Shown one piece after another: positions 1 to 64,000 of a DNA stretch of 64,000 nucleotides (within the stretch, counting starts at the first letter, position 1; the number at the start of each line of letters is the position of its first letter). The stretch is from NCBI RefSeq assembly GCF_000348985.1, contig NC_035922.1, forward strand, positions 881,604-945,603, read 5' to 3'. The notes below the pieces were generated by a model that saw only the letters and a program-made list of their open reading frames with translations, searched no databases and was not told where the DNA came from. Made by a program: the position numbers and the translations under genes. This DNA comes from Huiozyma naganishii CBS 8797 (lineage: Eukaryota; Ascomycota; Saccharomycetes; Saccharomycetales; Saccharomycetaceae).

Positions 1-1255
1 CCTTCGTTCGTGGCGGGAACCTTGTTTGGTTTATACCAAACGCGGAGGTACCGATCTCTGTTATTATAATGTCCCCCTGTTGAAACCAGTGTGACAATTC
101 GTTCCAAACCCACTCCTGCTTCAATAGTTGGTTGCCCGAGAGTTTGGGTCTTGAGACATTGATGGGCGGGGTATTTCTAAAAGTACAACTTATTTTCGAA
201 GTATCCAATCGCGATAAAAGTACCTGCATGAGGTGTTTGATGTGTATATCTGGATATGTTGCATTTTTCAGTTTGACAGAGCTGGAATGTATCAAAGCAT
301 AGTTTTTCGTTTTATAGAAGAAGTGGAAAGTCGGAGTGCTGAATTCCGCAAGTAAGGATCCGATCACTATGATGAAATCTGCAAAGTCCACGACTTCCCG
401 CACACTCGGAGACGAAAGCGAGCCCGTAAAGACACCGCCGAAATTCGACAAACTTTCGTCTACGGCGCCCTTACCCATTGGTGTGACGAAAGTTGGGAAA
501 TTTGTCATTTGGCGAAACTGTTTTGTCTCCTCTACGAGATCGTGCCTTATCACGCATGCGTCGACTATAATAGCAGGGTTTTCGCAGGTGTACAGTTTCT
601 TGAGAATCGTTTTGACAACGTCGTTTTCTATTTCTTGGTTATTGGGCTCAGATTCTAAGTTCAGTGGTGTATCGAGCCTCACGGAATCCACTGTGAGGTC
701 TACTTGATTTACAGGAATCCCCAAGTACGCTGGTTTCTGTTCCCTCCATGCCATTTCCACGCACTTATCCACCTCCATGCAACAAAGATCTGAGTCTGCA
801 ACGAGACCCGTATGGCAAGTGACATCGTTGGCCATTCTGTAGAATACGTTGTAATCGCCGTTCCCGAGAGTGTGGTGCAGGAGCAGTTGTTTCGTCTGGG
901 CGCTTGTAGGTGGCATCCCTACGACGTGTAAGAGACCAACGTGTTCTGCGAATGATCCTGCAACGCCGTTGATAGCAGACAGTTCCCCGACACCGAATGT
1001 GGTTACGAGGCAGCCGAGTCGTTTGATTCTCGAGTACCCGTCAGCCGCGTACGCAGCGTTCAATTCGTTGGCGTTCCCCGCCCACCTCATGTCTGGGATC
1101 CTGTATATTTTATCGAGCAGGGGCATGTTGAACTCGCCGGGCAATCCGAAGATCGTCTTGACTTTGAGCTGTCTCAGCCTGTGGAACAGGTAGTCTGTGA
1201 TGGTGATTTGGTCCGGCAGATTGTTCTGCATTTTGTATGATGTAGTGGGCATCAT
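1..1255 (-). CDS. THI3: Thi3-like thiamine regulator, pyruvate decarboxylase family (3' end cut by window edge)
   Basis: This is the N-terminal 418 residues of a thiamine-diphosphate-dependent decarboxylase-like protein; the C-terminus lies before position 1. The start is ATG 1255 (a second ATG at 1252). The N-terminus closely matches the pyruvate decarboxylase fold: the NANELNAAYAADGYSR block holding the cofactor glutamate, and the LLLHHTLGNGD block with the paired histidines. The FGLPGEFN motif has Glu where catalytic Pdc1 has Asp28. S. cerevisiae Thi3 also has Glu there, and the string GMPPTSAQTKQLLLHHTLGN favours Thi3 over Pdc or Aro10. Known role of Thi3: it binds thiamine diphosphate and, with Thi2 and Pdc2, controls THI genes. 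The neighbours MRK1 and MDH3 agree with the S. cerevisiae order YDL080C-YDL079C-YDL078C. The C-terminal cofactor-binding half cannot be checked here. Confidence 0.9.
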   Translation of the reverse strand, partial: MMPTTSYKMQNNLPDQITITDYLFHRLRQLKVKTIFGLPGEFNMPLLDKIYRIPDMRWAGNANELNAAYAADGYSRIKRLGCLVTTFGVGELSAINGVAGSFAEHVGLLHVVGMPPTSAQTKQLLLHHTLGNGDYNVFYRMANDVTCHTGLVADSDLCCMEVDKCVEMAWREQKPAYLGIPVNQVDLTVDSVRLDTPLNLESEPNNQEIENDVVKTILKKLYTCENPAIIVDACVIRHDLVEETKQFRQMTNFPTFVTPMGKGAVDESLSNFGGVFTGSLSSPSVREVVDFADFIIVIGSLLAEFSTPTFHFFYKTKNYALIHSSSVKLKNATYPDIHIKHLMQVLLSRLDTSKISCTFRNTPPINVSRPKLSGNQLLKQEWVWNELSHWFQQGDIIITEIGTSAFGINQTRFPPRTK

Positions 1256-1918
1256 GGCATGCCTATCATTCAATTGAGATCGTGGTGTAGTCCTGCTCCT
1301 TCTAATCTCTTTCCTTTTGCCTTTTCCCTTTCTCTGCTGTCCAGCTTGGTATCAGAATGGGGGATCTATCAATAGCGTAAATTGGGGGGAGGGTGGAAAG
1401 AAGCACAAGAGTTGAATAGTCTGCGGTCAGGTATTTCTGGCTTGCGATCTCACACAAGATGTTTTCTGTCATTCAACAAACATGGAATCTGACGCAGGAG
1501 TCATTTTGCAGACAAAAGCAAGTGGAAGGTATTTAGGTTTAAGNNNNNNNNNNNNNNNNNNNNGAGGATTGTTTAGAAATTACGGGAAAAAACATATTTC
1601 GATTTAAATCCAAGATTCTGCTGCGACTAAATAACGGGAAAGTGAAAGAGCAGAGCAGAGAGAGGGTCTCAGGCTGGTCGCGAGCGGTCAACCGGCTCGA
1701 AGTTTTTATTGCTTGTTTGTTTGCTTGTTGTTCTTATAATGAATAGTTAATGATGTTAAATATATTTGTTATACTCCTGAGATTTCCATATCTACAACTT
1801 TCTTCTCAGCAGGGGGATTGGAGTATAGAGGAGTTGTCACAACGTAGGTGATACACGAGACTATCTCCAGTCCCCCAGCCCCCTCATCTCCCGGCACCTG
1901 TCCGCTTGCAGGTCATGC
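1256..1918. other. intergenic region, THI3 promoter and MRK1 3' end
   Basis: No gene is visible. The stretch holds the THI3 upstream region (THI3 reads leftwards), the assembly gap at 1544-1563 and the MRK1 3' flank. I could not pick out a convincing regulatory site. Confidence 0.5.
1544..1563. other. assembly gap (20 N)
   Basis: A run of 20 undetermined bases in the THI3/MRK1 intergenic region. It touches no reading frame. Confidence 0.99.
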
Positions 1919-3139
1919 TCATTCGCCTCTTGGGTTCAATCTCTGCTTCACAGCGGCAAGTTCCTCTTGATTTAAATACCCTAGTTCCACATGGTCGTTG
2001 AATTCTAGCAATTTCAGATCGTGTACCATCTCCTTTATCTTCCCACCATCGCTGAACCTAATTTCATCGTAGTACGGTGCGCAGAGCGTTTGTAGTGGGG
2101 TGAGTCTGTCCACTGGGTTGTACTGCAGCACGTTAGTTAGCAGGTCCACCGTCAGCTCATCCTCCTTCTTGAAGACTTTCGTCAGCGGGATGGGTTTAAT
2201 CTGCGGGAACTTGTGTTCCATATAGTTTGGGTTCATAGCACAAATCTCTGGTTTCGAGGGAGTCCCCAGGATTTTTATGATCTCCACCAGTTGGTCGATC
2301 CCACTCTCCCCCGGGAACATGGGTTGCCCCAAGAGCAATTCTGCCATCACACATCCTGACGACCATATATCTATCTGGTTGGTATAATTTGTGGCCCCAA
2401 ATATGAGTTCTGGAGCCCTGTAGTACCTAGAACAGATATAGGAGACGTTTGGTTCTGTTGGTTTCAGTTGTTTTGCACTGCCGAAATCGCACAGTTTGAG
2501 ACACCAGGTATCTGGATCTACGAGCAAGTTTTGTGGTTTTATGTCTCTGTGACACACGTTGGCACTGTTATGCAGGTAGTTTAGTGCTTTGAATAGTTGG
2601 TACATGTAGAACTTGATCTCCAGACGGGGCATCGAAGTCCTCTGGTGCACGAAGTGTCTCAGCCGCTGGTACAGGGATTGTGGCACGTAGTCTAGGATCA
2701 GGTTCAAGTACACTTCGTCTTGGTCGTCCTTTTCGTAGAAAAAGTACTTCAAGTCGATGATATTTGGGTGTTGTAACAGTTTCATGATCTCCAACTCTCT
2801 GTTTTTGAATCTTTTGTCCTGCAAAACTTTTTTGATCGCTACCAACTCCTGCGTTTCCTGTATCGTTGTCGTGAACACCACGCCGAAGGAGCCGTGCCCT
2901 ATAACCTCTGTAGTGGGGAACGATATTTGGATCGGTTCGTTACCATGCCTCTGCTGTTCTTGATGTTGTTGTTGTGTATTCGGACTGTCATCATCATGCA
3001 AACCACCGTTCGCGTCCCCATTGGTGGCATTATTATAGTTATTATTTATGTCGGGATGGCCATAATAAACTTGTTTGTAAACTAGTTCTACGTTAGTAAA
3101 ATCGTTGTTGCTTCCTGTCTTGTGGGCCATGGTCAGCAT
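1919..3139 (-). CDS. RIM11: GSK-3 family protein kinase, short unspliced form (Rim11-like)
   Basis: This is an uninterrupted frame of 406 codons from ATG 3139, or 403 from ATG 3130, which fits Rim11 (370 aa) slightly better. It includes the kinase exon plus 19 residues that the long form would splice out as intron. The N-terminus [18 protein letters not shown] resembles S. cerevisiae Rim11 NLSNNIVSKQVYYAHP (from memory), so the short start is probably real and not just intron read-through. An asparagine- and glutamine-rich linker precedes [15 protein letters not shown]. Rim11 phosphorylates Ume6 and Ime1 for meiotic entry. The promoter would lie inside the long-form intron; a TATTTAAATAG at about 3711-3721 is a possible TATA element. 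Whether both forms are made is not shown by the sequence. Confidence 0.8.
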
Positions 3140-4481
3140 TATTCCCCGATTATTATCCTGTTGTTGTTGTTGTTGATTTTATCTACACACCTTTTGTCTT
3201 TCTCTCGTTCATGCACTTCCAAAAGAAAAGCCCAAGTTTCAAGCCTGTTATTCTTGTATGATGCTTTTGAAACCCCGACTCCGAGAGTTACAGAGCAGAT
3301 CGGGAATCAAAAAAAAAAAAGAGAAACTTTCAGAGAAAAAAAGAGAGTAAAGATGAGTTTGTTGGCGCACACACCCACCTCTATGTTTTCTTTATCTTCG
3401 CACCTTTCTGTCTATCTGTTCCCCCTCAAACAGAAAACAAACAAACAAAAAAAAAAACAAATACCAAAAATTAACTGTGCTTCTCCCAACTTTGAGATCT
3501 TCACAAAAGAAAACAAACACCTTTGACGATAGAACAGTCCCAGAAATCTAGTCAAACGAACACCAACCGAAAAACCACAAAAACCGCACAGCAGTCAACC
3601 TCTCGACGCTGATCGTAGACCTATATGTGTAGCAACTGTGTTCACCCCCCACCGTCGGTGCCAACTCTCTCTTCCCTCTCTCTCTTTCTTTTTTTCCCTT
3701 CTGTTTCCCTATTTAAATAGAATCTCCTCTCTTGCTCCCCCGCCAAAAAAATCGTAAATGCCGACGGGGCAGCTTTTTTTCCCGGAAAGTGCCAATTAAA
3801 AAAGGGTGAAATCTTTCGCGGTGCGTGGACAAACGTCTATAGGGCAGCGGTAGAGGGCTGTCAAGCAGTGCAACAACTGCACTGGATTCGAATCGGTAGA
3901 ATAGCCTGCTTGGCCATGTTAGTAGTAGTAGCACTCCCGCAGAGATTCGGAGACGCGTCGGTGCGTCGTTGTGTGCTTTACCTCCGTTCTCCGGGGGGGC
4001 ACGTGACAGCTCCGCACGTTCTCTCTGTCGGGGAGTGTTGCAGCCGGGAATTTTACATACCTATGTCGCCCTTCACGTGGGTCGCTAGGTCGAAGTTGAC
4101 CATTTTGTCGATCTGTTCCTTGGAGAGACGACTGCTCTTCCTCTTGTAGGGTTTGCTCTTGTGGGACCGCGGTGGTTTGAGGAGTTGCAGCGCCGTTGCT
4201 GTCGTCGTCGTGTTGATCTTGGTGATGACAGTTGAGGATTCTTTGCTTGGATCCGCGGTGGTGCTTGTGCCTGTATTTTCAGATTCAGGTGTCACGGCAA
4301 TCAACGTGCTCTCGATCTGTCTGTGGATCTCACGTACGTATTCCTCGTCGTTGTTGGGGGCTTTGTAGTCAATCTTGTACCGGCAAGTGGACTCGCTCTC
4401 CCGCAGTCTCTTTGCCTCAGAGTTGTCCGCTGCTGGTTCCCTTGAAGAGATCAACTTGCTCAGTCTTTGGCGTAGAGTCAT
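1919..4481 (-). CDS. MRK1: GSK-3 family protein kinase, long spliced form (Mrk1-like); exons 4061-4481 and 1919-3081
   Basis: Exon 1 runs from ATG 4481 to 4061 (140 codons plus one base) and ends at a perfect GTATGT donor. Exon 2 starts at 3081, after a TACTAAC branch site (3098-3092) and a CTAG acceptor ending at 3082. The phases match: G from exon 1 joins TT to give Val, then YKQVYYGHP and the kinase. The product is about 527 residues; S. cerevisiae Mrk1 has 501. Exon 1 resembles the Mrk1 N-terminus: [14 protein letters not shown] here against KLSKEKVEKMINFD there (recalled, not searched). Kinase marks are the GHGSFGVV loop, [20 protein letters not shown] and the activation-loop tyrosine in [16 protein letters not shown]-3 kinases act in stress, meiosis and glucose responses. 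The 979-nt intron is long for yeast and contains the start of the short form. Splicing is inferred, not observed. Confidence 0.75.
3082..4060 (-). other. MRK1 spliceosomal intron, 979 nt, with two branch-site matches
   Basis: The donor GTATGT is at 4060-4055. There are two perfect TACTAAC heptamers, at 3924-3918 and 3098-3092. The distal one precedes a CTAG acceptor that joins exon 1 to the kinase in frame. The proximal one is followed by a CAG (ending at 3906) whose use would add 36 codons (the junction Gly plus 35 residues) and end at TAA 3798-3796, giving a kinase-less protein. A perfect 7-bp inverted repeat (CAGTGCA...TGCACTG, 3866-3884) lies just past the proximal site. The intron also holds the presumed promoter and first 19 codons of the short kinase form. 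Confidence 0.7.
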
Positions 4482-4886
4482 CGATAGTATATATACTCTT
4501 ATACTGGAATGGTATGTATGGGGGGGCGGGCAAGAAAGTAGTAAGGTGAAGTATAGCAAAAGGGAATAAATAAGTCTGCGTTTGGCCTTGCTGCGTTCCC
4601 CTAAGAAAAAAAAAGCAAAAAGGAAAGGAGGGGGGGGATTGTGTCTGTCTGTGCGTATGCGTAAGTCTCTTCTAGTAGAATGAAGATCCAAGGACTTTGA
4701 TCAATCTGGCAACAAAAGAAAACGAAACAACAGCGCATCCCCCACCGCTCTGCCCCGCCCCCACGCGTTGGCTGTCAAAGGACTCGGAAGAGATTGCGAA
4801 ATTTTTCATATCTTTCTCTTTCTCTCCCCCCCCCCCGGTGAACTGTGCTCCGCACAAGTTTGAGTCACTATGGCCAGACCCCGTTC
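4482..4886. other. intergenic region, MRK1 promoter and MDH3 3' end
   Basis: No gene is visible. TATATATAC lies at about 4488-4496, very close to the exon 1 ATG, so it is more likely leader than a working TATA box. Poly-C and poly-A runs are present. Confidence 0.5.
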
Positions 4887-5927
4887 TCACAGCTTTGCAG
4901 GCTTGGCGACGTAGTTTCTGCCCTTGTCGATGTTCGAGGCTATCGGGGGGACAGCCACAGAAACCATCTGCTTCTCCAGCGTGGTCAAATTGTCCAGAAT
5001 GGACACGTCGACGTCAACTACACGACCGGAGCGGATCACTACCGGCAGGGAGAAGTACGTCACCGCAGTGGTCCCCAGCTTTGACTGCGCTTCAGCTCCG
5101 TGTGGTAAGTCAGGTAAGTACACGTATGCAGGTAAGTGTGCCCTTTTCTTGGTATTGGGGGATGCGCCACCGTGGACTATGCTCTCCAAGATGGCAGAGG
5201 TGAACTCGTACCCGGCGTACGCCATCGAAAGAGTAGCTGACCCGGCACCTTTCTTCGCCTGGATCACCTCATCACCACCAAACTGTATTCTGTTAATAAG
5301 CGCCTCGTACGCGCGCAGACCAACCGTTTCTTGCACACTCTTCTCTAGTAATATGGGGACGATCGTCTTCCCCGAGTGACCACCAATAACACTGATCTTT
5401 TGGCCCATCGTCCCCTTGTTCTGTGGCTGCCCGCTAGTCTTTCTCAGGACATCCCCAAGGAAGGATTCCGCCCTCACGATATCTAGCGTCGTGATGCCCA
5501 GTACTCGGCCCGCATCAAAGCACCCACACTCCCGGAAAGTCTCCGCAGCAACGGGCACGAGACAGTTGACAGGGTTGGAAATGACAAGCACAGTCGCCTC
5601 GGGACACGTCTTGCCAATCTCCAGACACAGCATTCGGACAATAGACGCGTTCACTCTAAACAGATCGTCCCTGGTCATTCCTGGTTTCCTCGCTAACCCA
5701 GCAGGAATCACAACTACTTGGGCTCCCGTGAGAGCCCGCTGTAGGTCCTTCTTATCAGACCCGGTACACACTGAGTTCGTGTTGATGTGAGAGAGGTCTG
5801 TAGCGATCCCCTCAGGGTTCTGTACATCGTATAGGGACAGTTCGGAAATAAAGGGACTCAGTTTCAAAAGCAGCGACAGTGGCTGTCCAACACCACCAGC
5901 TGCACCAAGAATAGCAACTTTAACCAT
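4887..5927 (-). CDS. MDH3: peroxisomal malate dehydrogenase
   Basis: This 346-residue NAD-dependent malate dehydrogenase interconverts malate and oxaloacetate. The N-terminal Rossmann motif GAAGGVGQP follows MVKVAIL directly. The Arg loop [16 protein letters not shown] and the catalytic-His loop [11 protein letters not shown] are all present. The C-terminus is PAKL, a PTS1-type tripeptide (AKL; S. cerevisiae Mdh3 ends in SKL), which supports peroxisomal Mdh3 over Mdh1 or Mdh2. Peroxisomal Mdh3 re-oxidises NADH from beta-oxidation. I chose ATG 5927 because it aligns with the Mdh3 start. An in-frame ATG at 5990 would add 21 residues (see findings). Position beside MRK1 matches S. cerevisiae. 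Confidence 0.93.
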
Positions 5928-6220
5928 TGTTAGATCTTGAATGTTTCGATACCTGTAACACCTGAAAGGAACGGTATCTCTCAAAGACATAGAAATGATC
6001 AACCCTCTCTGTTTTTCTCCCCATTTATACGGTACGTGAAATATCCTACTCCTTCAAAATCATGAAAGGGCCTATCCCCGGAAAAAATAAAACAGTGATG
6101 AAGAAAATGGAATTGTGTCACGGAACAACCTGCTGGGAAAAGAAGAAAGATTGGCTCACCAGAGGGACACGTACATACATTGTATACTTTTCGGATGATT
6201 ATAACGCTAGACTCGCTATT

Positions 6221-8053
6221 TTAGATTAAACTATCTTTGCGCGGGAGCCTCTTCTGGGCCTCTTCTTCCTCCTTATGGAACTGTATCATAAACTCCTCCG
6301 GTATTTCAATGTACGGTGGCACCCTCCTATTAGTGGGCGCCGTGTGCTGTCTGTACTTCATCAGTAGATTGCCCCCCCTGACACCGAATTTTGTAATGAC
6401 TTTGCGGTAGAACAGACCACACGCATTGCATATATTCTCGTTACCGTAGGGCCCGGCCCGCCATTCGGGCGTCTTCGAACTGTTACAATGGAAACACCGT
6501 TTTTCGCCATCACTCTCTACCTCCTCAGAGCTATCTTCCTGTCGACTTAGGGCTTTCGGTGTTTCTTGCGATTTCGTTCTTTTCCCAGCCTTCTCTTGCA
6601 AAACCTTGTTGCTCAGCCTCAACGTTTGGGTGGTCCCTGACGCCGACCCGCCATGACTGACAGAACCTTTCGTGATCAAGTTTTTACCGTTTAAAGTAGG
6701 AATAATCCTCAAAGTATCGGTTACCTCCGCACTTGAAGTACTTTTAGTCTTTTTGTGCTTCGTGTCAACGGTTTTGAACGACCGGTCGGCGATTTCTTCA
6801 CCTGTTAAGGTTTCTCTAAACGGCGTTCTTGGAGGCAAGTCTATGGTTCTCGTGGAACGATGTAACGGTGCCAAGACAAATGTGTGTTGCGGGTTGGTTT
6901 CTGCGATACTGCCCTGGGGGAAGAATTTTAAGGAGGACCCCGTTTTGGTTAAGGATGAACGGTCTACACTGGAATGTCTCCGGACATGGCTCGGTTCCTT
7001 CTTTGGTTTTGGAGATTGCAGCTCTACGTGGGACTCCACTTGTCGTTGTAAAGGCAAATTATGCTGTGGTTTTGGCTGGTAGTACGTCAAGTACTGTGGT
7101 GGATGATTGGTTGGCGGTTGCGGAATTTGATAGTATGGTGTATATGGAACGGGGCCTTGTCTGATGCTCCCTGTGAAATGGCCCGTGGGGGATGACATGC
7201 CAGGCTGATAGTTAAGGTCCGGTGTAATGGGTGGACCCCGTAACACATTTTGAGGGGTACTTTGAACGTTCAACGCAGGAGGGATATTCATTCCCGCAGG
7301 AGCATTTTGAGGCGGGAAAGTATATGAAGAAGAGTTTGAAAATCCATCATCCTGATTATATGGTCTTGTACCCAAGGGCGGTAACACGGTATATCTCTGA
7401 CCAGCTTGGTAAATTTCTCTGTCTCCCATTCCGGCGTCTCTCTCCAATTGAATCATTTGAGCTACATTTTCATGTAGCGCTCCGGTGAGATTTTGTAACG
7501 CGCTTAAAACAGCAGATGAGTCAGTCCTCCCAGTATGCTGACTTTGTGGCCCAAATGCTATGCTCTCAAGAGAAGTAATCTCGTGTAGTAATCTCTCTCG
7601 TATTATTTGCAACTGCCTCATTTCCCGCTCTTTTGCGTTTATATTGGCTGTGTTAGTTAGTGGTCTTTGATAAACCCTACCAGGTGAAAACGAATCTAAA
7701 GAACTACCTCTCCGATGTTGAAAGTTCGTACCAATATAGTTATTTGGTAGTCCACTAGGGACAAAGGTGACTGGAGGAGCTAGCATATCAGGGGGTGCTT
7801 GTTCCCTTGCCGCTTTCGGTTTTGCATCATTTTTTAGTCCCCCAGTGTGCCCGCCTAATGTAGGCGATGCCGAAGATTCAATAATTATATTGGATATGGA
7901 AGGTAAGTTTATGTTTTGTTTCTCAGGTTCCTTCACATTTGCATCTATCTTTGTAGTGTCTTTACGTTTTGGCTTGTTTTTTGATCTCTTTGCTGGGCTC
8001 ATTTCGTTTACTACTTTGTTGCTCCAGTTTTTAGGGTGTTTTCTAGCAATCAT
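6221..8053 (-). CDS. GAT2: GATA-type zinc finger transcription factor, Gat2-like
   Basis: A 610-residue protein with one GATA zinc finger near the C-terminus: CFHC, 18 residues, CNAC (about residues 515-540). It is followed by a basic tail (YRKVITKFGVRGGNLLMKYR) typical of the yeast Gat2/Ecm23/Srd1 group. The rest is low-complexity, rich in Pro, Ser, Thr and Gln, with basic clusters at the N-terminus (PAKRSKNKPKRK) that could import it into the nucleus. The start is ATG 8053; the frame upstream opens only with a TTG. In S. cerevisiae GAT2 (YMR136W) lies near RIM11 (YMR139W), so the position near a RIM11/MRK1 gene supports Gat2. CIN4 and PSO2, which separate them in S. cerevisiae, are absent here. 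Target genes cannot be read from the sequence. Confidence 0.75.
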   Translation of the reverse strand: MIARKHPKNWSNKVVNEMSPAKRSKNKPKRKDTTKIDANVKEPEKQNINLPSISNIIIESSASPTLGGHTGGLKNDAKPKAAREQAPPDMLAPPVTFVPSGLPNNYIGTNFQHRRGSSLDSFSPGRVYQRPLTNTANINAKEREMRQLQIIRERLLHEITSLESIAFGPQSQHTGRTDSSAVLSALQNLTGALHENVAQMIQLERDAGMGDREIYQAGQRYTVLPPLGTRPYNQDDGFSNSSSYTFPPQNAPAGMNIPPALNVQSTPQNVLRGPPITPDLNYQPGMSSPTGHFTGSIRQGPVPYTPYYQIPQPPTNHPPQYLTYYQPKPQHNLPLQRQVESHVELQSPKPKKEPSHVRRHSSVDRSSLTKTGSSLKFFPQGSIAETNPQHTFVLAPLHRSTRTIDLPPRTPFRETLTGEEIADRSFKTVDTKHKKTKSTSSAEVTDTLRIIPTLNGKNLITKGSVSHGGSASGTTQTLRLSNKVLQEKAGKRTKSQETPKALSRQEDSSEEVESDGEKRCFHCNSSKTPEWRAGPYGNENICNACGLFYRKVITKFGVRGGNLLMKYRQHTAPTNRRVPPYIEIPEEFMIQFHKEEEEAQKRLPRKDSLI

Positions 8054-10122
8054 TCCACGGTGACACAAAAATATGAAGAGTTATAAAATAAAATCTTCAA
8101 GTGCCCTGGGAAGGAGAGAGTCGTTAAGTTTATGATTCACTGTTATATGGTATTTCAGAAATAAGTAGGGGTTGTACAGAAGCGGACTTGACACAAGTTA
8201 TTTGATTTGATATAAATGTTCAGTTTCCTCAAAAGTAAGTACTTTCACAGAAAATCAAAATCAAAATATAAAGAAACGACACACCATGGGCAAAGAGAAA
8301 CAGAGAGCTTTGCAACAAGTTAAATAGGAAAATATTTCCGACTGATCGGTAAATCGCGACTAAATGTATCCCAATACGTTTTCCCCTTTTGCTAAATAAT
8401 GGGCAACTTCTTACTGCGGCGTATACCTTGAAATTCTCCGAATGGGGCCATAAATCAGCATCAAAGAGCAACCGAATCGGCCGGAAAAGGGACGTTTACA
8501 TTTCCATTCTGGTCCATCAGGCTTACCCAAAAGTGTGCCTCCCCCCGATTAGTTAATTTTGTCGATCGATTAAGGGTAGAGGTGTGATGTAAATTTCAAC
8601 ATGTTTTTCTATTTTTTTTCCATATTAAGGGCGTTTGATTTTTACTCTGAAAGGCTCTGCCATACTTTTAAGGGTATCGATCATGAACGAAGGCACAAAT
8701 GAAATTAATACTGTTGGTTACGATTTTGATAACCTCGCCCAGACAAAGGGGGCAAACGTAGGACAAACTTGGTTTCCTTGTTTTATACCGTTTCTTCTCT
8801 TTTTAGTATCAATGTAGATATCTAAAAGCTAACTTCGATTAAATGGCATAGTGAAGGGTGTTGACGCAAATGAAGATGTTCGTTTCTATACTTCGTGCTA
8901 GTTTAGCAAAGAACTTCAAATATCCAAATTAAGCCGAGCGTCATCCATGGGCATTCAATCTTTTGAAGAAAGTGTTGTTTTTTTCAATGCTCTTACATAT
9001 AAAACTAACCCAAGCAAAATTCTAAAGAAATATCACGTGGAACCAGATATTTCAGAGCACATTTAACTTGCAACTTTGTCATTTCTCTCTCTCCCCAAAA
9101 TAAGTTCTTATGTTGACAACAATAGTCGGTTGTTATTTCTCTATATAGACCGCGCCAGAACTTAAAAATAGAAAAAAACGCGAATGTATTTCACACATTC
9201 TCTGTGGAAGTACTCTCCGTGTCAAAGCCTAGACAGCAACTGTGAAATAATTTCTGGACTCACCATAATGACATCATTTCTTGTATGATCTCTACTTCCC
9301 AACTTTTGGTTTCGTCCCTTTTTGAAAAGGCACACATTTGGCCAGAACATTCAACAGAAAATCCTCTTTGCCAAGAGCATTCTCGCCCAGACAGCAACAC
9401 TTAGGATTCTCGAAGCATCTAATCCGAGATCGTGTATGCTGGGCCAGATGCTTGGGGCTATGCTATCAACATAAATAGTGGGGGACACCAAAAATGACGA
9501 ATTTTTTTTTCGTTCTGATCGAGAACCCAGTTGAATATCGCCACAGGTTCTGGCCCAAAGAGATCCCGCAGAGCTGTAAATCGGCCTTATGGTATTAAAT
9601 GAGTCTTAACGCCATTGTTGCTACCGGCTTTTGAAGCGGTGACGAAAAAAAACTTGGGAAATTTTTCAAAAATGGATCTCAAGAGGATTTCCGCAGCGGG
9701 GCGCTATGACGTTTTTTGTTTGTACGAAAAATGACTAGTTTACGTAAAAGAAAATATTTGGAACTTCCTCAAAAAAGAACATGTGTCTAGAAAAGAACGC
9801 AGGACGGGTCCCGCATTGTTCCTTTAGGTTTTTGTTTTCGTCTACCAATTTTTTTCTCTGTTCGCGTAGTTCGGTCAAGATTGAGTTACGATCCCAAAAT
9901 TTTATGTATATATAGCGGGAGGCCAAAGCAGAGTCAGGTACGGCGTTCCTCATCGAATACTCAGAAGAAAACTTTCTTTTACATCATAACTTCCTATTTT
10001 TTTTCGAAGAAAGAACTTGTACAAATATTTGAAACAGGCCAAGAAAACCTCCAAATAACACACCAGTTTGTTTCTTTTTTTATAATATTTGAACATAAGG
10101 CGTACAACCAGCTTTTCGAGAA
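8054..10122. other. 2-kb gene-poor region, probable synteny breakpoint
   Basis: I see no convincing gene in about 2.07 kb. It is AT-rich and holds the GAT2 promoter and the region upstream of the first cell wall gene. Short open frames (for example 8635-8817 plus and 9735-9953 minus) lack recognisable features. An ATCACGTG lies at about 9034-9041, but no AT-rich element or CDEIII follows, so it does not look like a centromere. The genes on either side (GAT2; AFB1-RIC1) belong to different blocks in S. cerevisiae. Confidence 0.5.
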
Positions 10123-10677
10123 ATGAAATTTACATTAAGCACAGCGTTCATAATCGTCGCCACATCATATTTAACCTCAGCGACTACTGTTGATTTTGAT
10201 GGTGCCCTGGTCACCGCCGCGGGACCGGTTCCCTCGAAAAGCGCCGTCAACGCTCAAGATTTGAACAACGGTTATATTTTGGAACTTCCATCATCAATTA
10301 AGTCTACATACACGCCACTTTCCCTCACGGAGAGTACTACAGGTACAACCAATAGAAATGTTCAGCAAAGTACAATAGCAGGCATTGAGGGTGTTTCTTC
10401 GGCTGGTAGCTCAATTGGGTTAGGTAATCGTGCAGACGTTAGTTCAGTGTCTGTAATCTCTCCTTCCACTAGTCATATTGCAGTATCATATCCATCATCC
10501 ATGATTTCATCGCGTTCCTCCACAAGCTTCATGGAACGTATGTCATCGGCATCTACATCAGCGTCATCAGCGTCCTCCAGTGATAATAATACGCAATCAA
10601 GCAGAGGTGGTTCGAACACCCTCCACGCAACTATATATGGCCATTGTTTATTAATTTTGGCTTCACTTCTCTTATGA
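10123..10677 (+). CDS. small GPI-anchored, Ser/Thr-rich cell wall protein
   Basis: A 184-residue protein. It starts with a signal peptide (MKFTLSTAFIIVATSYLTSA), continues with a Ser/Thr-rich middle (dense Ser from about residue 105 to 160), and ends in a hydrophobic tail (HCLLILASLLL) after small residues, as for a GPI anchor. This is the layout of a secreted, O-mannosylated wall protein. I recognise no catalytic domain. It stands in tandem with a second GPI-type protein and then RIC1. S. cerevisiae has two GPI proteins (YLR042C, 161 aa, and YLR040C/AFB1) beside RIC1, so by position it may correspond to YLR042C. I cannot confirm this from sequence, as such proteins diverge fast. Confidence 0.7.
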   Translation: MKFTLSTAFIIVATSYLTSATTVDFDGALVTAAGPVPSKSAVNAQDLNNGYILELPSSIKSTYTPLSLTESTTGTTNRNVQQSTIAGIEGVSSAGSSIGLGNRADVSSVSVISPSTSHIAVSYPSSMISSRSSTSFMERMSSASTSASSASSSDNNTQSSRGGSNTLHATIYGHCLLILASLLL

Positions 10678-11141
10678 AACGACGTATCAAACAAATGATA
10701 TACACACACTTAATTTTTAATGATGGTTCATGTTAGTTTTAGCACACTTCAAATCTCATAAAAAAGTATATGCACATTATATAGATCCATATACATTCAT
10801 CACCTCCCAACAAAAGAAAAAAATTCTCTCTTCTTTACTGTATCTAGGTCTTCTAGGAGGAAGCAGTAAATGGCTCATTCGGGGATAATTATTTATTGTG
10901 CTATAGCGCTGGTCCGTGCCGTACATCAACCATAAAGAATCATCTTTCACTTCTTACCTCACAAACCATTAGTCGACTAATTAGGCAAAATAATGCCAAA
11001 TGCAAATGGGATAAAACAGATAAAAAGGAGAGGCCAAAAATGACAGATCTAGCCATTCGTTTCAAAATAGTTTGTTCTTAGTTATCTAGTCACTCAATTG
11101 GGCACAGTAAATCAGAAGAAACCGAATATAAAGTTGCATTC
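10678..11141. other. intergenic region between two cell wall genes
   Basis: AT-rich, with no gene visible. The open frame at 10896-11081 is low in information and was not accepted. It probably holds the terminator of the upstream wall gene and the promoter of the next. Confidence 0.5.
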
Positions 11142-11813
11142 ATGAGCATTGTCCACGTCATAGCCTTGTTGTTAGCCTGTCGATGTATAATTACTGTTGG
11201 GGCCGTTGAATCGGTACCAGCTCTCTCAGCAAGGTCAATGGCTGCTGATGTTGACATGCCGTTTTTCACAGCTTTTTTGAACGATTTTGGAAGTAACTTT
11301 CAGGTGTACACGTCATACATGGTTCAAAATGATATCACTCTACCACAAGCGGTGGTAAATTACTACTACCACCTTGCTCCCATGACAACTGACATTGATC
11401 TGAAGAGTGATATAATAAGTCAATTTCCTTTCACAGAGTTCCAAGTTTTTATAACTAAATTCCCATGGTACTCCTCACTGTTATCTGAAGCATCATTGTC
11501 AACAATTTACCTTCCACAGCATTTTATAACGAACGAGCAATCTGAGATCATTTCGAGCACACGTACCTCAAAACGGTTTGCAGCTGTCACTAGTACATCA
11601 GACCCGGCAAAATCAACTTCTCTCACAATAGCTTCAACAAGATCACTTTCCAGTCAAACAACTGCCACCTTGACAAAACAGGGTACTACGTCTTCCAATT
11701 CCAAGACCACTAGTCGATCTAATACCAAATCGAAAAACGGTGTCCCTAAAAAGGCCCCCTCTCTGTTGATAACTCTCCTTGGTTTAGTATCATATTTAGA
11801 TCATTTTATGTAA
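11142..11813 (+). CDS. AFB1: SRP1/TIP1-family GPI cell wall protein, probable a-factor barrier protein
   Basis: A 223-residue secreted protein. It has a signal peptide (hydrophobic stretch VIALLLACRCIITVGAV), then a domain of about 90 residues resembling the seripauperin/Tip1 domain: an FLNDFGSNFQVYTSYMV helix region and a FPWYSSLLSEA segment close to the VPWYSSRLKPA mark of Pau proteins. A Ser/Thr-rich stalk and a hydrophobic tail (LLITLLGLVSYLDHFM) follow, consistent with a GPI anchor. In S. cerevisiae the gene next to RIC1 is YLR040C/AFB1 (224 aa), a GPI wall protein that hinders a-factor. Length, type and position agree, so the symbol rests mainly on synteny. It could instead be a Tir/Dan-type wall protein. 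Confidence 0.65.
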   Translation: MSIVHVIALLLACRCIITVGAVESVPALSARSMAADVDMPFFTAFLNDFGSNFQVYTSYMVQNDITLPQAVVNYYYHLAPMTTDIDLKSDIISQFPFTEFQVFITKFPWYSSLLSEASLSTIYLPQHFITNEQSEIISSTRTSKRFAAVTSTSDPAKSTSLTIASTRSLSSQTTATLTKQGTTSSNSKTTSRSNTKSKNGVPKKAPSLLITLLGLVSYLDHFM

Positions 11814-12036
11814 TCACTTCTATTTAAGAATTCATCAACTGTATCCATTTCCCTCCCTAAAGCTCTATCGACGTACTTGAAATTTCAGTGATGGGCATAT
11901 CGTGGGCAGAGCGATGAGCTTTAACCTAAAAAATTGGTGAGGCAGAAGATAAGAAAAAAAGTAAGTGATCAAAAATTCGAAGTTCGGCAGCTTGTAAAGG
12001 AAAGCACTGACAGAGCACACCGTCGTCACATATAAA

Positions 12037-15000
12037 ATGCAGCTATGGCCTTTTAGTCCACCGCAGCAATTCTCTGTTTCGAAGCGTGCTAGCTCTTTGG
12101 ACGGACTTCCGTTGGATGACAATGAGATTGTCGGGACGTTGACCCTTCCACAATCAAATGTGTTGATCATGGCCACGCCTGCTCGTGCGTTGGTCTATAA
12201 TTTGAAGCCGCTGGCTTTAGTCGCAGTCCACGAAAGAACAGCTTCGTCTATAGAGGAGTTTGGGTTGAATATTTCGCTGCGATCTTCAATGACCTTCGAT
12301 AACCCAATCAACGGACTCGTGTCGAAAAAGGAGACAGAATTCCTGGCGTGGTACAAGGGTAAACTGGTCTTTTATGTGATAACTGCGAATAACTTTTTGC
12401 TCACGTATCAAATACTAAAAAACTCGACACAGATGACGACATTCAAAGAATATGGATTGCCCATCATTGATCCGTCCAACTTTGATGAAGATCTGGAACA
12501 AGATTACGACTATAATGCAGACGATGACACGTTGACCGTGTTTGAAAAGAACAACTCGTCACGGATGATACAGAACGGTTATGTGGCAACAAAAGATAAA
12601 GGATTTCTAGGGTTGTTTTCAACCCACAATGAATTGGCAGCAGAGGAGGTGCCCATAAAAAACTTGGAGTTGAGACTAAAGATTGTATTGAAATTTGATT
12701 TCGATGTTGTTGATATTGTTGGCTTCAAAAAGTTCACTGAAATCGGTGATGGCAGGTACGAAGAGAATCTGATTGTATTATATCCTCATGGGCTTCAGCT
12801 GCTGCGTTTAGTTGACTTTAAACTATCTGATAGCACATTGGTTAAGATCGAAAGAGGTCTTAAGATATGTGTTTGCAATGAAGACATATATGTTGTCGGA
12901 AACGATCCTCAGTCCAATAAAACCTTGATTCATCAATTGGATATTTCCAAATTATCCTCAGAGGCATTTATGTTGTGCGATAATGGACCATTACACTCGA
13001 CCTTTCAAATAAAGAAACAGCTTGTGTTGTGTTATGAGCGAAAGGTTGTTAAATTTGATACTCTCAGCAAATCAGTATGCTTTGAGTTCAATCTACCGTT
13101 TAACAGTCGAGTTTGTAAGCCAATCAATGACGACACCCTGTTGTTCATCAGTGACAAAAACACGCTTCATTTCTACACAACGCTGGGCAACCTTTTGTTT
13201 TTAATTGATCATGACAGTCCGCATAGTTATCCCCACTACAATTATTCGGATTTCACGTCGTTCAGTAACTTTTTAGTTACAACGAGTAAACGCGGTGAGT
13301 TTCAACTTTGGGAACTATGGAAAGAATACTCCCAAACGCACTACGATTTTAGGAATACGAAAGTTTATTTACTAAACAGGGGAAATGATATATTGTTCTA
13401 CTCTCCTCAAAGTGATGCTCCTCTCAGTCACGAGATCTTACCGGTGATAAAGTTACCGCTGAAAAGTTTGAATAACTACATTTCAACCATTCGTATCAAC
13501 GGTAATCTGAAGCTAATGGCATTGTTCATCTCTAACAAGAATTTACTTCTAATCCACAATATGGAGACGAATGTGTGGTTCAATTACTCCAACCTTACGA
13601 TCATAGATATGCATTGGCTAGCAAATAATTACTTGGTCGTTCATCTGAAGCACGAAGATGGGTCACGCACGTTACAGTGTCTGCGAATTCCATTACAGGG
13701 CCTGGAGACCAAAGAACTGTCTGAGTTCGTCATATGGGAGTATTCAGTCCCTGAGAATGAAAGGGTAGTCAGCTTTCATGTCAACACACTCTTCAGATAT
13801 AAACCGCTTAAGATCAAGGGGAAAGAGCCAAGCAAACTGGCGGAACGATACTTCAAGACTGCTGAGATTATTTTGCTGACGGATACACGTCTGCTGGTAT
13901 TTGACGCTATCTCCACAATTGATATCAGTGGGGTTAATTTGTTAAAGAGATTCCACTTGTACATCAAGGTAGAGATACCGAATGACAGTGGACTGGCAGA
14001 TATTGAATGGGCTATGAGTTTCAGAGAGGGCCTATTGATATATGCAGGGGGGAAGATCTTACGGCTTGATAAGATGGACGCTGATGAATGGAACAGTGTC
14101 AAGTTACTGTCCAATGTGGAAAGAATATTAGATGTTCAAAAGGACCAGATTTTTTTGCTTCAAGAAAACCGCTATCTGTATTTTAACATTACCGATCTAT
14201 GGGATAATCAAAATAGCGTATTGGAACGTGGGATTGAGGATGAGGAATACCCTGTTGCTGTTTCGCCCGCTTCTGCGATTTTGCATTCTTTACACTGCAT
14301 CTTTAATAAAGACCATTCAAAGCTTGTGGTGAAACACGAGATTTATCTGGACAAGCTGATACTAGCTAGGATGCAGGTTGGTGCCAGTGTGGATGATATT
14401 ACGACGGAATTCCACAATCTAAAGCATTACAAATTTGCCCTGGAAAAGATCCTCTCATCCAAAATCTTAGAGCATGGTGATTTAACGCAAATCCTGAATC
14501 TGGTAAAGTCATGTCACGGTTCTTTGGACCAATCGCTGAGAAACCCGAACAGCGACATGCTGGAGATTGTCAGCAACTGTTTGCGAAAGATCGAGACCAA
14601 ACACTGGAGAGTTCTTTTTAGCAGTCTCCACATGACGCCGAGAGACTTGCTAGCTTTATGCATAGAGGGAAATGAAGCCAAAATGCTGGGCATTCTGCTG
14701 CTTGTGTTTTTAAACTTCAATGGTGAAGAACTGCTGATCGATTCGAGCTCAGGCAGTAAATGGGCCCCGAACCTAGAAGTGATCGACGAACACTCGCAGG
14801 AGGCAGGGCATGAACAAGAGACCACGAATTCCGAACTGTTAGGTGTCGACAAGATACTGAGTGACGAAGAACTAATGCTACGTGTGCTGAATATCCTTGT
14901 ATCGAGTGCAGCTGGCGCTACTGATCCGAACAGGGCCTCCGAAGCCTGGGACCTGTGTTTCCAGCTGGTACGTTTTCTAAGGGAGCTCGACAAGCAGAAC

Positions 15001-15054
15001 AGTACATCGCTCGTACAAAAGGCTGTTCAGATGTTGCAGCAGCATACCAAATGA
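12037..15054 (+). CDS. RIC1: Ric1, subunit of the Ric1-Rgp1 exchange factor for Ypt6
   Basis: A 1005-residue protein (S. cerevisiae Ric1 has 1056). The start MQLWPFSPPQQF is the typical Ric1 N-terminus. The first two thirds are rich in beta strands, as for WD-type propellers. The C-terminal third (about residue 760 on, from KLILARMQVGASVDDITTEFHNL) is the helical RIC1 domain. With Rgp1 it activates the Rab GTPase Ypt6 at the Golgi for retrograde transport from endosomes. COX12 follows 346 bp downstream on the same strand and the AFB1-like gene precedes it, as in S. cerevisiae YLR040C-YLR039C-YLR038C. No break or frameshift is seen. Confidence 0.93.
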   Translation: MQLWPFSPPQQFSVSKRASSLDGLPLDDNEIVGTLTLPQSNVLIMATPARALVYNLKPLALVAVHERTASSIEEFGLNISLRSSMTFDNPINGLVSKKETEFLAWYKGKLVFYVITANNFLLTYQILKNSTQMTTFKEYGLPIIDPSNFDEDLEQDYDYNADDDTLTVFEKNNSSRMIQNGYVATKDKGFLGLFSTHNELAAEEVPIKNLELRLKIVLKFDFDVVDIVGFKKFTEIGDGRYEENLIVLYPHGLQLLRLVDFKLSDSTLVKIERGLKICVCNEDIYVVGNDPQSNKTLIHQLDISKLSSEAFMLCDNGPLHSTFQIKKQLVLCYERKVVKFDTLSKSVCFEFNLPFNSRVCKPINDDTLLFISDKNTLHFYTTLGNLLFLIDHDSPHSYPHYNYSDFTSFSNFLVTTSKRGEFQLWELWKEYSQTHYDFRNTKVYLLNRGNDILFYSPQSDAPLSHEILPVIKLPLKSLNNYISTIRINGNLKLMALFISNKNLLLIHNMETNVWFNYSNLTIIDMHWLANNYLVVHLKHEDGSRTLQCLRIPLQGLETKELSEFVIWEYSVPENERVVSFHVNTLFRYKPLKIKGKEPSKLAERYFKTAEIILLTDTRLLVFDAISTIDISGVNLLKRFHLYIKVEIPNDSGLADIEWAMSFREGLLIYAGGKILRLDKMDADEWNSVKLLSNVERILDVQKDQIFLLQENRYLYFNITDLWDNQNSVLERGIEDEEYPVAVSPASAILHSLHCIFNKDHSKLVVKHEIYLDKLILARMQVGASVDDITTEFHNLKHYKFALEKILSSKILEHGDLTQILNLVKSCHGSLDQSLRNPNSDMLEIVSNCLRKIETKHWRVLFSSLHMTPRDLLALCIEGNEAKMLGILLLVFLNFNGEELLIDSSSGSKWAPNLEVIDEHSQEAGHEQETTNSELLGVDKILSDEELMLRVLNILVSSAAGATDPNRASEAWDLCFQLVRFLRELDKQNSTSLVQKAVQMLQQHTK

Positions 15055-15400
15055 GCAGAACCGCGCGCTCTACATTGCATATAGTATGTGTGTGTATAAA
15101 AGACTGCTGTGGGTCGTCTCAGCAGAGCTTCAGCAGCTGGTATTCGCAAACGCTTCGAATCCCCCCTCCCGACCAATCAACTTCCACCTTCAACTTTTTT
15201 TAATGCGTGAATGGTAGGTCGAGGCTGTAAGATCCGATACGCTGCAAAAAAAAATATAATAAGAGGAAAATTCAAGGAGGGTTCGGTAATGTGGGATGCA
15301 GAGAATCGCAGACTCCTGTTGGCGGATACGCGATTGGTAATATATACGTATATTCATTAGTGTTCACTACTGCAACGGGCATCAATTTATTATATCTGAT
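15055..15400. other. intergenic region RIC1-COX12
   Basis: About 350 bp with the RIC1 3' end and COX12 promoter. No gene and no clear HAP (CCAAT) site were recognised, apart from a CCAAT in GACCAATCAA at about 15171-15180. Confidence 0.45.
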
Positions 15401-15694
15401 ATGAGTGAGGAGATAAAACCAACGTCTGAGGTTCCAGCAGCGGAGACCGCTGCTCCGGAGAACCCACTGCATACTGTAGGGTTCGATGCTAGGTTCCCGC
15501 AACAGAACCAAACAAAGCACTGCTGGCAGTCGTATGTGGACTACCACAAGTGTATCAATTTGAAAGGTGAGGATTTTGCTCCCTGTAAGGTGTTTTGGAG
15601 AACATATTCTTCGCTTTGTCCTGTGGATTGGGTGGAAAAATGGGATGAACAACGAGAGAAGGGTATTTTCCCTGGTAATGTTAATGTTGAATGA
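15401..15694 (+). CDS. COX12: cytochrome c oxidase subunit VIb
   Basis: A 97-residue intermembrane-space subunit of respiratory complex IV, slightly longer than the S. cerevisiae protein (83) because of an acidic N-terminus. The core HTVGFDARFPQQNQTKHCWQ is nearly invariant in yeasts. The cysteines form the CX9C/CX10C pair of this family (CWQSYVDYHKC; CKVFWRTYSSLC), oxidised by the Mia40 pathway after import. Subunit VIb sits on the outer face of the enzyme and contacts cytochrome c. The tandem order with RIC1 is conserved. Confidence 0.97.
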   Translation: MSEEIKPTSEVPAAETAAPENPLHTVGFDARFPQQNQTKHCWQSYVDYHKCINLKGEDFAPCKVFWRTYSSLCPVDWVEKWDEQREKGIFPGNVNVE

Positions 15695-17486
15695 TTTTCT
15701 GGTGTACGGTTTCGATGAATGGAAGATAGCAAGTACCTTTCTTATAAGTGAGGAAATTGCGCTATGTATTTGTCTACCAGTGCTTTTTATTTATCTCGGT
15801 TAACTTTATATTCTTTCTCAGCTATGCTTAGATATTGAATGAAAAGTGTGTAAAGTAAAATGTTTAATGCATTCAGGAAGTTGTTGAATAGGGTCTTGTT
15901 CGCCGTGGCTATTCATTGTAGTAGAGTAAAGAGACGTTTTAGTTCCGGTATGACTTCTGGTGTATACTTGATATATAAGTATATGGTTCGATGATCTTTT
16001 CTATATTGTCACAGATAGAAGGATCAATTCATTCGATGTAGTTAGGCTTCATATACGTGAGAATTTGCACAGAGTCAATGATGTGGCTCTTCAATTTTCT
16101 CACTGTGGTGGATAATTTCACACTTGTGGCATCATTATTTGTCTTGTTAACATTTGTGTCTTTTATCAAGTGTGTGTCCTGTTTATGCCTATGATGATAT
16201 CTTATCACCCTTATCATATTCATTTTCTATATCCAGCAGAAGTCCTATGGCAAGCAAGAGCCCTTCGATTTTGATGATAGTGTTGGAATTCCGCAGATGA
16301 ATACAGAAATGCGGTAAGAAGTAAAATTAGAGACGCTACAATTGAGGTAGTGGTCTCGCCAGCTGTCATTCACGCGTTTTTACTCAGATTCGGTAGTAAC
16401 GCGTAAAATGAAAGCTAACACAAGCCAAAACATTTCCTCTTTGGTTAGGAATAGCCGAATAGGAAAAGTTTTGCATCGTGGACGAAGTAGTTTATTCATC
16501 TCAGAATTAACCATATAAAAGCACACGATATAGCTCGTTTCTCTCGAAGAATTTTAGCGAGATTAATATTTAATTTTATATTTTATTTAGAGGTTTCTTT
16601 CTCACTACGGTGAGGGCAAGAATTCTTATAATACAGGTTAAACAACTACATCCTGAGATGTCTTGGTCCAGAGAAACAACCAACAACAAGCTAAGATCCT
16701 TCGAGAGCTTCGATCAGATAGCACAGGTAATGTTGACTGAGTCGATCGGATACTTTTTGTTTATTTTTTAGGATTAACAAACAACTGTTTTAATTTTTAA
16801 AAGCAGAAACTGTTGAAACTACATAAATATTAAGGCACACTTGTGTGTATAATTATTCTTTCCTTATAATAAACTAGGTTAGTACAGCGCTGCACACAAA
16901 AGCGTACTCACCCTGAACTATGCATTGACATTTTGACCGATATTTGGGAAAGTTATTCAAATACATTGGCCCAAAGCGATGTCGTTATCCGTATTTTTGC
17001 TATATCGACTGACAAGTTTTTTTTTTGTATTAACTAACGCAATTACAGTGTGACAATTCTAGAATTGAAGAGCTCAATATCTAATTGCTTACCGAAAGGC
17101 TTTAGTGAACATGATTCAATCACATTATCTGCATTTTTTAAAGGTTAAATATTTCAGTTCTTACGTTTGCTTTGAGAGACATGCTTATTTTGTGAAGAGT
17201 ACCTTTGAGGTGTATTACTACTACTGTTAATGACAGATTCACCCAGCATCTTTCAACCTTTCTTCATACTGAAAGCGATCAGACTACCTTATAAATACAC
17301 CTTTTTAGGTGTCTTTCTAGAGAGATATATTTAAACAAAGGTTTTTTAATGGATTGCATTTACATTTTAAGTCCGTAATTAGAAACGATTAAAAAAGTAG
17401 ACAGTTTCAAGTTTATAGTACAGTACACAAGCCAAAATACATTTTTATAGAGAAAACAAGAAAATATTCAAGTTTTTGTATTAATA
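15695..17486. other. AT-rich intergenic region COX12 to tRNA-Ala
   Basis: About 1.8 kb without a convincing gene. The small minus-strand frame at 16029-16223 has no recognisable features. A candidate solo LTR lies at 16281-16716, in keeping with the habit of Ty elements to insert upstream of tRNA genes. The rest is AT-rich and unremarkable. Confidence 0.5.
16281..16716. mobile_element. candidate solo LTR of a Ty1/copia-like element
   Basis: The 436-bp stretch begins TGTTGGAATTCC, like Ty1-type LTRs (TGTTGGAATA), ends in CA, and is flanked by the same 5 bp (GATAG at 16276-16280 and 16717-16721), as expected of a target-site duplication. It holds a TATA-like ATATAAAAG near 16513. It lies within 800 bp upstream of a tRNA gene. 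There is no internal element sequence and the ends are not a full inverted repeat, so this may be chance. Confidence 0.3.
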
Positions 17487-17559
17487 GGGCACATGGCGCA
17501 GTTGGTAGCGCGCTTCCTTTGCATGGAAGAGGTCATTGGTTCGATTCCTATTGTGTCCA
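17487..17559 (+). tRNA. tRNA-Ala(UGC)
   Basis: A 73-nt cloverleaf. The acceptor GGGCACA pairs with TGTGTCC (one G-T). The D-arm has GCGC pairing GCGC, the anticodon stem CTTCC pairs GGAAG, and the loop TTTGCAT carries anticodon TGC. The A box (TGGCGCAGTTGG) and B box (GGTTCGATTCC) match the Pol III consensus, and a T-run follows at about 17568-17573. No CCA is encoded and there is no intron. Odd points: the T-stem has a T-T mismatch (ATTGG/CCTAT), and loop positions 32 and 38 are both T. It is probably functional but a degenerating copy is possible. Confidence 0.88.
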
Positions 17560-17937
17560 TTTACTTTTTTGTCTTTTCTCGTACTAGACCTGTCTTTTTG
17601 CTAGCTGAACGGCGACACCGTTGTCATACGTCCAAGTTCTCTTTCTTAACCATTTCCCACTTTAGATTCATATTTTTATTTTGGATTATGACACAGAAAT
17701 CAATACTATTCTCTTTGCGCAGTGGCCAAAAAATTACACCTCTCCACCTTTCGATTATCTAGCGGTACAGTCGAAGCTTCACGCTAAAACTACTCCCTTC
17801 AGCTAACGGTACCTGATTAGCGATTGGTAACTTCTCCATAACTAAATGATATAGAAATAACTTACTTTTTTTTTGATGACCTAAATTCAGCTCGATGGGT
17901 AACGAATTAAAGGGACTGTGCCTCGAACTACATCGGG
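17560..17937. other. intergenic region tRNA-Ala to MLH2
   Basis: Holds the tRNA terminator T-run and the MLH2 promoter. The open frame that runs through the tRNA (17493-17762) is a chance frame. Confidence 0.5.
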
Positions 17938-20055
17938 ATGGCCATTAAAGAGATCCTTCAAAATGATCAACAGAAAATCGTGGCCAGTGCCTTGATATTC
18001 AGTCCCATATCCGCTGTCAAAGAGCTGATAGATAATAGCATTGACGCGGAGGCAAAAAATATATACATTGATATTGATTCGGTATCAGGGGGATGCGATT
18101 TTATAAGTGTCAGGGATGATGGAACAGGTGTACCTATTCCAGTTAGACCAATGATGTGCTTGAATCATACTACATCGAAAATTAATACGCTGCAAGACCT
18201 GTCTACGTTGACATCGTTAGGATTTAGAGGAGAGGCATTGTTTTTGCTAAGTAGTCTGGCGGTACAGGGGGGTTCTCTACAAATTACGACCAGGTCCGCA
18301 GAGGAAAGAATAGCTGATAGCTGGTACGTTGGCAAGGAAGGACACATGAATACCAGTACTCGAGTGAAAACGCCTGCTCCAATAGGAACATCCGTGATAA
18401 TTAGAAACCTTTTGAGTGGGCTAAAGGTACGGCGCATGGCGTATGCATCGCGGGCGAGTAAAGCCATCGAAGATATCAAACAGCTCTTAACCAACTATTC
18501 CTTGATTTTCCGCAGAGTGCGATTTAGCCTCTCATTAATCTCACTTTCCAAGAGGAATGGCTTTATCTCCAACAAAGAACTCCAACAGTCGTTGAGTGCG
18601 GATATTGCTCGAGCAAGAACTTTGTCTGCTGTTGCAAAGCTTCGAAAACCGGTGCAATCAAATTTCATTGTCCGGGAAAATCTCAAAATCAGTGAAACCC
18701 TCCAACTCGAGCTGATTTTGCCGAAAATGATCCCTAATTCAGAAGTTATCAACGTAAAGAAACTTCATAAAATTTTGTCCGTAAACAATCGAGCGATGTC
18801 ACCACGATTGGAGATGGGTCGTTCAGTAGATAATTTACTGAACGGCATATATCGTGAGTTTTCCTTACTGAAACCAACTGTGTGGTTCATCAACATCAAG
18901 TGTCCCATGAAGATGTTGGATGTAAACATCGAACCTGGTAAAGACGATGTTCTTTTAAATGATTTTGATTCGGCACTGGTAACTATACGCAGTGTAATAA
19001 AAGAGTTGCTAAGTGCTGAACTCGATATAGAAATGAGCAACCCCCCCCCAAAATTGATACCTTCTAGAGTTAGCTCGGATATTGAGCCAACAAATGCCCA
19101 TGAATACCAAAGTCCAGATCATGCTATCCTGAGAAATAATGATGATAGAAGAGAGATTACGCCTAGATCGAATCTTCTTCTAGAGGACGACACTGAACCG
19201 TTGCTGGAGGCAAACACAACTCTCTTTGATGACACGAATAAGGAACCCCTGTTAGCTTCGGAAGGAGATCATGGACTAGAAGATGAGGACCCCAGCTATG
19301 GAGACGATCTACAACTAAGGAAACACAATCCCGGTACATCTGCCGGTTCTATTGGATCAAGCGACGGAACCTGGCAGCACACTTATTACGATGAACTTCC
19401 AGCCACCAGTCAACCTAGTAGGCCAAGCTCAAATGGATTACCGTCGTTTCTAACACACGGATACGAGAAATCTGATGAAACAAACGATGACGTGGAATTA
19501 TCGAAAGATTTGAGCGTCTCCAATCCGTTCACTCTAACAAAGATGAGAACGAGCAATGCAAGCCGATTACCAGACGGTGTGAAGAAGAAGGCACAAAGTT
19601 CATGGACATCATTCGACAACTTAAAGAATTCTAACCTACAGGAAGCTACCGAACATAAAGCAGTGTCAATTACCGATAAGAAGATGGAAACGGTGCGTAA
19701 CAGTCACTCTAATAACATGTCACAGGTTAATTTGAGTAGGAAAAGGGCGTTGCCAGCACAATCTGAACCCGTCATAACTGGAAATGTAAAAAATCGGCGT
19801 AAAGGTTCGAGACATTTAACAATGTTTTCTGAATACACAAATAGCTACTCGATTTATATCGATTACGTGCCCAGGGGCAGCGTAATCTCCGAACTCAAGG
19901 ATTTCACTCAAGAACAACCCCGCATAGGGATACATCTATCGAACAATATACTGGGATTTCTCAAAGAAAAATCTAAGGTGGAAGATGCAGTGCAGCTTGA
20001 ACACTTGACAGAGACCAACGAGGGCTGGCACCGGCTCTCCACCGGAAATCTCTAA
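17938..20055 (+). CDS. MLH2: MutL-homologue mismatch repair protein Mlh2
   Basis: A 705-residue MutL homologue (S. cerevisiae Mlh2 has 695). The N-terminal GHKL ATPase shows its motifs: ELIDNSIDA (about 29-37), DDGTG (about 61), TSKIN and LGFRGEAL (about 79-100). The middle (about 370-620) is acidic and low-complexity, and the short C-terminal part would form the Mlh1-binding dimer domain. No DQHA(X)2E endonuclease motif is visible, as expected for Mlh2 and unlike Pms1 or Mlh3. Mlh1-Mlh2 limits gene conversion tract length in meiosis and helps repair some frameshifts. The MLH2-SMF3 order matches YLR035C-YLR034C. Confidence 0.92.
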   Translation: MAIKEILQNDQQKIVASALIFSPISAVKELIDNSIDAEAKNIYIDIDSVSGGCDFISVRDDGTGVPIPVRPMMCLNHTTSKINTLQDLSTLTSLGFRGEALFLLSSLAVQGGSLQITTRSAEERIADSWYVGKEGHMNTSTRVKTPAPIGTSVIIRNLLSGLKVRRMAYASRASKAIEDIKQLLTNYSLIFRRVRFSLSLISLSKRNGFISNKELQQSLSADIARARTLSAVAKLRKPVQSNFIVRENLKISETLQLELILPKMIPNSEVINVKKLHKILSVNNRAMSPRLEMGRSVDNLLNGIYREFSLLKPTVWFINIKCPMKMLDVNIEPGKDDVLLNDFDSALVTIRSVIKELLSAELDIEMSNPPPKLIPSRVSSDIEPTNAHEYQSPDHAILRNNDDRREITPRSNLLLEDDTEPLLEANTTLFDDTNKEPLLASEGDHGLEDEDPSYGDDLQLRKHNPGTSAGSIGSSDGTWQHTYYDELPATSQPSRPSSNGLPSFLTHGYEKSDETNDDVELSKDLSVSNPFTLTKMRTSNASRLPDGVKKKAQSSWTSFDNLKNSNLQEATEHKAVSITDKKMETVRNSHSNNMSQVNLSRKRALPAQSEPVITGNVKNRRKGSRHLTMFSEYTNSYSIYIDYVPRGSVISELKDFTQEQPRIGIHLSNNILGFLKEKSKVEDAVQLEHLTETNEGWHRLSTGNL

Positions 20056-20161
20056 CCATCGGGAGCTCGTAGCGAAACAATAAAGGAACACAAAAGAGAA
20101 AGAAAAAGAAGCAGGAACCAGTTGATAGAGAATGAGCCCCGTTGCCGGGACAACAGAACTT

Positions 20162-20510
20162 CTACAATATCAAACCCGCCGAAAGTGCCGACACCGTTCC
20201 ACTTGCTACATTCAACACCCCTCTCACCCCCAGAGCAACAAGAAACCCCACGTTGACAGCCAGTAACAGTACATACACCCTAGCGTCAGCTACGTAATTA
20301 CCAGCAACCCACCCAATATTTGCATGAACTGAGACGGCTCTTGCAGCTGACACCCCATGTATCACCTTCTCTATTGTCTCTCTTATCGCAGGAAAAGCCC
20401 TAACCAGAAACCCTAATTTCGCCGCATTAAAGAATGCTCTTTTTTCTTGCTTCTTACTGCACCCCGAAAAAAGAAAAGAAAACCTTTCCGGTCGTTTGGG
20501 TGTTCTGCAT
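20162..20510 (-). pseudogene. possible frame-broken small membrane protein gene
   Basis: On the minus strand a frame of about 119 codons is open from about 20520 to TAG at 20162 but has no in-frame ATG. An ATG at 20510 opens an overlapping frame that stops at 20454. One missing base in the T6/G4 tract around 20461-20475 would join them into about 115 codons. The downstream part is not random-looking: a basic stretch (KKQEKR), then FFNAAKLGFLVRAFP, then two hydrophobic stretches (VYVLLLAVNVGFLVALGV and the Ala-rich end). I recognise no family. It could be a decaying gene, an exon of a spliced gene, a sequencing error, or chance. Confidence 0.3.
20458..20464 (+). promoter_or_regulatory. possible Aft1/Aft2-type iron response site
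   Basis: TGCACCC matches the Aft core (YRCACCC) about 335 bp upstream of SMF3. S. cerevisiae SMF3 is iron-regulated, mainly by Aft2. A single 7-mer match is weak evidence. Confidence 0.3.
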
Positions 20511-20796
20511 TTTCCAGCCCTGATGCTTTAAACTCATATTTAAAGATGGGATCCGAGATCAAGAGTCAGGTGTCCCTACGTACACCTCAGATTTGCCTAC
20601 ATCTCTATTTCATCTACAGTTCAACAAGATTGCACTATATTTTGGTGCGAAAGTTTCATAATATCTATAGGATTATTAGTGTATTTATTGACCGGTAGAC
20701 ATTCCTCTGTTAAAAAGTTAAACGGTTCAGCATCTGGTACACACCAGCTATTTATTTTGATAAACGATACACACACACGTATAAGAGCTTAGCCAA

Positions 20797-22212
20797 ATGT
20801 CCAGTCGAGTACTATATGTATTACAGAAGTTTGCAAAGTTTATAGGGCCTGGGATCATGGTCAGTGTCGCATATATGGACCCAGGTAACTATGCAACGAG
20901 TGTTTCAGGTGGTGCGCAGTATAAGTACCAACTACTGTTCTCGGTTTTCATCTCCAACATATTTGCTGTCCTACTACAGTGTCTATGTGTGAAGCTGGGA
21001 ACGGTGACGGGCCACGACTTGGCCGAAAACTGTAGATTGCACTTACCAAAAGGTGTGAATCTGACGTTATATCTCTTTGCTGAGATAGCTATCATTGCTA
21101 CAGATTTGGCAGAGGTTGTAGGGACTGCTGTTGCTTTACAGATTCTGTTTGGCATTCCTCTGACTTGGGGTGTGATACTAACTGTTTTCGACGTTCTTAT
21201 AATCTTGATCTTCTACAAACCGGAATTCCAAAGTATGAAAAAAGTAAGGGCCTTCGAGTTCTTTGTCGGAGCGCTGGTCGCAGGGACCTGTGCTTGCTTC
21301 CTATTGGAACTGTTTAAGATATCAGTCCCAAATAAAGGTGAACTGTTCAAGGGGTTTCTTCCATCGAAAGTGATCTTCGAAGAAAAACAGGCGTTGTACA
21401 TCTCTTTAGGGATTCTGGGTGCCACAGTGATGCCACATTCACTGTACTTAGGATCATCCATTGTGAAACCAAGGTTAGACGATTATGATAAGAAGCGATA
21501 CGGTAGGGTAGAACACCGTCCCAGTATAAAAGCGATTAAATATTCGTTAAACTACTCGTACGCGGAACTGATCATATCGTTGTTTCTAATTGCCACGTTT
21601 GTGAACTCTGCCATCTTGATAGTTTCTGGTGCTACTTTGGCAGGTCAACCGGAGGCCGAGGACGCGGACCTGTTGTCTATCTACGAGCTACTAGTTCACT
21701 ACATCTCTCCAGCTGCAGGTATGATTTTTGCTCTCGCCATGCTTTTCTCAGGTCAATCCGCAGGTATTATTTGCACTATTGCTGGTCAGATTGTGTCTGA
21801 AGGGTTTTTACAGTGGTCCTTACCACCATGGGCCACAAGGTTGTCCACAAGATTGATATCCATCGCGCCATGTCTATTTATCACCATGTTTATGGGTGAA
21901 AGAGGGATTTCGAAAATCCTGAATTTATCTCAAGTGGTGCTTTCCCTGATTTTACCAATTGTTTCCGCTCCCTTGATCTACTTCACGGCTTGTAACAAGC
22001 TGATGACCGTTCCTCATGACACTCATGGCATCAGTGAGGAGCAAAGGGTAGCGGACGAACAAACTCCGTTAACTTTCAACCGCAAGACAACTACAGATTT
22101 CACAAACAGTTCCTTGCTAACGTGGTCGTCCATTTTGGTTTGGGCCACCATCGGTAGTTTGAACCTGTATCTGGTAGGGTCCTTCTTGATGGGCGCTGAT
22201 GTACATTTCTGA
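20797..22212 (+). CDS. SMF3: Nramp divalent metal transporter, vacuolar Smf3
   Basis: A 471-residue Nramp-family membrane protein with about 11 hydrophobic segments (S. cerevisiae Smf3 has 473). The family marks are present: the metal-binding MDPGNYATS in helix 1 (about residues 28-36) and VMPHSLYLGS in helix 6 (about 211-220). The transport-signature loop is around GQSAGIICTIAGQ (about 323). The N-terminus is short, as in Smf3, while Smf1 and Smf2 have long cytosolic N-termini. Smf3 exports iron from the vacuole to the cytosol. Downstream, RSC58 converges 244 bp away. Confidence 0.94.
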   Translation: MSSRVLYVLQKFAKFIGPGIMVSVAYMDPGNYATSVSGGAQYKYQLLFSVFISNIFAVLLQCLCVKLGTVTGHDLAENCRLHLPKGVNLTLYLFAEIAIIATDLAEVVGTAVALQILFGIPLTWGVILTVFDVLIILIFYKPEFQSMKKVRAFEFFVGALVAGTCACFLLELFKISVPNKGELFKGFLPSKVIFEEKQALYISLGILGATVMPHSLYLGSSIVKPRLDDYDKKRYGRVEHRPSIKAIKYSLNYSYAELIISLFLIATFVNSAILIVSGATLAGQPEAEDADLLSIYELLVHYISPAAGMIFALAMLFSGQSAGIICTIAGQIVSEGFLQWSLPPWATRLSTRLISIAPCLFITMFMGERGISKILNLSQVVLSLILPIVSAPLIYFTACNKLMTVPHDTHGISEEQRVADEQTPLTFNRKTTTDFTNSSLLTWSSILVWATIGSLNLYLVGSFLMGADVHF

Positions 22213-22456
22213 ACTGCTCGAAAGAGTTTTTGGAGTTACACAGACAAGTCCACCTTCTGCTGAAGGACACTTTGCATGGTCTTGATCGGTTTTTCGAAAA
22301 CATCCTTTACTCTTCGAAGTTGGGGGCTCTCCGCCTGCATGATTATTTAGTATTACATTTATTTGTATTTTATTCATATATTTTTACGTGGTTACATTTA
22401 GGAACAAACAATCGGAAACAGATGCTTTAGTGGTCACCATGCATCTCTATTCGTTT

Positions 22457-23929
22457 TCACCTATTCGTCTTGTTATATTTCCTCTTTCTTGTAGTTTGTG
22501 CTCTCACCACTGGTATGTTACCCGTATAATTTGCCTGTAAAATTGGAAATGACCTCTGGTGGTTTGTAGGTATGTGTGCCAACTGTTTACTCACAATAAC
22601 CTCCTTTAGTATTCTTCTCACCTTGAAATACAGTTTAGTTTCCTCAACAGATGGCTTTGATATCTTGTGGCTGACCCTGTCTTGTCTCAATTTTCTGATC
22701 TTCAACAAGGTCTCAGTTACAAGATCTTGCTGAGTTCCCTCTTTGAAACTCGTAATTTCGTCTGATTCAATACAGTTTAATGGCTTCCACGAAAAGAGAT
22801 TTTCCAATTTAATGTCCTCCTTCCGAACTGCATTAGCATCAGATTTGTTGTCTTGTTGTGCCACGCTCTCTGCAATATCAACCTCCTCTACTTTACTATC
22901 TACCTTCTCTAGAATTCCTTCCTTCTTATCTACGTTCTCGGTAATTATTTTGTCTTCCACAGCACTCTCTGGAGCCTCCTTTTCTTGTCCCACCCGTTTG
23001 TTTCCATACGTCAAGTACCCAATTCTTTTCAACCAGATAATGCCGCTAGATGTAGAATCCAAAACCGTACTATCTTCGTTAAAAGCAGGTGCCCAAGAGG
23101 CATAGTCACCGTACTTCAACCACGACGTAGTCGGCAAAGAATACCAATTTGGGTGCAGGAATTTGCTCATCATTTCTGTGGGAGGCAACGTAGGATCCGG
23201 GATATTGCTTGTGTTGGCAGCTATGAACCCCAGCCTTGGTGCTTCTTCGAATGGATTTGCCTGGGGAATTATCTTGTTGACTTCAAAGTTCTTATCTGGC
23301 AGCTCTCTTGGCCTATGGTCCAACGATGATTTGTTGATTACGGAAGTGAAAAGATCCATATCTTTCGTCTTAACATGGTATGATTCACGCAACGGTAATC
23401 TGTAGCTTGTGGAGATCTTCAAAAAGTCCTTCGCAATAGCCTTATCCAGCTCTGATCTTTCCTCATTAGTCTCAATAGGATCTTTATCACTTGACTCTTC
23501 AGTACCTACTTCACTCGTCAAGAGAATACCTATCTTGTAACATTCCCTTAACAGCAGCTCCGTTGCAAATTTATAGAACTGGTCCACCAGCTGATATTTT
23601 TTTGAATCCGTAGGGTAAAAATGAATCATGTTGGTACACACAAGTTTAATATCATGGTACAGTTTATAAAATCCACCTTGTTCGGGAAGATACTCACCAC
23701 TCTCAAACCTCCCATTAATCGTAACAAAATGGATCCTAGAGCCGTTCTTAACCTCTCCATCGTTGGTAGTTCTTCTCTCCATGTATCTGACGTACGATGC
23801 ATATATCTTCTCCGGCTTCGCCTCAAAAAAGGTTCCCGGGAACTTCTCATCAAGAACACTGCATTTAGAGGAAGCCGACTTCAAAATTGTATGTATATCG
23901 TGCAATAAAGGTTGGAACTCCATCGGCAT
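22457..23929 (-). CDS. RSC58: RSC chromatin remodelling complex subunit Rsc58
   Basis: A 490-residue protein (S. cerevisiae Rsc58 has 502). The N-terminal 150 residues contain a bromodomain-like helical region (FYKLYHDIKLVCTNMIHFYP resembles the end of a bromodomain), followed by a variable, charged middle. Rsc58 is an essential subunit of the RSC nucleosome remodeller in the nucleus. The start is ATG 23929; a second ATG two codons later is equally possible. It converges with SMF3, as YLR033W and YLR034C do. Confidence 0.88.
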   Translation of the reverse strand: MPMEFQPLLHDIHTILKSASSKCSVLDEKFPGTFFEAKPEKIYASYVRYMERRTTNDGEVKNGSRIHFVTINGRFESGEYLPEQGGFYKLYHDIKLVCTNMIHFYPTDSKKYQLVDQFYKFATELLLRECYKIGILLTSEVGTEESSDKDPIETNEERSELDKAIAKDFLKISTSYRLPLRESYHVKTKDMDLFTSVINKSSLDHRPRELPDKNFEVNKIIPQANPFEEAPRLGFIAANTSNIPDPTLPPTEMMSKFLHPNWYSLPTTSWLKYGDYASWAPAFNEDSTVLDSTSSGIIWLKRIGYLTYGNKRVGQEKEAPESAVEDKIITENVDKKEGILEKVDSKVEEVDIAESVAQQDNKSDANAVRKEDIKLENLFSWKPLNCIESDEITSFKEGTQQDLVTETLLKIRKLRQDRVSHKISKPSVEETKLYFKVRRILKEVIVSKQLAHIPTNHQRSFPILQANYTGNIPVVRAQTTRKRKYNKTNR

Positions 23930-24188
23930 TGCTTAGTTAGGTTGGTTGTCTTTTCTTCAAAACACACTTTCCCACAAGTATCTGTCTGTTTCTCATATTT
24001 TTTTTTTTCGTTCATTTCCAACTTTTCGCTACTTCCATATTTTTCATGTCGCCAAACAGTCTCTAAGCGGCGGGTTTCGCCCGCAATTCCTCAAACCGTG
24101 CTGGTAGCCAATACGGGATTACCTTTAAATAATATACATTCATGCGATATATGCGATATATGTTTTCCAATTGTTATATAACTGTCTA

Positions 24189-27100
24189 TCAGCGTTTACT
24201 GTTCTCCATCGATTTGTAACTCTTATTGGTTATGAATTTGTCGACAATCCACCGACCGTTCTCCTTCACTTGATGCACTGGGATTGGGTTTAAATCCCAC
24301 CCAATCTTCAGATCGCTGTCGACGGGGCTTCCAAACCTGGGAATCACGTAGCAGTACCGTTCTGTAGGCGACAAGTCAATGATCTTCAGCCCTTGGCCCG
24401 TCAGCGGTTTGCTGAACGACAGAAGCTGCCCCTTCCGCGCTATGTTGGCTAATGGTGTGCTCTTGATATCGCACAATGCATTCATTCTGGTCTTGCTGTT
24501 CCCACCCAGATGCAAGGAGCTGTACACTATGTATTTTGGTGGTAGCTCGCCCAGGTTGTTCAAGATAGACGTTGGGTGAATGTAGACAAAAGTTTCCTCA
24601 ACAATGTTCTTCTTTTGTGCCATCACTGGGACATACGGAATCTTTGCTATTGAGGACCTGTTCGTTATCTCGGCGTCCTCAGGGAACAGACTATCCGCCC
24701 TAATAGCAACACGGTCGACGAAACCTGCACCTATCATCTGCTTTAACAGCTTCAGTTGCGTTTCATTGGGGATATCCGTTTTCATATCAGAGTCGGTTAC
24801 AGAAACTGCAACACTCTCCCTAGAAAGATTGGATTTGATGATGTATGTCAATTGCTTTCTTAATTTGGTAATCTCCTCCATTACTTTGCCCCTCAAGAAA
24901 TTATCAGCGATAAACTTTTGTAGTCCAGTTTTCGGAATGTAATCCACTGCATTTACAACACTCAATAATCTGAAAATATCGGAATATCTGTCCAGCTTCC
25001 CAAATTTAACTCTACTTTTGTAAAACTTAACCCTGAGTTTCTTGCGTGTCTCATCGTCTAGACTAAACTCTTTATTATCTTGCTCCTCCTCCCCATCTTC
25101 GATTTTCTGTGGAATTTTTTCTTGAATACCGAGCTCATATTCGTTGATAAATGGATCACCAACTGATAATGCACTGACAATAGAAACAATGTACGGTAGA
25201 CAATTCTGTTCATTCGAAACAAGCAGCATTTTTGAGAATCTTGGGGAAAGAGGAAACACACTCATTTTTTTACCGTCGTCTGTGATCCTTTCCTTATCAT
25301 CCAGGGCACCCAAGTACTTCAATAGTTCAATTGCCGTAGAAAGCATGTGCCTATCAGGCGGAGTTGGGAACGGGAAATTAACTATATTGTGAATTGCCAT
25401 ACTCTTCATCTGCAAAACCACACTTTCCACCGGCATTCTTAAAATCTCAGGGCGAGAAAATTCGTTAAAGTCACGCTCAAACACGGCGGAGGAAAATAAA
25501 CGATAACAATGACCGGGCCCGGTACGACCAGCTCTACCAGATCTTTGATTTGCACTAGCTTTGCTAACCCAGCTAATTTCGAAACTTTGGACACCATTTT
25601 CCTCGTTATATTTACGTTCCTTCGACCTCCCACAATCAACAACGTATCTAACCCCAGGAATGGTCAGCGACGTCTCCGCAACATTGGTGGCAACCACACA
25701 TAATCTCGATCCTGCTGGAGGCTTTTCAAATACCTTCATTTGCTCACTGGTAGGTAGAAGAGAATATAATGGAAGCACATACAGTGGGTCATTCGGTGTT
25801 TGACCCTCTTCTAAGGCTTCCTCAAAACCTTCCTCTCCTTCAAACTCAACATCCTCATCAACCTCATTGTTAAAGTCGGCGTTGAATTTTTCTTCATCAA
25901 TGACCTGAACGCTGAAATCAATATCTTCAGCCTCAAGATCTGCATTCTTGGAATTAATTTTCACTGTCGGGATTTCATCATTCACAATTCTTTTTTTGGG
26001 AAATGGAAATTCCTTTCTCAACTTCTTCACTATGTGTATAATTTCTTGTTGACCCGTCATAAATATTAGTATAACGCCAGGAGGTAATCTTCTGTGGATC
26101 TTACAAGCTTTTCGAAACGCCTCTCCGGCGTAATCGAAAGGAGTTGTGCGGTTGAAATGAACGGATACAGGGAACTGCCTTGCCGATACATTAAGAATTG
26201 GGGGTGGAGTTGAAAACAATGTAGTGTTTTCACTAAAATCAGATACTCTCAAAGTGGCAGACATCACAATCAATTTCAACCTTTTGTGGTTTGCTGGATC
26301 TGCAGCATGCTCCTTAGCACGAAATCTTACACAACGACTCAACATCCCAATCAATATATCGGTATTGATATTTCTTTCGTGTGCCTCATCAATAACGATG
26401 GAGGAGTATTTTGTTAGTTTGAAATCGTTCATCATTTCTCTCAGTAGTACACCGTCGGTCATGAATTTAACTTTCGTATTATCTTTGGTAGAAGAATCGA
26501 ACCGTATCTGATAAGCAACCTCATGTCCATGATCTCCCATTTCTTGGGAGACACGCTTTGCCATAGAAACAGCTGCCACTCTCCGAGGTTGTGTGATACC
26601 AATCATACCCGGATATTCGTCCGATGCATCGTTACCAAACCCTGATTCGAACAGAAATTGAGGGACTTGAGTGGTTTTACCAGAACCAGTTTCACCACAT
26701 ATAACGACTACATCATTATGGTGAATGGCCTCCATAATCTTCTGTTCTTCAGCAAGAATCGGTAATTGCATCCTAATCTCTTGGATCTTGTCAGGCCTGG
26801 TGACTTGGACATAAAATGCCTTCCTCTTGGAACTTTCATTCACTGGGATGTATGTTGTTTCAAGACCGTCTTCTAAATCTTCCGGACGGACCAGTTTATC
26901 ACGTTTCGTACTTAACACCGGCATAGTTACCTCTACATCGCGGCCTTCCATTTTTTTTATTTCACTATTGGCCCATTTTTTAAACTCTAGTGCAACGTTG
27001 CTAACAGGGGTTTCATCTACGTCTTCTGCATCCTCTTCAAGTCCATTGTTGTTCCCATCGTTACTGGAATCTTCTGCCAAAGAGCCTTCATCCGCAGAAT

Positions 27101-27947
27101 TGCTAACAAAGGAAGAGTCATAGGAATTAGATTCTTGCGAAGAAACTTCCTCCTCTGATTCGTCGGTATCAAAGTCCATTTCATCATCCTTTGATTTTGC
27201 TTTATGTTCCTGTTGCTCAATTCTTTGTCTCCAATTGTATTTTTTCTTAGAAGGTTTTGAATCAGTTTTTTTGATTACTTGAACGTTCGAGAAGGCAAAT
27301 CCTTTTCCTGAGCCGCCAAATTTTGCAGGCCTATTATCAACGAACGATGACTTGGTATTCGTAGTGCTATCGCCAAATTTGGATTCGAAACCCTCGTCGT
27401 CATTAGAGCCCTCTGAACTCTCAGAATCTTCACCGTGGTCTTCTTCCCAGTTTTTGACTTCATGTTCTTCGTAAAGAATCTGCTTAGTTTCTTCATTACC
27501 TCTGCCTTGTTTTTCCAGATCTAAAGCTTCAGCAAAGATTTCTTTCTTGGTTCGTTTCCCATGACCCAAGTTTTTGGAACTAGTTAGAACAGATGTGTCC
27601 ATTTTATAATCCTGCATTTTATCAATAATAGTTTTCCTTTCTTCTCTTTTCAACTGATGCTCAATGAATTTGTCTAATCTCTTCTTCTTTAACCTCGAAA
27701 CTTTTGATTCCTTGGGTACAAATAACTCCTCCAATTTCCTCTTTTTCTGCTCAATCTCATCCCTTGTCTGTGGTTGTAAAATTTCAGCATTAGGATCTGC
27801 CTGTGTGGTTTCTTTACTACCTTCGTGATCTGATTCTTTCTCTTCATCCCTGTGAAACTGTTTATTCCTTACCCTTTTCAGCTCTTTAAGCCTGGCCATA
27901 TGGCCTGATCTGGCCTTTTCATTGAAACGCTTTCTATAGGTACCCAT
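24189..27947 (-). CDS. ECM16: DEAH-box RNA helicase Dhr1 of the small-subunit processome
   Basis: A 1252-residue helicase (S. cerevisiae Ecm16/Dhr1 has 1267). The N-terminus MGTYRKRFNEKARSGHM is characteristic of Dhr1. A charged, acidic N-terminal region (about 1-390) is followed by the helicase core: GETGSGKTTQ (about 418), DEAHERN, SATLRV, then motif VI QRSGRAGRTGPG. The DEAH C-terminal ratchet/OB region follows. Dhr1 unwinds U3 snoRNA from pre-18S rRNA in the nucleolus. In S. cerevisiae this gene (YMR128W) is on another chromosome from RSC58 and RAD5. Here it lies between them, a merged ancestral order. Confidence 0.97.
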   Translation of the reverse strand: MGTYRKRFNEKARSGHMARLKELKRVRNKQFHRDEEKESDHEGSKETTQADPNAEILQPQTRDEIEQKKRKLEELFVPKESKVSRLKKKRLDKFIEHQLKREERKTIIDKMQDYKMDTSVLTSSKNLGHGKRTKKEIFAEALDLEKQGRGNEETKQILYEEHEVKNWEEDHGEDSESSEGSNDDEGFESKFGDSTTNTKSSFVDNRPAKFGGSGKGFAFSNVQVIKKTDSKPSKKKYNWRQRIEQQEHKAKSKDDEMDFDTDESEEEVSSQESNSYDSSFVSNSADEGSLAEDSSNDGNNNGLEEDAEDVDETPVSNVALEFKKWANSEIKKMEGRDVEVTMPVLSTKRDKLVRPEDLEDGLETTYIPVNESSKRKAFYVQVTRPDKIQEIRMQLPILAEEQKIMEAIHHNDVVVICGETGSGKTTQVPQFLFESGFGNDASDEYPGMIGITQPRRVAAVSMAKRVSQEMGDHGHEVAYQIRFDSSTKDNTKVKFMTDGVLLREMMNDFKLTKYSSIVIDEAHERNINTDILIGMLSRCVRFRAKEHAADPANHKRLKLIVMSATLRVSDFSENTTLFSTPPPILNVSARQFPVSVHFNRTTPFDYAGEAFRKACKIHRRLPPGVILIFMTGQQEIIHIVKKLRKEFPFPKKRIVNDEIPTVKINSKNADLEAEDIDFSVQVIDEEKFNADFNNEVDEDVEFEGEEGFEEALEEGQTPNDPLYVLPLYSLLPTSEQMKVFEKPPAGSRLCVVATNVAETSLTIPGVRYVVDCGRSKERKYNEENGVQSFEISWVSKASANQRSGRAGRTGPGHCYRLFSSAVFERDFNEFSRPEILRMPVESVVLQMKSMAIHNIVNFPFPTPPDRHMLSTAIELLKYLGALDDKERITDDGKKMSVFPLSPRFSKMLLVSNEQNCLPYIVSIVSALSVGDPFINEYELGIQEKIPQKIEDGEEEQDNKEFSLDDETRKKLRVKFYKSRVKFGKLDRYSDIFRLLSVVNAVDYIPKTGLQKFIADNFLRGKVMEEITKLRKQLTYIIKSNLSRESVAVSVTDSDMKTDIPNETQLKLLKQMIGAGFVDRVAIRADSLFPEDAEITNRSSIAKIPYVPVMAQKKNIVEETFVYIHPTSILNNLGELPPKYIVYSSLHLGGNSKTRMNALCDIKSTPLANIARKGQLLSFSKPLTGQGLKIIDLSPTERYCYVIPRFGSPVDSDLKIGWDLNPIPVHQVKENGRWIVDKFITNKSYKSMENSKR

Positions 27948-28158
27948 ATATGCCTGATTATCTCAGTGCGTACTAACCGAACATATGCAGCTGCTATATT
28001 AACTGACCAAAGTCTACTCAACCTCTACGTTATTGCTGAAAATTTCAAAATTTGCGATGAGTTTTGTCATTATCGACGGAACGAGAAAATATAAAGTAGA
28101 CATACCAATATATATATACAACGTTGAACTGATGTACAATGCATTCTCGCCCTGCCAT

Positions 28159-31100
28159 CTACTCGAACAGTGTCTTGATTTCTTCGATTCTGCGCCGCCT
28201 TCTCTCATCCTCGTCTGCATCCATTGCCTCACCGATTGTTCGTTTTCTTTCTTGAATCCGTAACATTTTTTCCTCAATGCTATTTTCGATGATGAATCTC
28301 ACAACTTTTACACTGTTGGTCTGGCCTATTCTATGGAGTCTATCAATGGCTTGATCTTCCATGCTCGGTGACCACCATGGATCCATCATATAGGCACGTG
28401 ACGCACATGTCAAGTTCAGCCCTACTCCACCAGCTTTTAGAGACAGCAATAGTATTTTCTGTTTACTAAAATCTTTCAATTGGAAGTCTGCTAGAACCGC
28501 GGATCTCTCCTTCAAAGAAAGCCTCCCATCAAATTTGTAGATCTTAGAACTTTCTGCCGAAAAAGCGTTAGACAGGTCTCTTTCTAAAATATCAAGGTAC
28601 GATGAGAATTGGGAGAACACGATTACTTGTTCACCAGAAGAAGAGTCTTGTAATTGCTGTAGTCCTTTGACGAGCGCCTCGATTTTAGCAGGTTTTTTTG
28701 TGTTGTCAAACAAGGTCAGTTCGAAGTCCTCTCCTTGCTCTACTTCCCCCTTCAGGCAAAACATGCCTGATGTATCATCTAACATCTCTCGGCATATAGG
28801 GCATTTCACGTCCAATTTCTTTTCCTTTTGATACGTTATGTACTCGAGAATGCACTTATCACAGAACGGGTGCCCACAATCTGTGAGAATTAGCTTATGT
28901 GGATCAATCGGTTCAGTTGTACAAATCGAGCATTCCAAATTTGTAAGGGAGTTATTGTCCGGATATTTCTCATGTAGATTAATAATGGACTCTTCGATTT
29001 GTTCTTTCGACTTTTTTGACGAGTTTTTTTTCTGCTTGACATCGTTCAAGATTGCTTTGATATCAGCATTTTCCTGAAAGCCTCGGTTTATCTCTGCCAA
29101 ATCTTCATCATTCTCGTCCTGAGAACCTAATAACTCGATATCACAGCATATTTGTCTCAGCCTCAAAATATGAACCAGAATTGTAGAGTATTTCTTCAAT
29201 AAATCACCACGAGCCAGACCTAACTTGACACTGTCTTCCGCTTTGTTCAATAAGTACTTGTAGACCGCTGCCTGTGAATTGTTTAGCTTCAGTTTTTCGA
29301 TTGTAATCTCCTTGGGGGGTAGAACCACGAGAGGCTTGCCATCTGCACCCTTCATATCTTTAGTTCGTCTCAAAACAACAGGTTGCATGATAGCGTTGAC
29401 AACATCAAAAGCTTGCTTAAAGTTCTTATTTTCGAAGGGTTCTGAAATGAAAGTTTTCCAATAACCGACTTGGGACCAAGGTTCTAGGTCCAAAAATTTC
29501 ACTAAACTGTACAAATCGTCCAATCTATTGATAATTGGAGTACCGGTTAAAACCCATCTACACCTACTTCGTAGGTCCATTATAGCCTTGGAGGTCACCG
29601 TACCTCTATTCCTAATCGTGTGGCCTTCATCGATAATCACTCTGTAAAAATCAACCGCAAATAACCCAGTGGATTCTGATATCTTTGAACGCATCTTGTT
29701 GTCTCTGAGCAGCTTGTTCCACTCGTTTTGCACAATACCGTATGTTGTTAAAACAACTGCAGGAGGATTTTTTGTCATTGTCAGGAGAGTCTTTAAACTA
29801 CTAACATTACCACCATAGTATACCTCGCACCTTTTATCAGAGCAGTTATTCACCGCGTTAAATTCCATGTTCCATTGAGTCAGTAAAGACATCGGAACAA
29901 CAATCAGAGTGGTTTTAGATGCATATGGTACCTCACTTGGCTTTTCTATAATGTCAGAATCTAAGTTGTCACCAGTTTCTGATCTAAACAAATCTTTCTT
30001 TTGGTACTGGGAGTCCTCTGGTGCCATCAGCACCAGTGATAAAGCTGATATTGTTTTACCAAGACCCATTTCATCAGAAAGAATACCACCTTTTATTATT
30101 GATCTGAGAACGGGTTTCTTGGTTGAAAACTCGCCTGTATGAAGATTGGCATAAAAATATTCAAAGTTAGGTATGGTATCCAAACCTTGACCTAACTTCT
30201 GTGCTTCCCATGACATGTCCTTAGGCCAGCTGAACTTCTTCCATAAAGGATTCATCATATCTCCAATTACTTCGTCAGCACTACCATTCGAATTGGCCTT
30301 GTCAAATTCATGCTCTCTTCGAAGCATCCATGTCAAACCTTGCTTTTGATATGCCCTCAATTGTACTTTCAGAAGATCCTTGGGAGGGTCCGTTTCAGGA
30401 AGACTCCGCTGTGACTCAAACGACTGAGACACACTGTAAAATGTCTTTAATTGATTCAAGTTCATAGTCCTGTTCTCATAATGAGAATCTGCCTCAGGAT
30501 CGCTATCCTGTGACATCAAATTCTCAAAACTTTCATCATCTTCCAAATCTATTATTTCGTTGTCTTGATTGGTGTGCCCAGCATCTTCGTCATTTTCAAC
30601 AGGATGTATCCGTATCTTGTTAAATAAAGAAATAAGAGCTTTCGTCCTAAAACGCCAGACTAGTTCTTCATCAGTTTCACTTATACTTATATTCATCCCC
30701 CAAGTTGAACTTTTTTGCGAGGATGAGGTTCCCGGAGTTTTTGCCTTCCGATCAAAAATTGTTGAGGCGAGGAAACAATCCAGTTGTAGAACGAAACCAT
30801 CACCAACGCTAAGACGTTTATTATTGCAAAACACTAATGTTGCCTCAAAGCTTATTTCGTCTGTACCCAGAAGAGGGTAAAGTATCCTAGCAGTCTCTTC
30901 AGGTACTTTCCCGACCTCCCTGTTTCTTTCGGCGTCAACTACCCTAACATGGTTAGATAACTTTTTCTTTTGCCTCCCTCGACTATCGAACAAATTGTGA
31001 AGAGAAGCATCTCCCGCTGACTTAACAAGATGCATTTCGGAACCATATTTGAGTGGTTTGAGTGTCGGCCTCGTGGCCATCGCGCTGACCTGTAACGATC

Positions 31101-31611
31101 CAATGAATTTTTTCCAAAGTACAGATGGTTTGAGCTTCTTCTCGGCTCTGAACCCAAAAGTCTTTTTTCTTTTCGCAGGTGTAGCTTCACTCGAAAATGT
31201 AGGGAAAATATCTTTTGAAGGAGATGAGGACGGTAACCTCTGCAGCTCAACTACTTCATCCTTTGATTCAATGATTCCGTGCTCAAAATAATAAGATATA
31301 GCTTTTGAAAGAACATCCTCAGAGTCTTTAAATTTTGTATAGAGTGTATCCACCATTCCGGCATCCAAATCTGGAATAACTTCTTTTATTTGAGTATGAA
31401 ACTGTACTTTCGGGCTGGGAGTATCTTCAACTTGATTACACGCTGCATCAGCCTTATTAGTGTCTTCTTGTACACTCTCGGGTTCGGGACATCTGAACAG
31501 GAATGACTCGTTATTGTTCAAAGACGCGTTGAATGAAGAAGAAACATCTGTTGAAGACTCCAGCTCATCCTTAAAAAATCTGCTCTTCTGCTGTTCCACA
31601 GTATTTTTCAT
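28159..31611 (-). CDS. RAD5: Rad5 DNA helicase/ubiquitin ligase of post-replication repair
   Basis: A 1150-residue protein (S. cerevisiae Rad5 has 1169). The start ATG 31611 (KNTVEQQKSRFFKDEL) fits the Rad5 N-terminus; an ATG 18 bases upstream is less likely. A HIRAN domain lies at about 170-310. The SNF2 ATPase follows, with the Walker A DEMGLGKT (about 512) and DEGH box (IIDEGHTIRN). A C3HC4 RING (CSICTTEPIDPHKL...CPICRE, about 894-940) is inserted in the helicase, and the C-terminal part has GGVGLNLT and a QAIDRLHRIGQ motif. Rad5 with Ubc13-Mms2 polyubiquitinates PCNA and reverses stalled forks. It is next to ECM16 and, beyond that, RSC58. Confidence 0.96.
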   Translation of the reverse strand: MKNTVEQQKSRFFKDELESSTDVSSSFNASLNNNESFLFRCPEPESVQEDTNKADAACNQVEDTPSPKVQFHTQIKEVIPDLDAGMVDTLYTKFKDSEDVLSKAISYYFEHGIIESKDEVVELQRLPSSSPSKDIFPTFSSEATPAKRKKTFGFRAEKKLKPSVLWKKFIGSLQVSAMATRPTLKPLKYGSEMHLVKSAGDASLHNLFDSRGRQKKKLSNHVRVVDAERNREVGKVPEETARILYPLLGTDEISFEATLVFCNNKRLSVGDGFVLQLDCFLASTIFDRKAKTPGTSSSQKSSTWGMNISISETDEELVWRFRTKALISLFNKIRIHPVENDEDAGHTNQDNEIIDLEDDESFENLMSQDSDPEADSHYENRTMNLNQLKTFYSVSQSFESQRSLPETDPPKDLLKVQLRAYQKQGLTWMLRREHEFDKANSNGSADEVIGDMMNPLWKKFSWPKDMSWEAQKLGQGLDTIPNFEYFYANLHTGEFSTKKPVLRSIIKGGILSDEMGLGKTISALSLVLMAPEDSQYQKKDLFRSETGDNLDSDIIEKPSEVPYASKTTLIVVPMSLLTQWNMEFNAVNNCSDKRCEVYYGGNVSSLKTLLTMTKNPPAVVLTTYGIVQNEWNKLLRDNKMRSKISESTGLFAVDFYRVIIDEGHTIRNRGTVTSKAIMDLRSRCRWVLTGTPIINRLDDLYSLVKFLDLEPWSQVGYWKTFISEPFENKNFKQAFDVVNAIMQPVVLRRTKDMKGADGKPLVVLPPKEITIEKLKLNNSQAAVYKYLLNKAEDSVKLGLARGDLLKKYSTILVHILRLRQICCDIELLGSQDENDEDLAEINRGFQENADIKAILNDVKQKKNSSKKSKEQIEESIINLHEKYPDNNSLTNLECSICTTEPIDPHKLILTDCGHPFCDKCILEYITYQKEKKLDVKCPICREMLDDTSGMFCLKGEVEQGEDFELTLFDNTKKPAKIEALVKGLQQLQDSSSGEQVIVFSQFSSYLDILERDLSNAFSAESSKIYKFDGRLSLKERSAVLADFQLKDFSKQKILLLSLKAGGVGLNLTCASRAYMMDPWWSPSMEDQAIDRLHRIGQTNSVKVVRFIIENSIEEKMLRIQERKRTIGEAMDADEDERRRRRIEEIKTLFE

Positions 31612-33066
31612 ACGAGAGATAAAAAGCAATATATGATAAAGCAGTGGTTCAACTAAGTATTAACACTAACAGATCCTGTTTTAACTTCACCTCATCGTTG
31701 ACATATAACGCGAAAATTGATATATATGACATTTACACATCAAAGTTTTCATAAGCGAAAAAAAGAAATACAAACCTAAAAAGGATATGCATAATGATCC
31801 ACGGTTATGGTTGAAAAGTAGCAAATATATCACGTTTTATGGTTCTAGCAACAAGGGTCAGTTCTCTACTTGTTCCAGTACCGCACGGAGAGGTATGAAT
31901 AGTTAAGAAGAGTCTTATGCATAAACGAGCTTTTATAAGCCATTTGGTGACGCCGCTATTTGAATGGATTACTTAGGTGCTTTCCTATTTTTAGAAAGAA
32001 TATTTGCTTAAGTACACAAATTGATCAAGTTTGTCAACTGTTTGACACGTATTCTATATGGAAAACAGAGACTAGCAAGTGCTGCGCCACATGCCGAGTA
32101 CGTTAGTCAATAGTTAACCCAGTAGGGTGGTCTGCACTATGGTTCTGACATTTCGATCACAATTAAACGATAAGATGTTTTCAGTGCGTCCGGAAACTTC
32201 TTGAATGTTGCACTCATATCATCCATTATTAGTACCTGCAAATATTATTTGAAACCAATACTGTTGGAAATGGGCGCAAATCTTTTGGAACTGAAATTGA
32301 AGAGTATTTGTGTATAAAGTTTACAGGAATTGCGGTTACCGAAACCACGACTACATTCTGTTAGGCTGTTTTGGTTAGGATGAAGAAGTTTCCATTACTG
32401 TGTAACATAGCAGCATGTATTCACTTTTGGGACAAGACAACAAATTATCGGTAACTGCACCCACCGCCCTTTAAAACTACGCTTCAACACTCACATGCAA
32501 TTTGCTCAACTAATAACAACGTAGCTTGAATCGTTCTACCAGGAATGTCTGTACGCAACTCTGGAAACAATGTTTTGAGTTTGTTCCATTTTCCGGGCCT
32601 GTTAAGATTGATGCAATTAGGGATCGTGATAAAATATGTCGATATTTTTTTCAGGAAAAGAGATGTGCGGTATATTGTGGAAATATCGTATTCAACATTC
32701 ACCGAAATTGTATGACGTAATGGGCATAGGCTCTCTATGTTGACTTATTATGATTCGATTGGTTTGATGGAATGTAAAGATATATTTCCAATTTTCACTT
32801 TTACCATCACTTTATATGGTTTTTCAATATATTCGCTTATCCGAATTTTACTCCTAATCCCTAAATGTGTTTGAGAATGGTGTCCCAAGACAACAAGTGG
32901 CTGCTGAATTCGTTTTTAGAACCAAACTCTGCCTTGGAAAGATTGGAAACACTTAGAACACTTCACAAATGCTGGCCATATCTTGGAATATAAAAAGGGC
33001 AAACCTTTTCGAGCTGGATCAGGTTTATTGTAGCTTGTTCTCATCCAAGAGATACTAGCAACAACA
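31612..33066. other. 1.45-kb intergenic region RAD5-THI5
   Basis: AT-rich, with no convincing gene. Both flanking genes read away from it, so it holds two promoters. A TATA box lies at 32989-32996. I could not identify Thi2/Thi3/Pdc2 sites by eye. Open frames at 32484-32702 and 32526-32720 look random. Confidence 0.5.
32989..32996 (+). promoter_or_regulatory. TATA box of the THI5-type gene
   Basis: TATAAAAA, 71 bp upstream of the ATG, is well placed for a strongly inducible TATA-type promoter as known for THI genes. Confidence 0.55.
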
Positions 33067-34089
33067 ATGTCCACAGACAAAATCACCTTTCTACTAAACT
33101 GGCAACCTGCCCCTTACCACATTGCCATCTTCTTGGCTTTGACCAAGGGCTACTTCAAGGAAGAAGGTCTAGACATGGCTATTTTGGAGCCCACCAATCC
33201 TTCCGATGTTACCGAATTAATTGGTTCCGGTAAGGTTGACATGGGTTTGAAAGCCATGATCCACACCTTGGCTGCTAAGGCTCGTGGATACCCTGTTACC
33301 TCTGTTGCCTCGCTATTGGATGAACCATTCACTGGTGTTTTGTACTTGGAGGGCAGCGGTATCACCGAGGACTTCCAATCCTTGAAGGGGAAAAAGATTG
33401 GGTACGTTGGTGAATTTGGTAAGATTCAAATTGACGAATTGACCAAACACTATGGTATGAAGCCAGATGAATACACTGCTGTCAGATGTGGTATGAATGT
33501 TGCCAAATACATCATTGAGGGTAAGATTGACGCTGGTGTTGGTATTGAATGTATGCAACAGGTTGAGTTGGAAAAATACTTGGTCCAACGTGGCAGACCA
33601 GCGACTGATGCCAAGATGCTGAGAATTGATAAGTTGGCTTGTTTGGGGTGCTGCTGCTTCTGCACCATCCTTTACATTTGCAACGATGCTTTCTTGAAGG
33701 CTAACCCAGAAAAGGTTAAGAAGTTCCTAAAGGCCATCAGAAAGGCCACCACTTTTATGTTGAACGACCCCGTTACTGCTTGGAAGGAATACATCGACTT
33801 CAAACCTCAATTGGACACTGACTTATCGTTCAAACAGTACCAAAGATGTTACGCTTACTTCTCTGAATCATTGTACAATGTGCACCGTGACTGGAAGAAG
33901 GTTACTGGCTATGGGAAGAGATTGGAAATTTTGCCACCTGACTATGTTGCCAACTACACTAACGAATACTTGACTTGGCCAGAACCGGAAGAAGTTTCTG
34001 ATCCTTTGGAAGCTCAAAGATTGATGGCTATCCACCAGGACAAGTGCAGAAAGGAGGGTACCTTTACAAGGTTGACCCTACCAGCCTAA
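33067..34089 (+). CDS. THI5: HMP-phosphate synthase, thiamine pyrimidine biosynthesis (THI5 family)
   Basis: A 340-residue member of the THI5/THI11/THI12/THI13 (NMT1) family and the same length as them. It makes the thiamine pyrimidine HMP-P from an active-site histidine and pyridoxal phosphate and is used once per molecule. The family marks are all here: the sacrificial His in [11 protein letters not shown] (about 66), the Lys-rich PLP region, and the cysteine cluster LGCCCFC (about 195-199) that binds iron. Codon use is strongly biased (AAG, TTG, GGT, GTT), unlike its neighbours, which indicates high expression when thiamine is scarce. S. cerevisiae has four subtelomeric copies; here a single internal copy sits between RAD5 and the EPO1-like gene. 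Confidence 0.96.
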
Positions 34090-34287
34090 TTTGTTGAGGT
34101 ATAAGCCAGCTGATATACTTCCTTTCTTGCCTTCTGTCTCAAAAGCCATTCTGATGGTAAAAGTTATTTGAAGTGAGAACATGGTGTATATACAGTAGCG
34201 AAATTCCAAAATAATTTTTTTTTGATTATTATATATCGAAGTCCAAGTATAAAGAGAATAAAAAAAGGTCCTAAAAATCAAAACGCT

Positions 34288-35601
34288 TCAGGGATGTGGC
34301 TGATCCAGTTTCATTTTTAGTTGTGCGATGACCCAGACAAGTTCTTTGATGGAGGGACCTGCATTGTTTTCGTAGAACAAAAACAGCTCTTCAATAAGAA
34401 ATCTTTTCCATTTCTCCTCTGAAAGCTCTTTACTCAACTTTCCGAATTGTTCAGACAGATCGACTAACTTTCTTTTCAATTCCTCAAATGTACTGTCATC
34501 ATCATTATATACCCCACCAGTCAACCGAGCTACACATTCTAACTGTTTGGATAGAAACAAATTCTTTTCCAGTAGGTTCTTGTTTTCGTTAAGGATATTT
34601 AACTGTTCCGAGGAAATAGTCAATGGGTTCGTGTAACCACCAATCCAAGAAAAAGTTGGATCGTAAGTCCCGACTTTTGCCGTTTCAAGGTTATAAAACT
34701 TTTCTTTCTGAGTGGGTAGTTGAATGGCACTATCTTCAGAGAAGAAGGCGGATCCACTTTTGCTTTTTGTTCCCGTTACACCGAAATTCGGACTGGACAT
34801 TGTGCAGTTAGTTACCTCTTCAGTGGTACCACCATCACTGTATCGCATACCGTGGGTTGCTTCTTTTGCTTCAAATGCCAGGGTGCGACTTTCCAACTCC
34901 TCCTCCCACAGACGTAGTCTATTCTCTTTCACCTCCAATATGTTTTCTATCTCCTCCAGTTTCTGCTTTTGTAATGTCAGTATGTCTATCAAATCATCGC
35001 GGTCACAACTGCTTCCATCGCTTGTAAGCAATGAATACCTCTGTTGCAAGGAGAGCCTTGATATCTGTTTACTATACGGGGTGGCGGAAGGACTGGAAGA
35101 TTCTATCGATGTCTTTTTTATGGCAGACGCAGCGTATAAATTAGAATCAGACGGTGTTAGGTGGAGTGATGTTGCTTCTCGATTGTCCATATCGCTTTTG
35201 TGAGCAACAATACCGGTCAACTGACCGTCGTCACTGTATTCCTCCCTGCTTGCTCTTCTCAGAGGTTGCCCAATATCATTTTCTAAAGTTTCAGATATTA
35301 AGTCTGTGGTACGAATTACTGTTACAGGGCTGTGAGAGTCTTTGCTCTGTGCACTGATTCTTTTATTCGTCGATTCTTGAATATCTTCGACAGTGATAGG
35401 GTTAACTTTTGCTTGACGACTTTCCTTTTTGTTCAAAAACCCTAAAAATACCGAAGGGTAGTTAAACTTTGGGCTTGAATTCTTAACTTGTTGTTCTCCT
35501 TCATCAAAGTTAATTGAAGTTTTGGGCAATTTTATTTTAACGGTTCTAACAGAGCTTTTTTCCAAGAAATTAACAGTCATTATTTCCCTTGCTTGGTACA
35601 T
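34288..35601 (-). CDS. coiled-coil protein, Epo1/YLR031W-like
   Basis: A 437-residue protein with low-complexity Ser/Thr-rich segments and two predicted coiled coils: one at about 205-255 (rich in Leu, Glu and Lys, around KQKLEEIENILEVKENRLR) and one at about 320-410. No enzymatic motif is visible. In S. cerevisiae the gene next to RAD5 on this side is YLR031W, the duplicate of EPO1 (YMR124W), which tethers cortical ER to septins. Strand and position agree, so it is probably the single ancestor-type gene. The identification rests on synteny and coiled-coil character. The start may be ATG 35601 or ATG 35580. Confidence 0.6.
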   Translation of the reverse strand: MYQAREIMTVNFLEKSSVRTVKIKLPKTSINFDEGEQQVKNSSPKFNYPSVFLGFLNKKESRQAKVNPITVEDIQESTNKRISAQSKDSHSPVTVIRTTDLISETLENDIGQPLRRASREEYSDDGQLTGIVAHKSDMDNREATSLHLTPSDSNLYAASAIKKTSIESSSPSATPYSKQISRLSLQQRYSLLTSDGSSCDRDDLIDILTLQKQKLEEIENILEVKENRLRLWEEELESRTLAFEAKEATHGMRYSDGGTTEEVTNCTMSSPNFGVTGTKSKSGSAFFSEDSAIQLPTQKEKFYNLETAKVGTYDPTFSWIGGYTNPLTISSEQLNILNENKNLLEKNLFLSKQLECVARLTGGVYNDDDSTFEELKRKLVDLSEQFGKLSKELSEEKWKRFLIEELFLFYENNAGPSIKELVWVIAQLKMKLDQPHP

Positions 35602-36427
35602 TTGTTTTCTTTTGAGGAAAAAGAGAAGAAAGAATTGGACTCAACTTCTTCTCTTCACTAGCAACTTTTATATTTCTCCGCTCAGGTGTATTTGCCAAAA
35701 TTCCAGCAAGAATGCAGCAAAAACAGGGGACGCTAGGGCCGGTAAACACCGAAGCTATTGTTAAAGGAGACCCTTTAACAGACATGATTGCCGAGCAGCA
35801 GCACATCGAGCTTGAATGTCACAATAGGCGGCTACTTAATAAAAAGGGTACCCAAAAAACACATGATTCTCCCAGGAAAGGCCAAAAACATGCTCGACGC
35901 GATGGACCCCTCTTTTTCCCTATTATCTTCTGATGAGTCGAGAAATCAGAAATATCCTCTTTGGGAGATTACCGTTTTAAGTGCTGTCGGCAGGCACAAA
36001 AGAGCGATTGATCAAAAAAATGAGAGACAGTCTGTTACCCGAACGAAGGTTTTTTTTCTCTCACGTTTTTTTTGGTTTATTTTTTTTAGGGCTTTTTCTT
36101 TATTTTTTCGCGCAAGCAGGAATGCCTGCGAAGCGGCTGGCACGGGCTAAGTAATTTTCAGAACGCCCGCTAATTTTTCTTGCTGGAGCTGATTGTTTAG
36201 GCAGGACAAGCTGGGCTGTCCGTCTGGAGTGGAGGGAGCTCGGTATGGCGTAATGGACGCAAAAAAAAAGAGTGGAATAATTTTTCGTCAATGACACTGA
36301 AATATTTTTCATATTAAAAGTAGCGTATTTTCTTTACGGTTCATTCTTGCATTGGATCTTGTGTCTTTCTGTGTGTTTCTGTTTTAAGCCCAGTTCACAT
36401 CACCACCAACAAACTTTTCATTCGACA
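35602..36427. other. intergenic region, RPL15 promoter
   Basis: An 826-bp divergent region between the EPO1-like gene and RPL15. Two overlapping short plus-strand frames (35712-35933 and the one through 35788-36150) were not accepted as genes. T-rich tracts at about 36048-36110 fit a ribosomal protein gene promoter. Confidence 0.45.
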
Positions 36428-37042
36428 ATGGGTGCCTACAAGTATTTGGAAGAATTGCAAAGAAAGAAGCAATCCGATGTTCTAAGATTCTTGCAAAGAG
36501 TCAGAGTCTGGGAATACAGACAAAAGAACGTCATCCACAGAGCCTCCAGACCTTCTAGACCAGACAAGGCCAGAAGATTAGGTTACAAGGCCAAGCAAGG
36601 TTTCGTCATCTACCGTGTCAGAGTTAGACGTGGTAACAGAAAGAGACCTGTGCCAAAGGGTGCTACTTACGGTAAGCCAACCAACCAAGGTGTCAACGAA
36701 TTGAAGTACCAGAGATCTCTAAGAGCCACTGCCGAAGAGAGAGTTGGTCGTCGTGCTGCTAACTTGAGAGTCTTGAACTCCTACTGGGTTAACCAGGACT
36801 CTACTTACAAGTACTTCGAAATTATCTTGGTTGATCCTCAACACAAGGCCATTAGAAGAGACGCTCGTTACAACTGGATCTGTAACCCAGTTCACAAGCA
36901 CCGTGAGAACAGAGGTTTGACTGCCACTGGTAAGAAGTCCAGAGGTATCAACAAGGGTCACAGATACCACAACACCCAGGCCGGTAGAAGAAAGACCTGG
37001 AAGAGACAGAACACTTTGTCTCTATGGAGATACAGAAAATAA
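36428..37042 (+). CDS. RPL15: 60S ribosomal protein L15 (eL15)
   Basis: A 204-residue eL15, identical in length to S. cerevisiae Rpl15A/B. It starts [17 protein letters not shown] and ends [12 protein letters not shown], both highly conserved. The ATG at 36428 follows an in-frame leader that is not part of the protein. Strongly biased codons (AGA, AAG, GGT, TTG) mark very high expression. There is no intron, as in S. cerevisiae. It lies next to ADE16/17 as YLR029C lies next to YLR028C. Confidence 0.98.
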
Positions 37043-37705
37043 TCTGGTTAAAAGTTTCTACTTTAACAAGATTTTCTCTCTTCTTCCATTATTAACTTTA
37101 TATAATAAGGCTCTAATCAGTGGAGCATTGACCCTTATGGCCAATTGACCCTGTAGCAGATGTCTGTATAAAACTAATAAACCAAAAAACTTTTTTTTCT
37201 TTTCCTCTCTACATTCTTTTCCCCTTTTGATATGACCTTTTTTCATTGATGAGAAGGAAACGACCCATTACTTCATAGCTCTTTTGGGAGGGTGTCATTC
37301 TGTCTTTTTGGGACAATTGGACCCCTTTTACTACTTCTTTGTTCGAGGTTCACACGGTGGATCGTACGACACCGGAATTTTGGATGCGTCCAGATCTGAA
37401 AATTTCCTAAAAATGTTAGAAAAAAAAGGACGAAAAAAAAAGACAGCGGAAATTTGGAGAAACTTGTTCTTTCTCAGCGCCCCCCCTTTCGATGTAGTTG
37501 GCAACAGCAACCTTGTTAATTGATCCTCGTAGTTTAAAACAGTTATAGACAGAGAGTGGCATTCACGTCCATTTTGGCTATACATTTTATTTTCATTTTA
37601 TTTATTTATTGTGAAAAGAAAACTTCATACTCTTCTGCCCATCCCAAGGTACGTTTTAGCTGCTTTTACATCTAGCAGAACCTACGTATACACCCCCACA
37701 AAACT
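37043..37705. other. intergenic region RPL15-ADE16
   Basis: No gene is visible. It holds the RPL15 3' end and ADE16 promoter. I saw no clear Bas1/Pho2 (TGACTC) site on a quick reading. Confidence 0.45.
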
Positions 37706-39484
37706 ATGGTAGAATATAAGAAGACAGCTATACTTTCCGTCTACGATAAGACCGGGCTTTTGGATCTCGCGAAGGGCCTGGTAGAGAATGACGTGCGTAT
37801 TCTAGCATCCGGTGGAACCGCACAATTGGTCCGGGAGGCCGGTTTCCCAGTGGACGACGTTTCCACAATCACACATGCTCCTGAAATGCTAGGTGGGAGG
37901 GTCAAGACTCTGCATCCTGTCATTCATGGTGGTATTCTCGCCAGGAATTTGGACAGTGACGAGCAGGACCTGAAAGACCAGCATATTGAAAAGGTCGACT
38001 TCGTCATTTGCAATCTGTACCCGTTTAAAGAAACTGTTAGCAAGATTGGTGTCACTGTGGAGGAGGCAGTGGAGGAAATTGATATTGGAGGGGTGACTCT
38101 GTTGAGGGCTGCGGCCAAGAACCATGCTAGGGTGACCGTGTTGTCCGATCCGGAGGACTATGCGGTCTTCATTACCGAATTGTCCAAAGATGGGGAGATC
38201 TCTCAGGATTTGAGAAACAGACTGGCCCTCAAGGCCTTTGAACACACGGCTGAATACGACGCATTGATTGCGGACTTCTTCAGGAAGAGATACTCCGAGG
38301 ACAAAGCGCAGTTGCCACTTCGTTACGGTTGTAACCCGTACCAGAAACCAGCGCAAGCGTTTATCACGCAACAGGAGGAGCTACCATTCAAAGTGCTTTG
38401 CGGAACCCCAGGCTACATCAATCTGCTGGACGCATTGAACTCTTGGCCTCTGGTTAAGGAGCTTTCCGCATCGTTGAACTTACCAGCGGCTGCGTCGTTC
38501 AAGCACGTATCGCCAGCTGGTGTCGCCATTGGTATTCCGCTGTCGGATACCGAGAAGCAAGTCTATTTTGTCTCTGACATGGCGAACATGTCCCCACTAG
38601 CGTGTGCCTATGCGAGAGCGCGTGGTGCGGATAGAATGTCCTCATTTGGTGATTTCATCGCGCTATCTAACATTGTCGACGTATCTACGGCCAGTATCAT
38701 TGCGAAGGAGGTATCCGACGGTGTCATTGCACCCGGTTACGAACCTGAAGCTTTGGAGATTCTGAAGAAGAAGAAAAACGGGAAATACTGCATTTTACAG
38801 ATCGATCCAAACTACGGTCCTGAAGCGATAGAAACGAGACAAGTGTTTGGTGTTTCCTTGCAACAGAGGAGAAACGATGCAATCATCAACCAATCTTCAT
38901 TCAGAGAAATCGTATCGAATAACAAGGGGCTAACTGAGCAAGCTGTTATCGACTTGACCGTGGCTACTCTATCGCTGAAGTACACGCAGTCAAACTCCGT
39001 GTGCTACGCCAAGAATGGTATGGTCATTGGTCTCGGTGCTGGCCAGCAGTCAAGAATCCACTGCACCAGGTTGGCGGGGACCAAAGCGGACAACTGGTGG
39101 TTGAGACAACACCCTAAGGTGCTTGCCTTCAAGTGGGCTAAGGGCGTCAAGAGACCCGAGAAGTCGAATGCTATCGATTTGTACGTTAGTGAGCAAATAC
39201 CAGACTCTGGGCCCGAAAGAGAGGAGTACGAATCTAAATTCGAGGAACTACCAGAACCACTAACGGGAGAGGAGAGAAAGGAGTGGTTGTCCAAGCTGAA
39301 TAACGTGAGTTTGTCCTCGGATGCCTTCTTCCCATTCCCTGACAATATCTACCGGGCAGCCAGATCTGGTGTGAAGTACATTGCTGCCCCCTCCGGCTCT
39401 GTCATGGACAAAGCTGTGTTTGGTGCTGCCGATGCACTTGGCATGGTCTACGTGGAGAACCCAATCAGACTATTCCACCACTGA
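37706..39484 (+). CDS. ADE16: AICAR transformylase/IMP cyclohydrolase
   Basis: A 592-residue bifunctional enzyme for the last two steps of purine synthesis (AICAR to FAICAR to IMP). The N-terminal MGS-like cyclohydrolase domain (about 1-200) has [19 protein letters not shown]. The C-terminal transformylase has the catalytic Lys-His in [13 protein letters not shown] (about 266) and ends PIRLFHH, as the family does. S. cerevisiae has two copies, ADE16 (YLR028C) and ADE17 (YMR120C). Here the gene has RPL15 (the ADE16 neighbour) on one side and, past snR30, ASI1 (the ADE17 neighbour) on the other, so it represents the unduplicated gene. Confidence 0.97.
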
Positions 39485-39724
39485 TTCACCACAAGAAACG
39501 TTGAACTTTTCCGTGACCTGAGATCAAAAGTACCAACACAACTACTACTACTCTCCAAAATAACTTTTATAAACTGTTCTTTGTATTGACATACCAAATA
39601 AAACCCGAAAATAATAGAAACGAACCCGAGTATGGGATCTCCCTCTCATCGTGGGTCAACAGCAAAGTGAGAGGACAAGTGCTACAGCTACAGGAAGTAA
39701 AAAGTAAGAGAGAGAAAAAAAATT

Positions 39725-40313
39725 GAATGTCTGCAGTATGGTTTTACCCAAATGATAATCGACCCGTAGGGTCATCTCATAGTGTTTAGGAATATACTGC
39801 GGTGGGACGACAACAAAGATGATTGAACTCGATCCTGACCCGTCTCAAAGCACGCCAATGGGACCATCCCCATCTTCGAAAAGCTGAGGAGGGTCACCAT
39901 CTTAGTGAATGCGACACTTGGAAAGGAGAATTCGAAATCATGCATCCCACTTGATCTAAATACTTAGGACATGACTCGTCAGCGGGGCTACTTCTGTCTC
40001 ATCCATATATTTCATGGCAACAACTATGCGGCCCTCCCGCAGAACACCGAAATGTCCCACAGAAGAAAGACAACAGATTGAAACGCAAACGACTCAGACC
40101 CCAAAAAAAACCTTGGAGGAGAAGTGTGCATCTGTTGCCTCGTAAAGCCCGCAAGTTCCTTGAAACTCTGCCTCTCGAGCGCTGAATCGTTAGCCAGACA
40201 TGTAAAAGAGGTGAAGCTGCAATAGCAAAGGGACCAGTTGCAGGTTCTAATAAATTAGAAAGCCGCAGAGTCCCCCCTCTTTAAGCGTTCCGAACTAACT
40301 CGAGTCTATAATT
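39725..40313 (-). ncRNA. snR30: snR30 (U17) H/ACA small nucleolar RNA
   Basis: The 3' hairpin is clear on the minus strand. The two conserved U17/snR30 motifs that pair with 18S rRNA are present: m1 ATATTCCTA (39795-39787) and m2 AAACCAT (39744-39738). They are held over a basal stem GCAGTAT/ATACTGC (39800-39794 with 39739-39733). An ACA box (39730-39728) lies exactly 3 nt from the proposed 3' end. The 5' end is set at 40313, where ATAGACTCGAGTTAGTTCGG resembles the start of S. cerevisiae snR30 as I recall it. A TATA box (TATATAAG, 40402-40395) lies 82 nt upstream. Length is about 589 nt against 606. S. cerevisiae snR30 also lies between ADE16 and AAT2. It is essential for early 18S processing. 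The exact ends are estimates. Confidence 0.9.
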
Positions 40314-40394
40314 ACTTTATTCCTGAACCCTGGAAACAGAAGACAGGAAGTGGGAGAGACAGACAACCATCAGCAAAACTGGCGAAACGGGCTG

Positions 40395-40402
40395 CTTATA
40401 TA
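40395..40402 (-). promoter_or_regulatory. TATA box of snR30
   Basis: TATATAAG on the minus strand, about 82 nt before the estimated 5' end of snR30, a normal spacing for a yeast Pol II snoRNA promoter. Confidence 0.5.
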
Positions 40403-40528
40403 CAGTTGACTGCGAAGTTTTGCAAAAATTTTCGTCTCGAACTCGAAGAAGTTACCCGCGCAAAGCACAATAAAGAGGAAGGGCAAGCGATGGACGGTTC
40501 CAGTGCTGATGATGGTGCGACAAGACGG

Positions 40529-42454
40529 TCACACGGTGTTTATCTTGCTGTACCCGCTGACTTGTTTTTGGCAGGTGATGCACGCGTTGAATCCGCGTTT
40601 CCCGAGTGTTTCTCTGCATTGATTGCAAACCGCGAGGCATCGACAGGGCCAGAGAACGACGTTTCTGGGGTACCTCTGGCAGATCGGACACATCGCCTCC
40701 ATTTCGTCGTCTGTTTCCTCGTCCGTGTACCCTAGAGAATGTACGTTGTCTCCTGGGGTTTGCGCATGCGTATGCGCGATCTTTCTTCCGCCGCCGAACA
40801 CGGCTTCTTGTAACACCACCTCCGTGAGGACGTCGTCCGCATGTGTAGCCGCATACTGTCTCCTGGTCATTACCTTGTCTGAATCCCCCTGACAGGTCAG
40901 CATTGACCACAGGGAGATGATCCAGCTCAGGTTGGACGGCGTGGACAGGTCCGAGAGTTCTGGAGTGCACAGCGTCGCCAGTTCCTCCTTGATTTCATCG
41001 GGGTCCTGTTCGAGCATTTCGTACTCCTCCTCCTCAGGGTATACTTTGTAAGGTGGTCCCGGAGTGTAATCTGGCGAGGTGTCGAAATCTGGCAGGAGGT
41101 AGCTGTTGACTGCGTGGTGTGTATCATTGTCACAGCGCCCGTTGGAGACTATTCTCGCCAAAAACTTGGCGTAGTTACGTTTCGTCACTAGGATGTTGAA
41201 ATCCTTCGCGGCGGCACCGGCTGTTCCGCGCCGACTTGTTGTTCTGCGCCCTAACAGATTCGAGCGGAACGCAAGTAGGACGCGCCGTGAGAGGACGGCC
41301 AATTGTCCGAATCTCCCAGCCAGGGCCGCGGAAACAATGGAGGGGCGGCCCCCCTTCTCCTGATGATACTCCCGTTTCTTCTCGCTCCATTGCGAATCGT
41401 CCGGCGTGTTCTCTACTTGGTCCAAGTACCCGCTGACAATGTATGAACGGTACAGTTGCTCCCTACCTTCCATGGCGGTGGCCTCGACCGGTGTTTCCCG
41501 CGTATCACACAGGGTGTCTACAATTTTGCACATGATGCTGAAGTACTCCTCCTCGCCAAAGGACCCCAGCCCATTGACCCTCGCCACGATGTCTGACCAG
41601 TTTATTTCCCCCGCACAGTACGCTGTGATGAGGGCACCGATACCGACCTCTGTCACGAGGTAGTTGGGCCACATTCTAAAATCCGCATTCGCAAGAGATG
41701 GCTCACCGTCTCGCCGCACGAGGTAGTACGTGATGTAACAGTTCTGCAAAGAGTTGCACGCGAACCGCCACTGCCGCCGCTGCACCAACTCAAGCAAGTG
41801 TATCGAGATCCTGCTGAGCACGGCCATAAGGGGCTCGAAGTAGTGCCCTGGTCCCAGATGGTACTCACTTCCCATGACGAACAATTCGATGGACAGCCCT
41901 GCGAGAGGGAAATCCGTATCCTGTAGGACCCGCAGTTTCGTTGTTGTAGTGTAGAAAGTCTCCACTATGCGGGACCATGCCACCACTAGCAACACTCTCG
42001 TGGACACAAACGACGGGTCGTTCGCACCGACTTTTGGGAACCAATCTATACTGTCCATCTGCGCTAGCAATTGCAACAGTGTGTACACCAACGGCACGAG
42101 CGCCACCGTGTGCAACAGAGTCCTAGACCACAGGGGCAGCATGACACCACTCTGAGAGGTGGACCTCAGTGCGGACATCACTTTTATTCTGTTGAGAACC
42201 AGACTAGTCGCGAAGCAGATGCCACCATAAGGGCTGAGCAGGTAATCAACGAAATGCAGTATAAACAACACCACGGTGCCGTGTCCTTGGGAACCTTGCC
42301 CATCGGTTCTCCCAGCAGCAGACGATACATTAACGTGGAACAACGCAAGCACGAACCTGTAAACCGCGTTGATGATCGGGGCAAACAACCATCCGTCACT
42401 CACGATATCTCTAGCAAACACGGTGGGGTTTTGCACACCGGCCGTTCTGTTCAT
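40529..42454 (-). CDS. ASI1: inner nuclear membrane RING ubiquitin ligase, Asi1/Asi3-like
   Basis: A 641-residue multi-pass membrane protein with hydrophobic segments in the N-terminal half (for example VVLFILHFVDYLL, TVALVPLVYTLLQLL, VLLVVAWSRIV). It has a C-terminal C3HC4 RING of compact form, CPICQRYPRNVVLWPCRC...CITCQK (about 591-630), as in Asi1 and Asi3. These form the Asi complex, which degrades mislocalised membrane proteins and latent Stp1/2 at the inner nuclear membrane. The start is ATG 42454; upstream the frame opens only with GTG. Position near ADE16/17 matches ASI1 (YMR119W). It shares a divergent 469-bp promoter with AAT2. The coding sequence is GC-rich. Confidence 0.88.
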   Translation of the reverse strand: MNRTAGVQNPTVFARDIVSDGWLFAPIINAVYRFVLALFHVNVSSAAGRTDGQGSQGHGTVVLFILHFVDYLLSPYGGICFATSLVLNRIKVMSALRSTSQSGVMLPLWSRTLLHTVALVPLVYTLLQLLAQMDSIDWFPKVGANDPSFVSTRVLLVVAWSRIVETFYTTTTKLRVLQDTDFPLAGLSIELFVMGSEYHLGPGHYFEPLMAVLSRISIHLLELVQRRQWRFACNSLQNCYITYYLVRRDGEPSLANADFRMWPNYLVTEVGIGALITAYCAGEINWSDIVARVNGLGSFGEEEYFSIMCKIVDTLCDTRETPVEATAMEGREQLYRSYIVSGYLDQVENTPDDSQWSEKKREYHQEKGGRPSIVSAALAGRFGQLAVLSRRVLLAFRSNLLGRRTTSRRGTAGAAAKDFNILVTKRNYAKFLARIVSNGRCDNDTHHAVNSYLLPDFDTSPDYTPGPPYKVYPEEEEYEMLEQDPDEIKEELATLCTPELSDLSTPSNLSWIISLWSMLTCQGDSDKVMTRRQYAATHADDVLTEVVLQEAVFGGGRKIAHTHAQTPGDNVHSLGYTDEETDDEMEAMCPICQRYPRNVVLWPCRCLAVCNQCRETLGKRGFNACITCQKQVSGYSKINTV

Positions 42455-42923
42455 GGGAGACAGAGAGATAGAACAAACGATGAAACAGACCACAATGCCC
42501 GTGTGTGTAGCACCTTCTCAACGGTCCATCGTGTCCCCGGATTCCCTTCAACATTTCTTCTCGAAGGTGATCCAAGAGGGCGCAGTCACGTGACGGTACG
42601 TGTGTCTGGGTGTATCTCGCGGGGTGTACCGTTCACCACTCCCCTGGCCACCCTTCATAACTGCCAACCTCACTGCACCCATCAACATCAAAGCACGGGA
42701 CACCCACAAGCCCCCAACCCGTTGAACAACCCGTTGAACAACCCGTCAAACCGTCGAATCGTCGATGACTCCAATGATTTTTTGTTTCTGTCTCAATTTT
42801 TGAAAAATGTATAAAACGGACTGAAGAGGAAGAAGAAGAGGACGTTTGTGACTCAGTTCTGCTTTGGTCTGCTCTGCTGGATGAGGGCGACACACAGTCG
42901 GTGATTAGTTTGTGTGTAGAAGT
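42455..42923. promoter_or_regulatory. divergent ASI1/AAT2 promoter region
   Basis: Contains a GTCACGTGAC palindrome at about 42583-42592 (a Cbf1/bHLH E-box) and a 12-bp tandem repeat (CAACCCGTTGAA, two copies plus a degenerate third) at 42715-42750. No gene is present. Confidence 0.5.
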
Positions 42924-44177
42924 ATGTCGCAAGTCGGTATTTTCAACGGGGTGGACACCTTGCCTCCCGATGCGCTGTTCGATATTAAGAAACGGTACAC
43001 TCAGGATACACGCGCGCACAAAGTGGACCTCGGGATAGGTGCGTACAGGGACAACAACGGGCAGCCATGGGTGTTGCCGTCCGTTCGCCGTGCTGAGGAG
43101 AAAGTGCACGCGGATAAAGGTTATAACCACGAGTACCTGCCGATCACTGGTCTGCCAGCTTTGACTGGTGGTGCCGCCCGGGTGATCTTTGGTCCCGAGT
43201 ACGCGGAGGACCGTACGGTGTCCGTACAGTCTATCTCGGGCACTGGTGCGTTGCACATCGCTGCGAAGTTTTTGGCGAAGTTCTTACCTGAACGTACAAT
43301 TTACGTCTCGGACCCGACATGGGCGAACCACAAGGCTATCTTTCAATTACAAGGTTTGAATGTCGCGTCGTACCCGTACTGGGACGCTGCGTCGAAGTCG
43401 CTGCTGCTGGATGGGTTTCTAGATTCCATCGACCTCGCGGAAGAGGGGTCTGTGTTCCTGTTGCACGCGTGTGCGCACAACCCAACCGGGCTGGACCCCA
43501 CGCCGGAGCAGTGGGACGCGGTGCTCGAGCGGCTCGCGGCACGTAACCACCTTGCTCTCTTCGATTCCGCGTACCAGGGTTTCGCCACTGGGGATCTCGA
43601 CCGGGACGCGCTCGCCGTGCGTCGCGGTGTGCGCAGGATGGCCTCAGTGTCTCCAGTGATCGTGTGCCAGTCCTTCGCCAAGAACGTTGGGATGTACGGT
43701 GAGCGGGTCGGGTGTTTCCACATTGTGCTGCCGGACCAATCCAGCGAGGTGAACTCCCGCGTCCACGGCGCTGTCTCCTCGCAACTCGCAAAACTGATCC
43801 GCTCGGAGGTCTCGAACCCACCGGCCTACGGTGCGAAGATCGTCGGTGCGATCCTCGCTGACAAGTCTTTGACCGCTGCGTGGCACGCGGACATGGTCAC
43901 TATGTCCTCTCGGATCCACGCCATGCGTGCTGCCTTGAGGGAAAAGCTCGTTGCGTTGGGGACCCCAGGGACATGGGACCACATCGTCGAACAGTGTGGG
44001 ATGTTCTCCTTCACTGGGTTGTCACCAGAGATGGTGCGCCGGTTGGAGACACAGCACGCGGTGTACCTTGTGTCCTCTGGGCGTGCGTCCATCGCGGGGC
44101 TCAACGAGGGGAACGTCGACCATGTGGCGCGTGCCATTGACGAGGTCGTCCGCCACTTCTACGAGTCCAAGCTATGA
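42924..44177 (+). CDS. AAT2: aspartate aminotransferase, cytosolic/peroxisomal
   Basis: A 417-residue PLP-dependent class I aminotransferase (aspartate + 2-oxoglutarate to oxaloacetate + glutamate). Features are KVDLGIGAYRD, HNPTGLDPT, the DSAYQGFATGDL loop, and the PLP lysine in CQSFAKNVGMYGERVG (about 257). The C-terminus ESKL is a canonical PTS1, consistent with peroxisomal import as for S. cerevisiae Aat2 (which ends AKL). ATG 42924 fits the family start. Codons are very GC-rich at third positions, unlike most genes in the window. SED5 follows on the same strand, as YLR027C-YLR026C. Confidence 0.96.
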   Translation: MSQVGIFNGVDTLPPDALFDIKKRYTQDTRAHKVDLGIGAYRDNNGQPWVLPSVRRAEEKVHADKGYNHEYLPITGLPALTGGAARVIFGPEYAEDRTVSVQSISGTGALHIAAKFLAKFLPERTIYVSDPTWANHKAIFQLQGLNVASYPYWDAASKSLLLDGFLDSIDLAEEGSVFLLHACAHNPTGLDPTPEQWDAVLERLAARNHLALFDSAYQGFATGDLDRDALAVRRGVRRMASVSPVIVCQSFAKNVGMYGERVGCFHIVLPDQSSEVNSRVHGAVSSQLAKLIRSEVSNPPAYGAKIVGAILADKSLTAAWHADMVTMSSRIHAMRAALREKLVALGTPGTWDHIVEQCGMFSFTGLSPEMVRRLETQHAVYLVSSGRASIAGLNEGNVDHVARAIDEVVRHFYESKL

Positions 44178-44347
44178 GGAGCGATGTCCTATGTACATAT
44201 TAAATATATTATTATTACTATTATTATTATTATTGAATTGAACAAAATCAACAGCGCAGCGCGTGTTGAAGAGGCTTACTTACTTGGGGAGGATACGGGG
44301 TGCGAGGGCGTGGGAGTATCGATTCAAAGAGTCCAACGGGGATCAAG

Positions 44348-45358
44348 ATGGACGTGAAGGACAGGACGTCAGAGTTCCAGCGAAGCGTGATGACGTACCG
44401 GCGGCTGAACAAGAAGAGCGGTGGTCCAGCAGCCAGTGCTGCTGCAGCCGCAGCGGACGGCCACCCCGTCTCTGAGTTCCAGAGAAGTGCGTCTTTGGTC
44501 GCGGGGGAGAGTATCGCAGACGGCACAGTTGCTCGGGAAGCTTGCGTTGCTGGCGAAACGGAGCCCATCGTTACAACGACAACCCGGTCGGAGATCGCTG
44601 AGCTTTCGTTCCTGATCAAGCGGAAGATATACTCTATTGAGCAACAGCTTGTGGCGTTGTCTCAGGCGTCGCGTGTTGGTGCTGGTACGGGGCAACAGGG
44701 CGGTACCGCCGGTGGGAAACTGCACTCGAGTAACGTCGTTAATTTACTCAACAAGAAGATGCAGAACGTTTCGGGGGACTTCAAGAGTGTGCTGGAGGCT
44801 AGACAGCGGCTCGAGTTGAGCAACAGGGACCGATGGGGCCGGATCAACGATGCGGCCACGGAGGGTGACCGAAGTAGCAGTAACGATGGTGCCGGGGTCT
44901 CCGGGGCCGTCGGTTACAACAGTTCTAACCCGTTCATGTCCTCGCTGATAGATGAGGCCGGGCCCAACGCTACGATCACGAACGATACTGTGGAGTCTCA
45001 GAGCCCCTCGACGCGGCTCTCTTTACCTAACAGTGAGCAGCAACTGATGTTGATAGAGGAGGGGCTTAGTGCGAACGAGAATTTGTACTTACAAGAGAGG
45101 AACCGTGCCGTGGAGACTATTGAGAGCACGATTCAAGAGGTTGGGAATCTGTTCCAGCAACTTGGGTCGATGGTGCAAGAGCAGGGGGAAGTGATACAGC
45201 GGATCGATGCGAACGTTGGGGACATCGATTTGAACATTGGGGGCGCACAGCGAGAATTACTCAAGTATTTTGACCGTGTGAAGAGCAACCGGTGGCTTGC
45301 TGCCAAGATCTTCTTCATCATATTCGTGTTCTTTTTGTTCTGGGTGCTGCTGAACTAA
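44348..45358 (+). CDS. SED5: cis-Golgi t-SNARE syntaxin Sed5
   Basis: A 336-residue syntaxin (S. cerevisiae Sed5 has 340). The N-terminal MDVKDRTSEFQRSV is the Sly1-binding peptide. A three-helix Habc region comes next, then the SNARE motif (about 245-310, around ENLYLQERNRAVETIESTI) with the central Gln in FQQLGSMVQEQGE. A C-terminal membrane anchor follows (AAKIFFIIFVFFLFWVLLN). Sed5 receives ER- and Golgi-derived vesicles. I chose ATG 44348 because it gives the conserved peptide; the frame extends 16 codons upstream. Confidence 0.96.
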   Translation: MDVKDRTSEFQRSVMTYRRLNKKSGGPAASAAAAAADGHPVSEFQRSASLVAGESIADGTVAREACVAGETEPIVTTTTRSEIAELSFLIKRKIYSIEQQLVALSQASRVGAGTGQQGGTAGGKLHSSNVVNLLNKKMQNVSGDFKSVLEARQRLELSNRDRWGRINDAATEGDRSSSNDGAGVSGAVGYNSSNPFMSSLIDEAGPNATITNDTVESQSPSTRLSLPNSEQQLMLIEEGLSANENLYLQERNRAVETIESTIQEVGNLFQQLGSMVQEQGEVIQRIDANVGDIDLNIGGAQRELLKYFDRVKSNRWLAAKIFFIIFVFFLFWVLLN

Positions 45359-45436
45359 GTGGAGAGACGCGAGTTATTGCGGTCATTGCATTATATATAT
45401 ATATATATGTATGTGTTGTGAGAGGAAGAGGAGCTC

Positions 45437-46165
45437 TCACAGACCCATCTCCTCTTGTAACTCTCTCAATGCTCTTTCGTCCTCGTCCTCTTCTACTTGT
45501 TGCGCAGGCACGGCCTGTTGTTTCTGCTGCGGCGTTGTCTCCGGAACAGAAGGTAGTGGTATATTTTGTTGTGGTTGTGGTTTTGGCGCCTCCGCGAGCA
45601 ATTCGTGTTGGCTGTCCTCCGCGACAAGCTGTTGCAGCTCCTCATCCAGCTCATCCTCGTCGACCTCCGCCGCGGCACCGGAGTTCAGCGGCCTCGAGAT
45701 CGCATCGCTGATCTCGTCCCCCAACTCCACCTGCTCCCTGATCTCGTCCATCGTCTCATCGACCCTATCGATATCGATCCCGTTGTGGATCGCCTTCATC
45801 GCCTTCGCACCTTGTTTCATCGCCCTCACAGTCTCCAGATTCAAATTCGCATTCTCTATCGCTACAAGCTGTTCCTCCAGCGAGTCGACCTGCCTATCCA
45901 GCTTATCCAGCTGCGCCTGCAAGAGCTTCCTCTTCCTGAGGGCGACTTTCGCCCTCGCGTCGCTCTTCAACTGCACGGCCCGCCGCGCCTCCCCCGTCTG
46001 CACGCCGACCTGTTTCTCCAAGTGGGCCCGTTTCTTGTTCAGCAGGTTGATGTGCTCCCTGAGTTCTATGATTGCGCGCTGGGGCAGTTCCCCGCCCCCC
46101 GAGCCGCCGCCGCCAGCGCCGCTGCCGCCGCGGCCGCCTCTCCCAAAGAACCCGAACCAGGACAT
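45437..46165 (-). CDS. SNF7: ESCRT-III subunit Snf7
   Basis: A 242-residue protein (S. cerevisiae Snf7 has 240). The start MSWFGFFG is the membrane-inserting ANCHR-like tip of Snf7. A Gly-rich insert (about 10-25) is longer than usual. A basic helical core follows ([30 protein letters not shown]), then acidic helices and a C-terminal MIM/Bro1-binding helix ([14 protein letters not shown]). Snf7 polymers drive multivesicular body formation. It converges with SED5, 78 bp apart, as YLR026C and YLR025W do. The longer open frame upstream of 46165 is GC-rich chance sequence. Confidence 0.95.
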
Positions 46166-47570
46166 GGGCCAAGTCTGTGTTGCCGATGTGCGTCGTGGCT
46201 CCTGTGCCCTCTTTTCAGTTCTGAGATGGCACTTGCGCTTGCAATACAGTTTGAAGACAGAGAGGGAGAGAGACGGAAAGACAGAAGTGGGGGAGGGGGA
46301 GACCGGGTAACGCCTGCGAAAAGAGTGCGGCGGACCCCACTGGGCTGGCACTGTACAGTGTGCTGCGGTGCAGTGGAGTGTGTCCACGCAAGAGGTTATC
46401 GCGGCGTCTACCCAGACACCCCAGAGAAGGCTCCCAGCACCCAACAGCATACGCACTACAGTGCAGTGCCCACCGCCTTAACAGCAAAACATAGCAATAG
46501 GAAATTCCCCGCTTCCCAGCGTGCTAGACCTTCCGCCCGCAAAAGTTCGGAGAAAAAGCTGTATATCCCGTGACTGCGAAGACCTGGTGCGGGAGTCAGT
46601 CCCGCACGAAGAAAAAGTGTTTTTTGATCACGTGAATCAGCTGCGGAATTGAATTTTGCAACTGGAGACAGTTTTATAGTAACCGGAACGCCTTGCTTTC
46701 TTGCACAGTAAAGGTTAAGCTTAGCACTATTATCTATATACAAGTTGAGCAGACCTTGCATTTCAAGTGCTACAGCAGTACTGTCAATCGTAGATTATGG
46801 CTATCACTGGCTTTTACTTTCTAGAAATGAACATATTATTTACAATTGCGATGCCGAGGTGCAACTGTAGAGGTTGATAATGTGAATCGAATTATGATCG
46901 GCCGAGTCGGGGACACCATGTTGTTATAGCATTTCCAGCACGTACTCAGCACTATCCTGTCACGTGCAATTCCGCAGTGATCACGTGTACATTCCGCACA
47001 ATTCCGCAGTCCCGTGATATACAGTCTTTTCTCCGGAGGAATTGCAATATTTCAATTCCGCACCATATCACGTGACTGCGGGATTGCACGTGATGGGATA
47101 GTGCTAAACACACACACACACACACACGAGCATTCTTGTTGTGTAGTAGTTGTCCAACCGGACGTAACAGTGACAGTGGTGGGCGAGTTCCCGTACGACT
47201 GTGACAGCACTTGCAGTGCACGCTCTGTCCAAAAGGTAATACAGACAACGGTGCTGTACTGTGTTCCCCCCTCGTCTGCAATTCCGCTGCCCAAACACGT
47301 GATTCCGCACCAGGTCTGCCCGTAGCTGTTACCGCAGTAGCAGTGGTAAGTGGTGGTGTTACCCTCCCCGTGGGCTTCTGCGCCCGCCGTTCTCGCCGCT
47401 GATTGGGCTAGAGACACACCGCACAGACGGAGACGTTCCCCGCGTACGGTGCAGTCTACAGCGTGTATATATATATGGTGCGGTAGATGCAGATGTGAGG
47501 AGCCCGCTCGGAGTTTCGTGGTGGCTGGACTGTTCCCCTGTACACTGCACCACACATACACACATCCCCC
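46166..47570. other. 1.4-kb divergent region SNF7-SDH3 with repeated short motifs
   Basis: No gene is visible. It holds six CACGTG E-boxes (46629, 46961, 46982, 47069, 47087, 47296) interspersed with at least six ATTCCGC copies, an (AC)10 tract (47108-47127), and a CCAAT box on the minus strand (47402-47406). It serves as promoter for both genes. Confidence 0.6.
47108..47127 (+). repeat. dinucleotide repeat (AC)10
   Basis: A perfect 20-bp AC tract in the SNF7-SDH3 intergenic region, a likely length-variable microsatellite. Confidence 0.9.
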
Positions 47571-48122
47571 ATGCTCAAAGTAGGCCTACGCAGTGTTGCT
47601 CGTCCCTGTCTCCGCGGTGGCAATGTAGTAAACAGGGCAGTGCCCCGTGCATTGACACTGGTCTCCATGCAGCATCGCAGATTGGCGTCGTCGTACGTCG
47701 AGACGGATAGAGGAGAGGGTAGACTGCTCATCGAACAGCGGAAGGCAAGACCCATCTCCCCACACCTCACCATCTACCAGCCACAGTTGACGTGGTATCT
47801 GTCGTCTGTGCATAGAGTGTCCCTCGTGTTTATGGGGTTTGCATTCTATCTGGTCACAATACTGTTCGGTGTGAGTGGTCTGCTAGGGCTGAACGTCACG
47901 ACGGAGAAACTGACCAAATGGTACCACGACAGAGTGTCTGCTGTGTCGCAATGGACGGTGAAGGTCGGTGCCGCGTACTTGTTTGCCCTGCACTACGGCG
48001 GGGCCATAAGACACATGTTCTGGGATCTGGCAAAGGAATTGACCCTCAAGGGGGTGTACAGGACCGGGTACGCTGTGCTAGGGTTTGCCGCGGTCGCCGG
48101 TACGTACTTGCTCACTTTGTAG
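47571..48122 (+). CDS. SDH3: succinate dehydrogenase cytochrome b subunit (Sdh3/Shh3)
   Basis: A 183-residue inner-membrane anchor of respiratory complex II. The N-terminal about 40 residues are basic (R/K-rich, no acidic residues before YVETD), as for a mitochondrial presequence. The [20 protein letters not shown] block binds ubiquinone. Three membrane segments follow, with HYGGAIRH holding the haem/quinone histidine, and the C-terminus GTYLLTL matches Sdh3. The next gene is TGL1, as for SDH3 (YKL141W-YKL140W). The other side is on the ASI1/SHH3 track (YMR119W, YMR118C), so it is likely the single gene before SDH3 and SHH3 split. Confidence 0.93.
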
Positions 48123-48234
48123 TAGTGCGCCTTGTGTAAATCATCGTTATATCTATTTATTTTTTTTGTATTTAAAACACATCAGGTCCAAGGGAATCTT
48201 AAACGAGGGATGAACAACTGGGGGAGTGGGACCC

Positions 48235-49977
48235 ATGCACTATAACAGATACTACACCAACAGGAAGATGTGGAATAGAGTGTCCCTGACGGATTTCGCA
48301 ATCGTGTTGCTGGTGTACCTGGAGTCGGTATGCTCCCTCGTGCTCCGCGTGATTCCAAGACCAGTTATCAACCTCTTCTCAGGGATTATTAGCCTCACCG
48401 CTGGGTCAGGGGAGACCACATTCGAGGAAAAGCTGCGCTGTGCTCCAACGATCCACGAGATGTGTGCCCTGTTCGATATCGTAGTGGAGGACCATCTGGT
48501 CCGCACAGAGGATAACTATATCCTCACTTTACACAGAATCCCTCCACAACCACATAACTCGAACGGGAAAGCCGTGTACTTGCACCATGGGCTGCTCATG
48601 TGTTCAGACGTCTGGGTTTGCCAGTTGGATAGGGCCAAAAACTTGCCTTTTGTGCTGCATGACCTCGGGTACGACGTATGGATGGGGAATAACAGGGGGA
48701 ACAAGTACTCCACGGGGCACCTGTACTTCCCCCCCAAATCTGCGAAGTTCTGGGACTTCTCCATCGATGAGTTCGCCTTCTTCGATATCCCAAACTCTAT
48801 CCAGTTTGTGCTGGACTACTGCCAAGTGGAACAACTCATTTGTATTGGGTTCTCCCAGGGGTCTGCTCAAATGTTTGCCGCTTTCTCCCTCAACGAGGAC
48901 CTCAACAGGAAAGTGTCACACTTGATTGCCGTGGCCCCTGCAATGGCTCCAAAGAGACTACATAACGTTATCGCCGATGCGTTCGCCAAATCCTCGCCCG
49001 CACTGCTGTACTTGTTCTTCGGGAGGAACATTATCCTCCCCAGCGCGGTTGTATGGCAGCGTACCTTGCACCCGGGCCTCTACAGTGTCCTCATCGACCT
49101 GTGCAACAGGATCCTCTTCAACTGGAGGTCGCTCAACATCCTTCCTGCACAGAAGGCCATCTGTTTCGCGAAATTGTACTCCACTACAAGCGTAAAGACT
49201 GTCGTCCACTGGTTCCAGATCCTAAGGTCGCAGAAATTCCAAATGTTTGAAGAATCCGACGACGTGTTCAACTCGCTTTCGAGACCGTACCAGATCGCCA
49301 CTTTCCCCACACGCACCAACATCAAGATCCCCATCTTGCTCATCTACGGCAGCGCAGACCTCCTCATCGATATCAAAGTCATGAAGAAGAACCTGCCACC
49401 AACGTCCGTCTTCGACGTCAAAGTCGACGAACACGAACACCTGGACCTACTGTGGGGGGAACACGCAGACACTCTAGTCATTAGCAAAGTCATCAAGTTC
49501 ATCGAATTCTTCGATATCGTCGCAGACACTAACGAAACACACGATACTCTCCTGCTGACGAACCAGGGCACGCCACAGGAACAAGCCCCACCGTCCATGA
49601 TGAGACGCTCAAACTCGATCTTCAGCGCAGAGAAACTGCAGAGCGTCACGGGTCTCACACCAAGCAGGACAGCTTTGAACCGCATCGAGAGCGTCCCCGA
49701 ATTGCAACACACGGCAAGCGGGACCACCCGCAGCGCCGTGCACAGCGACGACGAGGACGACGCAGCGAGCATCGACAGTATCGATGAACTCGACAGCATC
49801 GCAGAGGGCGACGAACCAGCGGGGGAGCTCGCCCCTGGGACCATCCCCATCGATAACGACGACGATGATGACACAATGGTCGCGTACCTCAAGAAGAACT
49901 CGCAGGTCTACACAGAGAACAAGATCCAACAGCGAGACTTCTCCCGGTACATCTCCCACGAGGAACCCACGAAGTGA
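48235..49977 (+). CDS. TGL1: steryl ester hydrolase Tgl1
   Basis: A 580-residue lipid-droplet lipase of the acid lipase family (S. cerevisiae Tgl1 has 548). An N-terminal membrane hairpin (DFAIVLLVYLESVCSLVLRVI) is followed by an alpha/beta hydrolase domain. The nucleophile serine is in IGFSQGSAQ (about residue 203), the acid in LLIYGSADLLID, and the catalytic histidine in DEHEHLDLLWG. The C-terminal 150 residues are acidic and low-complexity. It frees sterols from steryl esters. The first ATG is 48235; ATG 48268 (MWNRVSLTDF) is closer to the S. cerevisiae start. Confidence 0.94.
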   Translation: MHYNRYYTNRKMWNRVSLTDFAIVLLVYLESVCSLVLRVIPRPVINLFSGIISLTAGSGETTFEEKLRCAPTIHEMCALFDIVVEDHLVRTEDNYILTLHRIPPQPHNSNGKAVYLHHGLLMCSDVWVCQLDRAKNLPFVLHDLGYDVWMGNNRGNKYSTGHLYFPPKSAKFWDFSIDEFAFFDIPNSIQFVLDYCQVEQLICIGFSQGSAQMFAAFSLNEDLNRKVSHLIAVAPAMAPKRLHNVIADAFAKSSPALLYLFFGRNIILPSAVVWQRTLHPGLYSVLIDLCNRILFNWRSLNILPAQKAICFAKLYSTTSVKTVVHWFQILRSQKFQMFEESDDVFNSLSRPYQIATFPTRTNIKIPILLIYGSADLLIDIKVMKKNLPPTSVFDVKVDEHEHLDLLWGEHADTLVISKVIKFIEFFDIVADTNETHDTLLLTNQGTPQEQAPPSMMRRSNSIFSAEKLQSVTGLTPSRTALNRIESVPELQHTASGTTRSAVHSDDEDDAASIDSIDELDSIAEGDEPAGELAPGTIPIDNDDDDDTMVAYLKKNSQVYTENKIQQRDFSRYISHEEPTK

Positions 49978-50133
49978 CCGACGATAACTGCGAAACAGTG
50001 AGTCTGATTCCTCAACGACGGGCCAAGACGTATATTATATTTAAATGTATTGAATAATTTTTCACTGCTGTTTTAACCACATCTGACACCAACACACTCA
50101 GACAATCAGACACTGACACTCAGACACTCCCAT

Positions 50134-50379
50134 ATGGCCTATAATAACAGTATGTACCCCATTGATGATAACGTACTCCCTCACCCGTCCCTACGGGACG
50201 ATCCCACTCACAATATACTAACATACCATCACCGAACACAAACCAGCAGGCCACAGGTTCGAACGACTCAAACAGACAATTATAGGACCAACAGCAGGAA
50301 GAGGGCGTACCCGCACAACGGAGACCCTCAACCAGGGGAACTAGCAGAACAGCCTCCGAAGGGCGGCGGCAGACCGAAA

Positions 50380-50412
<33 letters not shown>

Positions 50413-51834
50413 CAGCGCAGTGCGAACGCCCGCCGACGCGCGAACAAGAAACAGCACTTCAGACCGAATACACAGCACCAGTCCCGGTACGAGGGGGCAC
50501 AGACGGACTCGTCCAGGCAACGATATACACCGAAACAGAGGGGCCAGCCAATAGCGAGGAGCCGGCCCACGTCGACACAAACACAAGCACCACCACCATT
50601 GTCGGAGGATGAGTTCTTGTCACACTTGCCCAAGGGACCCAAATTGGGTAGCAATGCTGCACCAGGGCAGAGTAATACTACATATAACAGCACCCAAGCG
50701 GGTGCAAGGACACTGACATTGCCTAGGGGCCCCGCTGCCCCTGCTCCAACTCCTGCTCTTCCAGAACGCAAATACCCGCGTGTCCCCGCGATGCTCTCAC
50801 AAACCAGGGAGGCTTCAGTGTATGAGCGGATCCTCCAAGTCGGCGAGGGTACCTACGGGAAAGTGTACAAGGCGAAGAACTCGTTGACGGGCGGGCTCGT
50901 CGCTTTGAAGAAACTAAGACTGCAAAGCGAGCGGGAGGGCTTCCCAATTACCTCGATCCGTGAGATCAAGTTGCTCCAGTCTTTTGACCACGAGAACGTC
51001 TCCAATATCAGAGAGATTATGGTCGAGTCCTCCAAGGTCATATACATGATCTTCGACTACGCGGACAACGATCTAGGCGGGATCCTCCTCAACAACTCTC
51101 TAAAGTTGTCCGATGCACAACGCAAACACGTCACAAGGCAGCTGCTCGAAGGGTGCAAGTACCTCCACGAACAGAGAGTCATCCACAGGGACATCAAGGG
51201 GTCCAACATCCTTATAGACAACGACGGCCGCTTAAAGATTACAGATTTCGGCCTCGCGAGACGCATGGCACCCTCCCATGGCAACAACGGACAGGGATAC
51301 ACCAACAGAGTGATCACTCTGTGGTACAGGCCGCCAGAATTGCTTCTGGGGACCACCCACTACGGCACAGAGGTAGACATGTGGGGGTGTGGCTGTCTCC
51401 TGTTAGAAATGTTTTACGGGAAGGCCGTATTCCAAGGTGCAAACGAGCTTGAGCAACTCATCGCAGTGTTTCAATTACTAGGGACGCCAACACCAGCTGC
51501 ATTCCCGCAATTGTTCGATATGCCCTGGTTCTTCATGGTCATGCCACTGATAAAGAAGAAGTACGCGGATGTCTTCCACGATACGTTCGCGCACTTGCTT
51601 CCCAGCGGCGCCGCTTTGGAACTCGCTCGCGGACTGCTAGACTACGACCAGAACAAGAGACTCACCGCAAAACAGGCCCTCCAGTGCGTATACTTTACGG
51701 AAGACCCGCAGCCGGAACCTCTCAAGATAGCGAGCGGGTCCGGCGGTGGGTGCCACGAGTACGAGATAAAACTGGCCCGAAAACAGCAGAGGGAGAGGGA
51801 TAAGAAGGCGCAAAGGAGCACCTCCCGCGAGTGA
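50134..51834 (+). CDS. CTK1: CTD kinase I catalytic subunit Ctk1
   Basis: A 566-residue cyclin-dependent kinase (S. cerevisiae Ctk1 has 528). The N-terminal about 225 residues are basic and low-complexity, with an Asn-Gln repeat. The kinase domain shows the loop VGEGTYGKVYKAKN, VIHRDIKGSNILID, DFGLAR, and the T-loop NRVITLWYRPPELLLG. A short basic tail follows. Ctk1 phosphorylates Ser2 of the RNA polymerase II CTD during elongation. The order TGL1-CTK1-HSK3-MRPL31-CMC1 matches YKL140W to YKL137W. Confidence 0.95.
50383..50412 (+). repeat. hexanucleotide repeat AACCAG x5 inside CTK1
   Basis: Five perfect copies of AACCAG encoding five Asn-Gln pairs in the disordered N-terminus of Ctk1. Length changes would keep the frame. 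Confidence 0.9.
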
Positions 51835-51963
51835 TTCACAACATGCACATGCACACTCACACAACATTACACGTACGTAAAGTATGTACCTATGTATGAA
51901 GTTACATAGTAACACGCATTTAGAAACATCATTCTGTAGCGTCAACCAGTTCCACCCAAGGGA

Positions 51964-52233
51964 TCACGCCTGCAGATCCTTCTCTCTCAATTGTTTGCCC
52001 AGCCATTGGTTCGTGGAGAGGAACCAACTGGCGTTGATCTTCCCTAGTTGGCCCACAAGGTTCTTGTCGCATTGCAGCGACAGCATCTCCAGCTCGTCCC
52101 GCGTCGTCTGGAGGTTCGACTGCAGCGACTGCAATTGGTTCGCCAGGTACGTGTACTGCCGTTCCTTCTGACTGTCCATCGCAACGCCCGGTCTGCTTCT
52201 TCTTAACAAGTTCGTCTGCGTGTTATCACTCAT
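51964..52233 (-). CDS. HSK3: DASH/Dam1 complex subunit Hsk3
   Basis: An 89-residue helical protein. The core (about residues 19-75, with KERQYTYLANQLQSLQSNL and NLVGQLGKINASWF) is typical of Hsk3, a small subunit of the Dam1/DASH ring that couples kinetochores to microtubules. S. cerevisiae Hsk3 has 69 residues, and the second ATG (52179) would give 71, so either the N-terminus is extended or translation starts there. Placed between CTK1 and MRPL31, as YKL138C-A is. Confidence 0.9.
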   Translation of the reverse strand: MSDNTQTNLLRRSRPGVAMDSQKERQYTYLANQLQSLQSNLQTTRDELEMLSLQCDKNLVGQLGKINASWFLSTNQWLGKQLREKDLQA

Positions 52234-52445
52234 TGCTTCTATTTAATCAAAATATATACACACATATATATCTATGCGTTTAATGGTGGCAGGTACAGTG
52301 TCCCTGCAACTGCCACTTGGATACATTCAGTGTCAATAACACTGTCTCTAAGTGTCAGTGTTTGTCATTTGTAGGTATTTGCTATTTACATGTTTTAGAT
52401 ACTTAGGATTGGGACGGTGCGGGGTGGATGGACAGCAGTCCTCGA

Positions 52446-52841
52446 TCAGAAGTACCTGTTCGTTCTCTGGGCAGACACTTTAGTCCACTTGGGTACTTTG
52501 TGTATGCCCTTCCGGTACCCTCTAACCTTCTTGTCAAAGACTGTGTACTTGTTCTTGGGCTCCATCTCCGATTCCTTCGGAAAGTACGCGGGCTTGTTCA
52601 GCAACCTCAGTAGCTTGCTCCGCGGTTGAAACTTCTCCGGCATGGCCACGGCCTCCTCATATCCGATCCCCTTCTCCTCGCACCTCGCAACGTGCAGCCC
52701 TAGCGTCACCTGCTCGATAACACTGTCCACACTCCGTAACCGGCTCCTCTGTCTCCGCTTCTGAGGTGCAGACATCCTCCAGGGAATCTTCCACAGCAGT
52801 CCACCCATCGCAGGGGAGCTCGCTCTAAAGGGACCAAGCAT
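52446..52841 (-). CDS. MRPL31: mitochondrial ribosomal large subunit protein mL60 (Mrpl31)
   Basis: A 131-residue basic protein, exactly the S. cerevisiae length. It starts [20 protein letters not shown], has [16 protein letters not shown], and ends [19 protein letters not shown], all close to Mrpl31. It is imported into mitochondria and is part of the mitoribosome large subunit. ATG 52841 was chosen over an in-frame upstream ATG (52871) because it matches the family start. Confidence 0.94.
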
Positions 52842-53017
52842 CGTAGAAGTATATGTGTTTGTGTCAACCACCTGTTGGGCGTACTATCAGCACTGTGTGA
52901 GGTGAAGTTGCTCGAGGAATAATATATATCAATCTGCAGTTCGAATGTTATAATTGCAACAGTAACACAACTGTTCAACGACTAAAGGGGAACTTCAGAC
53001 ACTCCGTACATCTATAC

Positions 53018-53371
53018 ATGTCCACAGAAACACAGGGTAGTACGCAAGGTAAAGACGGTGTCGCTCACCACAATGTTAAGATCCCGATCTGGGTGCTTTC
53101 ACCACAGGAGGAGAAGAAAGCAAGGAAGAACTTGAAGACGTTCACGTACGAAAAGTGTGGTGAGTACGTCCAGGCAATGGCTAATTGTGCCAAGCAGCAC
53201 GGGGTGAAGGTTTTCCCCAGCTGCAGCGCGGAGCGGGACAAGATGAAGGAGTGTCTCATGTTCTATCAGCTGGACGAGAAGTATCTCGATGAACAAAGGA
53301 ACTTGATCGTGGTGAAGAAAATCGAGAAGCTGGAGGAGAGGCTGAAACAGCAAAAAGCGCAACTCAAATGA
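53018..53371 (+). CDS. CMC1: Cmc1, twin CX9C copper-handling assembly factor for cytochrome oxidase
   Basis: A 117-residue intermembrane-space protein (S. cerevisiae Cmc1 has 111). The twin CX9C motifs are exact: CGEYVQAMANC (about residues 48-58) and CSAERDKMKEC (about 69-79). The N-terminal IPIWVLSPQEE is typical of Cmc1, and a C-terminal coiled coil (KKIEKLEERLKQQKAQLK) follows. Cmc1 stabilises Cox1 during complex IV assembly. It is divergent from MRPL31 across 176 bp. Confidence 0.95.
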   Translation: MSTETQGSTQGKDGVAHHNVKIPIWVLSPQEEKKARKNLKTFTYEKCGEYVQAMANCAKQHGVKVFPSCSAERDKMKECLMFYQLDEKYLDEQRNLIVVKKIEKLEERLKQQKAQLK

Positions 53372-53511
53372 ACCTCTGCTGTTCTACTTGATTGACACAC
53401 GATGTGTGTGTGCCCACTTGAATTCTCTTTCCCTTTTTCTGTATATAATGAGTTCTTCGTGTAACGCTCCTTAGTTACACGATTTACGTACTAATAATGA
53501 ACCCCCTCTTG

Positions 53512-55662
53512 TCAGAACAAGTTGAGTAAGTCTTGAGTTGTCGATGAAACTTTCTTTGTGTCTGAGCCCTCCGGACCGGACCCCACACTCAAGTTTTGCA
53601 TGCCTTCCGTCGCCGCCACGAGATTGGGACTGGTGATTGTATGCGCGGGAGCACTGCTCTCGTTATCCAGATTGAATATATCATCCAGTTCATCCAGTAG
53701 AGTTGGTTTTGTTGTCACCATTGAAGGCTGATGAGGCGTTGTCGCTGTCAAAATCAAGCAGCACATCGTCACGGCCCTAGACAACTCATTGTTAGCAAGG
53801 TCCTCCAGGTCACCAAGACGGTGGCTCTGGATCACGTGTTGGCGCTGCGTGGCCCTCCTTTCGCTATCCACAGAAGGTTTGTAATATATCGAACTTATCG
53901 TGCCCAACTCACCCAGCAGTTTCTCAAGCACCTCTGGCGAGAACTTGTTTAAAATGTCGTCAACTTTCGGCAAACTGGCAGTGCAAAGATCTTCGATCAG
54001 TTTGTCACTTGTGCCCTCCATCGAAAAGCATCTCCAGTAAATCATCGCCAAGTCACGAACGTCAACAGCCACGGCCTCGTTTGTTGCTGCTTCAAACACA
54101 TTCGGCAACACCGCACCGTCGAGTCTTGAGTGTAGTCTCACCACAGTTATCAACAGAGATAACTGGGTCAGTGTCTCTTCCTGAGTGAAATTCTGGACAA
54201 AACCATCTATCTTATCTCCTAGCGAAGGGAAGTGCTGCGGATACACTCCCATCAGCCATACATAGTTGCACTTGGCGACATCTGTTTGTAAGACTGTCTC
54301 GAGGGGACTCCATGCATTGAATATGGAACAGACCTGCCTTCCCATCTCTACGTTATCGGGACAGTGTCTTAATAGGCTGCACATCGNNNNNNNNNNNNNN
54401 NNNNGAAGGTCTCCGCACAGTACATCCAGCACCTTTTGAATAAAAACAGGATCCGAATATTTTATGCCTAGCTGAGCCAACCCTTGGATTGCCCGCGTCA
54501 CGAACTCCGGTTCAAATTCCATGGCGTATTCCTTCAGCTCGTTTAACAATAGGGTGCATTGTTTAATATTTGATGGGTCGACTAACCGAACCAGGATACT
54601 CAATTTTTCTATTTTAACGTACAATGGGTCATTGAACTTCACGTAGAAGATCCTTAGTTCCTTCGTCAAAAGTTCAGGGTATTTTTCGAGAACGATCCTG
54701 ATATTCTTCAATGCCACATACTGAATCTCGTGCGGTGTTGACATTAGCGATACTAAAGCCGATGTGATTTTCTTACCTAATAGAGAATTGACGTTGAAAA
54801 GGGATGGGTCCAGCATAGGTGCATTCTTTAGTATGACCTTGATAGTTGCTAGCACAACAGCTGGGTTGACGTGCTGTAAATGCGCCGTGACTCTATCGAT
54901 AATGTCTTTTGCCTCAATGCTGTCTCTAGCGTTATATTCGGATAGTGCACCAAGAATAGTTATCCTAGCCCATTCCGTGCATTCGTTTAATACGGATAAG
55001 AATTGGGAAACATGTGTCTGCGTCAGCTTGACCAGATCAACAACAGACGGGTCGATCGCATTGATCTCTGTTAGCGAGGCAATGGCATTGGCGATCACCA
55101 TCGGATTTTGGTCATCTAGTCCGTGAACCAGGTCTTCCAACACGCCCAGTTCTATGCATAGGTCCCTGTTCAATTGAAATAGCTTGGCAACACATATAAC
55201 GGCCGTTTTCCGCACATAAGGATTGTCGTCTTGTAACGTCCGGCGTAAGGGGACCTCGATATATTCTAATATCTTGTCCACCCTAATCATGGACATGGTT
55301 CTGATGGCCATGCACCTGATCAGTGGGTTGGGATCCTGTGCATCCGTAATAAATGTATTAACCGCTAGGATACATAGCTCTGGATGTGTTTCTGCATAGT
55401 TCATCACGTATAAATACACCAACTTTTTCTGCTCGATATCATTAGTTGCTATATTCTTCAAAACGTCCGGAAACAAACTGGAAACATCCTTCGCCAACGT
55501 CATCTGCTGTATGGTTTTTTTGATTGCATCTTTACGAGTCTGCGGATAAGGAGAAACCAATCCTGTTCTCAATTCAGCCAGCTCACCTTTGTTTGATATT
55601 GTAGGTGCAACCCTAATAGAGTTTTTCAGAAACTTTTTGATTTTTTTATCCAACGGCGGCAT
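53512..55662 (-). CDS. APL2: beta-adaptin, large subunit of AP-1 (Apl2), with a short assembly gap
   Basis: A 716-residue beta1-adaptin (S. cerevisiae Apl2 has 726). The N-terminal trunk of helical repeats begins MPPLDKKIKKFLKNSIRVAP, with TRKDAIKKTIQQMTLAKDVSSLFPDV. The C-terminal hinge is acidic and ends in DLLNLF, a clathrin-box-like LLNLF; there is no large ear domain, as in yeast Apl2. AP-1 sorts cargo at the trans-Golgi and endosomes. A gap of 18 N (54387-54404) falls about codons 420-426 and keeps the frame. The start is ATG 55662 (a TTG lies 6 nt upstream). Confidence 0.94.
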   Translation of the reverse strand: MPPLDKKIKKFLKNSIRVAPTISNKGELAELRTGLVSPYPQTRKDAIKKTIQQMTLAKDVSSLFPDVLKNIATNDIEQKKLVYLYVMNYAETHPELCILAVNTFITDAQDPNPLIRCMAIRTMSMIRVDKILEYIEVPLRRTLQDDNPYVRKTAVICVAKLFQLNRDLCIELGVLEDLVHGLDDQNPMVIANAIASLTEINAIDPSVVDLVKLTQTHVSQFLSVLNECTEWARITILGALSEYNARDSIEAKDIIDRVTAHLQHVNPAVVLATIKVILKNAPMLDPSLFNVNSLLGKKITSALVSLMSTPHEIQYVALKNIRIVLEKYPELLTKELRIFYVKFNDPLYVKIEKLSILVRLVDPSNIKQCTLLLNELKEYAMEFEPEFVTRAIQGLAQLGIKYSDPVFIQKVLDVLCGDLXXXXXXXMCSLLRHCPDNVEMGRQVCSIFNAWSPLETVLQTDVAKCNYVWLMGVYPQHFPSLGDKIDGFVQNFTQEETLTQLSLLITVVRLHSRLDGAVLPNVFEAATNEAVAVDVRDLAMIYWRCFSMEGTSDKLIEDLCTASLPKVDDILNKFSPEVLEKLLGELGTISSIYYKPSVDSERRATQRQHVIQSHRLGDLEDLANNELSRAVTMCCLILTATTPHQPSMVTTKPTLLDELDDIFNLDNESSAPAHTITSPNLVAATEGMQNLSVGSGPEGSDTKKVSSTTQDLLNLF
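54387..54404. other. assembly gap (18 N) inside APL2
   Basis: Eighteen undetermined bases. The frame is open and continuous on both sides, so the gap size is consistent with six codons. Confidence 0.99.
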
Positions 55663-55973
55663 GCTCAATTATATTAGCCTTCAACTAACGGTAAGTTGGC
55701 ACCACAATCCACAACGATTGGAACACAGCTCTCAATACTCTACGCCCTCTCAGTTCCACTCGTAATACGTGCGAATCGCAAGTTGTTCATCTCATTTTTG
55801 ATGTGTTTTTTTTCTCTATATTTTTTCTCTAATTTTGTTCTATCACGTGATGTGGAGGTTTAAAGCAGAGAAGGATGTCCAACCTCTTCGGTAACTGACA
55901 AGACAGTCCATGCTGTGCAACCTTCTGAACTATATACATGTACTCGTTGATATCTTACTTTTTAAAAAAAAAA
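55663..55973. other. intergenic region APL2-OCT1
   Basis: 311 bp. It holds the APL2 promoter, with an ATCACGTGAT palindrome at about 55842-55851, and the OCT1 3' end. No gene is visible. Confidence 0.5.
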
Positions 55974-58343
55974 CTATATATTATCAGCCTGTGCAATGTA
56001 CTCCATCGCTTTTGTGTCGCCCTTCTTTAACATGGGCTGGTCTAAAACGTCCGCTATACACTCCCAGGGGTCTCTTAGACCACCCCACTTCAACACGGCG
56101 TTCTTGAAATTTTCACCGCCGGTCCTGCTGAACGGGTCGTTCACAAATAGACAATCCCATATCTTTGCAGCAATTGCTCTGTCCAAAAGGTAACTGTAGT
56201 AGGTGGCTCCGTAGCCAAACAAATGGCCAAACTTACCACACCAGTTCGTTTGATCGTCGACAAGGACTTCCAGGTTCCGTTCCAGATCATGGTATAGCTC
56301 CACCACGTCCAAATCTCTTACGTGGAAAATGATGTTGTTGTCGTAGAGCCTTTGATCTAACATTGCCATCTTGGCCTGCGCAAAAGTCTCGCAGTTTTGC
56401 AAATACCTAGTGCTGTTCAACTCCTCTGCCAATAGGTCTTCAGGAACTTTCTCTTTAGTGATATAATGTCTCCCAATACCCTTCAACACCCTTGGGTCTC
56501 TCGCGAAATGTTCCATTATAATGCTCGGTAACTCAACGAAATCAGTGGTGCATCTTGTCCCGCTAATATTTTGCAGCTTTGTCTGGCCCAACATGGAGTG
56601 CATGGCGTGGCCCATTTCATGGAATAACGTTTCGATCTCACTCAGTTGAAGAAGGCATAGTTCGTTATCGCTGGTCCGGGCGAAATTACAAACTAACGAT
56701 ATTATTGGTAACTGAAACTTCTCCCCCCGCGAATTGACGCCCGATTGTAAGATAGAAGGATCGTTCTCTTCCGCGTACAGCTCTCTGGAACAACAAACGG
56801 TAAAATGAGCCGGACTTGATGTTTTAGCCTTGCGCTCAAATAGATCACAGTATACCACACCAATGATGTTGTTGTTTTCGGTTTTGACATTCACCCTTCG
56901 GACCTCTGAGCTCCAAGTCTCTCCTGGTATGGAGGCAACCACCTCCAAAGAGATTCCGTAAATGCTTTTGAATAAGTTGGACAAACCTTCAAGGACGGAA
57001 CCTAGTGTAAAGTATGCGTTTATGGGTTCGTGATTTGTTAGTTGATTTTTAGCCTTCCGTGTCTGTTGACTCTTCGCTACATAATAATCACGGTCCCATG
57101 GCCGTACAGTCTCCAATATTTCCTTTTCTGAGTTTGCTTCTGGGAGCCCCAAATCGTTAAGTTTCATATTGGCTAACAATTTCAATTCCTCTGCGGCCAT
57201 CGGTTTTGTGTGTTCCATCAATCTGGTAATGAAATTTAAAACGTTCTCTGGCGATTTGGCCATTTTACCCTGGAGCTGATACACAGCAAACCCAACTTTA
57301 CCCATTATATTGGACAGTACAGAACGCATTTTGACCATGTGGGTCAATCTGTTGATTTGTTTATCAGGACAACTATGAAGTGCCGTCCATACTGCTTTCC
57401 GAGCGTTCTCGTTCTTACAAGATCTCAATATTATGTAAGGTGCCGTTCCATATGCTGGTACTTTATAATGTGTTCCACGTACAGTGGTTGTTAGTTGACG
57501 TAAAAGAATCGGACTTACCCCACTGTTATCAAGCTCCTCTGAAGCAATCTCTATAAACTCAGAACGCAGCCAGTTTGTGTTGTTGATGAAATCTTGACCC
57601 ACAAGACTTATATCTTGGGACATTTCAATAAATCTGTCCCTCGTGTCTGTGCTCATATAGATTCCTGACTTCTCAAAATCTTCCAAAAGTATCTTGCCAA
57701 CCTTCAACTCCTCTTGTGTCAGCTTAGAAACTATTTCTTTCGTCGATAAAACTTGTTTCAGCGTATTACACAGGTTGACATCTGTATTCAAAATATTCAT
57801 AAACTCAAACATCTCTTCATGGCATTCCTGCGCAACAGATATATATGCTTCACTAGGATGGGCCGACCTAATGAACTCACACAAATCGATGACTCTACAA
57901 AGAGTGTCACTTAATTGATCCAACCTGACAATAAACTTCAGTAGTCCATCAGGCGTCTTATCTGTTCTCAAGGTCTCCACCAAACTATTAGCTATTGATA
58001 AAGATCTCTTCGTAAATTGTTTCAGTCCTTTGGGACTATGCAAATAAGGGTTGTTGAACAGTCCGGTTTTTGGTGCAGTTGCGCCGCCGCCCAGCTTTGA
58101 AAATAATAAATTGGTCATTGTTCCACTATGAGCTACCTCCCCGTTCCTTCTGTTTATCGATTCCCAGTATAGTCCATCATCAAAAGCTCTTGCAAGATTC
58201 ACTGGTGTTGGCTTCCGTGAACTTGTCGCATCTATCAAGGTTCGTGACGTTTGTGTTAAATTCCTCCGAGTTGATACCAGACCGATACTTCGGGATACCA
58301 AACTCGCCGAGGAGTGTTTCTGTGCCACAAGGGTAACCCTCAT
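55974..58343 (-). CDS. OCT1: mitochondrial intermediate peptidase Oct1
   Basis: A 789-residue M3-family zinc metallopeptidase (S. cerevisiae Oct1 has 772). It removes an octapeptide from imported proteins after matrix processing. The first about 45 residues are rich in Arg and Ser with no acidic residue (RVTLVAQKHSSASLVSRS), a good presequence. The zinc motif HEMGHAMHS (about residue 583) with the downstream Glu region is intact. ATG 58343 is the first ATG; the frame upstream opens only with TTG. Neighbours APL2 and MGR3/YKL133C match YKL135C-YKL133C. Confidence 0.95.
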   Translation of the reverse strand: MRVTLVAQKHSSASLVSRSIGLVSTRRNLTQTSRTLIDATSSRKPTPVNLARAFDDGLYWESINRRNGEVAHSGTMTNLLFSKLGGGATAPKTGLFNNPYLHSPKGLKQFTKRSLSIANSLVETLRTDKTPDGLLKFIVRLDQLSDTLCRVIDLCEFIRSAHPSEAYISVAQECHEEMFEFMNILNTDVNLCNTLKQVLSTKEIVSKLTQEELKVGKILLEDFEKSGIYMSTDTRDRFIEMSQDISLVGQDFINNTNWLRSEFIEIASEELDNSGVSPILLRQLTTTVRGTHYKVPAYGTAPYIILRSCKNENARKAVWTALHSCPDKQINRLTHMVKMRSVLSNIMGKVGFAVYQLQGKMAKSPENVLNFITRLMEHTKPMAAEELKLLANMKLNDLGLPEANSEKEILETVRPWDRDYYVAKSQQTRKAKNQLTNHEPINAYFTLGSVLEGLSNLFKSIYGISLEVVASIPGETWSSEVRRVNVKTENNNIIGVVYCDLFERKAKTSSPAHFTVCCSRELYAEENDPSILQSGVNSRGEKFQLPIISLVCNFARTSDNELCLLQLSEIETLFHEMGHAMHSMLGQTKLQNISGTRCTTDFVELPSIIMEHFARDPRVLKGIGRHYITKEKVPEDLLAEELNSTRYLQNCETFAQAKMAMLDQRLYDNNIIFHVRDLDVVELYHDLERNLEVLVDDQTNWCGKFGHLFGYGATYYSYLLDRAIAAKIWDCLFVNDPFSRTGGENFKNAVLKWGGLRDPWECIADVLDQPMLKKGDTKAMEYIAQADNI

Positions 58344-58634
58344 AATGTGTGTGTGTTGTGTGAATGTTGGCAACTTCCAACACCAGAACCAGCCTTTCTT
58401 ATCAAATATCTGCGCGTAGTTGTGACATTTTATACCACATCTTTCTATGATGCAATTCTAGACTTTTTTCAATGACATAATTTATAAGATATTGGCAGTT
58501 CGACGTTCAAAGAGGGAGCGGTTCGAAAGTGGTTGCAGACAGTTGCAATTCTAAAGGAATATATAGATTGTTTCTTGTGGACTTTGAATATATATATGTA
58601 CACGTATGCTGTCGGTGAGGATAATGTTACAGTA

Positions 58635-59915
58635 TTAAACGCCCTCCCTTATCCTAGACAACTCTCTGTCGGCTTCAAAACACAAATCTTGGAAACCGAT
58701 CTCTGTGGCCATGGTTTTGGCCTCATTTAGTAGCATCTTTGCTTCCATGGGATTTCCCCTGTGCAGTTTAATAACACCTAGGCCGTATAATGACAGCGTA
58801 ATGGCTTGTAGGGTCTCTGGTTCAACATTTCTGGATGCAATGACTGCTTTTTCGGTTCGACCAGCGCCGGCAATGACATTTTCGTAATATCTTGTTGCCA
58901 TACTCATAAAGTTATCATGGTTATTTTGTAGTAATAAAATGGCGTCAGGATCACCTCCCTGTTTTTTCAATGTGTACAATGCGTTTTCCATTTTTTCGGA
59001 TTTCAAGTATAGCAAAGAGCCAAGATTTGCCTGGGATAGCAGAATCTTGCCAGGTGACACATTTCCCAGCACCATCCATCCAACAGTAACCAATTTGGAT
59101 GATAATGCTTCTTCGATGTCATTTGCCTTTAGACAAAGTTCGGTGTGTAAGTCTCTCGTGGCAAAAAACTCCTCTTTGAAAGGTTCAAGGATGTGTCGAT
59201 ATCGTTTCATATCAGGGATATCCCTCTTCGTTCTCAATTTAGCAATATTATCTGTATTTGTTACCAATTCCTTCAGTTGAGGATCTTTTTTGAAGATCTC
59301 ATCCTGAACTAAATCCAGATGGTACTGCAAATATCGTGGAGCAGCAGAAGAGGGTTCCTTCGTGCAACCCTCTTGATTTTCAAAAACTTTTACAATGCAG
59401 CTTAGATCTCTCTTTATGAGTTCCCCACGTTTTTGTTCGGATTCTACCGTGTTCTGTTTCAATGCAGTGTCGATTCGCTTCAAAATGTCAAAGTATACGG
59501 TGTTAGCCCTCTGTTTCAAATTCAACTTTTCGTACATTTCAGCAATTTTGATCTCAATTCCAGTGTACCCATCGGAAAGCGGGTCCATTTCTAACCTCTT
59601 ACATTCTTCGAGAGCATCTATGAAAAACCTTAATCCAGTCTCGTAATCCTGAAATTTCCTCTCTTGCCATAATCCATTTCTTAACAATTTAGCGACAGAT
59701 TTCGGAAACGGATTATGTGGATAGTAGTACCACCAAAGACTGTACCCAACGAGAGAGAGAGCGGCTAACTGTGCATATGGAACATATTTCTTTGGAACCG
59801 TAAAGGCCGGGAACGCTGCCTTCAACGGTTTTCCTCTTCCATCAAATGCAAGACTCGGTGTCTTTACCAACCGTTTGGCAGCAGGTCTATTGAACTTTAA
59901 TAGAAACTTCAACAT
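58635..59915 (-). CDS. MGR3: Mgr3/YKL133C-like inner-membrane TPR protein
   Basis: A 426-residue mitochondrial protein. The N-terminus is basic (MLKFLLKFNRPAAKRLVKTP). A single membrane segment lies at about 48-65 (AQLAALSLVGYSLWWYYYP), and the rest is a helical TPR-like domain in the intermembrane space. In S. cerevisiae two duplicates exist: MGR3 (YMR115W), an adaptor that helps bring substrates to the i-AAA protease Yme1 with Mgr1, and YKL133C. The neighbours OCT1 (YKL134C) and FOL3 (YMR113W) come from both tracks, so this is probably the single-copy counterpart. Confidence 0.85.
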   Translation of the reverse strand: MLKFLLKFNRPAAKRLVKTPSLAFDGRGKPLKAAFPAFTVPKKYVPYAQLAALSLVGYSLWWYYYPHNPFPKSVAKLLRNGLWQERKFQDYETGLRFFIDALEECKRLEMDPLSDGYTGIEIKIAEMYEKLNLKQRANTVYFDILKRIDTALKQNTVESEQKRGELIKRDLSCIVKVFENQEGCTKEPSSAAPRYLQYHLDLVQDEIFKKDPQLKELVTNTDNIAKLRTKRDIPDMKRYRHILEPFKEEFFATRDLHTELCLKANDIEEALSSKLVTVGWMVLGNVSPGKILLSQANLGSLLYLKSEKMENALYTLKKQGGDPDAILLLQNNHDNFMSMATRYYENVIAGAGRTEKAVIASRNVEPETLQAITLSLYGLGVIKLHRGNPMEAKMLLNEAKTMATEIGFQDLCFEADRELSRIREGV

Positions 59916-60199
59916 AGAATCGTTGGCCCTCTTTTTTGCTTATAGATTGTGTCTTGATAATCTTGTGATGCATCTGTGACTTTGTGCTATACCCTCTTCT
60001 CCGCCTTTTAACCTTAAATGGCAAAAAAACGAAGGGACAATAGAAAATGATCTTACTCGAGTGGTTGCGCTATACCAAGAACTCAAGGGCAATAGAGACA
60101 TGGAGGTGATTGTCATGGCATTATAATGACGTATGTATGTGATCCAAATAAATGTAATATGTAATTTGCGGTTTGTATTTTTAGTATTGTGGTTGCCTA

Positions 60200-61474
60200 T
60201 CACTGCATGTTGGAGTTGTGCATAGCAAGTAATTGTCCGCAGAGGTATAAGGATCCGCATACGACTACCGGCTGCTCACTGGTGTCATCGGCTAGTTGTA
60301 TTAGCAGTTTATGGACGTCAGGTTGTACTTTAACGTTTTCCGTATACTTTTCCCGGATAAACTGCGCCAATCCTTCCGGATCATTAGCACGGACCCATGG
60401 CATGCCATCGACAGCACCAAATTTTGTCACCACAACCGTGTCATTTTTCCGTAGCAATGGGTCTAATAATGGGTCCAGCTTTTTACCTGCAGTTACAGCC
60501 ATGACAAATGTTACAGGACGGTCCTGGTACCTTAGTTTGATGAATTTGGCCAGTTCCACTGCGGCGCTCCCATTATGCGCACCATCCATTAGTATTGGAA
60601 TTGTCTTTCCATGAGAGTAGCAGAAATCCAGCTCCTGTAACCTCCCGGGCCAAACGATGCTTTGCAATCCTTTTAAGAGATCGTGTTTCTCTAAAGATAT
60701 GACACTGATTTGCTGTAAGTGGTCCAAGATCCCCAATGCAACTCGGAGATTGCAAATTTGGTACTCTCCGTTAAGTGGCAGCTGCGTTATTAACACGTCT
60801 CCCCCATGACGAAGTCGCGATATTTTTCGTTGTACAACTCGAATTGGTAATACAAAAACGTCCCGACCCACCTTAGCACATTGCTCCTTAACCACCTCAA
60901 AAACGCTCGAATCGTTACTCCCATCGACGACTGTGTACTTAGTCCCCTCTGTCACTATTCCTGCCTTTTCGCGTGCTATTTGCGGCAGTGTGTTTCCTAA
61001 AAAAGATTCGTGGTCGAGGCCAATCTTTGTGATTCCACAAGCAAGTTTTCTTCTCCCAGGAATCACATTAGTAGCATCTAGTCTCCCACCCAGCCCAACT
61101 TCCAAGACACACCAATTACACTCTCTTTTCTTGAAATACGACAGGGCCAGACATGTCAGCAATTCGAATTCTGAACATTGTATGGCGTTTGCCTTGTTAA
61201 CACCATCCAGAGATGCCTTTAGTGTATTAAATTCCAACAATGGTATTGGCACGTTGTTAACCGTTATTGAATCTGTCACATGAATAAGGTGCGGGGTGGT
61301 GAACCTGCCGACGGTATTCCCAGCTTTTTGGCAATGCAGTAATGCAGACAGGTAACTGCAAACGGACCCCTTCCCGTTGGTCCCTGCGATATGCAATACA
61401 GACAGCGAGTCCTGGGGGTTACCCAAGTGTGATAGCAGCTTGCTGATCCTCGAAAGACCCAGTTCAATAGACAT
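60200..61474 (-). CDS. FOL3: dihydrofolate synthetase Fol3 (Mur-ligase family)
   Basis: A 424-residue ATP-dependent ligase (S. cerevisiae Fol3 has 427) that joins dihydropteroate and glutamate to dihydrofolate. It starts MSIELGLSRISKLLSHLGNP, has the P-loop HIAGTNGKGSVCSYL (about 26-40), the Mur motif EVGLGGRLDATNV (about 125), ITKIGLDHESFLG, and MDGAHNGSAAVEL (about 290). Overall it is much closer to Fol3 than to the longer folylpolyglutamate synthase Met7. The paralogue RMA1 (YKL132C) arose by duplication; here a single gene stands at that place. Confidence 0.9.
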   Translation of the reverse strand: MSIELGLSRISKLLSHLGNPQDSLSVLHIAGTNGKGSVCSYLSALLHCQKAGNTVGRFTTPHLIHVTDSITVNNVPIPLLEFNTLKASLDGVNKANAIQCSEFELLTCLALSYFKKRECNWCVLEVGLGGRLDATNVIPGRRKLACGITKIGLDHESFLGNTLPQIAREKAGIVTEGTKYTVVDGSNDSSVFEVVKEQCAKVGRDVFVLPIRVVQRKISRLRHGGDVLITQLPLNGEYQICNLRVALGILDHLQQISVISLEKHDLLKGLQSIVWPGRLQELDFCYSHGKTIPILMDGAHNGSAAVELAKFIKLRYQDRPVTFVMAVTAGKKLDPLLDPLLRKNDTVVVTKFGAVDGMPWVRANDPEGLAQFIREKYTENVKVQPDVHKLLIQLADDTSEQPVVVCGSLYLCGQLLAMHNSNMQ

Positions 61475-61909
61475 GCGGTGTTGAGGATTGTACTTTATTC
61501 AGTCTACTAAACGTCTATATTGCGTGACAGCCAAATGGAAAAAAGAGAGAGCAAACAGTTGTAGCAGCAAACAAAAAAAAAAAAGATGCCCTTGTTCGTA
61601 CACGTATTTATAATATCCCAATTGTCAAGTCACTGTACTCTTGATCTACAGTCAAGTGATGGTGGAAATTGTATGCTCCATCGATCACTTTTTTCAACGT
61701 AGGTGTCAAGTTCGAGAAAATTATTCGCATAAAAAATTGCCTCAACATTTGATGTTCTCGATGGGCGTCACAGCAACGTAGATCTCTAGGAAGCTGTCAG
61801 GAAAAGGCACACGTGTCAGCGTGTCTATCTCTATGTATATATGTGTGTGTGCGTGGGTATGTCTTTTTTCTGTGATTGTGGCAGGGGATAACTGATGCTC
61901 ACAGCAGAT
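61475..61909. other. intergenic region between FOL3 and the unknown gene
   Basis: 435 bp, with no gene visible. A short GT-rich tract lies at about 61840-61858. It holds the FOL3 promoter and the 3' end of the next gene. Confidence 0.5.
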
Positions 61910-62626
61910 CTACTTCCTCTTGCCGAACTTTTCGTGCCAATCGTTAGACGCTTTGAGCAGCTCAGATTCTAGTGCAGATATTTTATCTCTCAGGACCGAA
62001 TCCCACGCACCTGCCAATTCATTGTATTGCTGCTCGTCCTCTACGACGATAACCTCTTGTAAGAAAATATTGTCAGTGTTTACCTCCTGCTCTACTCCGT
62101 CGTCCTGCTCCGCACACTTCAATGCAAACGTAATCACCTCCAGTCTCAGCAGGATATCAGTTTGCCCAAGGGACTCCAGCATCCACTGTGTGTATTTGAC
62201 AAAATGATTGTACGCATCCTCGATTGTTAGAATACAACTCTCCTCCAAAGTCAAATCAAAGTTCAGGGTCTTGGAAATTATCTCCCGCTGTAACGACTGG
62301 GTGAAAAAGAAGTTCAGGAGGTCCATCACTTCCAAAGCCTTTATAAAGAAGCTGCCAACCGGTATCACGCTCTGGGTCAAGCTGGTGCCAATCTTAACTT
62401 CGTTGAACAAGCTTTGTTTGTACTGTAGTAACGTATCGTTGAAAAATCTCAGTTTCTTGACAAACTTGATGATCGTGGTTCTCTCGTACTTAAGAACACC
62501 GACTCGACGCAGATGGCCAATAAATTTGTTGAGAACATGAATGTTACCCGATAGATAGTTTGAAAACGTACCAATGGCTCGTTCTAAGGTAAGAGCGATG
62601 TCTTCATTTATAACTAAGTCCGCCAT
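61910..62626 (-). CDS. conserved-looking helical protein of unknown function
   Basis: A 238-residue protein that I do not recognise. It starts with a clear ATG (62626) and is almost wholly helical. It has no signal peptide or membrane segment. Moderately hydrophobic helices (for example SFFIKALEVMDLLNFFF) are followed by EESCILTIEDAYNHFVKYTQWML, an acidic loop, and a basic end (NDWHEKFGKRK). Codon use and composition look like those of a real gene. The helix pattern faintly recalls the translin/TRAX fold, but no signature residue was confirmed. In S. cerevisiae no similar gene lies between FOL3 or RMA1 and MYO5 or MYO3 as far as I recall (MED11, EUC1, HFD1; SHE1). Confidence 0.75.
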   Translation of the reverse strand: MADLVINEDIALTLERAIGTFSNYLSGNIHVLNKFIGHLRRVGVLKYERTTIIKFVKKLRFFNDTLLQYKQSLFNEVKIGTSLTQSVIPVGSFFIKALEVMDLLNFFFTQSLQREIISKTLNFDLTLEESCILTIEDAYNHFVKYTQWMLESLGQTDILLRLEVITFALKCAEQDDGVEQEVNTDNIFLQEVIVVEDEQQYNELAGAWDSVLRDKISALESELLKASNDWHEKFGKRK

Positions 62627-63102
62627 GTCAGTTGTACTGGTATTATTTTGAAAAAAAATTGTGTGTTACCTCTACACAATTGATCAAGCCTGGAGATACG
62701 TAAGATCCAATGATCTGTTAACTCTAAAGGTTTCTGTTACACTCTTTCTGTTCACATTTTGGTGTTTACTTTCCTCAGATCGCGTTTTTCCTTTTTTTTT
62801 TTTTTCGTTCTTCTCACAACAAAACAACCGACTAGATGGTAAGCACCGTGCGCACTATGCAACATTTCCATCTGTTGACAGCCAGTGCAATGTTCCTCGC
62901 TTTCGCGATACTTAATAAAGAGTTCCCAATTTATGGTATACTACGTTAGATCTTAGCGATAATATACTGTAAATATTCACTTATACATTCATTTTTTTTC
63001 TCTCTCTTCCCATTTTCTTACCGTACCTGGCTCATCTACAAGTACATCCGTCAGTTATTACCAGCTTCAACAGTAAAACAAGGGTTTGTTTTCAATCCGA
63101 AA
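62627..63102. other. intergenic region, MYO5 3' end and promoter of the unknown gene
   Basis: 476 bp with T-rich tracts. No gene is visible. Confidence 0.5.
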
Positions 63103-64000
63103 TTACCAATCATCATCTTCGTCATCCTCTTGAGCAGCCTCTTCATCACTCTCAGATCTCATCTTGTTCGCTCTGGCAGCAAGTGCAGACGCCAGCCCAT
63201 CGCTGAAGCTTGGCTGAGCAGTCGCGGGTTGCGCAATTGCCGGCTCACTGACAGCAGGTTGAGCTACAGCTGCTGCCGGGGTTGGTGATGGTGTGACGGT
63301 GCCACCTCTCGACCCCGTGTGTTCAACCATATACGCTGTTGGGACCCAACCTTGTCTAGATCCATCGAGCGTCTTACCTAACGACCACCCGCTTGCTTCT
63401 TGTCTGGTCACGTAGACAACGTCACCTTTCTTTAGTGGTAGTTCAGATGGAGCACCTGAGCCGGGGAAGTCGTATGCAGCTTCAAACATTGGTTCTGATG
63501 GTTTTGCAGCGGGAGGTGGTGGAGGTGGGGGGGGTGGGATCGATCCGCCCTGGTTAGCATTAGCTTTTACAGGGGTCGGAGCGACAGCCGGTGTTGGCTG
63601 CGGGTGCTTCTGTTGCTGTGGTACTGGTGGTTGTGGGGCAGGTTTTTTAGTATTAGTGCTGCGACTTTGGGGCTGTGGTGGCTGAGGTCTATGCGCAGTG
63701 GATGGTGTCCTCGCCGGTACTCCGCCATTGGGGTGGTATGCAGCTTGCGCAGCAACAGCAGCTAATGATTGGCCCTGGGCACCTGGTGGGGGAGGCGCAG
63801 GTTTTTTCGAGGTGGTTCTGGGAACTGGGGCAGCAGGCCTTGATTGGTGCGCAACAGGGGCAGACGCTCCAGACGCACTTGGGTCTAGCGTGGCTTTTCT
63901 ACTGTTTGAGCTACGCACAGGTCCAGCTGAATATACGCCCGGTTTACCCTTTGGCTTCTTGTGCTGCTTGGAGCCAGGGGAGTGTCCCTTACGCACGTAG
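63103..64000 (-). CDS. MYO5: type I myosin tail (Myo3/Myo5), N-terminus beyond window
   Basis: The frame is open to the window edge, so only the last 299 residues are seen. In order: a basic TH2 part ([14 protein letters not shown]), long Ala/Pro-rich stretches with PPPPPPPP, an SH3 domain ([20 protein letters not shown]...GWVPTAYM, about residues 170-225 of this piece), and a final acidic tail ending EDDEDDDW that binds Arp2/3. This is the tail of yeast Myo3/Myo5, which drives actin assembly at endocytic sites. S. cerevisiae has two copies; the neighbours (FOL3, MGR3/YKL133C) suggest a single gene here. The motor domain is not in the window. Confidence 0.93.

What the first reader, a model, noticed from the sequence alone, without database searches (positions are those of the whole stretch)
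1919..4481. One GSK-3 gene appears to encode both an Mrk1-like (spliced) and a Rim11-like (unspliced) kinase
Exon 1 (4481-4061) ends in GTATGT, and its end ([14 protein letters not shown]) matches my recollection of Mrk1. A TACTAAC and CTAG at 3098-3082 join it in phase to the kinase at YKQVYYGHP. An ATG at 3139/3130, inside that intron, gives a kinase whose N-terminus instead matches Rim11. The branch site even lies within the Rim11-type coding sequence. If both are made, an alternative first exon in one gene would have been split into two genes (MRK1 with intron, RIM11 without) after genome duplication. I know of similar cases (SKI7/HBS1, PTC7) but not of this one.
Basis: partly seen in the sequence, partly recalled or inferred. 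Interest (0 to 1): 0.85.

Follow-up and report, generated by a model that had tools for sequence, protein, structure and literature searches.

The report
Two-start MRK1 kinase gene, RIM11 lost
A yeast kinase gene seems built to make a long spliced protein and a short one that starts inside the intron, as baker's yeast MRK1 is known to do; here the sister gene RIM11 is gone, and the intron looks older than published.

Summary
By gene order the locus is that of S. cerevisiae MRK1. Exon 1 is homologous to Saccharomyces MRK1 exon 1; the intron has the same place, phase 1, a GTATGT donor and an inferred common 11-nt branch-to-acceptor spacing. The short-form start, which holds the branch site in frame, is also conserved in Lachancea and Zygotorulaspora proteins. 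The genome is duplicated, not pre-duplication: a sister block on contig 5 keeps SIP5- and CIN4-like genes with no kinase between them, so RIM11 is lost.

The two-product design is not new. Zhou et al. 2017 showed in S. cerevisiae that the MRK1 intron holds an Ndt80-driven start giving a short kinase. New here: the same layout outside Saccharomyces, against two papers that restrict the MRK1 intron to Saccharomyces (one lists it as a potential intron gain), in a genome without RIM11.

S. cerevisiae MRK1 makes both forms, not only the long one, and exon 1 was not found before the duplication, though my searches could easily miss it. No RNA data were available; a competing proximal branch site exists.

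The parts
4061..4481 (-). Exon 1 of the long (Mrk1-type) form, 140 codons plus 1 nt
   Evidence: Open frame and phase; codon usage; homology to Saccharomyces MRK1 exon 1; single copy in the genome
4482..4886 (-). Presumed promoter and leader of the long form, between the MDH3-like stop and exon 1
   Evidence: Position; TATATA near 4495; inferred
4055..4060 (-). 5' splice site GTATGT, phase 1
   Evidence: same donor and phase deduced for Saccharomyces from read-through proteins
3082..4060 (-). Intron of the long form, 979 nt
3918..3924 (-). Proximal TACTAAC; with CAG ending 3906 a competing acceptor (dead-end 176-aa product)
3140..3760 (-). Presumed internal promoter and leader of the short form: TATTTAA near 3719, T runs, A-rich last 60 nt; a 9-codon upstream frame at ATG 3212
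   Evidence: inferred, no transcript data
3083..3139 (-). 19 codons special to the short form (second ATG at 3130)
   Evidence: coding score 0.25 bits/codon
3092..3098 (-). Branch site TACTAAC inside short-form codons F-T-N
3082..3085 (-). 3' splice site CTAG, 11 nt after the branch A
1919..3081 (-). Exon 2, GSK-3 kinase shared by both forms
   Evidence: Pfam Pkinase; GSK-3 structures are the best matches
1919..3139 (-). Short (Rim11-type) reading frame, 406 aa
4887..5990 (-). MDH3-like malate dehydrogenase, the S. cerevisiae MRK1 neighbour (name and order recalled)

Best explanation
The gene is the MRK1 ortholog of a post-duplication Kazachstania-type yeast and is laid out to make two kinases. 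A transcript from before exon 1, spliced 4060/3082, gives a 527-aa Mrk1-type kinase. A transcript starting inside the intron (expected about 3200-3750) gives a 403-406-aa Rim11-type kinase whose first codons contain the branch site and 3' splice site used by the other product. S. cerevisiae MRK1 has the homologous intron and the same kind of intron start. RIM11 has been lost here, so the short form probably supplies Rim11's work, including early meiosis. Shown by sequence: the frames, the homologous exon 1 and intron, the gene order and the absence of RIM11. Inferred: that both products are made here, and what each does.
For: Frames and signals; coding statistics; exon-1 homology. Intron phase agrees across genes whose last exon-1 base differs: the S. 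uvarum-type P0121 reads through as R-M-Y and the spliced P0042 has L; here the read-through is G-M-stop and the splice gives V, as a phase-1 GTATGT donor and a TT acceptor demand. S. kudriavzevii records hold both forms, P0043 long and P0044 short, alike from HKKVYKHEHAG. TNxx[ILVM]V before the x-K-x-V-Y anchor in 16 of 49 rows, Lachancea and Zygotorulaspora among them. Gene order (most names recalled). Sister block on contig 5: NDE- and ADE16/17-like copies in the same order and orientation; SIP5-like (recalled) and CIN4 genes with no kinase between. Intron-internal start and short protein demonstrated in S. cerevisiae (PMC5685637).
Against: No transcript data for this species. The 11-nt branch-to-acceptor distance is short: three likely introns nearby have 25, 29 and 48. 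A proximal TACTAAC could capture the donor. The Ndt80 sites that drive the S. cerevisiae internal start are not significant here: 2 eight-letter matches against 0.6 expected, P 0.12, no nine-letter match. The kinase tree does not settle MRK1 against RIM11 orthology (AU p 0.279 and 0.209), and the kinase itself is more like Rim11 (P0011) than like Saccharomyces Mrk1 (80% against 57-65% identity).
Confidence: 0.78

Rival explanations
1. Late exon gain: the ancestor was short-only (Rim11-type), and the MRK1 copy alone acquired exon 1 and the intron after the genome duplication but before Saccharomyces and Kazachstania parted. The conserved TN and IV residues then happened to serve as branch site and acceptor.
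For: Exon 1 was found only in MRK1-locus genes (and gene order); the short start is conserved where no exon 1 is known; Hooks et al. 2014 list this intron as a potential gain.
Against: Absence rests on searches of predicted proteins by exact five-residue words, in which this genome's own exon 1 was not listed either. [quoted passage not shown] A weak match to the Saccharomycodes N-terminus hints at an older exon 1.
Confidence: 0.42
2. Short form only: exon 1 is a relic or a separate small gene, and the kinase is made only from the inner start.
For: 11-nt branch distance and a 979-nt intron are unusual; the listed database protein of this gene is the 406-aa form.
Against: Exon 1 keeps codon usage like that of the kinase, its two conserved blocks, and the donor in the Saccharomyces phase.
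Confidence: 0.1
3. Proximal splicing: the long transcript is mainly spliced 4060/3906, giving a 176-aa exon-1 protein or a decay target, so that the upstream promoter is regulatory rather than productive.
For: A consensus TACTAAC and CAG at ordinary intron distance from the donor.
Against: Saccharomyces long forms join the homologous exon 1 to the kinase. One TACTAAC on the sense strand of 979 nt is expected by chance about 0.06 times (arithmetic), so it is only mildly surprising.
Confidence: 0.12

Closest known systems
S. cerevisiae MRK1 with Ndt80-driven internal initiation in its intron (Zhou, Sternglanz and Neiman 2017, PMC5685637; abstract, passages and sections 8, 16, 18 seen)
   Same: Same locus by gene order, homologous exon 1, phase-1 GTATGT intron, kinase wholly in exon 2, in-frame ATG in the intron (11 intron-coded residues there, 19 here), branch site inside the short-form start (inferred there).
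   Different: Here the intron is 979 nt, Ndt80 sites are not significant, the kinase sequence is closer to Rim11, and no RIM11 is found in the genome.
S. cerevisiae RIM11 (paralog of MRK1 from the genome duplication: database text quoted in PMC8144909, passage seen)
   Same: Short kinase with N-terminus ...IV-x-KQVYY; 79% identical over 339 residues (taking the unnamed P0011 for Rim11).
   Different: RIM11 has no exon 1; in this genome its place in the sister block holds no kinase.
SKI7/HBS1 and PTC7 (Marshall et al. 2013, PMC3597508; abstract and passages seen)
   Same: One gene making two proteins, tied to a duplicated pair of genes in some species.
   Different: Those use alternative splicing or intron retention; here an alternative promoter and first exon. 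MRK1 and RIM11 do not occur in the text searched.

Membership tests
MRK1 ortholog | Position between THI3 and MDH3 | tested here: met
   TPP enzyme at L029:7996-9858 and malate dehydrogenase at window 4887-5990; gene names and S. cerevisiae order recalled
MRK1 ortholog | Homologous exon 1 | tested here: met
MRK1 ortholog | Intron at the same place, phase 1, GTATGT | tested here: met
   Deduced from protein read-through and spliced records, not from Saccharomyces DNA
MRK1 ortholog | Groups with Saccharomyces MRK1 in a kinase tree | tested here: inconclusive
   open forks; neither grouping rejected (AU p 0.279 with MRK1, 0.209 with RIM11)
Dual-start MRK1 (intron start) | In-frame ATG in the intron joined to the kinase | tested here: met
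Dual-start MRK1 (intron start) | Transcription start inside the intron | not testable with these tools
   No RNA data held
Dual-start MRK1 (intron start) | Ndt80 site (MSE) before the internal start | tested here: inconclusive
   2 eight-letter matches, 0.6 expected, P 0.12; 0 nine-letter matches; an Ndt80-family gene is present on C8
GSK-3 kinase | Kinase domain closest to GSK-3 | tested here: met
Ancestral dual gene split by genome duplication | Exon 1 present in a pre-duplication species or in a RIM11 ortholog | tested here: inconclusive
   Not found; the search needs exact five-residue words and predicted proteins, and this genome's own exon 1 was not listed either
Ancestral dual gene split by genome duplication | Short-form start present in pre-duplication species | tested here: met
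   Zygotorulaspora mrakii, Lachancea mirantina and L. dasiensis rows; their pre-duplication status is recalled

The most novel reading that the evidence does not exclude
Before the yeast genome duplication one GSK-3 gene already made a long and a short kinase from two promoters, with the splice signals of one written inside the coding start of the other. RIM11 (short only) and MRK1 (both forms) are its unequal heirs, and this lineage could drop RIM11 because the dual gene covers both.
Probability: 0.5. Interest if true: 0.65.

Novelty: new member of a known kind. Interest (0 to 1): 0.5.

Why it matters
It moves the MRK1 intron, listed in print as Saccharomyces-only and a potential gain, back at least to the ancestor shared with a Kazachstania-type yeast. 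It offers a genome in which one locus must cover both MRK1 and RIM11. It also offers a clean way to part the two products: the branch site lies in sense codons, so a synonymous change should stop splicing without altering the short protein.

Tried and rejected
Ndt80 control of the inner start: not supported by motif counts. Kinase tree to decide MRK1 against RIM11 orthology: unresolved; the quick tree puts this gene nearer Saccharomyces MRK1 than P0011 with support of only 80, next to a long MRK1 branch. Exon 1 in other yeasts: two profile searches returned the same six proteins, P0121-P0126 (6 of 1065 candidates at E up to 1; 6 of 45 at E up to 10). Saccharomycodes exon 1: suggestive only; 15.5 bits against this exon alone (best of 5000 shuffles of it 9.7), but no match to the Saccharomyces profile or to the joint profile, and Hanseniaspora gives none. 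RIM11 relic near the SIP5- and CIN4-like genes: none significant (best E 0.20 for the kinase, a 15-residue match between aminotransferase and CIN4; 0.17 for exon 1). AAG at 3070 as acceptor: possible and in frame, but the Saccharomyces geometry favours CTAG. Structure of the S. uvarum long form P0042: two low-confidence helices in exon 1 (63-83, 112-136), the rest mostly under pLDDT 50; no conclusion on function.

Full report
What is there. On the minus strand, exon 1 (4481-4061, phase 1) ends at GTATGT. A TACTAAC (3098-3092) and CTAG (ending 3082) lead in phase to the GSK-3 kinase exon (3081-1919). ATG 3139 or 3130, inside that intron, opens the same kinase frame. The spliced protein has 527 aa, the short one 406 or 403 aa. 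In the short form the branch site is the last base of an F codon plus the T and N codons, and the acceptor is the end of an L codon plus the first base of a V codon.

Is it more than chance. I scanned 264 kb of this genome (window plus C1:680001-880000) on both strands. Among the rows printed (9 of 71; four donor types with exact TACTAAC), it was the only GTATGT place that joins an ATG frame of at least 100 codons to at least 60 further codons in phase; one GTATGA place (375/308 codons) looks like a chance match inside one frame. Codon usage of exon 1 (0.22 bits per codon) is close to that of the kinase (0.25); 0 of 2000 shuffles reach it, the other five frames are negative, the three sense frames of the intron are negative, and the 19 short-form codons score 0.25.

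What exon 1 is. A search with the long protein listed 120 of 7885 matches; I looked at the N-termini of the first 63. Among these, long forms with a Saccharomyces-type exon 1 were S. uvarum P0042 and S. kudriavzevii P0043. Searches with the exon alone found the same six proteins twice (6 of 1065 candidates; 6 of 45); P0124 and P0126 are named S. cerevisiae and S. pastorianus, the others are unnamed but Saccharomyces-like. The window's exon 1 matches a profile of four such exons with 20.9 bits; the best of 10,000 shuffles has 13.3. By single sequence the margin is thinner: 16.6 bits against 14.0 for the best of 5000 shuffles, and BLASTP E 2e-6 for one comparison. Two blocks are shared, around NNxxEYxxxIxxxIxSxL and SSxLSKExxxKMxNFD. 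In an AlphaFold model of P0042 they fall in helices 63-83 and 112-136, both of low confidence (block means 46-69), the second running into the first kinase strand.

The intron is the same intron. Proteins called from unspliced DNA read through the donor as R-M-Y in P0121 (same exon as S. uvarum P0042) and S-M-Y in P0123 (same exon as S. cerevisiae P0124); here it is G-M-stop. That fits C, A or G followed by GTATGT in phase 1. The spliced S. uvarum protein then has L (C+TT) where this gene has V (G+TT). The S. kudriavzevii records P0044 (short) and P0043 (long) agree from HKKVYKHEHAG onward. That distance is short: three likely introns of this genome have 25, 29 and 48.

The short start is old. 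Of 49 rows (P0001-P0054 less five rows from other organisms), 16 have TNxx[ILVM]V directly before the x-K-x-V-Y anchor, 23 have another pattern (two of these are the long forms P0042 and P0043) and 10 gave no anchor. The 16 include Zygotorulaspora mrakii, Lachancea mirantina and L. dasiensis, which I recall as non-duplicated, and Maudiozyma. Rows against: P0011 (which I take for S. cerevisiae Rim11) reads LSNNIV; Arxiozyma has TS, Z. rouxii GN; some Naumovozyma and Kazachstania-type rows have other spacing; Eremothecium keeps TN but lacks the IV; Kluyveromyces has neither. Protein letters cannot show whether the codons spell TACTAAC.

Which gene it is. Left of the window lie a THI3-like TPP enzyme, a SUB2-like helicase, an NDE-like dehydrogenase and LUC7; right of the kinase come MDH3-like and GATA-factor genes, and further on RIC1 (PDB match 6.5e-289). 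With the S. cerevisiae order YDL087C to YDL078C, which I recall, this is the MRK1 place. The next-best kinase in the genome is 44% identical, MCK1-type by recall. NDE- and ADE16/17-like genes have second copies on contig 5 in the same order and orientation (54% and 79% identical), the mark of a genome duplication. There a SIP5-like gene (name recalled) and CIN4 (PDB match 4e-63) stand either side of an aminotransferase, and no kinase or significant relic is found. In S. cerevisiae RIM11 lies between CIN4 and SIP5 (recalled), and MRK1 and RIM11 are duplication paralogs (database text quoted in PMC8144909). So RIM11 is lost here. I infer Kazachstania (Huiozyma) naganishii from 10.85 Mb in 13 contigs; no call names the species (one search gives only its current taxonomy).

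What is in print. Zhou et al. 2017 (PMC5685637; abstract, passages and sections 8, 16 and 18 read) show in S. cerevisiae that MRK1 gives a spliced full-length product and, after Ndt80, a transcript starting in the intron whose ATG adds 11 intron-coded residues to the kinase. The short protein is seen on blots and modestly helps sporulation at low temperature when RIM11 is depleted. [quoted passage not shown] Hooks et al. 2014 (PMC4202332; passages and section 10 read) found it only in Saccharomyces sensu stricto and name it among eight potential gains, with K. naganishii among their 20 species. The present locus speaks against both statements. A table in PMC8394074 (passage only) lists MRK1 among 49 of 90 genes with retained introns in S. 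cerevisiae spores, which intron-started transcripts might explain. Ten literature searches (nine with MRK1 among the terms, optional in 6 and 24) listed no paper on a common dual ancestor of MRK1 and RIM11; the library is open-licence PubMed Central only.

Mechanism and limits. Best reading: two promoters, one gene. The upstream start gives the long kinase by splicing; the intron start leaves the donor out of the transcript, so the acceptor region is simply translated. The intron before ATG 3139 has a TATTTAA, T runs and an A-rich last 60 nt, a 9-codon upstream frame at 3212, and no significant Ndt80 site, though an Ndt80-family gene is present. Rim11 acts at meiotic entry, before Ndt80, in S. 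cerevisiae (PMC5685637), so a genome without RIM11 should need the short form earlier; that is inference. Open points: no transcript data; a proximal TACTAAC that could divert the long transcript to a 176-aa dead end; and whether exon 1 predates the duplication. The protein searches could not settle the last point, since even this genome's own exon 1 was not in their lists.

Noticed in passing
window 3924-3918 and 3906: A second consensus branch site and CAG acceptor soon after the donor could give a 176-aa exon-1 protein without kinase: possible regulatory or dead-end splicing.
   Followed up: partly
L037:3725-5134 (G000:C5:426125-427534): A class-III aminotransferase gene lies between the SIP5-like and CIN4 genes, where RIM11 stands in S. 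cerevisiae (recalled). Origin not examined.
   Followed up: no
window 50150-50216: GTATGT and TACTAAC lie 66 nt apart close to the start of a BUR1-like kinase frame (50134-51834); possibly chance.
   Followed up: no
window 33067-34089: A THI5-like gene lies between RAD5-like and RPL15-like genes (names recalled).
   Followed up: no
P0035 (Saccharomycodes ludwigii, 711 aa): A GSK-3 record with a 380-residue N-terminus that weakly resembles exon 1; could mark an older origin of the long form.
   Followed up: partly
PMC8394074, table of intron retention in S. cerevisiae spores: MRK1 is listed as intron-retaining in spores; transcripts that start inside its intron could be counted as retention.
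   Followed up: no
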